Positions 1-39,400 of a stretch of DNA of 39,400 nt are shown in pieces; within the stretch, counting starts at the first letter, position 1, and each line of letters starts with the position of its first letter. A program made the position numbers and the translations under genes. Below the pieces are notes generated by a model. That model searched no databases, was not told the origin of the DNA, and was given only the letters and a program-made list of their open reading frames with translations. Source of the DNA: Antricoccus suffuscus (GTDB lineage Bacteria > Actinomycetota > Actinomycetes > Mycobacteriales > Antricoccaceae); assembly GCF_003003235.1 (NCBI RefSeq), contig NZ_PVUE01000028.1, positions 1 through 39,400 of the forward strand, in the 5' to 3' direction.

Positions 1-650
1 GCGCGGCGTTCCTGCTGTTTCGTGGTGCCGGTGACCGCGATGACCGCCTTACGTAGCCGCCGCGCGAACTGGCCGGGAGTGTCGGTGTGCGCGTGCGGCA
101 GCACCCGCACCGTGACCTTCTCCAACTCCGTGTTGGTGAGGTCGGTGGTGTGCTCGGTGAACAGGTCCAGCTTGTGCGCGCTCATTCCGCGGTACGGGTC
201 ACCGTCGGGGTCGAGACTGGCGACCGCTACGGCGTAGTGGCGGGTGTAGTAGCTGGCGGTGGCGAGCTGGTTTTTCGCGGTACCGGTACTGATGTGCGTC
301 GCGGCGGCGAGTTCGGCGGCGGCGAGGTCAATGTTCTGCAGCCACGTGTCGGACCCGATGTCGGGGCAGTCGGCCCCCGCATGCCGGCGACTGGCGCCGG
401 GCACGGCGGAGGGGTCGATGAGTTGATAGTCGGCGGTACTGAGCAGGATGCTGCGCAGGGCGAGCTTCTCCCGGTAGAGCAGTGCTTCAGCGTGTTCGAT
501 GTCGACCAGTTGGGTGAGGGTCGCCGCGAACGTCTCGGCTTTCGTGACCGGACCTAGCGGCTGGAGAGTCTCGCCGGCATCGGCGGGTGTCGAGGGCAGG
601 TCGAGGCGCGGTTGAGTCCGTTCCGCCTGAACCTTATTCCTCGTACGCAT
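1..650 (-). CDS. DUF222 / HNH endonuclease family protein (13E12-type), 5' part only
   Basis: Reading the minus strand from an ATG at 650 gives an uninterrupted frame of 216 codons that runs off the left edge, so only the N-terminal part is here. After a charged, proline-containing lead-in, the protein shows the helical DUF222 pattern: repeated Ala/Leu helices, the segment DIEHAEALLYREKLALRS, and a Thr/Ala-rich part with THISTGTAKNQLATASYYTR. DUF222 is typically followed by a C-terminal HNH nuclease domain, which would lie outside the window. An in-frame TAG at 654-656 rules out a longer start. There is no clear ribosome binding site, and a promoter-like pair 8-37 bases upstream suggests leaderless expression. 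These proteins occur in many copies in actinobacterial genomes (REP13E12 in M. tuberculosis); their role is not settled. A second family member enters at the right edge. Confidence 0.8.
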   Translation of the reverse strand, partial: MRTRNKVQAERTQPRLDLPSTPADAGETLQPLGPVTKAETFAATLTQLVDIEHAEALLYREKLALRSILLSTADYQLIDPSAVPGASRRHAGADCPDIGSDTWLQNIDLAAAELAAATHISTGTAKNQLATASYYTRHYAVAVASLDPDGDPYRGMSAHKLDLFTEHTTDLTNTELEKVTVRVLPHAHTDTPGQFARRLRKAVIAVTGTTKQQERR

Positions 651-657
651 GTGCTAT

Positions 658-687
658 ATCGTATCGCGCCGGGGCACGCTACCGCAA
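658..687 (-). promoter_or_regulatory. Candidate leaderless promoter of the left DUF222 gene
   Basis: On the minus strand, TTGCGG (682-687) and TACGAT (658-663) are separated by 18 bases. The -10 ends eight bases before the ATG at 650, so transcription would begin at or next to the start codon. That fits the absence of a Shine-Dalgarno sequence. The match is by eye and the -35 is only moderate. Confidence 0.4.
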
Positions 688-725
688 GACCTGAGCGTGG
701 CTTCTTTCCTTGTATATCAGTGTAT

Positions 726-761
726 TTTGCCGCGGATCGCCGGGATATTTGCCGCGGATCG
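726..761. repeat. 14-bp direct repeat with 22-bp period
   Basis: TTTGCCGCGGATCG occurs at 726-739 and exactly again at 748-761. The copies lie on the same face of the helix (two turns apart) and about 40 bp upstream of the putative -35 of the left DUF222 gene. Each copy contains the palindrome CCGCGG. It could be a tandem protein-binding site or a small duplication. Confidence 0.6.
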
Positions 762-854
762 TGGGTGATGTATGGAGGGTGTCGTCGCGAGCGCCTTCAC
801 TCACGGATGACGGGGGTACGAAGTCACCTCGGGACGAGGTCTCAGATCGAGTGA

Positions 855-1388
855 CTAGAGATCGGCCGGGCGGCTCGCCTCGTCCTCGATCCGGAGTGCA
901 TCCAGGATCTCGGCCTTAGTGGTCGCATCGGACACGTCCAGTCCGCGTTCGGCCCGGTACTGCCACACGAGACCGTCGCGCCCCGGAATCTTCCGACCGA
1001 TGAGCCACACCGCGCCGTTGCTCAGTCGGTAGTAGCGAGTAGTAACGATGCTTCGTTCGACCCGTTGACGCAGGATCACCGGCACGTTGCCAGGTTCATC
1101 GAATGCCAGACTCCATGGCGCCCGATCCACGATCTGATGGTCGTCGATGGGTTCGGACTCGGTGATGCTCAGCAGCCCGTCTTTCCAGACACCCTTGCTG
1201 ATCTCGTGCCAGCCGATCAGCCGATGTCCATCCGTGCCTACGACGTGTAACCCTTGCGGCGTCGCCACAACAACCTGCCCGGTCGTTGCCTGCGCCCACG
1301 CAAGCGCGCGCTCGTCGCGGTCCAGGTGCCGTGCCGCGGACTCCGGTACCGGTGGCCGGCGTTCCTTGAGCTTCTTGAGTAGTCCCAC
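855..1388 (-). CDS. Conserved hypothetical protein downstream of dnaG
   Basis: A 177-residue soluble protein with no signal peptide or membrane segment. It starts with a basic stretch (MGLLKKLKERR), followed by alternating beta-strand-like segments (GQVVVATPQGLHVVGTDG, RLIGWHEISKGVWKDG, SLAFDEPGNVPVILRQRVERS, RYYRLSNGAVWLIGRK). This resembles a PH-like beta-sandwich, but I cannot assign a family. The GTG start at 1388 has a strong Shine-Dalgarno (GGAGG, 7-base spacer) lying within the last codons of dnaG, and its start codon abuts the dnaG stop, so the two are translationally coupled. The position directly behind dnaG suggests a housekeeping or replication-linked role, but that is inference; function is unknown. 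Confidence 0.8.
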   Translation of the reverse strand: MGLLKKLKERRPPVPESAARHLDRDERALAWAQATTGQVVVATPQGLHVVGTDGHRLIGWHEISKGVWKDGLLSITESEPIDDHQIVDRAPWSLAFDEPGNVPVILRQRVERSIVTTRYYRLSNGAVWLIGRKIPGRDGLVWQYRAERGLDVSDATTKAEILDALRIEDEASRPADL

Positions 1389-3293
1389 CTAGATACCTCC
1401 AGCAGACTGTTCGCGTAGGGCGCGCGCCAACTGTTCGAGCGCGACCAGCTCACCAAAGATTCGGTTGTACGTGGCGGTGTCCTCGAGCGGGTTGATGCGT
1501 TGCAGCTTGGACTTGACCTCGCTGATCTTGCCGTGCACGGCAGGCATCTGCAGCGCCGCGATCACCGACGTGACATAGCGATGGTCGGGATCCTTCGGCG
1601 TGTTGGGCGGCTCGACGGAGAGCTCGGTCGCCAGCGTGCGGATCAGCGACGCGTTGGGCCCGGTGGCCGCGGCACAGACCCGGCTGATCCAGTCCGTGAC
1701 GTCGGTGGCGCTGACGACGCCGCCCGCCGCAGCGATGGACTCGCGAAGCGCGGCGTACGCCGGATGACCGAACGCATCAGCCTGGGTCGCATCAAACGTC
1801 GGTCCAGCCAGTTGCGGCCACTGCATCGCGAGCTTGAGTGATTCTCGTTCGGCCCGTAACCGCGGGTCGGTGCGCTTGGGCATCGGCATCGATGGCTGCT
1901 CGGCGGTGGCCTCGGCCACTTGCTGCCGAGCAGGTGTTCGCAGCGCCTTGCTCTGGTCCGGTTTCCAAGCCCGGACCTGGGCGACGACCCGGTTGGGATC
2001 ATCGATTCCCACGAGGCCAGCCAACCTGCGGGCGTACTCGCCCCGGATCGCAACGTCTTTGATCTGCGCCACCAGCGGAACAGTCTCCTCGAGCGCGTGC
2101 ACGCGCCCCTCCACGGTGTCGAGGTTGTGCAGCTTGAGCTTGGACGCAATCGCGAACTCGACCAACGGGGTACGCCGGGCGATCAGGTCGCGTACCGCGG
2201 CATCGCCACTGTCCTGGCGCAGTTCGCACGGGTCTCGCCCATCACCCTCGACGGCGACGAAAGTCTGCGCGGTGAACTTCTGATCGTCCGAGAACGCTTT
2301 GAGGGCAGCCTTCTGGCCCGCCTCGTCACCATCGAATACGAAGATCACCTCACCCCGGAATACGTCGCTGTCCATGAGCAACTGACGGATCACACTAATG
2401 TGCTCGGAACCGAACGCGGTGCCGCAAGAGGCAACCGCGGTCGGGATTCCGGCTAGGTGACAGGCCATCACATCGGTGTAGCCCTCGACAACGACGACCT
2501 GGCGATTGCGGGCGATGTCGCGCCGCGCTTTATCAATCCCAAACAGGACCGTGCTTTTCTTATATAGCGGCGTTTCTGAGGTGTTGAGGTACTTTGCCTC
2601 ACTTGGGTCGTCATCGAACAGCCGACGTGCGCCAAAGCCGATGGGATCGCCGTGCCGGTCGAAGATCGGCCACAACAGCCGCTTACGGAACCGGTCGATC
2701 AGCGTCCCGCGAGCAGACCGCCTGCTGAGCCCGACGGTGACGAGCTCCTGCTCGGCGAACCCGGCCTGGCGCAGGTGCCTGGTCAACGCGTCCCACGCGT
2801 CGGGAGCGAAACCGCAGCTGTAGGCGAGGGCCGATTGTTGGTCGAATCCTCGCTGAGCAAGGAATGCGCGCGCCACCTCCGCCGGTCCGGGTGCGGCGAG
2901 TTGTTCGCGGTAGAACTCAACTGCCGCCTTGTTGGCCTCGATCAACCGGGCACGCTGGCCGGTGCGCCGCTCCGGCCGGGCCGCGCCTTGCTCATATCGA
3001 AGCTGGATCCCGGCGCGGCTGGCGAGCTGCTCGACCGCTTCGGTGAAGCCAACGTGGTCTATCTTCTGGATGAACGAGATCACGTCTCCGGACTCAGCGC
3101 ATCCGAAGCAGTAAAAGAAGCCACGCCCAGGCGACACACTGAACGACGGTGTCTTCTCGTCGTGGAAGGGGCATAGGCCCTTGAGGTTGCCACCTCCGGA
3201 ATTGCGCAACGTGACGTATTCGCCAATGACATCAGCGATCCGCGCGCGCTCGCGCACCGCTTGGATGTCTTCGTTACGTATCAGTCCGGTCAT
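1389..3293 (-). CDS. dnaG: DNA primase DnaG
   Basis: Makes the RNA primers for lagging-strand synthesis at the replication fork, working with the replicative helicase. The N-terminal CHC2 zinc domain is complete: C41 and H44 in CPFHDEKTPSFS, then C62 and C65 in YCFGC. The TOPRIM catalytic core follows, with VVVVEGYTDVMA supplying the conserved Glu and FVFDGDEAGQKAA the acidic pair. A linker rich in Lys/Pro/Gln leads to a helical C-terminal helicase-interaction domain. Length (634 residues) is normal for actinobacterial primases. The open frame extends to 3350, but family members start just before the IR(N/D)EDI segment, so ATG 3293 is preferred; ATG 3299 is possible. It lies about 14 bases downstream of dgt and overlaps nothing, so dgt-dnaG and the gene after it probably form one transcript. 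Confidence 0.97.
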   Translation of the reverse strand: MTGLIRNEDIQAVRERARIADVIGEYVTLRNSGGGNLKGLCPFHDEKTPSFSVSPGRGFFYCFGCAESGDVISFIQKIDHVGFTEAVEQLASRAGIQLRYEQGAARPERRTGQRARLIEANKAAVEFYREQLAAPGPAEVARAFLAQRGFDQQSALAYSCGFAPDAWDALTRHLRQAGFAEQELVTVGLSRRSARGTLIDRFRKRLLWPIFDRHGDPIGFGARRLFDDDPSEAKYLNTSETPLYKKSTVLFGIDKARRDIARNRQVVVVEGYTDVMACHLAGIPTAVASCGTAFGSEHISVIRQLLMDSDVFRGEVIFVFDGDEAGQKAALKAFSDDQKFTAQTFVAVEGDGRDPCELRQDSGDAAVRDLIARRTPLVEFAIASKLKLHNLDTVEGRVHALEETVPLVAQIKDVAIRGEYARRLAGLVGIDDPNRVVAQVRAWKPDQSKALRTPARQQVAEATAEQPSMPMPKRTDPRLRAERESLKLAMQWPQLAGPTFDATQADAFGHPAYAALRESIAAAGGVVSATDVTDWISRVCAAATGPNASLIRTLATELSVEPPNTPKDPDHRYVTSVIAALQMPAVHGKISEVKSKLQRINPLEDTATYNRIFGELVALEQLARALREQSAGGI

Positions 3294-3306
3294 TGCCATT
3301 TCTCGT

Positions 3307-4557
3307 CTAGTTTCCGCACAGCCGCCGGTGCCATGCAATTGCGGCGCCATCAGTCAGTTCGGCGATCTGGTCGATGACGGCTCGCAGTCTGCCGGCGTCG
3401 TCGACGGCACGCCTGTGCGCGTCAGCATACTGATCGCGTAAATGCTCTGGACAATCGCGCAATACCGTCGCAAGTCCGGTGATGATCTCTCGTTGTTGCC
3501 GCTGCAGCGTGTCCGCTCCCTCTCGTTGCATCACATACTTAAACGCGCACGCCTTGAGCAGAGCGCATTCGGCGGCTACTTGCGCCGGTACGACGAGGTC
3601 TGCGCCATATCTGGCCAACGGTGCGTCGCCGTACCTCGCGCGAGTCGAAGTCACGGCCGCCGAGCTGAAACGACCAAGCAGTTCACTCGTTGCACGCTTG
3701 AGCGCGACACGCCCGGACCTCGACGCGGCAGCGTCGCGGCCATACGACGCGACCTCGCGGAGCACGGGAAACGCGAGCAGTCGGGCGAACGTTGCCGCGA
3801 GGTAGTCGGTGTCGGCGTCGATGTAGTAACGGGCGGCGATTCGGCAGACATCGTCGGAAGTGTCGTCATTGGCCGCATCGCGTAGGTCGATCAGGCCGCT
3901 GGTGATCCCGTCCTCGAGGTCGTGCACGGAGTAGGCGACGTCGTCAGACCAGTCCATGACCTGCGCCTCGATGCAGCGTGCTCCCTCGGGAGCGCCGCGT
4001 CGCATCCAGCCGAAAGCCGCTGCATCGTCGGCGTAGAAACCGAACTTCGCTGAACCGTCGCGCCGCGGCCAGGGATACTTGCACGTCGCGTCGAGTACGG
4101 CACGCGTGAGGTTAAGACCCGCGTCGATATCGCCGTCCACGATCTTGGCCTCAAGCCGGACGAGCACGCGCAGGGTCTGCGCATTGCCCTCGAATCCGCC
4201 CGCCTCGCCGCTTATCGCGTTGAGCGCGTCCTCCCCGTTGTGTCCAAATGGCGGATGGCCGAGGTCGTGTGCCAACCCCGCCGCATCAGTGATGTCGGGA
4301 TCCAGGCCGAGCGCCTGGCCGATCTCACGGGCGATCTGGGCGACCTCAAGGGAGTGCGTCAGCCGGGTGCGCGGGAAATCGTCCTCAAACGGGACGACGA
4401 CTTGAGTCTTGCCGGCAAGTCGGCGCAGCGCGCTGCTGTGCAGTATGCGAGCCCGGTCACGCGCGAACTCCGAACGCCAGTGCCCACTGCTGCCTTCGAC
4501 GTACGAGGCTTTGGCCGGCTCGACGACGAGCCGCTGACGATCTGCATCGGCGTACAT
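3307..4557 (-). CDS. dgt: Deoxyguanosinetriphosphate triphosphohydrolase-like protein (HD superfamily)
   Basis: HD-domain dNTP triphosphohydrolase, which removes the whole triphosphate from dNTPs and so tunes nucleotide pools; placement directly before dnaG fits a replication link and is the usual actinobacterial order. Metal ligands are visible as H68 in TRLTHSLEVAQIAR and H97-D98 in LAHDLGHPPFGH, with a further Asp in DDVAYSVHDLEDG. The family arginine-rich front (RILHSSALRRLAGKTQV) is intact. The frame can start at ATG 4572, but ATG 4557 has AGGGG five bases upstream and gives a 416-residue protein of standard size, so I chose 4557. Exact substrate preference cannot be read from sequence. 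Confidence 0.93.
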   Translation of the reverse strand: MYADADRQRLVVEPAKASYVEGSSGHWRSEFARDRARILHSSALRRLAGKTQVVVPFEDDFPRTRLTHSLEVAQIAREIGQALGLDPDITDAAGLAHDLGHPPFGHNGEDALNAISGEAGGFEGNAQTLRVLVRLEAKIVDGDIDAGLNLTRAVLDATCKYPWPRRDGSAKFGFYADDAAAFGWMRRGAPEGARCIEAQVMDWSDDVAYSVHDLEDGITSGLIDLRDAANDDTSDDVCRIAARYYIDADTDYLAATFARLLAFPVLREVASYGRDAAASRSGRVALKRATSELLGRFSSAAVTSTRARYGDAPLARYGADLVVPAQVAAECALLKACAFKYVMQREGADTLQRQQREIITGLATVLRDCPEHLRDQYADAHRRAVDDAGRLRAVIDQIAELTDGAAIAWHRRLCGN

Positions 4558-4590
4558 CAGGCCCCTGCCCATACCAGCAGAGCCGCCCGC

Positions 4591-5211
4591 CTAACCAATT
4601 CCCAGTCCAGTCTCGTTGGAGTTGCCGGTGAGTCCGTAGTAAAGAATCGCCGCGGTCTCGCGCAAGATGTATTGGAACTCCGTCGACCGCGTCTGCACCG
4701 ACGGGCCGGAGCGGGTGGGTGAGATATAGGTCGTGATCCCCTCGGCGGTGATCATCTCCGAGGCCCGCAGCGTGTGCCACGGGTCGGTAACCACAATGGT
4801 GTCCGTCCAGCCCTTCTGCTTGAACTCCTTGCCGAGTGCCACTGCGCTCTGCAACGTGTTGCTACCGGTAGGTACGGCGACAACTGCGTCGGCGGGCACG
4901 CCCTGCTTGATTAGCCAGTTGCGACCGGCTCCGGCCTCGGTGTACTCGTCACCGGAGCGGTTGCCACCGACGGTGACGATCACGTCGGCCAGGCCGTCCT
5001 GATAAAGGCTGAGCGCGTGGGTGAGGCGGGACTTGAAATTGGGCGAAGGTGTGCCGTTGTACTGCGCGGATCCGAGTACGACGATCGTGTCGGCGTGCTG
5101 GCGCGTGTCGTCGCGCGCCACCTTCCATACCGCGAAGGCGACGCCCCCGACGGCAAGCAGAATGCCGACCAGAATGCCTGCGACCAGGCGGCCAACAACT
5201 CTGCCTACCAA
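4591..5211 (-). CDS. DUF218 / YdcF-SanA-like membrane-anchored protein
   Basis: 206 residues. An N-terminal basic stretch is followed by one hydrophobic segment (about residues 8-31), a signal anchor that leaves the rest outside the membrane. The remainder is a DUF218 domain: ADTIVVLGSAQYNGTPSP with the typical VLG(S/A) strand, SRLTHALSLYQDG, VIVTVGGNRSGDEYTEA, GSNTLQSAVALGKEF and IVVTDPWHTLRA, matching the family order. SanA/YdcF proteins are linked to envelope integrity or S-adenosylmethionine binding, but the biochemical role is not firmly known. The start is a TTG at 5211 with a weak GGA-containing upstream region. It precedes dgt with a gap of about 33 bases. Confidence 0.8.
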   Translation of the reverse strand: MVGRVVGRLVAGILVGILLAVGGVAFAVWKVARDDTRQHADTIVVLGSAQYNGTPSPNFKSRLTHALSLYQDGLADVIVTVGGNRSGDEYTEAGAGRNWLIKQGVPADAVVAVPTGSNTLQSAVALGKEFKQKGWTDTIVVTDPWHTLRASEMITAEGITTYISPTRSGPSVQTRSTEFQYILRETAAILYYGLTGNSNETGLGIG

Positions 5212-5316
5212 GAAATCCGACCTTAGAATCCGAAAAGATGTACACGCGCCGACGGCACTATCAGTCTACGTGAATCCGGGCCAACCCATTCGTCCTTCTC
5301 AGGTGCCCTTTCTCAG

Positions 5317-5334
5317 CCGGCGGCTAGCCGCCGG
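5317..5334 (-). terminator. GC palindrome overlapping the dusB stop codon
   Basis: CCGGCGGCTAGCCGCCGG is a perfect 18-base palindrome (7-bp stem with a CTAG loop if folded as RNA). The dusB stop codon (complement of CTA at 5324-5326) is inside it. No U-tract follows on the minus strand, so this is only a candidate intrinsic terminator or transcript-end stabiliser between dusB and the DUF218 gene. Confidence 0.4.
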
Positions 5335-6481
5335 AGATGCCGATCTCAGCGCCGAACGGCACCGCGCTGCTGTCTCGATCCGCCAGCCAGCCTTCGGGCA
5401 GTGAGACTTTGCGCAGGCCGGTGCCCCGTCCCCTCGGAAGACCCAGAATCTCCTCCGGATAGGCCTGGTCACCGTGCTGATCCAAGACCAGATCGAGTTG
5501 CCGGTCGAGGTCGGCGAGGTCCGCGATCAGCCCGAGGCGCTGACGCAGGTCCGAACCGACCCGGAAGCCCTTGAGATACCACGCGACGTGCTTGCGGAAA
5601 TCCCGCGAGGCGCGCTGCTCCCCCAGGTCGTCGGCCATCCAGCCGGCGTGCTGACGCATGGTGTGCGCGACCTGGGACAAGCTGGGTCGGACTCGTTCGG
5701 TGCTCCCGGCGAAAGCGTTGGCAAGGTCGGCGAACAGGTACGGCCGGCCAAGACAGCCGCGGCCAACGACAACTCCGGCGCAGCCGGTCTGCTCAACCAT
5801 CCGGATCGCGTCGTCGGCCTCCCAGATATCGCCATTGCCCAGCACCGGAACGTCCAGCTCTCGCACCAGGGCGGCAATCGCGTCCCAGTCGGCGTGATCG
5901 CCGTACATTTGCGCCGCGGTGCGGCCGTGCAGTGCCACCGCGGTAATCCCCTCTTCTTGGGCAATCGTGCCGGCCTCGAGATAGGTGAGGTGCTCGGCGT
6001 CGATGCCTTTGCGCATCTTGACGGTGACAGGCACGCGCCCGCCCGCCGCCTCTACGGCGCCGCGGATGATGCGCCGAAACAACTCACGGCGCCACGGCAG
6101 GGCCGCGCCGCCGCCCTTCTTAGTCACCTTGGGCACGGGGCAGCCCATGTTGAGGTCGATGTGGTCGGCACGGTCCTCGTCGATCAGGATCCGCACGGCC
6201 TCGGTCACGATCGCTGGGTCCGTGGCATAGAGCTGGACCGAGCGCGGCGACTCATCCGGATGGAACTTCAGCATCTCCATCGTCAGTGGCGTTCGTTCCA
6301 CGAGCGCGCGGGAGGTGATCATCTCGGAGACGTAAAGCCCGGCGCCGTACTGCCGGCAGACTCTGCGATAGGCGCTGGTGGTGATGCCGGCCATCGGGGC
6401 GAGTACGACGGGCGGGTCGACCGCGATCGATCCGAACGCGAGCCGGCTCGGATCTGTGCGCGTGGTGGTTATCGAAGCCAT
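5324..6481 (-). CDS. dusB: tRNA-dihydrouridine synthase DusB
   Basis: FMN enzyme that reduces specific uridines in tRNA to dihydrouridine using NADPH. The TIM-barrel N-terminus has VVLAPMAGITTSAYRR (FMN phosphate-side loop), and the catalytic cysteine is C114 in DLNMGCPVPKVTKKGGGAAL. VPVTVKMRKGID, ALHGRTAAQMYGDHADWD, VPVLGNGDI and GCAGVVVGRGCLGRPYLF are the remaining barrel signatures, followed by the helical tRNA-binding domain. Length 385 is normal. The ATG at 6481 is preceded by a near-perfect GGAGGTGA ribosome site lying inside the end of the upstream gene, whose frame overlaps dusB by 13 bases, so the two are coupled. Confidence 0.95.
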   Translation of the reverse strand: MASITTTRTDPSRLAFGSIAVDPPVVLAPMAGITTSAYRRVCRQYGAGLYVSEMITSRALVERTPLTMEMLKFHPDESPRSVQLYATDPAIVTEAVRILIDEDRADHIDLNMGCPVPKVTKKGGGAALPWRRELFRRIIRGAVEAAGGRVPVTVKMRKGIDAEHLTYLEAGTIAQEEGITAVALHGRTAAQMYGDHADWDAIAALVRELDVPVLGNGDIWEADDAIRMVEQTGCAGVVVGRGCLGRPYLFADLANAFAGSTERVRPSLSQVAHTMRQHAGWMADDLGEQRASRDFRKHVAWYLKGFRVGSDLRQRLGLIADLADLDRQLDLVLDQHGDQAYPEEILGLPRGRGTGLRKVSLPEGWLADRDSSAVPFGAEIGISGG

Positions 6482-7236
6482 GTGAGTAGGTCACCTCCGG
6501 ACTGCCATTGAATTCCCTGGACGTCGAGTTCCTTAGGGATTAGGTAGAACACGTGACCGGCAATGGTCTCCTCATCGAAGACCTCCCCTTCGCGAAATCC
6601 GGGGTGCGAGTCGAGGACCGCGGTAGCACGCGCGTGCACATCTCCTTGCGAGTCCAGGAGGCACAGCCCGGATACCGGCGGCGACTGAATCGAGCCGCCG
6701 CTCTTGTTAGTGAACATCCCCCCGACGATCGCGGACGCGTAGCCGGCTGGAATCGTCAAGCCCGCGGCGATGAACGACTCGTCCGCGGGATATCTGATCA
6801 TCAATATTCGCCATCCGGCGCGCAGCCCGTATTGGCCTTGCCCTTCCAGGAAGTCCCCTACCTTGCCCGAACGCGGGGCGAGGTCTTCGTCGATGTCGTC
6901 GTGCGGGTCACTCGCCGGAGGCGGCGGTGGCTGCTCTGGCGTACGACGTGGTCCCTGATCCGCGTGTGTCGGCCCCGAGTGCGGTCCCCCGGTCCCTTGC
7001 CCTTGCGGTCGCGCTGGAGCCCGTCCGGGCGGAGGTGGGTAGCCACGCGGCGGTGCAGCGGGCGGATAACCAGGCGGCGGCGGTGGGTAACCGCGCGGCG
7101 GTCCTGGCGGTGGATAGCCCGGCGGCGGGTAACCAGGCGGCCGTCCCGTCGGCCGGAAGCCCGGTGGCGGCCCGTAGCCCGGTGGCGGCCCGTAGCCGGG
7201 CCGCGGGCCGTAGCCGGGTGGTGGTCCCTGCGTCAT
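6469..7236 (-). CDS. Proline/glycine-rich protein with a conserved C-terminal domain, unknown function
   Basis: 255 residues. Residues 1-110 are almost entirely P, G, Y and R, built from repeats such as PPGYGPPPGYG and PPPGYPP, and should be disordered. The C-terminal half (from about DDIDEDLAPRSGKVGDFLEGQG) is a folded domain with GWRILMIRYPADESFIAAGLT, YASAIVGGMFTNKSGG and GHVFYLIPKELDVQGIQW; I do not recognise its family. There is no signal peptide or membrane helix. The start MTQGPPPGYG is very like the MTQPPYG starts of the two larger membrane proteins at 8853-9848 and 10450-11058. It sits between glyS and dusB with only about 40 bases to glyS and overlaps dusB by 13 bases. Confidence 0.75.
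   Translation of the reverse strand: MTQGPPPGYGPRPGYGPPPGYGPPPGFRPTGRPPGYPPPGYPPPGPPRGYPPPPPGYPPAAPPRGYPPPPGRAPARPQGQGTGGPHSGPTHADQGPRRTPEQPPPPPASDPHDDIDEDLAPRSGKVGDFLEGQGQYGLRAGWRILMIRYPADESFIAAGLTIPAGYASAIVGGMFTNKSGGSIQSPPVSGLCLLDSQGDVHARATAVLDSHPGFREGEVFDEETIAGHVFYLIPKELDVQGIQWQSGGDLLTWLR
7030..7225. repeat. Coding tandem repeats encoding PPGYGP / PPPGYPP units
   Basis: The + strand shows imperfect units around CCCGGTGGCGGCCCGTAG (about 18 bases) at 7150-7225, and shorter GGCGGCGGTGGGTAACC-like units before that. Units are multiples of three, so gain or loss would stay in frame. Confidence 0.6.
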
Positions 7237-7275
7237 CTAGTCCGTCACATCCGCCGAAATTACCTGCTGGAAGCG

Positions 7276-8667
7276 TCAGGCGCCCAGCAGCCGTGAACCC
7301 AAGTAGCCGAGGAGCGCATCGATCCCGATGCGTTCCTGCTGCATCGTGTCACGCTCGCGGACCGTGACGGCGTCGTCGGCGAGGCTGTCGAAGTCGACGG
7401 TGATGCAGTATGGCGTGCCGATCTCATCCTGGCGACGGTAACGACGCCCGATCGCTCCAGCGTCGTCGAAGTCGATGTTCCAGTGCTTGCGCAGGAGCGC
7501 CGCGACGTCGCGCGCCTTCGGCGACAGATCAGAGTTGCGCGAGAGCGGTAGCACCGCTGCCTTGACCGGCGCGAGCCGAGCATCCAGGCCGAGTACGGTT
7601 CGCGACTCCATCTTGCCTTTTGCGTTGGGCGCTTCGTCGACCCGGAACGCGTCGAGCATGAACGCCATCATCGCGCGCCCGACGCCGGCTGCCGGCTCGA
7701 TGACGTACGGCGTCCAGCGCTCGTTGCTCTCCTGGTCGAAAAAGGTCAAGTCGGCGCCGGAGTGTTTCGAGTGCGTCTTGAGGTCGAAATCGGTGCGGTT
7801 GGCAACGCCCTCAAGCTCACCCCACTCTGAGCCTTGGAAGCCGAACCGGTACTCGATGTCGACGGTGCGTTTGGAGTAGTGCGAAAGTTTTTCCTTCGGG
7901 TGCTCGAACAACCGCAGGTTGTCCTCGGCGATGCCGAGGTCGAGATACCAGTTCTTTCGCTCCGCCAGCCACGTCTCATGCCACTCCTCGTCAGTACCGG
8001 GCTTGACGAAGAACTCCATCTCCATCTGCTCGAACTCGCGGGTGCGGAAAATAAAGTTGCCGGGCGTGATCTCGTTGCGAAACGACTTGCCCTGCTGGGC
8101 GATGCCGAACGGCGGCTTCTTACGCGAAGACTGAAGCACCTGGCCGAAGTTGATGAAGATTCCCTGGGCCGTCTCCGGACGCAGGTAGGCAAGACCCTCC
8201 TCCGTCTCGACCGGTCCCAGATGCGTGCGCAACAGGCCATTGAACATCTTCGGGTCGGTCCACTGCCCCTTCGTGCCGCAGTTGGAGCATGCGATATCGG
8301 CGAGACCGTTTTCCGGTAGTCGCCCCTTCTTCTCTTCGTAGGCCTCTTCAAGATGATCGGCCCGGAACCGACGGTGGCACGACTGGCATTCAACGAGCGG
8401 ATCGACGAACGCCTCGACGTGCCCGGACGCGGTCCACACCTCACGGGCCAAGATGACCGAGGAATCGAGACCGACGATGTCGTCGCGGCCGGTAACCATC
8501 GACTTCCACCATTGCCGCTTGAGGTTTTCTTTGAGCTCGACGCCCAACGGCCCGTAGTCCCAGGCTGCTCGCTGACCGCCGTAGATCTCGCTGCTGGGGT
8601 AGACGAACCCACGTCGCTTGCAGAGGCTGACGACGGTATCGATCTTGGCGGCGTTTGAGGCGCTCAC
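7276..8667 (-). CDS. glyS: Glycyl-tRNA synthetase (homodimeric type)
   Basis: Charges tRNA-Gly with glycine. This is the single-chain dimeric class II enzyme, not the alpha/beta type. The front reads [23 protein letters not shown], followed by a zinc-like Cys pair insert (ECQSCHRRF and [12 protein letters not shown]). Motif 2 is [24 protein letters not shown] and motif 3 is [18 protein letters not shown]. The C-terminal anticodon-binding domain begins near [17 protein letters not shown]. The frame is open to 8787, but GTG 8667 has GGAG seven bases upstream and gives 463 residues, in line with mycobacterial GlyRS, so it is preferred. It is transcribed apart from the gene before it, with a strong hairpin in between. 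Confidence 0.96.
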
Positions 8668-8788
8668 GGTGGTGCTCCATCCGGCTGGCGGTCGGCGGGA
8701 ATAACCCGAAATGATTGGTGCGTAACCAAACGATCCTACCTGGCATCGCCCACACGTAGCGACCGGGTTTTGTCGTCTCGCACGCAAA

Positions 8789-8818
8789 TCGGGAGCGACG
8801 TTACGACGTCGCTCCCGA
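8789..8818 (-). terminator. Intrinsic-terminator-like hairpin after the GQY-rich membrane protein
   Basis: A 13-bp perfect stem (8789-8801 with 8806-8818, core GGGAGCGACGT/ACGTCGCTCCC) with a TACG loop. On the minus strand it lies 35 bases after the stop at 8853 and is followed by ATTTGCG. It should end transcripts from the three-paralog cluster before glyS. Confidence 0.75.
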
Positions 8819-8852
8819 ATCTGGAGATGCTCTGTTACTCACATCCGGACGA

Positions 8853-9848
8853 CTAGCCGCCGTAGTCGACGTTGGGCTGGTCGGAGGGACAGACGTACCA
8901 CAGCGAACCGATATAGGACATCGGGATCGGGATCGCGCCGGATCCCTTGTCGTCGGTGACGTTGACGGTGGCCATCGTGTCGCCGGTCTGCTTGGAATCT
9001 TTGACGACGAGCGTCAACCCCTTGTAGCTGTCGAACGTACCGTTCGCAGCCGCGCTGTCGAACGTGTCCTTATCCGCCGAGCACACATAGAGCTTTGCGC
9101 CGTTGTAATTCTGCGTCGACAGATCGTCGACGAATGTCTGTGCGTCGTCCTCGGCCTGCGCGAGGTCGAGTTCCGCACTGCTACCGCTGCTGCCCGAGTC
9201 CGACGAGGATCCACTCCCGCTGGAGCCGCTTTCGTCGCTACCTGAGGTGGGACCATTCTCGCTGCTGGTCTGTTCCTGCGACTGGCTGCTCGATTCGCCG
9301 CCGCCGGCCGTTTTGCGATCGGGCGAACTGTTCTTGTTCAGCACGATGATGAGCACCGCAGCCGCGACCGCGACAACTGCGACGACGGCGGTGATGATCC
9401 ATGGGAGCGGGCTCTTCTTCTGCGGCGCGCCGCCGGGCCCACCGGGAGGGCCGCCGTACGCCGGCTGGCCATACTGACCGGGCTGGCCGTACTGGCCTTG
9501 CTGTCCGTATTGGCCGGGCTGGCCGTACTGACCCTGTTGCCCGTAGGGATCCTGGCCCGGCTGGCCATACTGACCCTGCTGAGCGTAAGGGTCCTGCTGT
9601 CCGTATTGGCCCTGCTGGCCTTGGCCATAGGGATCCGACTGCCCATACTGGCCCTGCTGGCCGTACGGATCGCTGGGCAGGCCCTGGTATCCGGATCCGC
9701 CTTCGGTGGGGGCCGGTGTCCAGCCGGGTACGTCGCCCTGCTGGGGACTGCCATCCGGGTTGAGCGGTGGGTTCTGACCGTATGGATTGGGGTCCTGACT
9801 ATGGGTGCCCGGGTGGTTAGGGTCAGAGCCGTACGGGGGTTGCGTCAC
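8853..9848 (-). CDS. Single-pass membrane protein with GQYGQ-repeat cytoplasmic tail and extracellular two-Cys domain
   Basis: 331 residues in four parts. Residues 1-60 are polar and Pro-rich; residues about 61-138 are near-perfect repeats of YGQQGQ / GQYGQPGQ / DPYGQ; a membrane helix follows at about 149-172 after PQKKSPLPW; then comes an acidic Ser/Gly linker and a C-terminal domain of about 110 residues with Cys in KLYVCSADKD and WYVCPSDQ. The topology (Lys-rich side before the helix) puts the repeats inside and the Cys domain outside. The GTG start at 9848 has AAGGA six bases upstream. It is the third of three tandem genes with the same architecture; the C-terminal domain resembles DUF4878/NTF2-like secreted folds, but this is a judgement from pattern only. 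Function unknown. Confidence 0.8.
   Translation of the reverse strand: MTQPPYGSDPNHPGTHSQDPNPYGQNPPLNPDGSPQQGDVPGWTPAPTEGGSGYQGLPSDPYGQQGQYGQSDPYGQGQQGQYGQQDPYAQQGQYGQPGQDPYGQQGQYGQPGQYGQQGQYGQPGQYGQPAYGGPPGGPGGAPQKKSPLPWIITAVVAVVAVAAAVLIIVLNKNSSPDRKTAGGGESSSQSQEQTSSENGPTSGSDESGSSGSGSSSDSGSSGSSAELDLAQAEDDAQTFVDDLSTQNYNGAKLYVCSADKDTFDSAAANGTFDSYKGLTLVVKDSKQTGDTMATVNVTDDKGSGAIPIPMSYIGSLWYVCPSDQPNVDYGG
9445..9665. repeat. In-frame tandem repeat array encoding GQYGQ units
   Basis: On the + strand, units such as GGCCGTACTGACC, CTGGCCGTATTGGCC and CTGCTGTCCGTA recur about a dozen times with variation, in steps of 9-24 bases. They encode (G/D)(Q/P)YGQ units. The repetitive DNA makes slippage or recombination likely, always in multiples of three. 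Confidence 0.7.
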
Positions 9849-9917
9849 TTTTGATCCTTAATAGTTTCAGTCAGATGAGGTTATCGGGACATATGGCAGT
9901 AAGTGGCCTGGTTGACG

Positions 9918-10460
9918 CTATTTCTGCTTGATATCACAAATTTTCCATTCGCCGCCTTCAACCTCCAGTTGATAGACGACGGTCAGCGTCTGGCCCTGAT
10001 ACGACGCCGTCACGTCGACCGTGCCGCTGGTGTCGGAATCAAGCGTCGGCTCACCGTGACTGAAGGTGACACCCTTCTTCGAACCGAAGTCTGAGGTATC
10101 GCTTTCCATCACCGACTTGTACGACGAACACAAGTATGTCAATCCAGTGTCTTTGTCGTCGTTCTCTACCGCGGCGAGGTATCCCTCGACGGGATCGATC
10201 GGCTGATTCGAGGCGGACTGGTTTCCGGTCGAACTGCTGGAGCTCGACGACTGGGTCTGGCTTGTCTGGCTTGTCTGGTTTGACTGGCTGCCGGGATCCG
10301 CGCCACCGGCTTTGGGATCGGGATTCGTTCCGGTCTTGCTCACGACAATGATGACAAGCGCCACGGCGAGCCCAGCGACGGCGATCAACGCCGCGAGGAT
10401 GATCGGCAACCGGTTAGTAGACGGCTGCCCGTTAGTAGGTTGCGGAAAGTTATTTGACAC
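9918..10460 (-). CDS. Single-pass membrane protein, short paralog of the GQY-rich proteins
   Basis: 180 residues: a short Asn/Gln/Pro-rich start (MSNNFPQPTNGQPSTN), a membrane helix at about 19-40, a Ser/Thr/Gln-rich linker (about 48-83), and an outer domain with VEGYLAAVENDDKDTGLTYLCSSYK and a closing WKICDIKQK. The two Cys match the positions of the pair in both neighbours, and the pattern of an early helix, middle beta strands and a final W-x-V/I-C strand is shared. It lacks the long YGQ repeats. The GTG start at 10460 has GGAAGG six bases upstream and overlaps the stop of the preceding gene by 11 bases, so the two are coupled. Function unknown. Confidence 0.8.
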   Translation of the reverse strand: MSNNFPQPTNGQPSTNRLPIILAALIAVAGLAVALVIIVVSKTGTNPDPKAGGADPGSQSNQTSQTSQTQSSSSSSSTGNQSASNQPIDPVEGYLAAVENDDKDTGLTYLCSSYKSVMESDTSDFGSKKGVTFSHGEPTLDSDTSGTVDVTASYQGQTLTVVYQLEVEGGEWKICDIKQK

Positions 10461-11058
10461 TGCACACCTTCCACGACCCGCTGTGCTTTTCCAAGTTCAC
10501 GGTCACCGTCGTGGTGCCTGGGGCGTTGTAGTCATTTCCAGATCCGGCTTCCATGTTGTACTTCAGCTCAACATCCACCGTCGCCTTGTCGCCATTGATA
10601 TTGGCATCTTGCGAAACCGTGTACTTCATCCCCGTGGTGCCTTTGGGATTGTCACCACTCTTCTTGATCTGGTCGTAGAGCTCGCCGCAGGCGTACTTCA
10701 TTGCCTCACTTGCATCCCCGGCTTTGGCCGCTTCCATAAACGACGTGGTTACCGCGACCGGGTCACTCGCGAACTGATCACCGCCACCGCCACCACCGCC
10801 CTTGCCGCCTTTGCCGCCAGTGAGAACCAGCGCGAGAGTGACTCCAATTACGGCTACCACAGCGATCGCGCCGGTGATGATCCATGGCATCGCGCTCTTC
10901 TTCTGCGGAGGAGGTCCCCCGAAGCCTCCCGACCCATACTGCGGCTGGCCATACTGAGGCTGGCTGTACTGGGGTTGGCCGTACTGAGGCTGCTGCGGTG
11001 GTGGACCGTACGGGTGCTGGGGATCGTATGGCGGTTGGCCGTAAGGGGGCTGCGTCAT
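10450..11058 (-). CDS. Single-pass membrane protein with YGQPQ-rich tail and extracellular two-Cys domain
   Basis: 202 residues. The N-terminus MTQPPYGQPPYDPQHPYG plus YGQPQYSQ-type repeats (to about residue 45) is followed by PQKKSAMPW, a membrane helix (about 57-78), a Gly-rich hinge of GGKGG and seven further Gly, and an outer domain beginning DPVAVTTSFMEAAKAGDASEAMKYAC. That last segment has the look of a DUF4878-type fold (helix carrying a crowded Ala/Cys strand), ending with WKVCSVK. The PQKK-S-x-(M/L)PWIIT junction is almost identical in the 8853-9848 gene, so the two are clear paralogs. It is the first gene of the three-gene minus-strand cluster. Function unknown. Confidence 0.8.
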   Translation of the reverse strand: MTQPPYGQPPYDPQHPYGPPPQQPQYGQPQYSQPQYGQPQYGSGGFGGPPPQKKSAMPWIITGAIAVVAVIGVTLALVLTGGKGGKGGGGGGGDQFASDPVAVTTSFMEAAKAGDASEAMKYACGELYDQIKKSGDNPKGTTGMKYTVSQDANINGDKATVDVELKYNMEAGSGNDYNAPGTTTVTVNLEKHSGSWKVCSVK

Positions 11059-11198
11059 GGCATATCACTTCTTCTATCTCGGTCGGCACAATGGTGCTGG
11101 TGCCGGACGAATCATTTGTTAGTTGAGGTCATCAATCGCAGAGTCCGACGAATCACTGCCTAAGTCTGGTTCCAGCGGTCTCGGCCGAAGACGAGGAA

Positions 11199-11567
11199 TC
11201 ACCTCGAACGCGGTCCGAAGTCTCCGATGTCGGTGCGGTGCGCGTCATCCGAGAGATCCCCATCGCGCCGAGAGACCGCCCCGGGCACGGCAATCAACCG
11301 CGGTTCAAAGCCACTGGGCTCATTGCGCGCGGCATACATGAACGGCGCCGCGTGCACCTTGACGTCGTACGCCGACAATGCCCGTCGGTAGGAGCCGAAA
11401 CTGTCCCAGACGGTCGCAAGCACCCAGGCGCCCGGTTCGTCGGTGCTGCGCGCGAACCAGCCCCGTTCGAACCCTTTGCAGCCCGCAAACGCGCCCAAGG
11501 CGGCCTCGGCCTTGTCCATGAACTCTGGGCCGTCGGACGGCTGGTCGATTCTGACGATGGCAAGCAT
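11199..11567 (-). CDS. Small ABM-fold (antibiotic biosynthesis monooxygenase-like) protein
   Basis: 122 residues without membrane segments. The pattern MLAIVRIDQ-(helix)-GCKGFERGWFARSTDEPGAWVLATVWDSFGSYRRALSAYDVKVHAAPFM is that of a dimeric alpha/beta-barrel ABM domain: first strand, helix, GF-x-RG strand, W-V-L-x-T-x-W strand, and a final helix with a His. The last 30 residues are polar and probably disordered. Family members include cofactor-free monooxygenases and heme-degrading enzymes, but many are uncharacterised; the substrate cannot be told. The ATG at 11567 has AAGGA nine bases upstream. It is divergent from the zinc uptake operon, sharing a 92-base control region, which makes metal-linked expression possible but unproven. 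Confidence 0.7.
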   Translation of the reverse strand: MLAIVRIDQPSDGPEFMDKAEAALGAFAGCKGFERGWFARSTDEPGAWVLATVWDSFGSYRRALSAYDVKVHAAPFMYAARNEPSGFEPRLIAVPGAVSRRDGDLSDDAHRTDIGDFGPRSR

Positions 11568-11607
11568 GGGATGAATTCCTTACGGCGCGGCGTTGAGCAC
11601 TGAGATA

Positions 11608-11639
11608 TGCATACATGCAGCTTTGACAATAAATTCTCG
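11608..11639. promoter_or_regulatory. Candidate metalloregulator sites in the divergent znuA / ABM control region
   Basis: Two imperfect operator-like elements sit in the 92-base gap. TGCATACATGCA (11608-11619) is an inverted repeat TGCAT-AC-ATGCA. TGACAAT-AA-ATTCTCG (11624-11639) resembles a degenerate Zur box (known actinobacterial core TGAAAATGATTTTCA) but has a 2-base centre and two mismatches. A TTGACA at 11623-11628 could be the -35 of znuA. No firm -10 was found. Assignment to SmtB or Zur is inference. Confidence 0.35.
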
Positions 11640-11659
11640 CGTGCACGACTGTATCGACC

Positions 11660-12589
11660 ATGAACTTCTCTCGTAGGTCTTCCCGACATGCTGTCGCCGT
11701 CGTGGCGCTTTCCGCCGCGCTCGGTGTTGCCGCGTCCGCACTCACCGGCTGTTCCTCCGCAGGCGCCACGTCCGACGGAAAGCCCAACGTGGTCGTTGGT
11801 TTCTATCCCCAAGAGTTCCTCGCTACGTCGATCGGCGGCAACGACATCCACGTCACAAGCGTCGCGCAGCCCGGCGCGGAACCGCACGATATGGAGATCA
11901 CCGGGAAGCAGGTCGCGAAGGTCACCGACGCGGGCCTCGTGATTTACATCAAAGGCATCATGCCGGCGCTCGATAATGCGGTCGCAAACAATAACAGCGA
12001 GCACGGCCTCAACCTGGCAACCGTCACCACCCTGAAGGGCGGTTACAAGGAGATCGGCCAGGAAAACGGCAAGGCAGGCAAAGACCCACACATCTGGCTC
12101 GATCCGGTACTCATGAAAAAGATGGCGACGGCGGTTGGCGATCGGCTAGTGAAGATCGACAAAGCTCACGCGGCAACCTATAAGCAGAACACCGCGACGC
12201 TGATCAAGAAACTTGATGCCCTCGATTCGGCGTACAAGACCGGCCTGGCAAACTGCGAACGTACGTCGATCGTCACGACTCACAACGCGTTCGGGTATCT
12301 CGCCGAGCAGTATGGGCTTACCCAAGTCAGTATCGCCGGCCTGTCTCCGGACAACGAGCCGTCGCCGCAGCGGATGACTGAAGTCAAGACATTCGCGCAA
12401 GAGCACGGAGTCACTACGATCTTCTTTGAGGAGGCAGTCAACCCGAAGTACGCCGAGACAATCGCGTCGGAGGTCGGCGCACAGACCGCGGTGCTCTCGC
12501 CGATCGAGATCGCGCATAAAGGTGAGGACTACATCACGATCATGCAAGCCAACCTCGCAGCACTCAGGAAAGCACTTGGGTGTTCGTGA
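11660..12589 (+). CDS. znuA: Zinc ABC transporter substrate-binding lipoprotein (ZnuA type)
   Basis: Captures metal outside the membrane and passes it to the permease. The signal peptide ends in the lipobox LTGC (C31), so the mature protein is lipid-anchored. Cluster A-I metal ligands can be read: H76 in GAEPHDME, H144 in DPHIWLDP, H208 in TTHNAFGYLAEQYGL, and an acidic residue in the FFEEAVNPKY segment. A His at the third ligand position, where manganese binders such as PsaA have Glu, argues for zinc. The His-rich loop of Gram-negative ZnuA is absent. Two Cys (C199 and C308) could form a disulfide. It is the first gene of a four-gene operon; its stop overlaps the start of the ATPase gene. 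Confidence 0.9.
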   Translation: MNFSRRSSRHAVAVVALSAALGVAASALTGCSSAGATSDGKPNVVVGFYPQEFLATSIGGNDIHVTSVAQPGAEPHDMEITGKQVAKVTDAGLVIYIKGIMPALDNAVANNNSEHGLNLATVTTLKGGYKEIGQENGKAGKDPHIWLDPVLMKKMATAVGDRLVKIDKAHAATYKQNTATLIKKLDALDSAYKTGLANCERTSIVTTHNAFGYLAEQYGLTQVSIAGLSPDNEPSPQRMTEVKTFAQEHGVTTIFFEEAVNPKYAETIASEVGAQTAVLSPIEIAHKGEDYITIMQANLAALRKALGCS

Positions 12590-13437
12590 CCAACACTCGA
12601 CTGGATCCGCACGCGACGGGCATCGAGACCCCTGTGGTCTCGGTGAGCGACGTGCACGTGCGTATGGGTACGACGCAGGCGCTGCGCGGGGTCAGCTTCG
12701 ATGTCCACTCCGGTGAGGTCGTTGCGATACTCGGGCCCAACGGCTCCGGCAAGTCGACCATCATCAAGACGATCGTGGGGCTCATCGAAGCGCAGTCCGG
12801 GTCAATCGAGCTTTTCGGCACGCCGATCCGCCGGTTCAATCAGCGTTCGCGCATCGGCTACGTGCCGCAACGCATCACCGCGGCGTCCGGCGTACCGGCG
12901 ACCGTCCAGGAAATCGTCACCTCCGGTCGGCAACAAGGGCTGTTCAGCATCCGGCGGGCCGCAGACAAGAAGGCGGTCCTCGAGGCGATGGATGCCGTCG
13001 ATGTTGCCGACTTGCGCCACCGGAGCGTCGCGCAGCTGTCCGGGGGGCAACAGCAACGAGTGCTCATCGCCCGGGCCCTCGCCCGCCAGCCCGAGTTGCT
13101 CATCCTCGACGAACCGCTCGCAGGAGTCGACATCGAGCAGCAAGACTCGCTCGCGACGACGCTCCAACACCTGCGCGGGCAGGGACGCACCATCGTCATC
13201 GTCTTACACGAACTCGGTCCGATCGCGCCGCTGATCACTCATGTGGTCGGATTACGCGGCGGAATGGTGCAGTACAACGGGGCGCCCGCCGACGCCCCCG
13301 TCGAGCACGCCGTACCCGATCAGGGCCACGATCATGTGCATCCGCACGACGAGGACGACCAGCCATATCAGCGTGCTGCGCTGCTCATCAACGATCCGAT
13401 GAGTCCGGCCTCAGATGGCGAGAAGGTGGACCGATGA
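12580..13437 (+). CDS. znuC: Zinc ABC transporter ATP-binding protein (ZnuC type) with His-rich tail
   Basis: ATPase that powers zinc import. Walker A is GPNGSGKST, the signature is LSGGQQQR, Walker B is LLILDEPLAGVD, and the switch His is in IVIVLHELG. After the nucleotide-binding domain the protein carries an extension of about 45 residues with GHDHVHPHDEDD, a likely metal-binding tail. The GTG at 12580 has GGAAAG seven bases upstream and overlaps znuA by 10 bases; a second GTG at 12586 (GTGA overlap with the znuA stop) differs by only two codons. Its stop overlaps the permease start (ATGA). The overlap chain shows tight translational coupling through the operon. Confidence 0.92.
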   Translation: MFVTNTRLDPHATGIETPVVSVSDVHVRMGTTQALRGVSFDVHSGEVVAILGPNGSGKSTIIKTIVGLIEAQSGSIELFGTPIRRFNQRSRIGYVPQRITAASGVPATVQEIVTSGRQQGLFSIRRAADKKAVLEAMDAVDVADLRHRSVAQLSGGQQQRVLIARALARQPELLILDEPLAGVDIEQQDSLATTLQHLRGQGRTIVIVLHELGPIAPLITHVVGLRGGMVQYNGAPADAPVEHAVPDQGHDHVHPHDEDDQPYQRAALLINDPMSPASDGEKVDR

Positions 13438-14294
13438 GCTACCTGACCTATCCCTTTATGCAGCGGGCGCTCATCGCCGCAGTCCTCGTCGGACTATGCG
13501 CGCCGGCGGTCGGCACTTACCTCGTGCAAAAGAAACTCTCGTTGATGGGCGATGGAATCGGGCACGTCGCGTTTGCAGGCGTCGGACTGGGGATCCTCCT
13601 TGGTACGTCGCCGGTGTTGGTCGCGGTCGTCGTGTCCGCCGCCGGCGCGATCGCGATGGAGGTCATGCGGTCGCGCGCCAAGACCAGCGGCGACATGGCG
13701 CTGGCAATCTTGTTCTACGGCGGCATCGCGACTGGTGCTCTGCTCATCTCGATTAACGGTGACAGCTCGATCAACGTCCAGTCCTACTTGTTCGGCTCGA
13801 TCCTCACCGTCAACAACAGTGACATCATCGTCACCGCGGTGTTGGCGGCGTTCGTCCTGCTGGTCACCATCGGCTTGCGCCGCGCACTGTTCGCCACCAG
13901 CCACGACGAAGAGTTCGCCCGGGTGGGCGGCGTACCGGTCATGCTGCTCAACATCCTGCTGGCAATGACGGCCGCGGTCACCGTGTCGGTGGCGATGCGG
14001 GTCGTCGGGCTGCTTCTTGTCAGCGCGCTGCTCGTCTTGCCGGTTGCATCCGCGCAACAGCTCACCGGGTCGTTCGCGAGCACCTTCGCAGCAGCGATCG
14101 GGATCGGCGTCGTGGTCACGCTGGCAGGCGTCCTACTCGCCTATCCGGTTAACGTTGGTCCCGGCTCCCTGATTGTGGTCGTCGCGATCGGGGTATTTTT
14201 CCTGTGTGCGCTTGCCAGCCGGGCGCGCGAGCGGCTTTTCCGCCGACGCCACGCCATCGACGCGACAACCGAGCCGGTGGCCCAAGCTACGTGA
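13434..14294 (+). CDS. znuB: Zinc ABC transporter permease (ZnuB type)
   Basis: Integral membrane channel of the zinc importer, 286 residues with about eight or nine hydrophobic helices, as in the ABC-3 family. Conserved features include LVQKKLSLMGDGIGHVAFAGVGLG near the N-terminus, the EE(F/L)AR-x-G-V coupling loop (HDEEFARVGGVP) that contacts the ATPase, and the MRVVGLLLVSALLVLPVASAQ segment. A basic C-terminal tail (SRARERLFRRRH) is cytoplasmic. The ATG overlaps the znuC stop. The next gene, the SmtB-type sensor, starts 14 bases after the permease stop. Confidence 0.92.
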   Translation: MSYLTYPFMQRALIAAVLVGLCAPAVGTYLVQKKLSLMGDGIGHVAFAGVGLGILLGTSPVLVAVVVSAAGAIAMEVMRSRAKTSGDMALAILFYGGIATGALLISINGDSSINVQSYLFGSILTVNNSDIIVTAVLAAFVLLVTIGLRRALFATSHDEEFARVGGVPVMLLNILLAMTAAVTVSVAMRVVGLLLVSALLVLPVASAQQLTGSFASTFAAAIGIGVVVTLAGVLLAYPVNVGPGSLIVVVAIGVFFLCALASRARERLFRRRHAIDATTEPVAQAT

Positions 14295-14308
14295 GAGGTA
14301 ACCGAGCA

Positions 14309-14674
14309 GTGACCGAGGACGACCTCCACCAGCCCGCGCACGATCACCTGCTTGAACCGCTGAAGAGCACTCGCGGCACGACCGCGACGTTTGCCGCCGC
14401 CAGCGAGTTGCTGCGCGCGCTCTCGGCGCCGATCCGCGCTCAGCTGGTCTCGCTACTCGACGAACACGGTGCGCTGTGCGTCCACGAGCTCGTCGAGGCC
14501 CTCGACGTAGCGCAACCGCTCGTGTCCCAGCATCTACGCATCCTGCGCGGCGCGGGCGTCGTGATCGGTGAACGACGGGGCCGCGAAGTCGAGTATCGCC
14601 TCGCCGACGACCACATTGCGCACATCGTCAACGACGCGGTCACCCACAGCCAGGAACCCGACCCGGCCAGCTAG
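14309..14674 (+). CDS. ArsR/SmtB-family zinc-sensing repressor
   Basis: 121-residue winged-helix regulator. The recognition part is [28 protein letters not shown], with a wing [12 protein letters not shown]. The C-terminal helix carries D100-x-H102-x10-H113-x2-E116, which exactly matches the alpha-5 zinc site of cyanobacterial SmtB (D-x-H-x10-H-x2-E). C57 and E60 near the alpha-3 position and His residues at the N-terminus (H7, H11, H13) could form a second site. Zinc binding releases such proteins from DNA. GTG 14309 has GAGAGG ten bases upstream; GTG 14291 would overlap the permease stop but has no ribosome site. It is the last gene of the zinc uptake operon, which is unusual, since SmtB types normally govern export or, in mycobacteria, furB/zur. 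Its stop shares CTAG with uppS. Confidence 0.88.
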
Positions 14675-15456
14675 GCTTTGCCGAAGCGCCGTTCCCGGCC
14701 GGCGAACTGAAGACACGCATCCCACAGATCTAGCCGGTCGAAGTCCGGCCAGCGGGTATCGACGAACATTAATTCGGCGTACGCCGACTGCCACAGCAGG
14801 AAGTTGCTGATCCGCTGCTCTCCTGACGAGCGGATAAACAGGTCCACATCGGGCATGTCCGGCTCGTCGAGGTATCGCGAGATCGTCTTTTCGGTGATTT
14901 TCTCCGGATCGAGCCTGCCCGCCTTGACCTCACGCGCGATCGCGACGGCGGCGTCCGCGATCTCTGCGCGGCCGCCGTAGTTGACGCACATGGTCAACGT
15001 GCAGACATCGTTGCGCTTGGTCAGTTCTTCGGCGATCTCGAGCTCCTTGATGACCGACCGCCACAACCGTGGGCGACGACCTGCCCACCGGACCCGTACG
15101 CCGAGGTCGTTCATCTCATCTCGCCTGCGGCGGATGACGTCGCGGTTGAATCCCATGAGGTATCGGACCTCTTCGGGGGAACGTCGCCAGTTCTCGGTCG
15201 AGAATGCATATGCGGACACCCATTTCACGCCGACTTCGATCGCGCCTTCGACGACGTCGAACAATGAGCTCTCGCCCGCCGCATGTCCCTCTGTGCGCGG
15301 CAGGCCGCGGTCCTTGGCCCATCGGCCGTTACCGTCCATCACGATCGCGACGTGCTCGGGCAGCTGCTCTCGGGGGATCTGCGGCGCGACCGCACCGGAC
15401 GAGTGCGGGGTGGGTGAACGGCGCGGCGGCGTCCGGCTCACGTAGTCACCGGCCAT
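14671..15456 (-). CDS. uppS: Isoprenyl transferase (decaprenyl/undecaprenyl diphosphate synthase, cis type)
   Basis: Cis-prenyltransferase that makes the long-chain prenyl diphosphate lipid carrier for peptidoglycan and arabinogalactan building. The catalytic [19 protein letters not shown] (Asp41) is intact, as are [57 protein letters not shown] and WPDFDRLDL, in normal order. A 30-residue Pro/Ser-rich N-terminal extension precedes the fold. It overlaps recO by 19 bases and its stop shares the CTAG with that of the convergent SmtB gene. By synteny (mycobacterial Rv2361c) this would be the longer-chain decaprenyl type, but chain length cannot be seen. Confidence 0.94.
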
Positions 15457-16262
15457 GCGAGATCCGCTGAATCGACCGGCACTCGCCCGGCCAGCTCCTC
15501 GACCGCTGGTGTGCCGTCCATCGCCTCGCGCGCCTCACGCTCGACGTACGGCAGGGAGCGCAGCGATCGTTCGAGGTGCCACTGCATGTGCGCTGCCAGT
15601 ACGCCGCTGGCCTCGCGGCGCACACGTGGGACCGCGGCCTCCGCCTCGACCCAGTCACCGGTCAGCAGCGCCTCGATGTAGGCGGGCGTCTCGGCGAGCA
15701 CCGTCACGGCGCGGGGTACGGCGCACGCGATGCACGTCGTACCACCGCTCTCGACCGAGTAGCGTCGGTGCCGGCCCGGCTTGTCGCAACGCGCGCACGA
15801 GTCGAGAGCAGGTTCCCAGCCGGCCACGGACATCCCGCGCACGAGAAACGCATCAAGAACGAGGCGGGGCGATTTCTCCTTTTCTGCAAGGGATCGAAGA
15901 GCGCCAATCAGTAGAAGGTACAGCCGCAGCGACGGTTCACGCTCCTCGCCGCTGAGCCGATCGGCGGCCTCAAGGATCGCCGCGCCCGCGGTATGTCGCG
16001 GGTAGTCATCGACGATCTGCGCGCCGTACGGACGAATGCTTTCGACCTGGGTGACGATGTCGAGCGACTTGCCGAGGAAGAACTGTGCGTCGATGTGGCT
16101 ACCTGGTTCGAGCCGGGCACCGAAGCGCGATGAGGTACGGCGTACCCCTTTGGCGACCGCGCGCACCTTGCCGGTGCGACGGGTCAGCACCGTGACGATG
16201 CGGTCAGCCTCGCCGAGCTTGTGCAGGCGCAACACGACGCCTTCGTCACGATATAAAGTCAC
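15438..16262 (-). CDS. recO: DNA repair protein RecO
   Basis: Works with RecF and RecR to load RecA on single-stranded gaps and anneals complementary strands. The N-terminal OB fold reads [50 protein letters not shown], typical of the family. The C-terminal helical part includes a four-Cys zinc knot, CARC and CIAC, about 20 residues apart. Length (274) is normal. The GTG start at 16262 has no clear Shine-Dalgarno. It is in the era-PH-recO-uppS minus-strand group: it overlaps uppS by 19 bases and lies about 30 bases after the PH-like gene. Confidence 0.93.
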
Positions 16263-16293
16263 GTCGCCATTTTCGCACCGATGTCACGTCTGG

Positions 16294-16803
16294 TCACTGA
16301 GGCTCGGGTGGCTCGCGGTCAATTCGCGTCGCGTTAAGTCGTCGACGAAATTCCGAGTGCGCTTGTTCGGCGCCGCGCGCGTAGGCATCCTTGCCGGCGC
16401 CGGCCAGGAAAAGCAGGTCGACCGATTCGTCGTCGGGCAGTGACACCGTCAGGCCGATATAGTTCTTCAACCGCATCTTGTGGGTCGCGATCGAGACGTC
16501 TCTCACTTGCGACCACGGTTTGACAAGTGCGGCTCCGGTGCGGCTGTGAACCAGCTTGAAACCTTTGGAGTCGACCACCACGAACATCGGTGTGCGCGCG
16601 TTGAGCGGATCGATGCAGTCGGCGCTCCAGTGTCCTGGTTCGGCGTCAGCGGTCAACGCCGCCTTGCGCTTACGGTCCTTAAGGGCGAGCCACACTCCGA
16701 CCGCGGCGAGCACGACGATGACGATCAGGCCGAGCCAGGCGGCGTCGAGCCAGTTGGTAAGGAAGTCCGCCGCGAGCGGAGCCATATCTAACTTCGCAGC
16801 CAT
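16294..16803 (-). CDS. Membrane-anchored PH-like domain protein between era and recO
   Basis: 169 residues. One membrane helix (about 23-41, LGLIVIVVLAAVGVWLALK) is followed by a basic stop-transfer stretch (KDRKRK) and a cytoplasmic domain. The domain's strand pattern, TPMFVVVDSKGFKLVHSRTGAALVKPWSQVRDVSIATHKM then IGLTVSLPDDESVDLLFLAG, is that of PH-like domains found in actinobacterial membrane proteins. A final helix with basic residues ends the chain. It starts two bases after the era stop (ATG 16803), so translation of the pair is coupled. No enzymatic motif is seen and function is unknown. Confidence 0.75.
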   Translation of the reverse strand: MAAKLDMAPLAADFLTNWLDAAWLGLIVIVVLAAVGVWLALKDRKRKAALTADAEPGHWSADCIDPLNARTPMFVVVDSKGFKLVHSRTGAALVKPWSQVRDVSIATHKMRLKNYIGLTVSLPDDESVDLLFLAGAGKDAYARGAEQAHSEFRRRLNATRIDREPPEPQ

Positions 16804-16805
16804 AT

Positions 16806-17726
16806 TTACAGTCCGAGCCGATCTATCTTCTTCGGGTCACGCTGCCACTCGGCGAGCACCGAGATGTGCAGATGCAGATAGATCCGCATGTTCAGTCGAG
16901 ACTCGATCTGTTTGCGAGCCGTCGTACCGATGTGTTTGATCCGGCTGCCGCGGTGCCCCAGCAGAATCGGCTTCTGGCTGGACCGCTCGACATACAGCGT
17001 GGCATGTACGTCGATGACATCCGAGTCGTCCCGCGGCAGCATCTCAGACACACTGACCGCGATCGAGTGCGGCAACTCCTCGCGGGCCTCTTCCAGGGCC
17101 GCCTCACGGATGAACTCCTCAATCAATGACTGCTGGCTCTCGTCGGTGCGCTCACCATCGAGAAACAGCTTCGGGCCCTCCGGCAGCCGTCCGGCGATGA
17201 TCGAGCAGAGCGTGTCGACTTGGAAGTCTGCGGCCGCCGAGACCGGAATGATCTCGGCGAACTCGCGTCCAAGATCTTCTTGCAAGGTCTGCACTCGCAA
17301 CAGCGCCTCGGCGATCTGCTTGGGCTTGCCCAGGTCGGTCTTGGTGACGATCGCGATAACCGGTGCTTTGGTGCTATCCCGCAGACTGCGCGCGATGTAT
17401 CTATCACCTGGCCCGATCTTTTCGTTAGCTGGCAGGCAAAAGCCAATCAGGTCGACCTCGGCGAGGGTGTGGGTGACGACGTCGTTGAGCCGTTCCCCGA
17501 GTAACGTGCGAGGCCGGTGTACGCCTGGGGTATCGACGATCACGATCTGCGCGTCGTCGCGGTTGACGATGCCGCGGATTGCCCGGCGGGTGGTTTGTGG
17601 CTTATCGCTGATGATTGCAATCTTCTCGCCGACGAGGGCGTTGGTGAGGGTCGACTTGCCCGCGTTGGGCCGCCCGACGAAGCTGATGAATCCGGACCGG
17701 TGCGGCGGTGTGGGGTGAGCTGTCAT
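16806..17726 (-). CDS. era: GTPase Era
   Basis: Essential-type GTPase that binds the 3' end of 16S rRNA and checks 30S assembly. G1 is GRPNAGKST, G2 lies in KPQTTRRAI, G3 is DTPG, G4 is TKTD and G5 is VSAAA. The KH domain in the C-terminal third has GHRGSRIKHIGTTARKQIE, with the expected GxxG. The frame could start at GTG 17735; ATG 17726 gives 306 residues, close to actinobacterial homologs, and is preferred. The region before it has no clear Shine-Dalgarno. It heads a group that continues into the PH-like gene, recO and uppS, the order also found in mycobacteria. Confidence 0.96.
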   Translation of the reverse strand: MTAHPTPPHRSGFISFVGRPNAGKSTLTNALVGEKIAIISDKPQTTRRAIRGIVNRDDAQIVIVDTPGVHRPRTLLGERLNDVVTHTLAEVDLIGFCLPANEKIGPGDRYIARSLRDSTKAPVIAIVTKTDLGKPKQIAEALLRVQTLQEDLGREFAEIIPVSAAADFQVDTLCSIIAGRLPEGPKLFLDGERTDESQQSLIEEFIREAALEEAREELPHSIAVSVSEMLPRDDSDVIDVHATLYVERSSQKPILLGHRGSRIKHIGTTARKQIESRLNMRIYLHLHISVLAEWQRDPKKIDRLGL

Positions 17727-17775
17727 GGTCTGCACAGTCTATCTGGTCGCCACGCCGCACTCGGCCTGCCAATTA

Positions 17776-17803
17776 TTGACTCATTCCAGATTAGCGCTAG
17801 ACT
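17776..17803 (+). promoter_or_regulatory. Leaderless furA promoter and likely autoregulatory site
   Basis: TTGACT (17776-17781) and TAGACT (17798-17803) are spaced 16 bases apart. The -10 ends six bases before the ATG at 17810, so transcription should start at the first base of the start codon, which has no ribosome site. The stretch TTGACTCATTCCAGA resembles the mycobacterial furA operator-promoter, from memory. The FurA operator itself is AT-rich and imperfect, so binding is inference. Confidence 0.65.
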
Positions 17804-17809
17804 TGAGCC

Positions 17810-18256
17810 ATGGACCCCGCAGCACCAACTCCGCGCGAACGACTGGCCGCGGCCGGTCTTCGTACGACGGTCCAGCGGGTCGCCGTACTCCAAGTGATCG
17901 AGCGGCGCGAACATCTCGATGCGGACCAGATCCGCGATCGGGTCACCGGTCAGATTGGCAAGGTATCGACGCAGGCGGTGTACGACGTACTCAAGGCCCT
18001 GTCTGAGGCTGGCCTGCTACGCAAGATCCAGCCGGCGGGAAGTTCGGCCCTATACGAGTTGCGCGTGGCCGACAACCACCATCACCTGATCTGCCGCTCC
18101 TGCAGAAAGATCCTTGATGTCGACTGCGCCCACGGCGCGGCCCCATGCATCGAACCGGACGACGACCACGGGTTCGTGCTCGACGAGGCCGAAGTCATCT
18201 ACTGGGGGCTGTGCGCGGACTGCGCACACGTCTCGTCTGCGCTTCCCCAAAACTGA
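17810..18256 (+). CDS. furA: Fur-family redox/peroxide regulator (FurA/CatR type)
   Basis: 148 residues: an N-terminal winged helix (QIGKVSTQAVYDVLKALSEAGLL as the recognition region) and a C-terminal dimerisation/metal domain. NHHHLICRSC has the His cluster and C95-x2-C98, and CADC at 135-138 gives a second CxxC. The signature APCIEPDDDHGFVLDEAEVIYWGLC matches mycobacterial FurA and Streptomyces CatR rather than Zur or iron-sensing Fur. FurA represses its own gene and the downstream peroxide-defence gene. Here the next gene is a catalase 49 bases on, in the same direction, just like catR-catA of Streptomyces; in mycobacteria the partner is katG instead. Peroxide sensing through metal/Cys oxidation is expected but not shown. 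Confidence 0.9.
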   Translation: MDPAAPTPRERLAAAGLRTTVQRVAVLQVIERREHLDADQIRDRVTGQIGKVSTQAVYDVLKALSEAGLLRKIQPAGSSALYELRVADNHHHLICRSCRKILDVDCAHGAAPCIEPDDDHGFVLDEAEVIYWGLCADCAHVSSALPQN

Positions 18257-18305
18257 CGAACCGTAATTATCCGCTAGTAACTGAGCACCACTGAAAGGAA
18301 CCACA

Positions 18306-19766
18306 GTGACCAGTACAGATCCACAGGCGACTGGCTCGACCACGGCGACCGGAGCCCCGGCGCCGAGCGATCGCAACTCGCTGACGATCGGATCCAACGG
18401 ACCGATCCTCCTGCATGACCACCACTTCATCGACCAGATGGCCCATTTCAACCGCGAGAAGGTTCCCGAGCGTCAGCCGCACGCCAAGGGCGGCGGCGCA
18501 TTCGGCACCCTCGAAGTAACCGAGGATGTCTCGCAGTACACCAAGGCCTCCCTGTTCCAGAAGGGCGCCAAGACCGAGAGCCTGGTCCGCTTCTCGACCG
18601 TAGCGCTCGAGGCCGGCTCCACCGACACGGTGCGCGACCCGCGTGGTTTCGCGATGAAGTTCTACACCGACGAAGGCAACTACGACCTCGTCGGCAACAA
18701 CACGCCGATCTTCTTCATCCGTGACGCGATCAAGTTTCCGCACTTCATCCGTTCGCAGAAGCGGTTGGCCGGCAGCCACCTGCGCTCGGCCGATATGCAG
18801 TGGGACTTCTGGACTCTCAACCCCGAGACGGCGCACCAGGTCACCTGGCTCATGGGCGATCGCGGCATTCCGCGTAGCTGGCGCAACCAGGACGGCTTTG
18901 GGTCGCACACCTACCAATGGGTCAACGCGAACGGCGAGAAGTTCTGGGTCAAGTACCACTTCAAGACCCAGCAGGGCATCGAGACGCTCACTAACGATGA
19001 GGCTGCCCAGCTGCGCGCCGAGGACCCGGACTACCACATCCGCGACCTGTACGAAAACATCGAGAAGGGCAACTTCCCGACGTGGAGCGTCGAGGTGCAG
19101 GTCATGCCCTACGAAGATGCCGCGTCGTACCGGTTCAACCCGTTCGACCTGACAAAGGTGTGGCCGCACGCGGACTACCCGCGCATCAAGGTCGGGACCT
19201 GGACCCTTAACCGCAACCCGGACAACTACTTCGCGCAGATCGAGCAAGCCGCGTTCTCGCCGTCCAACCGGGTGCCCGGCATCGGCTTCAGCCCCGACAA
19301 GATGCTGCTTGGCCGCGTGTTCGCCTACAGCGACGCACAGCGCAACCGGATCGGCACCAATTTCCACCAGCTGCCGGTCAACCGGCCGAAGGTACCGGTC
19401 GACACCTACATGTTCGACGGTGCGATGGCCTATGACCACTCGGGCAGCCAGCCGACGTACGCGCCCAACTCCAAGGGCCGCGCCTACTCCGACGGCCCGG
19501 GCGACTCCGAAGAGGCATGGGCAGTCGACGGCGAGCTGCTGCGCGCGGCGTACTCCTTGCACTCCGAGGACAGCGACTTCGTCCAGCCGAACACGCTCTA
19601 CACCAAGGTGTTCGACGACGGTGCTCGCGATCGCCTGCACCACACCGTCGCCGGTGCGCTCGGAACGGTGACCGACGCCGTCTACAAGCGGGCCATCGAA
19701 TACTGGACCAACGTCGCCCCCGACGCGGGCTCCGCGATCGACGCGCTCGTCAAGGGCACGAAGTAA
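18306..19766 (+). CDS. katA: Monofunctional heme catalase (small-subunit clade)
   Basis: Decomposes hydrogen peroxide to water and oxygen. It has 486 residues, the size of clade 3 small-subunit catalases. The active-site His is H59 in [20 protein letters not shown], the active-site Asn is in [15 protein letters not shown], and the heme-ligand Tyr is in [17 protein letters not shown]. The N-terminal 20 residues are Thr/Ser/Ala/Pro-rich, a common extension. GTG 18306 has AAAGGA with a six-base spacer. No separate promoter or terminator is seen in the 49 bases after furA, so a furA-katA transcript is likely. Sequence pattern is very like S. coelicolor CatA, from memory. It is convergent with ybeY, only seven bases away. 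Confidence 0.95.
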
Positions 19767-19773
19767 CTGTCAG

Positions 19774-20271
19774 TTAGGACTGCTCGGCGAGGGCAGCACG
19801 CCACTTGCCGAGCAGTTCGGACTGTAATCCGAACATCTCCCGCTCGTCGTCGGGCTCCATGTGGTCATAACCGAGCAGGTGCAAGATCCCATGTGTCGTG
19901 AGCATGTGCAGCTCGTCCTCGAACGAGTGCCCTGCCGCTGAGGCCTGCGAGATCGCGACGGCCGGGCACAACACGATGTCGCCGAGCAACTTCGGGTCAT
20001 CGTCCTCCTCGTCGTCGTCGATGTCCGCGGGCGCGACGCCCGGCCGGCCTTCGGTGCTCAGCTCGTCCATCGGGAAAGCCAGCACATCGGTCGGTCCTTC
20101 CTCACCCATCCACCGCTCGTTTAGTGACGACATGTGCTCGACGTCGACTATGAGCACCGACAGCTCGGCAAGTGGGTGGACCTTCAGTTCACCCATCACG
20201 AACGACGCGAGCGCGGACAGCTTCGCCTCGCCGACCGGCACGGTCGACTCGTTGCTGATCTCTACACTCAT
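19774..20271 (-). CDS. ybeY: Endoribonuclease YbeY (rRNA maturation)
   Basis: Zinc-dependent RNase involved in 16S rRNA 3' end maturation and ribosome quality control. The metal-binding motif HGILHLLGYDH (H-x3-H-x5-H) is intact, and EEGPTDVLAFPMD is the other family signature. Between the two, an acidic insert DIDDDEEDDDP adds charge not always present in the family. Length 165 is normal. The start overlaps the phoH stop by four bases (ATGA), the usual phoH-ybeY arrangement. Downstream (minus strand) it nearly meets the catalase gene, with seven bases between the stops and no obvious terminator hairpin. Confidence 0.95.
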   Translation of the reverse strand: MSVEISNESTVPVGEAKLSALASFVMGELKVHPLAELSVLIVDVEHMSSLNERWMGEEGPTDVLAFPMDELSTEGRPGVAPADIDDDEEDDDPKLLGDIVLCPAVAISQASAAGHSFEDELHMLTTHGILHLLGYDHMEPDDEREMFGLQSELLGKWRAALAEQS

Positions 20272-21359
20272 GCGTGCCGCCTCGGCTCGCCGTTCGAGCT
20301 TCTCGTCGGCGGGCCCGACGCGGCATCCTCATCAAAGCGCGCGTACGCATCGACGATGTCGCCAACAAGCCGGTGCCGTACGACGTCGGTGCTCGTCAAC
20401 TCGACGAACTTGATGTCGTCGAGGCCATCCAGGATGCTGCGTACGACGCGCAGTCCCGACTTCTGCCCGCCGGGAAGGTCGATCTGGGTCACGTCGCCGG
20501 TGACGACGATCTTCGCACCGAAGCCAAGGCGGGTCAGAAACATCTTCATCTGCTCGGCGGTGCTGTTCTGCGCCTCGTCGAGGATGATGAAGGCGTCGTT
20601 GAGCGTCCGGCCCCGCATGTATGCCAGCGGCGCGACCTCGATGGTGCCGGCGGCCATCAACCGCGGGATCGACTCGGGGTCGATCATGTCGTGCAGGGCG
20701 TCGTACAAGGGTCGCAGATAAGGGTCGATCTTCTCGTACAAGGTGCCGGGCAAGAAGCCGAGCCGCTCCCCTGCCTCGACGGCCGGCCGGGTCAGGATGA
20801 TGCGGTTAGCTTCCTTGTTTTGCAGAGCCTGCACCGCTTTTGCCATGGCAAGGTAGGTCTTGCCGGTGCCGGCCGGGCCGATGCCGAACGTGATCGTGTT
20901 TTCGTCGATCGCGTCGACGTACCGCTTCTGGTTGACGGTCTTGGGTCTGATCGCTCGTCCGCGACGGGAAAGAATATTGAAGCTCAGCACGTCGGCGGGA
21001 CGCTCTGACGAGCCGTTGCGCAACATGTCGATCGTGCGGCGTACGGCGTCCGCGGTCATACCGTGGCCGGAGTCGACTAACGCGAGCAGCTCGTCGAACA
21101 CTCGCTCAGCGAACGCCACCTCACCGGCCGGACCGCTCAACGTGACGGTGTTGCCGCGCACGTGCACCTGCGCGCCGACGGATGCTTCGATTACCCGCAG
21201 TAGCTCGTCGCGCACACCGAGAATGGACACCATCGGTGTAGTGGACGGGATTTCTAGTGATGCGGTGGTGACGACATCAGGCTGCGGCTCATCGTGGCTG
21301 GCATGATCAGATTGCTGCTTATCAGTACGGGGCACGAGTGCGGCGGCCTTCACTTTCAT
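20268..21359 (-). CDS. phoH: PhoH-family ATPase
   Basis: P-loop ATPase of the PhoH type, thought to act on RNA together with YbeY. An N-terminal KH-like part (VIEASVGAQVHVRGNTVTLSGPAGEVAFAERVFDELL) is followed by the ATPase domain: GPAGTGKTYLAMA (Walker A), LTRPAVEAGERLGFLPG, IILDEAQNSTAEQMKMFLTR (Walker B) and VVTGDVTQIDLP. The longest frame starts at 21509, but the region before M51 is not conserved-looking, so ATG 21359 (363 residues) is preferred; mycobacterial PhoH1 has about 350. No Shine-Dalgarno is seen before it; a TACACT about 45 bases upstream could be a -10. It precedes ybeY with a four-base overlap. Confidence 0.9.
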   Translation of the reverse strand: MKVKAAALVPRTDKQQSDHASHDEPQPDVVTTASLEIPSTTPMVSILGVRDELLRVIEASVGAQVHVRGNTVTLSGPAGEVAFAERVFDELLALVDSGHGMTADAVRRTIDMLRNGSSERPADVLSFNILSRRGRAIRPKTVNQKRYVDAIDENTITFGIGPAGTGKTYLAMAKAVQALQNKEANRIILTRPAVEAGERLGFLPGTLYEKIDPYLRPLYDALHDMIDPESIPRLMAAGTIEVAPLAYMRGRTLNDAFIILDEAQNSTAEQMKMFLTRLGFGAKIVVTGDVTQIDLPGGQKSGLRVVRSILDGLDDIKFVELTSTDVVRHRLVGDIVDAYARFDEDAASGPPTRSSNGEPRRHA

Positions 21360-21621
21360 GGCTTGGCGCGTATTAACGCGGTGTTCGGTAGTTAAACCAG
21401 TGTAGATAGCAAAACACTCGAGCACCATCGATAATTCCGTGGCACCGACGCCGTCCGATGTCAACCATCCGGTGACGCTGGGCGTCTGGACCGGTATGAC
21501 GCTGACCATGCCAACATTTCACCGCGCCGCCGGCGTGGCGCGCGGGTCAGATTCTGCGTCGCGACCAGCAGATACAGTGGTGGCTCACGACACGCAACTG
21601 AGACCTAGGGGCTATCTGGCG

Positions 21622-22152
21622 GTGCGCCAACGGGACGAGCCGGTGTACGGCGATGCCGACGAGGCACTCACCAAGCTCTATACCGAGCACTATCGGTCCC
21701 TCGTGAGACTGGCCGCAACCCTGCTCGACGACCCCGGCGCGTCCGAGGAGGTCGTCCAGGACGCCTACGTGAAGATGTACGGCGCTTGGAAACGCATCCG
21801 CGAGCCTGCGGCGGCGATCGGCTATCTGCGCACCACCGTGCTCAACCTCGCCCGATCTCGGATGCGGCGGCGGCTAGTGGCCCGCAAGCACGCGCCGAAA
21901 CCGCCGCCGGACGCGCCGTCGGCCGAGTCCGGAGCGATGGAAAGCATCGAGCAGGATCGCGTTCTCGCCGAATTGCACGCTCTTCCCGCGCGCCAAAAGG
22001 AGGTCCTCGTTCTGCGCTACTACAACGACCTTTCCGAATCGCAGATCGCCGACACCCTCGGCATCAGCAAGGGTTCGGTCAAGACTCACGCATCCAGAGG
22101 TATGACAACCTTGCGCGCCCAACTGGGCGAACGGATCGGCGGTGCGCGATGA
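21622..22152 (+). CDS. ECF-type RNA polymerase sigma factor (SigE-like family)
   Basis: 176 residues. Region 2 is LYTEHYRSLVRLAATLLDDPGASEEVVQDAYVKMYGAWKRI with the usual D-AS-E-V-Q-D-A-Y pattern; region 4 is LPARQKEVLVLRYYNDLSESQIADTLGISKGSVKTHASRGMTTLR, a standard helix-turn-helix. These identify an ECF sigma factor of the large SigE-like group with no C-terminal extension. The frame is open to 21439, with starts possible at GTG 21439 and ATG 21496, but GTG 21622 has AGGGG ten bases upstream and gives the usual length, so I prefer it. A TACAGT at 21573-21578 could be its -10. The stop overlaps the start of the membrane protein by four bases (ATGA), the common sigma/anti-sigma arrangement. 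Confidence 0.9.
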   Translation: MRQRDEPVYGDADEALTKLYTEHYRSLVRLAATLLDDPGASEEVVQDAYVKMYGAWKRIREPAAAIGYLRTTVLNLARSRMRRRLVARKHAPKPPPDAPSAESGAMESIEQDRVLAELHALPARQKEVLVLRYYNDLSESQIADTLGISKGSVKTHASRGMTTLRAQLGERIGGAR

Positions 22153-23183
22153 ACCGCCCTGACCGCGACGAGACCCACGGCCCCGAATCGATGCGGGACG
22201 TGTCAGACGAGCACCTCGAGGCGGCGCTGCGCGATGCGCTGAGGGCGCGCGCCGAGTCGACCCAGATTTCTGGTGCCGGCCTCAGCACGATCCGCGAACG
22301 TGTTGGCCGGCGCACCCGGATGCGTGTATGGCGCCCGGTGCTGGCCGCTGCCGGAGCGGCCGCGGTCATCGTGGGCGCGGCCATCTTGCCGCACGCCTTC
22401 TCGGCCGACGGCCGGCAGGACGGTACGGCGGCCTCGTCGGCGAGCGACCGGACTCCCACCGACTCGGCCCCGCGGTCCTCTACGACCAGTGCTCCCGAGT
22501 CGGGAAAGGCCAAGAACCCGTCCGCGACGGCCGTCATCGGCAAACCGGCACCGATCAGCTCGAAAACGCCGACGATGTACCCGATGGCTAACACTCAGCA
22601 GACCGCAGACGCGCTCAAGGGCTCATATCAGCCGGATGGCGTGCTCGCCCAAAGCCCGGAGCAGCTGGCGAGCTCGTTCGTCACCACCGCCACGAGCGGC
22701 GCCTCTGGACCGGTGACGACCAGCAAGGCGACCTCGAGCAAGAGCTACGTATCGGGCAGCGACGGCGCCGTCGTCCGGGTCTTTGGCCAAACCGGAAGCC
22801 TCATGACGGTGGTTTACCTCAAGGCCGTGACGGTCGAGGCCAAGACGGCGTACGTCGTGATTGGCGCGTCGCTACCCGGCGGGGATGCAAATGCGCAGTT
22901 GACCATTGACGCACCCAAGGTGACGTCCTCACAAGTGATCGCCTCAGGCAAGCTGCGCGGCGAGCTGCGTGCCGGCAGCGCCACCCTGAGCACTGCAGCG
23001 TTGGAGTCAAAAGCCGACGCCACGGTCGCCACCATGCCCGTGTCGGTCAGCATCGCCAGCCTCACGGGCTCGACGACGTGGACCGAGTCTCTCAAGGACA
23101 CCGTCAAGCCGCACGCGGTCGTGGCGTGGACATCCGACGCAAAGGGCACCATGACCGGGCTAGTGGGCACTACGATCGGCTGA
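22149..23183 (+). CDS. Membrane protein coupled to the ECF sigma factor, candidate anti-sigma factor
   Basis: 344 residues. The N-terminal cytoplasmic part (about 1-58) is acidic then basic, with SDEHLEAALRDALRARAE and GRRTRMRVWRP, followed by one membrane helix (about 60-80, PVLAAAGAAAVIVGAAIL). An outer Ser/Thr/Ala/Pro-rich region and a beta-rich C-terminal domain (residues about 180-340) follow. The order is that of a single-pass anti-sigma factor with a cytoplasmic sigma-binding segment, but no zinc-binding HxxxCxxC (ZAS) motif is present, so the assignment rests on position and topology. The ATG at 22149 overlaps the sigma stop (ATGA). It is convergent with rsmE and overlaps its 3' end by 14 bases. 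No close family can be named. Confidence 0.7.
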   Translation: MNRPDRDETHGPESMRDVSDEHLEAALRDALRARAESTQISGAGLSTIRERVGRRTRMRVWRPVLAAAGAAAVIVGAAILPHAFSADGRQDGTAASSASDRTPTDSAPRSSTTSAPESGKAKNPSATAVIGKPAPISSKTPTMYPMANTQQTADALKGSYQPDGVLAQSPEQLASSFVTTATSGASGPVTTSKATSSKSYVSGSDGAVVRVFGQTGSLMTVVYLKAVTVEAKTAYVVIGASLPGGDANAQLTIDAPKVTSSQVIASGKLRGELRAGSATLSTAALESKADATVATMPVSVSIASLTGSTTWTESLKDTVKPHAVVAWTSDAKGTMTGLVGTTIG

Positions 23184-23931
23184 TCGCGTCCCACCGTCCC
23201 GTGAGAGCGCTGATTACCGCGACGGCGGCCAGACCGGCACTCGACGTACGCAACACTTCGGGCCCAAGGTGTACGACGCACGCCCCGACGCCCCGGAGGT
23301 CGGCCACCTCGTCCGGACTCACTCCCCCTTCGGGCCCGACGATGACCATGAGGTCGCTGACTCCCGAGAAGGACTGCTGCATAAGGGATGCCGTCGCACT
23401 CTCGTGCAGCACAATCGTGCGCTGGTCCTTAGCGCGCTGCAGAAGCTCGCGGGTTGAGATCAACGGTGCAATGATCGGGACGCGGGTACGACGACTCTGC
23501 TTGGCGGCCTCGCGCGCGGTGACCGCCCACTTGGCTACGCCCCTCGCGGCCTTCTGCGGGTCAGACCATCGCGCGACGCAGTTACGCGACTGCCACGGGA
23601 CAATCTCATCGACCCCTGCCTCGGTCAACAACTCGACCGCGAGAGAGCCACGGTCGGCCTTGGGAAGCGCCTGAACAACGGTGATGGTCGGGCGGCGTAC
23701 CGGGTCGGCGCCGTGCCGGACGACCCGCGCCACGAGAGTCCGGGCCGCGACCGACTCGACCGCGCAGTCGGCGAAAGCGCCGGCCCCGTCGGCGATCCGG
23801 ATCTGCTCGCCTACCCTGATCCGGCGTACTTTCGCCGCGTGCAGGCCTTCGTCGCCGTCAAGCGTCAGCGAAGTGGCTCCGGGTGGGATGGTCCCGATGT
23901 AGAAGACCGGAAGCTGCCCCGACGCCGTCAC
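23170..23931 (-). CDS. rsmE: 16S rRNA (uracil(1498)-N3)-methyltransferase RsmE
   Basis: SPOUT-class methyltransferase that methylates N3 of U1498 in 16S rRNA, using SAM. An N-terminal PUA-like part (FYIGTIPPGATSLTLDGDEGLHAAKVRRIRVGEQIRIADGAG) is followed by the knot: TEAGVDEIVPWQSRNCVARW, EAAKQSRRTRVP, LMVIVGPEGGVSPDEVADLRGVG, and VVHLGPEVLRTSSAGLAAVAVISAL. The GPEGG and LGPEVLRTSSAG elements form the SAM knot. Length 253 is normal. It is next to dnaJ, with only three bases between, and probably belongs to the hrcA-dnaJ-rsmE transcript, a common actinobacterial order. It overlaps the 3' end of the convergent membrane protein gene. Confidence 0.95.
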   Translation of the reverse strand: MTASGQLPVFYIGTIPPGATSLTLDGDEGLHAAKVRRIRVGEQIRIADGAGAFADCAVESVAARTLVARVVRHGADPVRRPTITVVQALPKADRGSLAVELLTEAGVDEIVPWQSRNCVARWSDPQKAARGVAKWAVTAREAAKQSRRTRVPIIAPLISTRELLQRAKDQRTIVLHESATASLMQQSFSGVSDLMVIVGPEGGVSPDEVADLRGVGACVVHLGPEVLRTSSAGLAAVAVISALTGRWDAISRS

Positions 23932-23934
23932 GCC

Positions 23935-25080
23935 TCAGCGACCGTTAAATGCGTCGCGCATCCGCGAGAACAGACCGCCACTCGGGTTGGCCTTGGTCGA
24001 AGCCTCGCCCTCCTCGCCGCGCAGCTTCGCCAGCTGACGCAACAGATCCTCTTGCTCGTCATCGAGTCGGACCGGCGTCTTAACTTCGAGATGCACAATC
24101 AGGCTGCCGCGTTGCGTGCTGCGCAACCGCGGCACGCCTTTACCGCGCAGCGTGATCTTGTCTCCGGGCTGGGTGCCGGCCTTGATCTCAAGCGACTCCA
24201 CCGACTCGTCGAGATTGACCAGGTCGAGCGTCGTACCCAGCGCTGCCGAGGTCATCGGCAACGTGACGCGGCAATGCAGATCGTCACCCTCGCGGGTGAA
24301 GATGTCGTGCGCTACCTGGTTGATCTCCAGATAGAGGTCGCCGGGCGGGCCGCCACCGGGGCCGACTTCGCCCTGCGACGCCAGGCGGATCCGCATGCCG
24401 TCCTCGACGCCCGCCGGGACCTTCGCCGATACGGTGCGCCGCGAGCGCACTCGACCGTCGCCGCCGCACTTTTGGCACGGTGACGGGATCACCACTCCGG
24501 TCCCGTGGCACACGTGACACTCGCGCGAGACCATCATCTGACCAAGCATGGTGCGCTGCACCGCCTGTATCTCACCGGTGCCAGAGCAGGTCCCACACTC
24601 GGCAGGACTCGTGCCGGGCGCCGTACCGGCTCCCTCACACGAGTCGCAGAGGATCGCGGTGTCTACGACGAACTCCTTCGTCGTACCAAACGCGATCTCG
24701 GCGAGGCTGAGTTCGACACCGAGCAGCGCGTCAGCGCCGGGTCGGATCCGGCTGCGGCGCTGACGGGTGTTGCCGCCACCGCCACCGAAGAACGCGTCCA
24801 TGATGTCGCCGAATCCACCGAACCCGGAGAATCCGCCGGCGCCGCCTCCCATGCCACCGCCCGGCGCGTACGGATCGCCGCCCAGGTCGATGATGCGCCG
24901 TTTCTCGGGGTCGGTGAGGACCTCGTACGCCGTCGAGACTTCTTTAAACTGCTCTTGCGCGTGGGGATCAGGATTGACGTCCGGATGCAGGTCGCGAGCG
25001 CGCTTACGATAGGCGCGCTTGATCTCCTCCGGTGTCGCTTCCTTGCTTACGCCCAGGATGGCGAAGTAGTCCTTAGCCAC
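23935..25080 (-). CDS. dnaJ: Molecular chaperone DnaJ (DnaJ2 type)
   Basis: Hsp40 co-chaperone that stimulates DnaK and binds unfolded proteins. The J domain has the HPD motif in RARDLHPDVNPDPHA. A Gly/Phe-rich linker follows, then a zinc domain with all four repeats: CDSCEGAG, CGTCSGTG, CHVCHGTG and CQKCGGDG. The C-terminal substrate-binding domain and dimer part end the 381-residue protein. The frame is open to 25149, but GTG 25080 (Val-Ala-Lys-Asp-Tyr-Phe) has GGAGA close upstream and matches the family start. It lies directly after hrcA and is likely controlled by HrcA through the CIRCE site. Confidence 0.96.
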   Translation of the reverse strand: MAKDYFAILGVSKEATPEEIKRAYRKRARDLHPDVNPDPHAQEQFKEVSTAYEVLTDPEKRRIIDLGGDPYAPGGGMGGGAGGFSGFGGFGDIMDAFFGGGGGNTRQRRSRIRPGADALLGVELSLAEIAFGTTKEFVVDTAILCDSCEGAGTAPGTSPAECGTCSGTGEIQAVQRTMLGQMMVSRECHVCHGTGVVIPSPCQKCGGDGRVRSRRTVSAKVPAGVEDGMRIRLASQGEVGPGGGPPGDLYLEINQVAHDIFTREGDDLHCRVTLPMTSAALGTTLDLVNLDESVESLEIKAGTQPGDKITLRGKGVPRLRSTQRGSLIVHLEVKTPVRLDDEQEDLLRQLAKLRGEEGEASTKANPSGGLFSRMRDAFNGR

Positions 25081-25123
25081 ATTTCTCCCATGATTCGGAA
25101 ATAGTTTGGTGCAGTACAAGCAG

Positions 25124-26146
25124 TTAAGTCGTTGACAGCAGCCGTCCAATATAGCGAGCCACGGTCAGCACCGCGCTCATATTCGCCGAGTAGTCCATCC
25201 TCGTCGGACCCACAACTCCGAGGCCGCCCAGCCGGTTGGTCTGTTCGCCGTACCCGATCGCGACGAGCGCGGTCGAGCGAAGTCCCTCGACCTCATTCTC
25301 CTCGCCGATCGAGACATACAGTCCATCGGGATGCGCCGACTCGTCTATCAGCCGCAGAAGTACGACGTGCTCCTCGAGCGCTTCGAGGACCGAGCCGAGG
25401 CTTTGGGTGAAGTCCGCGGCATTTCGTGTGAGGTTGGCCGCGCCGCCGATCACGATCCGGCTCTCGAACGGTTCGACCAGCGCGTCGAGCAGGACGGTGC
25501 ACAGGATCGACATCGTCGGCCGCAACGGCCGGTCCACCTGCTCAGGCAGCTCCGCGACAACCGGCGAAGACTCGGCCAACTTGACGCCGGTCAGCGCGGC
25601 GTTGAGAACGGCACGCAGCAGCGCGATGTCGTCGGCATCTAGGTCGGTCGGGACGTCGGTCACGCGTTGCTCGACCCGGCCGGTATCGGTGATGACGACC
25701 GTCATCACCCGGTTCGCCGCCAGGGGGACCAGCTCAATGTGCCTGATGCTGCTGCGCGAGAGGCTCGGGTAGGACACGACGGCGGCCTGCCGAGTCACTT
25801 GCGCGAGCAGCCGAACGCTACGTCGCAGAATGTCGTCGAGGTCAACCGCGCCGGAGATGAACTTCTCGATCGCCTTGCGCTCGGCCGCGGAGAGCGGCTT
25901 GAGCGTGGACAGCCGGTCCACGAAGAGGCGATAGCCTTTGTCGGTAGGAATCCGCCCGGCGCTGGTGTGCGGATGGGTGATGTAGCCCTCATCCTCCAGC
26001 TGCGCCATGTCGTTGCGCACGGTGGCCGCGGAGACGCCGAGTCGATGGCGTTCGACGATCGCCTTGCTCCCCACTGGCTCACGGGTCGAGACGAAATCCT
26101 CGACAATTGCCCGAAGGACGTCGAGCTTGCGGTCTTCGCTAGCCAC
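25124..26146 (-). CDS. hrcA: Heat-inducible transcription repressor HrcA
   Basis: Represses class I heat-shock genes by binding the CIRCE element; activity is tuned by GroEL. The winged-helix N-terminus reads [21 protein letters not shown] and [38 protein letters not shown], the family signature. The rest is the dimerisation and inserted domain. Length 340 is normal. The GTG at 26146 has a strong AGGAGG with a seven-base spacer. A perfect CIRCE sits 53 bases upstream, so hrcA is self-regulated, with dnaJ behind it in the same transcript. Confidence 0.96.
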
Positions 26147-26198
26147 GACGACACCTCCTGAGTCTTGCGAGCTGGGCGCGTTGCGCCACTAAAGTCGG

Positions 26199-26225
26199 TT
26201 GGCACTCGGCTACTCTGAGTGCCAA
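26199..26225. promoter_or_regulatory. CIRCE operator (HrcA binding site)
   Basis: TTGGCACTC-N9-GAGTGCCAA at 26199-26207 and 26217-26225 is a perfect inverted repeat and matches the CIRCE consensus TTAGCACTC-N9-GAGTGCTAA except for a symmetric A/T to G/C change. It lies between hrcA (minus) and the ParB-like gene (plus). HrcA control of hrcA-dnaJ is expected from the family. Confidence 0.95.
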
Positions 26226-26295
26226 AATTCCAGTGTACGACGGATCCGACGTCGCTATTCGGCAACGAGGCGTTACTTCCGATACGCCGTACCCA

Positions 26296-26331
26296 TAAAA
26301 TATCTGTAGCAATGAAATATCTACAGCAATG
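26296..26331. repeat. 17-bp tandem direct repeat with embedded inverted repeat, possible promoter
   Basis: AAATATCTGTAGCAATG (26298-26314) is followed immediately by AAATATCTACAGCAATG (26315-26331), differing at two positions. The two changes convert the pair into an inverted repeat CTGTAG-N11-CTACAG. TAAAAT (26296-26301) is a good -10 with TTACTT (26273-26278) 17 bases upstream, pointing toward the ParB-like gene. So it may be an operator overlapping the transcription start. Confidence 0.55.
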
Positions 26332-26364
26332 CCACACTGCGCTAGCGATCAGGAGCCGTCGTAC

Positions 26365-26685
26365 ATGATCTTCAAAGAGGTGCGGGACGGACGCCCGTAC
26401 CCCGATCATGGATTCTCGGCGCGCGACTGGGCAAATATCCCGCCACGTCAGGTGCGGCTGGCCGACCTCATCACCACCAAGCGCGAGCTCGCCTTGGACA
26501 AGCTGCTGTCGGACGAGTCGACCTTCTACGGTGACCTGTTCTCGCACGCCGTCCAGTGGAATGGCGAGCTCTACCTGGAAGACGGGTTACACAGGGCCCT
26601 GCGCGCGGCGCTGCATCAGCGCACTGCATTGCATGTCCGGGTGCTTAACCTCGACGACCTGCTGCCCCGGTCCACCAACGAGTAG
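26365..26685 (+). CDS. Small conserved actinobacterial protein with a ParB/sulfiredoxin-like motif
   Basis: 106 residues, no signal or membrane segment. The sequence IPPRQVRLADLITTKRELALDKLLSDESTFYGDLFSHAVQWNGELYLEDGLHRALRAALHQRTALHVRVLNLDDL fits a ParB/Srx-like fold, with DGLHRALRAAL resembling the DGxHRxxAA nucleotide-binding motif. A similar small gene next to hrcA occurs in M. tuberculosis (Rv2375, from memory); its function is not known to me. ATG 26365 has AGGAG with a nine-base spacer and is preferred over the upstream ATG 26329. It diverges from hrcA and converges with hemW. Confidence 0.75.
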   Translation: MIFKEVRDGRPYPDHGFSARDWANIPPRQVRLADLITTKRELALDKLLSDESTFYGDLFSHAVQWNGELYLEDGLHRALRAALHQRTALHVRVLNLDDLLPRSTNE

Positions 26686-26706
26686 GCGATCGATGGATCG
26701 ACGCGG

Positions 26707-27942
26707 TCAGCTCACCAGAGATCGGATCACCGCGTCCGCGAGCAGTCGGCCGCGCAACGTGAGTACGGCGCGCCGGTTCGCGTGCTCATCGCGCTGCAGC
26801 AAGCCGTAGCCGACCATCTCTTCCACGGTCTGCTGCTGCGCTCCGTCAAGATCATCAACGGGAAGTCCGGCACGCAGCCGGATCTGAAGCATGATGTATT
26901 CCATTCGCCGTTGACGCTCATCGAGCCGCTCACGACCATGTGCCGGGCTCAGTCCGGCCTCGAGCCTGGAGGCGTACGCCGCCGGGTGCTTGACATTCCA
27001 CCAGCGCACACCGCCGACGTGACTGTGCGCGCCTGGGCCGACCCCCCACCAGTTGCCGCCCTGCCAATAGATCTCGTTATGCCGACAGCGGGCGGCGGTA
27101 TCGGTGGCCCAGTTGGATACCTCGTACCAGAGCAGCCCGGCCTTACGCATCGCTAGATCCGCTTGTTCGTAACGGTCCGCGAGCACATCATCGTCCGGGG
27201 CGGGAATGTGACCGCGTGCGATCTTGCCCGCCAGCGCCGTACCTTCCTCGACGATGAGCGCGTATGCCGACACGTGGTCCGGGCCAGCGGAAAGCGCCGC
27301 GTCGAGGCTGGTTTGCCAGTCCTCGTCGGACTCTCCAGGTGAGCCGTAGATGAGGTCGAGGTTGACATGCTCGAAGCCGGCAGACCTGGCCTCGGCAACG
27401 GCCTCGAGCGCCCGCCCCGGCGTGTGGGTGCGGTCCAGGACGCGCAGCACGTGCGGCACCGCCGACTGCATGCCGAGCGAGAGCCGGGTGAAACCCGACT
27501 CTCGAAGCCGACGCAGGTACGACGGCGACACCGACTCAGGGTTGGCCTCCGTCGTGATCTCTACGTCGTCGGCCACGTCGAACTCGTGGTAGATCTCCCT
27601 GATCGCGCTGGCCAAGTGGTCGGCCGGCAACAGCGACGGCGTACCGCCGCCGACGAAGATCGTCTGGACCGGCGGCGCCTGGTCACCGAGTATCTGCCGC
27701 GCCATCCGGATCTCGCCGAGCATGAGGTCGATGTAGTTGGACTGCGATACGGTCGCCGACCCGTCCCGCGCCGTCAACTCGCTCGCGGTGTAGGTGTTGA
27801 AGTCGCAGTAGCCACAGCGGGTCGCACAAAACGGCACGTGCAGGTAGAAGCCGAACGGCGTCGACGCTGCGCCGCTCTTCGCGGACTCGGGCAATGCGCC
27901 GTCGAGGGGCGCGATTTCGCCCTGAGGCAAGGTGGAAGGCAC
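26707..27942 (-). CDS. hemW: Radical SAM protein HemW (heme chaperone-type)
   Basis: Radical SAM protein that binds heme and is proposed to deliver it to respiratory enzymes; often annotated as coproporphyrinogen dehydrogenase HemN. The iron-sulfur ligands are C39, C43 and C46 in HVPFCATRCGYCDF. FVGGGTPSLL, ITTEANPES, RLSLGMQSA, VNLDLIYGSPGES and HNEIYW follow in family order; HNEIYW supports HemW rather than HemN. The final part is a winged-helix-like domain. GTG 27942 is the assumed start, with no strong ribosome site. It lies 50 bases after barstar on the minus strand, so the toxin-inhibitor pair could be on the same transcript. Confidence 0.92.
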   Translation of the reverse strand: MPSTLPQGEIAPLDGALPESAKSGAASTPFGFYLHVPFCATRCGYCDFNTYTASELTARDGSATVSQSNYIDLMLGEIRMARQILGDQAPPVQTIFVGGGTPSLLPADHLASAIREIYHEFDVADDVEITTEANPESVSPSYLRRLRESGFTRLSLGMQSAVPHVLRVLDRTHTPGRALEAVAEARSAGFEHVNLDLIYGSPGESDEDWQTSLDAALSAGPDHVSAYALIVEEGTALAGKIARGHIPAPDDDVLADRYEQADLAMRKAGLLWYEVSNWATDTAARCRHNEIYWQGGNWWGVGPGAHSHVGGVRWWNVKHPAAYASRLEAGLSPAHGRERLDERQRRMEYIMLQIRLRAGLPVDDLDGAQQQTVEEMVGYGLLQRDEHANRRAVLTLRGRLLADAVIRSLVS

Positions 27943-27992
27943 CCGACTATCTTGCCCCGATCAGCGTCTTTGGTGCCGGATCGCCACGGCTC

Positions 27993-28343
27993 TCATCGCA
28001 TGCAGAGCACCACGTCGGTGTCGTCGTGCGCGAGTCTGCTGGTGATGTCGAAGATCGACTCGACGGCGCCGTACGTCGCTCGGTCGGTGCGCAGGAACGA
28101 CAACGCGTCATCCCAAACGATGGTCCGTGGACCGCTGGGCAACCAGGACAGGTCACCAAGACAGTCGTACAGCGCGTCCAGATTGTGACCGAAATAGTCC
28201 GGGAAGTGCAGCGCGCCAGCGATTCTCGCTAGCAGTTGCGCCTTGTTGTCTGCCTTGGGCACGACGTACACCCGGCGTCCTTCGGCCTGCGCGCGAAGGA
28301 CGATGGTTGCGGTCGAGGCCACCGGCCCAATGTGCCTGATCAT
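27993..28343 (-). CDS. Barstar-family ribonuclease inhibitor
   Basis: 116 residues, cytoplasmic. The segment LHFPDYFGHNLDALYDCLGDLSWLP aligns with the inhibitor helix of barstar (PEYYGENLDALWDAL): Y50, N54, D56 and D60 match residues that plug the barnase active site (Tyr29, Asn33, Asp35, Asp39), and Tyr replaces Trp38. A following strand, RTIVWDDALSFL, and the C-terminal TDVVLCMR strand complete the fold. An N-terminal extension of about 20 residues precedes it. It overlaps the ribonuclease gene by four bases (ATGA), and no ribosome site of its own is needed, so its output should follow the toxin's closely. The inferred role is protection from the adjacent RNase. Confidence 0.9.
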   Translation of the reverse strand: MIRHIGPVASTATIVLRAQAEGRRVYVVPKADNKAQLLARIAGALHFPDYFGHNLDALYDCLGDLSWLPSGPRTIVWDDALSFLRTDRATYGAVESIFDITSRLAHDDTDVVLCMR

Positions 28344-28810
28344 GAGTCCTCCTCGATGCGCTGGAACGACGCGTAATGGTCTCCGGTGTAGTAGAACTCA
28401 CCGCCATCACCGGCGATGATTCGCCGCGCTCCCCGATCACTCTCGCCTGGCGTCGGCACCGTGTACTCGTGGTAGTAGCCGCCGGACTTGAGCGGAAGCA
28501 GCTTCTCGAAGTTACCGAACGTCGACCCATCCTTCTCGTACGGAAACGGCCCACCTGCCTTGATGAGCTTGAGAGTCTGCGCGGCCTCCTTCGGCAGGGC
28601 GGACAGTGCGACCGTCGAGGCACCGGTCGCGGCATCCGTCGCCACCTGCGACGAGGTCACGCCCGACTGCGCCTCGGGCCCGTCACTCGTCGTACCACCA
28701 CGCACGAGGAAGAACCCGGCAATCACCAGCCCGACAACGACCAGTACGGCGGCCGCGGGTTTTCTGCGCATCAACCGGTCGAACACCTTCATGAACTGCC
28801 GATAGGTCAT
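28340..28810 (-). CDS. Membrane-anchored guanyl-specific ribonuclease (RNase Sa / barnase type)
   Basis: 156 residues. A short basic N-terminus is followed by a membrane helix (about 19-36, AAAVLVVVGLVIAGFFLV), a spacer of about 30 residues, and an RNase domain very like RNase Sa: LSALPKEAAQTLKLI, GPFPYEKDGSTFGNFEKLLP, GYYHEYTV, RGARRIIAGDG and YYTGDHYASF. Catalytic residues are present: E115 (general base), R126/R130 and H145 (general acid). The disulfide Cys pair of RNase Sa is absent. No signal-peptidase site is clear, so it is probably anchored with the RNase outside, or slowly released. ATG 28810 has AAGGAG close upstream. Barstar follows with a four-base overlap, which marks a toxin-immunity pair. 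Confidence 0.9.
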   Translation of the reverse strand: MTYRQFMKVFDRLMRRKPAAAVLVVVGLVIAGFFLVRGGTTSDGPEAQSGVTSSQVATDAATGASTVALSALPKEAAQTLKLIKAGGPFPYEKDGSTFGNFEKLLPLKSGGYYHEYTVPTPGESDRGARRIIAGDGGEFYYTGDHYASFQRIEEDS

Positions 28811-28900
28811 TCGATCTCCTTAGCCGGAACAAAACGCGCCGACTAATCGTAGTAATTGGTGTGGCCGCATCCGCACTGCGCGACCAATTGAGGAGTCCAG

Positions 28901-29269
28901 ATGGCCCAGATCATCAACGAAGACGGCACGCCGATTGTCGACGTACCGACCACGCCGCGTACCGACGGCCCGTATGCGAACTTCGGTACCCCACACATCG
29001 ACCTCGGCACACCCCGCGCTTTCACCGTGCGCGACCTGACCGGAGGCAAACACCCGCTACGCACCAAGACCGGCTGGCGGGTTGTCGGGATTGTCGCCCT
29101 GATGGTTGCGATCGTCGTCGGGCTGATCGCCCTGTCCGTCATGGCGCTCGTATTCGTCGTACCCGCGCTCGTCCTGGTCGGGCTAATCCTGTGGGTGCGT
29201 TCGAAGTTCACCGGCAAAGGCGTCGGCGGTTCGGGGCGCGGCCGCGGTTCGGTGATGACGACGTCGTAA
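28901..29269 (+). CDS. Small two-helix membrane protein, unknown function
   Basis: 122 residues. A hydrophilic front of about 55 residues (MAQIINEDGTPIVDVPTTPRTDG...) is followed by two closely spaced helices (about 60-78 and 80-98) and a basic, Gly/Arg-rich tail. The front has no known domain. ATG 28901 has GAGGAG with a five-base spacer. It diverges from the ribonuclease gene and precedes the DUF1707 gene by nine bases, so the two are probably co-transcribed. I do not recognise the family. Confidence 0.7.
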   Translation: MAQIINEDGTPIVDVPTTPRTDGPYANFGTPHIDLGTPRAFTVRDLTGGKHPLRTKTGWRVVGIVALMVAIVVGLIALSVMALVFVVPALVLVGLILWVRSKFTGKGVGGSGRGRGSVMTTS

Positions 29270-29278
29270 CCTTTCGTC

Positions 29279-29779
29279 GTGAGTGAAAACGATCGAGACG
29301 GCGACCGGACTCGCATCGGGGATGCCGAGCGCGAGGCGGCCATCATGCGGCTGAGCGAGGCACACGCACTGGGCCAGCTCGACGTCAACGAGTTCAACGA
29401 ACGCACGGCAATCGCGAGCACGGCGAAGACCGCCGGAGACCTCGCGCCGTTGCTGGCGGACCTGCCAGGCGGGCAGGCCGTGCCGAAGCCCGCGCCCCGG
29501 CACACGCCCTCCCTCTCGTCGTACGCGACCGTTGTCGGGACCGACTGGCATGACGGTCGAGACGAGTTGCGCCGCCGCGCGGACGAAGGCGACGAAGATG
29601 CTCAACGGCGCGTCGCCATGGCGGCGCTGAGTACCTGGGTGCTGGTTGCGTTCATCACCACCGCCGTTTGGCTCGCCACCGGGTTTGGCGGCGATCACGG
29701 CGGCTTCTGGCCGATCTGGCCGATGATCGGGCTCGGCATTCCACTGGTCGCGGCGATGGCGCGCTGGAAATTCAAGTAG
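29279..29779 (+). CDS. DUF1707 / two-helix membrane protein
   Basis: 166 residues. Residues 12-62, RIGDAEREAAIMRLSEAHALGQLDVNEFNERTAIASTAKTAGDLAPLLADLP, match the DUF1707 (SHOCT-like) domain common in actinobacterial membrane proteins. A linker leads to two membrane helices near the C-terminus (STWVLVAFITTAVWLATGF and WPIWPMIGLGIPLVAAMA), ending in KFK. The GTG start at 29279 lies nine bases after the small membrane protein. DUF1707 has no confirmed activity; it is often fused to membrane or regulatory domains. Confidence 0.85.
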   Translation: MSENDRDGDRTRIGDAEREAAIMRLSEAHALGQLDVNEFNERTAIASTAKTAGDLAPLLADLPGGQAVPKPAPRHTPSLSSYATVVGTDWHDGRDELRRRADEGDEDAQRRVAMAALSTWVLVAFITTAVWLATGFGGDHGGFWPIWPMIGLGIPLVAAMARWKFK

Positions 29780-29840
29780 CAGTGCCTTTCGAGTAGCCCA
29801 GTCTCCGCGCCAGTTTGGCGGCCGACGTACGATCCGAGAC

Positions 29841-30806
29841 ATGTTCTCAGTCTTCGTATCCGCACCCAATCCCGACGATCCGATTGCCGCGCTCGAACTC
29901 GGTGAGCGCCCCGAACCCGAAGCCCCAGACGGTTGGACTCGTGTCGAGGTCAAGGCCGCGTCACTCAACCACCACGACATCTTCTCGCTCAAGGGCATCG
30001 GTCTTCCCGCCGAACGCATGCCGATGATCCTCGGCACCGACGCCTCAGGCATCGACGAGGACGGCAACGAGGTCCTCATCCACTCGGTGATTTCGTCTCC
30101 CGGATGGACTGGAGACGAGACGTTCGACCCGAAGCGTTCGCTGCTGTCTGAAGTCCATCAGGGCACGATGGCCAAGTACGTCGTCGTACCAAAGGGCAAC
30201 CTCGTCGCCAAGCCTGCTGAGCTGTCGTTCGAAGAGGCCGCTTGCCTGCCGACCGCGTGGCTTACGGCGTACCGGATGCTCACTAACGACTCGCGGCTCA
30301 AGCCTGGCAACACCGTGCTGATCCAGGGCGCCAGCGGCGGCGTCGCGACGGCCGCCATGTCGATCGCCCGGGCCATCGGCTTGCGCGTGTGGGTCACCGG
30401 CCGCAGCGAGGAGAAGCGGCAGGCCGCTCTGGGTCACGGCGCGCACGAAGTGTTCGAGACCGGCGCACGGCTCCCCGGCAAGGTCGACGCGGCCATCGAG
30501 ACCGTCGGCGAGGCCACCTGGTCGCACTCGCTGCGTTCGTTGCGCCCCGGCGGCACGCTTGTCGTGTCCGGTGCGACCAGTGGCCCCAACCCGAAGGCGG
30601 ACCTCAACCGGGTCTTCTTCCTGCAGATGCGCATCATCGGATCGACGATGGGCACCCGCACCGAGCTCGAAGGGTTGCTTGGGCTGTGCCGCGACACCGG
30701 CCTGCGCCCGGTCATCAACGAAGTGCTCCCCATGAGCGAGGCCAAGCGGGGCTTCCAGGCAATGGTCGACGGCAACACCGCCGGCAAGTTCGTCTTCACC
30801 AACTAG
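29841..30806 (+). CDS. MDR-family NAD(P)H-dependent oxidoreductase (zinc-independent type likely)
   Basis: 321 residues of the medium-chain dehydrogenase/reductase superfamily. GTDASGI-x-EDG and the catalytic-domain segment VKAASLNHHDIF occur in the front. The NAD(P)-binding Rossmann fold has VLIQGASGGVATAAMSIARAIG, then VTGRSEEKRQAA. A structural zinc Cys cluster is absent and the catalytic Cys position is not evident, so a quinone-oxidoreductase or enoyl-reductase-like enzyme is more likely than a zinc alcohol dehydrogenase. The substrate is unknown. The end is followed by a strong hairpin facing the acyl-CoA dehydrogenase gene. Confidence 0.85.
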   Translation: MFSVFVSAPNPDDPIAALELGERPEPEAPDGWTRVEVKAASLNHHDIFSLKGIGLPAERMPMILGTDASGIDEDGNEVLIHSVISSPGWTGDETFDPKRSLLSEVHQGTMAKYVVVPKGNLVAKPAELSFEEAACLPTAWLTAYRMLTNDSRLKPGNTVLIQGASGGVATAAMSIARAIGLRVWVTGRSEEKRQAALGHGAHEVFETGARLPGKVDAAIETVGEATWSHSLRSLRPGGTLVVSGATSGPNPKADLNRVFFLQMRIIGSTMGTRTELEGLLGLCRDTGLRPVINEVLPMSEAKRGFQAMVDGNTAGKFVFTN

Positions 30807-30828
30807 CCGCGCCCGCACGCCGAACCGC

Positions 30829-30865
30829 AACGGCGCCCACCCCCTCGCCGCGGGTGGGCGCCGTT
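30829..30865. terminator. Bidirectional hairpin terminator
   Basis: A 14-bp perfect stem (AACGGCGCCCACCC at 30829-30842 with its complement at 30852-30865) and a nine-base loop. It lies between the convergent MDR oxidoreductase and the acyl-CoA dehydrogenase, 22 and 15 bases from their stops, so it can serve both. Confidence 0.85.
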
Positions 30866-30880
30866 GTGCTGTGCGGTCTC

Positions 30881-32641
30881 CTAGTCGATCAAAGCGCCGC
30901 CGCGAAGCTCGTGCCAGTACTCGAGCTCGTCGGCCGGGCTGCCGATCTCCTCGAGCGGGTCGCGCTCGATGAGGTGCTCGCGGGCGTATAGCCGGGCCAC
31001 GAGCGCCTTGCGGCCGCCTGCGTCGGCGGGCTCCATGCCGGCCTGCTCGAGCAGAACCGCGGCGGCGTACACGTTGACCATGTGCTGAGCCAACGGGTAA
31101 AGACGCGCCTCGGCGGTCGGCCCGTCGAGGGTGCGCCAGCGCTCGAGGGCGGACTCGACCTGCGTCAGCCGGTTCTCGGTGACCGAGGTCGTCCAGTCAT
31201 CGCCGCCGCTTTTGCCGATGGCATCGCGGATGCGTTCGAAGAACGGCAGGTGCGCCTCCTCCTTGAGCATGGCGCGCTTGATGTCGAGACACAGGATGTT
31301 GTCGGCACCCTCCCACACGGTGTTGACCTGAGCGTCTCGCAGGATCCGCGCTACCGGCCACTGCTCGATGTATCCGTTGCCACCATGAATTTCGATCGCG
31401 TCGCTCGCGGCGGTGATCCCGAGCCGCGCGGCGCGCAGCTTGATCAGCGCGGGCCCGATTCTCAGCTGGGGGCCGAGATGGCCGTCGAAGACGAGGCCCT
31501 GGACGGCTTCGACCTCGACGATCAGCTCCGCCAGCTTGCGCTGCATGAGCGGGTGCGCATCGAGAGGCGCCTGGAATGCCTCGCGGACCGACGCGTAGCG
31601 AAGTGCCTCCACCAGCGAGCGGCGCGCGCAGCCAAGTCCCATCATGGCCACGCCGAGCCTGGAGTCGTTCGTCAACTCCATCATGCGCGCCAGGCCGCGC
31701 CCCTCACCGGCGCGGTCGCCGCCCGGCTGCTCCTCATCGGGCGCCAGCATGAACGCCTCTGCGTCTACCAGTTCGACTTCTGCCGAGGCCACCGACTTGG
31801 TACCCAGCTTGTCCTTGAGCCGGCGAATGCGGATGCCGTTGCGTGACCCGTCGGACCGTTCACGCAACACAAGAAACGGGACGACACTGCGCGAGGTATC
31901 GGGCGCCCCCTCGGGCTTGGCGAGTACGACGTACGCCGCACCGTTGACGTTGGACACAAACCACTTCAGCCCGTTGAGCAGCCACGTGCGTCCGTCGCGG
32001 CGAGCAGTCGTCTCCAGTGCGGCCAGATCCGATCCACCGGTGCGCTCGGTGAGTAGCTGCGCCGTCTCCCCCGTGAGCTCGCCCTCCGCCAGGACTTCTT
32101 TGACGCGCACCTTCGCGTCCGCTGGCGCGAACTGGTCGGCCATCTGGATGACCATGTCGCCGCCGGTCCCCATCGCGCAGGCCATGCCGATGTCCGCCTG
32201 GTCGAGCAGATAACTGCGCGCGACAGAGAGCGGAGCGACATCGACGCCGGCCCGAGCGGCTTCGGCGCGGAACTCCGGCGAGCCGAAACTGTTGTCGATC
32301 AGGGCATTTCTGGCGGCATGGAACGACTCGGGCATCACGACCCGACTGACATCGTGACCCCAGCGGTCATACCGCTCAAGCTGGGGCGGGTTCTTGTCGG
32401 TCCGCTCGGCACACTCGGCGATGGGACCACCCATCAGCGCGCCAACGCGCTGCAGGTGTGGCCGCGCCCAGGCCAGGCCGGCGTCGCCAAGATGGTTGCG
32501 CATCTGGACCTGCAGTGTCGGATCGCAGTCATACCAGTTCAGCCCCACGGCGCCGGTGTAGCGCTCGGACGCGTAGCGGCGGGACTTCTCGGCGCTGCCG
32601 TGCGGAAGCTGATCAACAGGTTCAAGCAGATATGGCCTCAT
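30881..32641 (-). CDS. AidB-like acyl-CoA dehydrogenase
   Basis: 586-residue FAD flavoprotein of the acyl-CoA dehydrogenase superfamily, AidB subgroup. An N-terminal domain of about 150 residues (starting LLEPVDQLPHG) is typical of AidB. The core follows with GELTGETAQLLTERTGGSDLAALET, WLLNGLKWFVSN, LKDKLGTKSVASAEVELVDAEAFM, and IHGGNGYIEQWPVARILRDAQVNTVWEGADNI. The C-terminal helical part carries an acidic end. E. coli AidB protects DNA during alkylation, but many actinobacterial homologs are annotated only as acyl-CoA dehydrogenases; function here is unconfirmed. It follows lepA by 39 bases on the same strand. Confidence 0.9.
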   Translation of the reverse strand: MRPYLLEPVDQLPHGSAEKSRRYASERYTGAVGLNWYDCDPTLQVQMRNHLGDAGLAWARPHLQRVGALMGGPIAECAERTDKNPPQLERYDRWGHDVSRVVMPESFHAARNALIDNSFGSPEFRAEAARAGVDVAPLSVARSYLLDQADIGMACAMGTGGDMVIQMADQFAPADAKVRVKEVLAEGELTGETAQLLTERTGGSDLAALETTARRDGRTWLLNGLKWFVSNVNGAAYVVLAKPEGAPDTSRSVVPFLVLRERSDGSRNGIRIRRLKDKLGTKSVASAEVELVDAEAFMLAPDEEQPGGDRAGEGRGLARMMELTNDSRLGVAMMGLGCARRSLVEALRYASVREAFQAPLDAHPLMQRKLAELIVEVEAVQGLVFDGHLGPQLRIGPALIKLRAARLGITAASDAIEIHGGNGYIEQWPVARILRDAQVNTVWEGADNILCLDIKRAMLKEEAHLPFFERIRDAIGKSGGDDWTTSVTENRLTQVESALERWRTLDGPTAEARLYPLAQHMVNVYAAAVLLEQAGMEPADAGGRKALVARLYAREHLIERDPLEEIGSPADELEYWHELRGGALID

Positions 32642-32680
32642 GCTCGTATGTTACGAGCGTTTGGCCAACGTACCTAGCCG

Positions 32681-34510
32681 CTACTTCGGCTTCGGGGCAT
32701 CGTCGGTCGACAGCGCCGCGATGAACGCGTCCTGCGGCACCTCGACGCGGCCAACCATCTTCATCTTCTTCTTGCCCTCTTTTTGTTTCTCGAGCAATTT
32801 GCGCTTGCGCGTGATGTCACCGCCGTAGCACTTAGCGAGCACGTCCTTGCGAATCGCGCGAATCGTCTCCCTAGCGATGATCCGGCTGCCGATCGCTGCT
32901 TGAATCGGCACCTCGAACTGTTGGCGAGGTATCAGCTCACGCAGCTTCGCGGTCATCCGCACGCCGTACGCGTAGGCCTTGTCCTTGTGCGCGATCGCGC
33001 TGAAGGCGTCGACCGTCTCGCCCTGCAGGAGGATATCGATCTTGACCAGGTCGGAGAGCTGCTCACCTGCCTCTTCATAGTCGAGCGAGGCATAGCCGCG
33101 GGTGCGCGACTTCAACGAGTCGAAGAAGTCGAAGATGATCTCACCGAGAGGCATCATGTAGCGAAGCTCGACCCGGGTCTCGGACAGATAGTCCATCCCC
33201 TGCAGGTTTCCGCGTCGGGACTGGCACAGCTCCATGATGGCGCCGGTGAACTCGGTCGGCGCGATGATCGTGCATTTGACGACCGGCTCGTGTACCTCGG
33301 CGATCTTGCCTTCGGGCCAGTCGCTCGGGTTGGTGACGTGCAGCTCGCTGCCGTCATCGGTCACGACTCGGTAGACGACGTTGGGCGCCGTCGAGATAAG
33401 GGTGAGGTCGAACTCCCGCTCCAGGCGCTCGCGGACGATCTCCATGTGCAGCAGCCCGAGGAACCCACACCGAAATCCGAAGCCAAGGGCGGTCGAGGTC
33501 TCCGGCTCCCACATGAGGGCAGCGTCGTTGAGCTGAAGCTTGTCGAGCGCGTCGCGCAACAGCGGGTATTCCGAGCCATCCACCGGATAGAGACCCGAGT
33601 AGACCATCGGCTTCGGGTCCCGGTAACCGCCGATCGGCGTGGCCGCCGGCCGATTGAGCAGCGTGACGGTGTCACCGACGCGGGACTGACGCACGTCCTT
33701 GACACCGGTGATCAGATAGCCCACCTCTCCGACGCCGAGCGACATCACCGGCGTCGGGTCGGGTGAGATGACGCCGAGCTCAAGCAGTTCGTGCGTCGTA
33801 CCGTTGGACATCATTTTGATGCGCTCGCGGCTGGAGATGCGGCCATCGACCACCCGCACATAGGTGATGACGCCGCGGTAGATGTCGTAGATCGAGTCGA
33901 AAATCATCGCCCGGGCGGGGGCGTCAGCGTCGCCAACCGGCGCGGGGATGTCCGCGACAATCTGATCGAGCAGCTCCTCGACCCCTTCCCCGGTCTTGCC
34001 GGATACTCGCAAAATCGAGTCGGGATCGCAGCCGAGGATGTGTGCGATCTCCGCGGCGTACCGCTCGGGTTGGGCGGCCGGCAGGTCGATCTTGTTGAGC
34101 ACCGGGATCACTGTGAGGTCGTTTTCCATCGCGAGATAGAGATTTGCGAGAGTCTGCGCCTCGATGCCCTGCGCGGCGTCGACCAGCAGCACGGCACCCT
34201 CACAGGCGGCCAGGGACCGGGAAACCTCGTAGGTGAAGTCGACGTGCCCCGGCGTGTCGATCATGTGGAGGGTGTAACCGCGTTTATCCACGCCTGCCCA
34301 CGGAAGCCGGACGTTCTGCGACTTGATCGTGATGCCGCGTTCGCGCTCGATGTCCATCCGGTCGAGATACTGCGCACGCATCTGACGCTTCTCGACAACC
34401 CCAGTCACCTCGAGCATCCGGTCGGCCAGCGTCGATTTGCCGTGGTCGATGTGCGCGATGATGCAGAAGTTGCGAATCATCGCGGGATCGGTGTACTCGG
34501 GGTTGCTCAC
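32681..34510 (-). CDS. lepA: Elongation factor 4 (LepA)
   Basis: Ribosome-bound GTPase that helps translation recover or initiate under stress. G1 is AHIDHGKST, the switch has [10 protein letters not shown]3 is DTPGH and G4 is NKID. The C-terminal LepA-specific domain with [27 protein letters not shown] and [31 protein letters not shown] is complete. 609 residues is normal. The GTG start at 34510 has AAGGA five bases upstream. It is divergent from rpsT, the order also found in mycobacteria with other genes between. Confidence 0.97.
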
Positions 34511-34550
34511 TCAGGTCCTTAGGTTTTTGTGTGGCCTTCGACGCCCTGCT

Positions 34551-34580
34551 TTGTGTTTCGGGGCAGATACTTGGTATTCT
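34551..34580 (+). promoter_or_regulatory. Candidate rpsT promoter
   Basis: TTGTGT (34551-34556) and TATTCT (34575-34580) with 18-base spacing, facing rpsT. The resulting leader would be about 78 bases, AT-rich for this genome. No autoregulatory structure was identified. Confidence 0.45.
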
Positions 34581-34664
34581 ATTCAATCGTGCGCGGGGAA
34601 ATCGCGCCCACTAGATCTTCATCAGTTACATCATCAGTTCACAACACCGAACGAGGCAAACTTC

Positions 34665-34934
34665 GTGGCGAACATCAAGTCCCAGATCAAGCGGAACAAG
34701 ACCAACGAGCTTGCGCGTCAGCGCAACCAGTCGGTCAAGTCTGCTCTCAAGACCTCGGTGCGCACGTTCCGTGAAGCGGCAGCTGCCGGCAAGAGCGACG
34801 AGGCGGCCACCGCTCTCGTCGCGGCCTCGCGTGAACTCGACAAGGCCGCCAGCAAGGGCGTCATCCACCGCAAGCAGGCCGCCAACCGCAAGTCGGGCAT
34901 GGCGAAGATGCTTGTCGAGCTGCAGAAAAGCTAA
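34665..34934 (+). CDS. rpsT: Small ribosomal subunit protein bS20
   Basis: 89 residues of a helical, highly basic 16S rRNA-binding protein, needed for 30S assembly. [37 protein letters not shown] and [18 protein letters not shown] are the two conserved basic helices. GTG 34665 has GAGG about eight bases upstream; the frame is open earlier but the extension is not protein-like. It is followed by a strong hairpin and stands alone on the plus strand, between lepA and holA. Confidence 0.97.
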
Positions 34935-34950
34935 CCAGCGCTTTCCACTG

Positions 34951-34992
34951 AACGCCGTCGGCGTCGTCTATCCAGGCGACACCGGCGGCGTT
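34951..34992. terminator. Strong bidirectional hairpin between rpsT and holA
   Basis: A 19-position stem (34951-34969 with 34974-34992) with a four-base ATCC loop; one mismatch and two G-U pairs on the + strand. A TT run ends the stem and TGG follows. It lies 16 bases after the rpsT stop and 27 bases from the end of holA, so it can end both. Confidence 0.85.
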
Positions 34993-35019
34993 TGGCGTAC
35001 GCCGATGGGGCCGGTCGTG

Positions 35020-35985
35020 CTAGCCGTCCTTCGCCGCGCAAATGTCCAGAATCGCCTTTTCAATCGCCCACTGCGCATTAGTCGCGTTGCCCTTCACATC
35101 CCCGTTGAGGGTCGCAACAATGCTCATTGCGCGAGTGAGCGCAGGCGCCGTCCAGCCTCCTGCATTTGACCGCACCTTTCGGATTTTCCACGCCGGCATG
35201 CCGAGTGTGCGCGCGAGCGTATTAGGGTCGCTACGACCGGCCGCCGCGACTCTTGCGACCTGGCGGACACTTTCGGCGATGGCATCGGCCAGCACGACTT
35301 CCGGAGCCCCGTCACGAAGTGCCCACCGCAGCTGCTCCAGCGCCCGGCCGCGACGGCCAGCGACCACTTCGTCCGCTACGGCGTACACCTTGACGTCGGC
35401 GCGGCCGCGGTAGTAACGCGCAACAGTTTCGGTGGTGATCGAGCCCCCGGAGTCCGCGACCAGCTGCCGCGAAGCACTCGCCAAACTGCGCAAGTCCTCG
35501 CCGACCGCCTCGATCAGCGCGGCCGCAGCCTTAGGCGCAATCGTCCCACCGGCCGCGGCAACTTCAGCACGGATGTACTTCATCCGATCGTCGGCGGTCT
35601 TCACCACCGGTACACGCTCGACCAGCGCGCCACCCTTTTGCAGGTCCATCGCCAACGCCTTGGCCCGCCCTCCACCGGAGTGCTGCACGATCAGGCAGAT
35701 CTCCGGATCCGGTGCTGCGACGTACGACTTGATCAGTGAGACGATCTCCTTGGTCGACTGCTCGGCATTGTCGAGTACGACGATCCGCTCCCCACCGAAC
35801 AGCGCTGGGCTCAGCGCGTCGGCAAGGTCGGCCGCGCCATCACTCGCCGCGACCACCCGCGTCACCGGCATATCCGGCTCATCGCGGGCGGCGCGCTGCG
35901 CGGTGATCATTTTCGCGGTTGTTTCCGAGCGTAAATACTCGTCTTCGCCGATCACAAGGACGACGCGTTCGGCAGACTGGCTCAT
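35020..35985 (-). CDS. holA: DNA polymerase III subunit delta
   Basis: Clamp-loader subunit that opens the beta sliding clamp. The N-terminal part VVLVIGEDEYLRSETTAKMI and FGGERIVVLDNAEQSTKEIVSLIKSY, and DVKVYAVADEVVAGRRGRALEQLRWALRDG in the middle, match family patterns. The C-terminal collar is helical. The open frame reaches 36015, but ATG 35985 has AGGA eight bases upstream and gives 321 residues, normal for the family, so it is chosen. It follows comEC by 34 bases on the same strand, the usual comEA-comEC-holA order of actinobacteria. Confidence 0.93.
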   Translation of the reverse strand: MSQSAERVVLVIGEDEYLRSETTAKMITAQRAARDEPDMPVTRVVAASDGAADLADALSPALFGGERIVVLDNAEQSTKEIVSLIKSYVAAPDPEICLIVQHSGGGRAKALAMDLQKGGALVERVPVVKTADDRMKYIRAEVAAAGGTIAPKAAAALIEAVGEDLRSLASASRQLVADSGGSITTETVARYYRGRADVKVYAVADEVVAGRRGRALEQLRWALRDGAPEVVLADAIAESVRQVARVAAAGRSDPNTLARTLGMPAWKIRKVRSNAGGWTAPALTRAMSIVATLNGDVKGNATNAQWAIEKAILDICAAKDG

Positions 35986-36019
35986 ACCGACAATCCTGAC
36001 ACGACGCCCGGACACTCAC

Positions 36020-38389
36020 TCAGGTAGGCGGTACGACCGGTTCGTGGGTGACGACCTCGAGTTTGCCGCCCACCACGGTGACAGCTAGATCACCCTGTAG
36101 ATCCGTGCGATACGAGTCCATCCCCAGGGATGCGAGCGTCGCCATCGTCAACGGCGACGGATGGCCATAGGTGTTTCCGGCGCCAACCGACACCAACGCA
36201 ATCTGCGCGGTCGTCGCTGCGAAGAAGTCCTTGAGCTGATAGGCAGACCCGTGGTGCGGCACCTTCAGCACGTCGACGTCGAGCAGGGCGGGCTCTCCAA
36301 TGATGTCGGTCTGCTCTTCGATCTCGGCGTCCCCCGGCAGGAGAAAGGAGAACCCGCGCACGTCGACGCGGACGAGCACCGAATTATTGTTGGGATCCGA
36401 ATGCGTGTCCGTCTCGCGCTGCACCGGTCCGATCACGGTGATGCGCACGTCGCTGACGTAACGCTGCTCGCCGCGGACCGCATCGCGAACCGGGACGCCC
36501 AGCTTGGTCGCGATAGAGTCCACCCGCTGGGAGGCGCTAATCGGATCGTGCAGCGGACTGACATCGATCTCGGCGACAGATCTTCCGCGGACCGCTCCTT
36601 CGAGTCCGCCAATATGGTCTTCATGTAAATGGCTGAGCAAGATCATCGGCATACTGTCGATCCCTAACTCGGTGAGGCACCGATCGATGGACACCGACTC
36701 CGGGCCGGTATCCACCACGATCGCGGACCCGTCTCCCGTGTGGATGACCACGGCGTCACCCTGTCCGACATCGCAGGCGACCACCAGCCAGTCAGTGGGC
36801 GGCCACGGCCTTATCGCCGCCCTGATTGGGATCGATACGACCAAGCCTCCGACAACGATTCCAGCGACCGCGGCACGGATCCCAGGCCGACTGCGGGTGG
36901 CGCGCGCCACCACCGCGGTAGCGATAAAGCAGCCGACGAGCAGTCCCGCTCCGGTTAAGCCGGCCGGCCAGTCGATCCGCGCTTCGGGAATCGCGCTCGC
37001 ACGGTCCGCCACTCCGATGAGCCACCGCACGCTGAAACCCGCGAGCCAACAGCAAGCGTCCGCGAGTGCCGGCCACCAGGTCGCGCTGACCGCGGCGATG
37101 ACGCCGAGAATCGTCGCCGGCGCGACTACTGGCGCCGCGAGCAGGTTTGCCGGTATCGAGACGAGGTTCAGCATCGGATATAGCGTCACGATGATCGGCG
37201 CGGTCGCGAGTCCCGCCGATGCCGCGACGGCAACCGCCATCGCGAGCGGTTTGGGCATATACCTAGACAGTCGTGCTGTCCAGGGCGGACTGAATATCAC
37301 GATGCCGCCCGTCGCGACCACGGACAACGCGAAGCCCGCCGCGGTCGCGAGCGATGGAGCAACAAACAGCAGCACAATCACCGCGGCTGCTAGCGCGGGA
37401 ATCGCGGCGCGTGGCCTGCCGGATGCGAGCGCGATCAGGGTCACCACGCCCATCGCGGCCGCTCGGAGCACGCTGGGTTCAGGCCTCGCGACCAGGACGA
37501 ATGCGATGAGCAGGCAGGCGGCGAAACCGATTTGCGCCATGAACGGCAGCCGAGTACGCCGAGCAAGCCACAGCCCAGCTCCGGTAATAATCGCCACGTT
37601 GGCGCCGCTCACGGCCATGAGGTGGCTAAGCCCGGTCTGCTTGAACTGCGCATCGATGATCGGGTTGATCTCCGAAACGTCGCCGTCGACGAGCGCAGTG
37701 AGCACCGCGGCGGCGTCCGGCGCAAGTGCCCGCTGGCTGGATGCGGCCAAGTCCGTGCGAATCGTGCCGGCAACGCGCTGCACTATTGAGGCCTGACCGA
37801 CAAAACGAGGCGGGCCGCGCTCCGACATCATCGCGTCCACACCGCCACGTAGCGGGAGCGACAACATACCCGACAGCACGACCTTTTGGCCGGGCAGTTT
37901 GCCAAGCCACGGCTTTGCGCTTCCTATGACAACAACCTGCCCATCGAGCCGATACCGGGTATGACCGGTCTCGAGTACTGACACGTCGACGGTGACCACC
38001 ATTCTCGGCGGCGTACCCGAGGGCTGGTTGCGATAGACCCGAGGATCGGTCGCGACTGCGCCTTCGACCTCGACGTACCGCCCATGCAGCGCGGCCTCGC
38101 GCAGCGGCGACGACAAAGCCTCGGACTGGCGAATGAGGCCGACCGTGAGCGCGGCCAGCGCGGCGGCCCCGGCTAGCAAGACCGGGAGCACCCACCAGTC
38201 TCGGACGCCTAATAGCCATCGCTTCGGAGCGAACATCGCCGCGCCAGCGACCGCCGATGCCACCGCGGCAATGGCAAACGCCCACCACCCGAATGCCCGA
38301 CTGGTGCTATTGGTGATGATTGTGCAAATCCACGCGAGCCCGGCAGCCGGTACTAGTCGAAAGTCTCCCCCGAGCCGCTCAGCTGGCAT
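36020..38389 (-). CDS. comEC: ComEC-type DNA uptake channel
   Basis: 789 residues. Early membrane helices and a DUF4131-like part are followed by the Competence domain with SHLMAVSGANVAIITGAGLWLARRTRLPFMAQIGF and many helices. The C-terminal metallo-beta-lactamase-like domain has DVGQGDAVVIHTGDGSAIVVDTGP, HLHEDHIGG (metal ligands), LLPGDAEIEEQ and VLKVPHHGS, so the nuclease-like domain keeps its metal-binding His/Asp set. In competent bacteria ComEC carries single-stranded DNA across the membrane. It begins one base after comEA. Whether this organism is transformable cannot be read; no comG or pilus gene is in the window. Confidence 0.94.
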   Translation of the reverse strand: MPAERLGGDFRLVPAAGLAWICTIITNSTSRAFGWWAFAIAAVASAVAGAAMFAPKRWLLGVRDWWVLPVLLAGAAALAALTVGLIRQSEALSSPLREAALHGRYVEVEGAVATDPRVYRNQPSGTPPRMVVTVDVSVLETGHTRYRLDGQVVVIGSAKPWLGKLPGQKVVLSGMLSLPLRGGVDAMMSERGPPRFVGQASIVQRVAGTIRTDLAASSQRALAPDAAAVLTALVDGDVSEINPIIDAQFKQTGLSHLMAVSGANVAIITGAGLWLARRTRLPFMAQIGFAACLLIAFVLVARPEPSVLRAAAMGVVTLIALASGRPRAAIPALAAAVIVLLFVAPSLATAAGFALSVVATGGIVIFSPPWTARLSRYMPKPLAMAVAVAASAGLATAPIIVTLYPMLNLVSIPANLLAAPVVAPATILGVIAAVSATWWPALADACCWLAGFSVRWLIGVADRASAIPEARIDWPAGLTGAGLLVGCFIATAVVARATRSRPGIRAAVAGIVVGGLVVSIPIRAAIRPWPPTDWLVVACDVGQGDAVVIHTGDGSAIVVDTGPESVSIDRCLTELGIDSMPMILLSHLHEDHIGGLEGAVRGRSVAEIDVSPLHDPISASQRVDSIATKLGVPVRDAVRGEQRYVSDVRITVIGPVQRETDTHSDPNNNSVLVRVDVRGFSFLLPGDAEIEEQTDIIGEPALLDVDVLKVPHHGSAYQLKDFFAATTAQIALVSVGAGNTYGHPSPLTMATLASLGMDSYRTDLQGDLAVTVVGGKLEVVTHEPVVPPT

Positions 38390-38390
38390 G

Positions 38391-39146
38391 TCAGACCGTC
38401 ACCAGGTCCTTGATGCTTCCCATAATCGACGGACCGATGCCCGAGACGTTGCTGAGGTCCTCGACCGACTTGAACTTGCCGTTCTTGGTCCGAAAGTCGA
38501 TGATTCGGGTCGCGATCACAGGGCCAATTCCCGGAAGCGAGTCGAAGTCCTCGGCCGATGCCGTGTTGATGTTGACCTTGGCGCCGGTCCCCGTTGGCGC
38601 CGTGCCGCCTTGCGTAGCGGACGCCTGCGCTCCACCGGGCACGCCGACCGCTATCTGCTCCCCGTCCGAGAGCACCCGAGCTAGGTTGACCGTGGTGAGG
38701 TCCGCGCCGGGACTGATGCCCCCACAGGCGGCTATCGCGTCCGCGACGCGCGAGCCTTCCGGCAGCGTCACCAGACCCGGCGTAGCGACGTACCCGATAA
38801 CGGACACGACGATCGTCGCGGCAGCGCTCGGACTCGCCTCGGACTGAGGTGCCTCAGTTCCGGACGTCCTCGTGTTCGTCGCCGCGGATAGCGCTGGGGG
38901 CGACACGGGCTCCGAGGTTGGCCGGCTGAACCACGTCACTGCGGAGGCAATGACCGCGGCCACCACGGCCGTGATGACAAAAGCTAGTACCGATCGGCGA
39001 TCCGCGACCAGCCGTGGGCGTGGCTCCGGTTGGGCCTCGGCTTCTGAGACGGGCTCGTCGATGCTTCCGTCATCGCTGCCAAGGATTGACCGGACCCGTT
39101 CGATGGACTGGTCTCGCTCCTGTGCTCCCGGCCTACGCAACTCCAC
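38391..39146 (-). CDS. comEA: ComEA-like DNA receptor protein
   Basis: 251 residues. A basic/acidic cytoplasmic front is followed by one membrane helix (about 52-72, VLAFVITAVVAAVIASAVTW), a long outer Ser/Thr/Ala/Pro linker, an SLBB-like domain (VVSVIGYVATPGLVTLPEGSRVADAIAACGG) and a tandem helix-hairpin-helix DNA-binding part (NINTASAEDFDSLPGIGPVIATRIIDFR and FKSVEDLSNVSGIGPSIMGSIK). The GIGP motifs bind double-stranded DNA, and the domain order is that of ComEA. GTG 39146 is assumed, with weak ribosome site. It is the first gene of comEA-comEC-holA. Confidence 0.94.
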   Translation of the reverse strand: MELRRPGAQERDQSIERVRSILGSDDGSIDEPVSEAEAQPEPRPRLVADRRSVLAFVITAVVAAVIASAVTWFSRPTSEPVSPPALSAATNTRTSGTEAPQSEASPSAAATIVVSVIGYVATPGLVTLPEGSRVADAIAACGGISPGADLTTVNLARVLSDGEQIAVGVPGGAQASATQGGTAPTGTGAKVNINTASAEDFDSLPGIGPVIATRIIDFRTKNGKFKSVEDLSNVSGIGPSIMGSIKDLVTV

Positions 39147-39253
39147 GATCGTGACGCTAAGTCCATCGTCGCTTCCTCACCCATGGCCAAACGTCGCATT
39201 GTGGAAACACGCCGTCCTGTGCACAACTGCGCTCAATCGCCGGCAGGTACGCG

Positions 39254-39400
39254 TTAGGCGGCGTAGAGCACTTCGATGAGTCGTTCCTCGATGTGGGAGT
39301 AGTCCACGTGACTGGTGTGCGGTGGTGTGCCGGGTAGTCGTGGTGCGCGGGAGGTGTATTCGTGTCCGGTGGGTGTGGTGGTGGTGACGGTGTGCCGCGG
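39254..39400 (-). CDS. DUF222 / HNH endonuclease family protein, 3' end only
   Basis: Minus strand, 48 codons plus TAA from the right edge. The translated end TPTGHEYTSRAPRLPGTPP and then HIEERLIEVLYAA is typical of the tail after the HNH domain in DUF222 proteins. The gene body lies to the right, outside. It is transcribed in the same direction as comEA, about 107 bases before comEA begins. It is a second, independent member of the family whose 5' portion appears at the left edge. Confidence 0.8.
   Translation of the reverse strand, partial: PRHTVTTTTPTGHEYTSRAPRLPGTPPHTSHVDYSHIEERLIEVLYAA

Follow-up and report, generated by a model that had tools for sequence, protein, structure and literature searches.

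Among the described systems closest to the present locus are those of mycobacteria. In M. smegmatis, SmtB binds to the promoter of zitA and, when the cells are depleted of zinc, to that of smtB-zur; the activity of the latter is lowered by zinc depletion when Zur is missing (PMC7174638). A motif search at zitA and smtB-zur gave no conclusive SmtB site there, while a consensus for mycobacterial Zur was published in the same work (PMC7174638); in M. tuberculosis, a 26-bp motif bound by SmtB overlaps the smtB-zur promoter (PMC13284343). SmtB has been placed among the regulators of export, and Zur has been described as an occasional activator (PMC6103462). In Streptomyces, zitB is activated from a Zur box located 8 nt upstream of the -35 (PMC5472717). 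The ArsR-type protein Rv2034 is reported as a positive regulator of phoP (PMC3338718). Among the open-licence papers retrieved, none presents, in its title or the beginning of its abstract, an SmtB-type sensor as an activator of zinc uptake.

The locus described here was found in a stretch of 39,400 nucleotides of Antricoccus suffuscus (contig NZ_PVUE01000028.1, positions 1 to 39,400), referred to as the window. Its comparison with related genomes was based on gene order, on the typing of Fur-family proteins and on the sequence of the promoters.

The znu operon and its terminal smtB gene

Four genes, znuA, znuC, znuB and smtB, are located at 11660-14674, all on the plus strand, with neighbouring frames overlapping or almost touching. 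The features of the region used in the following are:

11660..12589, plus strand: znuA, zinc-binding lipoprotein; PF01297 (ZnuA), 256 bits
12580..13437, plus strand: znuC, ATPase with a His-rich tail; PF00005 (ABC_tran), 121 bits; synteny
13434..14294, plus strand: znuB, permease; PF00950 (ABC-3), 217 bits
14309..14674, plus strand: smtB, ArsR/SmtB sensor; NF033788 and PF01022; likely start GTG 14309, stop 14674
14606..14656, plus strand: alpha-5 motif D100-x-H102-x10-H113-x2-E116, codons read in smtB
14671..15456, minus strand: uppS, PF01255; a landmark found beyond zur in many relatives and adjoining smtB in the window
17810..18256, plus strand: Fur-family regulator, not of the Zur type by tree, beside a catalase gene (PF00199)

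The Pfam matches of all four operon proteins exceed the cut-off (HTH_5 of smtB: 53 bits), and uppS, recO and era of the window are also borne out by Pfam. For smtB the longest frame starts from 14204, the start at 14309 being more likely for the protein. The first-pass annotation had proposed a zinc uptake operon with an SmtB-type sensor as its last gene, and the frames, along with the Pfam matches obtained for all four genes and the NCBIfam match of the sensor, confirm that it is real. An ArsR-type winged helix is present in the smtB product (PF01022, 53 bits; NF033788, 'metalloregulator ArsR/SmtB family', 85.8 bits for a cut-off of 55; 1r1t, E 5e-11). The closest solved structures are the ArsR-family protein 8qkf (107 bits), NmtR and SmtB 1r1t (46 bits), and the named relatives are actinobacterial, e.g. 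from Saccharomonospora and Gordonia. The exact pattern D-x-H-x10-H-x2-E reported by the annotation is present and intact, and we take its residues to be the zinc ligands of the SmtB alpha-5 site. Of 38 sensor sequences examined, 31 retain the motif and the other 7 have H for the last E; these H-for-E sensors belong to four f12 and three f16 loci (L092, L093, L149, L155, L140, L141, L143; f numbers denote families). By its sequence, the smtB product is an ArsR/SmtB-type zinc sensor, for which a lowering of DNA affinity by zinc is predicted.

Two groups of minus-strand frames precede the operon. Three neighbouring, paralogue-like frames at 8853-11058 contain Pro/Gly/Gln/Tyr-rich or Ser-rich stretches and a membrane segment, and a small protein gene at 11199-11567 is divergent from znu; the latter keeps its place beside znu in many relatives, and its product has no Pfam match at E 0.001.

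Strong SmtB orthologues, defined by a score of 85 bits or more (the next score being 61), were detected in 34 of 61 genomes, at 35 loci; the locus of the window was drawn from its reading frames, and the 34 others were mapped by tblastn. At 23 of the 35 loci zur is next to smtB, and at 16 smtB is the last gene of a znu operon, in the order znuACB-smtB-zur (nine), znuACB-smtB (three) or znuCB-smtB (four). The znuACB-smtB form without zur is that of the window, of G018 and of G030, the last two having a Zur type elsewhere, and the znuCB-smtB form is that of G001-G004, which together with A. suffuscus (G000) make up its family, f1. Each of these four genomes encodes one PF01297 protein, and its znuA is located away from znuCB-smtB. 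Many relatives have uppS, recO and era beyond zur, at a distance of 0.4 to several kb. Four f1 genomes have uppS directly after smtB, and in G004 the contig stops before uppS is reached; zur is missing between the two genes on the tblastn map. The annotation had also noted that no zur adjoins smtB in the window, as is the case: smtB meets uppS directly. In three f16 genomes, too, smtB is next to uppS; there is no znu at the locus, and zur is located elsewhere.

Fur-family proteins and Zur boxes

The genome of A. suffuscus is a draft of 4.68 Mb in 43 contigs, 97.8 percent complete. A Fur family model finds two proteins in it, both of types other than Zur, and no Zur-type protein was found in this draft by the model and a tree of 46 rows. 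In the tree the Fur protein of the window and the second one fall into two different groups, both apart from Zur, although long branches make single placements unsure. The group of the window protein is presumably the FurA type, and that of the second protein is assumed to be the Nur type, by Streptomyces synteny with a YgfZ-like gene. The sole Fur protein found in the window had been described as of the FurA/catalase type; its separation from Zur in the tree and the adjoining catalase gene agree with its not being a Zur.

In the 61 genomes, the best Fur score is 72-80 bits for the five members of f1 versus 82-132 for the other 56. The best Fur protein of 30 of these 56 was typed, by using a Zur query taken from G051, and was a Zur match in 30 of 30 (122-242 bits); the same proteins reached 62.4 bits or less against FurA or Nur queries. 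By Fur model, typing and tree, the Zur type is absent in four of the five f1 genomes (G000, G001, G002, G004). G000 and G004 contain Nur and FurA, G001 FurA only, and G002 Nur plus a FurA-type fragment; three of the assemblies without a Zur type are those of G001, one contig and 99 percent complete, and of G002 and G004, both 100 percent complete. The fifth genome, G003, encodes one divergent, long-branch Zur-like protein, from a gene away from znu, and for this reason a description of all five genomes as devoid of Zur was dropped. The usual repressor of zinc uptake seems to have been lost, and SmtB retained, in A. suffuscus and in the majority of the close relatives that have been sequenced. 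Since no zur was found in the draft, the earlier suggestion that the sensor acts on a distant zur loses support.

Two single genes may be described in this context. The lone Zur-like gene of G003 (L158:3980-4381) is located between metA-like and large NRPS-like frames, named by eye, and was perhaps acquired with a metal-chelator cluster. In G002, a short Fur-family frame (L299:1453-1704) contains the C-terminal half only, is nearest to the FurA type, and is broken or misassembled.

The published Zur consensus, shortened to GANAANNNTTNNC, was found in 22 of 25 znu promoters of family f15, where it overlaps the -35 box, versus none of 9 in f1 (Fisher 4e-6, rows not independent). Fisher and Mann-Whitney values, calculated as if related promoters were independent, serve only as a description. 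No Zur box was found in the znu promoter of A. suffuscus or in any of the 9 f1 znu promoters, and two Zur-type repeat patterns also matched 0 of 9. A Zur-type protein is present in all five f15 genomes searched for Fur, one of which is represented among the 25 promoters.

Candidate SmtB sites at znu and at exporters

The region upstream of znuA contains the following elements:

11605..11624, plus strand: putative SmtB site, ATATGCATACATGCAGCTTT; its dyad is at about -45.5, counted from the start codon, and it aligns in all 9 f1 znu promoters
11623..11628, plus strand: candidate -35 box TTGACA; TTGACA is found upstream of all 16 znu operons with smtB that were examined
11647..11652, plus strand: putative weak -10 box GACTGT, after an 18 nt spacer and 7 nt before the ATG; spacing alike in most aligned relatives

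With these boxes, the znu mRNA would be leaderless. An ATGC-type site is found at a fixed distance just upstream of the -35 in 9 of 9 f1 znu promoters, with ATTC for ATGC in one of them; these promoters were located by a pattern holding part of the motif, those of f15 by the znu pattern itself. In the five f1 znu operons, the ATGC-type palindrome is directly 5' of TTTGACAATA, and is imperfect in G002. The relocated znuA genes of G001-G004 (L285, L287, L288, L289), outside the znu operon in four of the five f1 genomes, have their own promoter with ATGCGACTTTGACAAT, each with its own copy of the promoter module.

Exact copies of ATGCNNNTTTGACAAT number eight in the five f1 genomes, all at znu, relocated znuA genes included. 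When one mismatch is allowed the matches are 13, versus 1 in the reversed control, and consist of the eight exact ones, one at znuC of G002, and four further ones in G000. Of 397 genomes of the order, 70 contain a strict znu pattern, TGCANNNATGCNNNTTTGACAA, versus none for the reversed control; four of these belong to f1, one to f4 and 65 to f15. In the 30 of them that were opened, it is directly before znuA or znuC in every case. At least 13 f15 genomes, including all 10 from genus g39, are without a match to the strict pattern. The sequence ATGC-N4-TTGACA precedes 12 of 16 znu operons with smtB versus 0 of 4 znuACB-zur operons without it, one of the four, that of G025, being from a genome with smtB elsewhere. 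The znu site is absent in three of four f12 operons with smtB; of the four f12 loci with an H-for-E sensor, three lack it. The -10 boxes at znu are poor (GACTGT, CAACGT). A site abutting the -35 and a weak -10 would suit a class II activator, which is also expected to contact the polymerase.

In family f7, which we take to be Mycobacterium-like, the smtB-zur promoter at the six loci examined reads TTGACATGCR-N6-YGCAT, with the box after the -35. An inward palindrome, TGCAT-NN-ATGCA, had also been considered as the site and was dropped, the smtB-zur and CDF promoters of f7 showing the outward form ATGCR-N6-YGCAT. The znu site is a one-sided variant of this form, with the dyad one base away.

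A matrix was built from eleven f7 sites only, six from smtB-zur and five from CDF promoters, with training scores of 22.4-30.0. Applied to f1 CDF promoters, it gives 24.3 for A. suffuscus, 21.2 and 18.5 for G002 and 17.7 for G003, levels met by 3 to 17 per million positions of a background that includes the tested sites. A strong SmtB-like box thus precedes the CDF gene of A. suffuscus (Cation_efflux), located elsewhere in the genome, at about 35-61 nt from the start; overlap of such a box with the -35 and -10 region is clear only in relatives. This box adds support to the annotation's alternative of an exporter as target of the sensor. Outside the training set, 7 of 25 CDF loci score 17.7 or more (those of G000, G002 and G003, a further one in f7, one in f14 and two in f16), as do 3 of 15 smtB promoters, two from f4 and one from f9; no box was found with this matrix in the smtB promoters of f14 (0 of 5) and f16 (0 of 3). 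Two f16 CDF genes, L264 of G040 and L263 of G048, have strong SmtB-like boxes, and the lone uppS-side smtB of these genomes has none. Fourteen boxed CDF promoters of f7, f14 and f15 were picked from 30 because the box had already been seen, and 12 of them fit TTGCNN-17/18-TAkNNT; in these the spacer contains the box, and the -10 is good.

At the znu register of f1 the same matrix scores -1.6 to 8.9, versus a best value of -15.6 at 35 other TTGACA sites of these genomes; by this measure the znu site is weak and one-sided, and scores below the exporters. Exact TGCAYNNATGCR, searched within 100 nt upstream, is present at 36-46 nt in only 4 of 14 f1 CDF-like matches, and was not found in that interval at the best CDFs of G001 and G004; an ArsR-like gene is directly upstream of the best CDF of G001. 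Short motifs alone show no excess over reversed controls in most genomes, the exception being G002 (9 versus 2). The genome of A. suffuscus has TGCAYNNATGCR at 24 distinct places, and the 11 inspected include znu, the CDF gene, the inside of a glmS-like frame (C29) and a position beside a parA-like frame (C23), both named by eye; no zinc context is evident at the others inspected. The link by motif between the znu site and the SmtB-like boxes is fairly well supported.

Proposed control of uptake and export

The gene order, the lack of a detectable zur, the loss of the Zur box, the shared motif and its place relative to the putative promoters can be read from the sequences; from them we infer that SmtB would bind the znu and CDF boxes and, on the basis of position and weak -10 boxes only, that binding at znu would activate. 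At the exporter and smtB-zur promoters that could be placed, a box after the -35 is, by its location, predicted to mean repression. In the resulting model, which we consider evenly balanced between right and wrong, SmtB is the sensor of both uptake and export in a lineage that has lost zur. Zinc-free SmtB would stay on the DNA, covering the promoter of the CDF exporter and blocking its transcription, and, just upstream of the -35 of znuACB-smtB, would help RNA polymerase as a class II-like activator. Zinc at the alpha-5 site would take SmtB off the DNA, so that export starts and uptake loses its activator. In the ancestors, Zur would have been a second, zinc-bound repressor of znu; the lineage would have lost zur together with its box, and kept the SmtB arm.

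At znu the site comes just before a -35 of consensus sequence, followed by a poor -10, and with a message beginning at the ATG its dyad would be near -45.5, as in the geometry of an activator. A repressor at znu would raise uptake with zinc, so that the long conservation of the site would be hard to explain; in Zur-bearing relatives, moreover, it would shut znu at low zinc, as Zur lets go, which favours activation. Since the SmtB and Zur sites abut in f15, an anti-Zur role of SmtB may have come first, in Zur-bearing relatives. The wider proposal is that of a single-sensor zinc economy, in which zinc-free SmtB directly activates import and represses export in the absence of Zur, the znu site predates the loss of Zur, and co-activation occurs in Zur-bearing relatives, for instance the 65 f15 genomes with the site; it is tentative, and we rate it a little to the doubtful side. 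The annotation had regarded direct control of import by an SmtB-type sensor as being of the wrong sense; the premise holds for a repressor only, and activation by apo-SmtB would give the right sense. Its other suggestion, that the regulatory logic differs, is favoured by the related, weaker site upstream of the -35 in the znu promoter itself. It had set against this a standard zur, a Zur box in front of znuA and an SmtB site only at an exporter, and none of the three was found.

The low score of the znu site by the f7 matrix and the stronger boxes at exporters would also fit an SmtB that represses exporters only and whose gene has simply been inherited in its place behind znuB since the loss of zur, znu being constitutive or otherwise set and the element being a UP-like part of the promoter or the site of an unknown factor. 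This is possible but unlikely: the element shares the half-site ATGC with the SmtB-like boxes, lies in the same register in all nine znu promoters and is absent from the four examined znu operons without smtB.

SmtB could instead serve as an autoregulatory limiter that represses znuACB-smtB when zinc is low, in the way seen at smtB-zur of M. smegmatis, where zinc depletion lowers promoter activity without Zur (PMC7174638). The inclusion of smtB in the operon would suit this arrangement, as would the site abutting the -35, into which a 26-bp site like that described in M. tuberculosis (PMC13284343) would reach. Without Zur, however, uptake would then rise with zinc, and the znu site is upstream of the -35, whereas it is after the -35 in six f7 smtB-zur and 12 CDF promoters; we regard such a limiter as improbable.

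A replacement of Zur at znu by another Fur-family protein, of the Nur type (G000, G002, G004) or of the FurA type (G000, G001, G004, with a fragment in G002), is very improbable, as the five f1 genomes all have smtB but share no Fur-family type, and the two Zur-type repeat patterns match none of the nine promoters. A zur hidden in the unassembled part of the draft, for which its 43 contigs, its 97.8 percent completeness and the Zur-like gene of G003 away from znu may be quoted, is hardly to be expected, given that the more complete G001, G002 and G004 are also without zur and that the znu promoter of A. suffuscus has no Zur box.

If apo-SmtB does activate znu, a conserved SmtB-type site at an activator position in importer promoters would represent a second mode for a family of sensors described as derepressors of export, and the locus would illustrate a way for zur to disappear while uptake stays under control. 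A consensus would also be offered for the SmtB operator, which was reported as not found in M. smegmatis (PMC7174638). The parts of this system are known; its arrangement is new, and its sense of control probably so.

The mycobacterial smtB-zur locus (PMC7174638) is similar in having a related SmtB with uppS, recO and era nearby, and the same class of box is present in the smtB-zur and CDF promoters of mycobacteria-like genomes; unlike it, the locus of A. suffuscus has no zur, its smtB closes the znu operon, and the site is upstream of the znu -35. Zur of Streptomyces coelicolor at zitB (PMC5472717) is also a single sensor that represses or activates according to the position of the box, with the activating box just upstream of the -35, but as a mirror image: zinc-bound Zur activates export, whereas zinc-free SmtB would here activate import. 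Rv2034 (PMC3338718) is comparable as an ArsR-type protein acting as a positive regulator at some promoters, and differs in that zinc does not release it from DNA and in its operator. Zur of Synechococcus WH8102 (PMC9337993) similarly serves as a single sensor for scarcity and excess; that organism relies on Zur, whereas the family of A. suffuscus would rely on SmtB.
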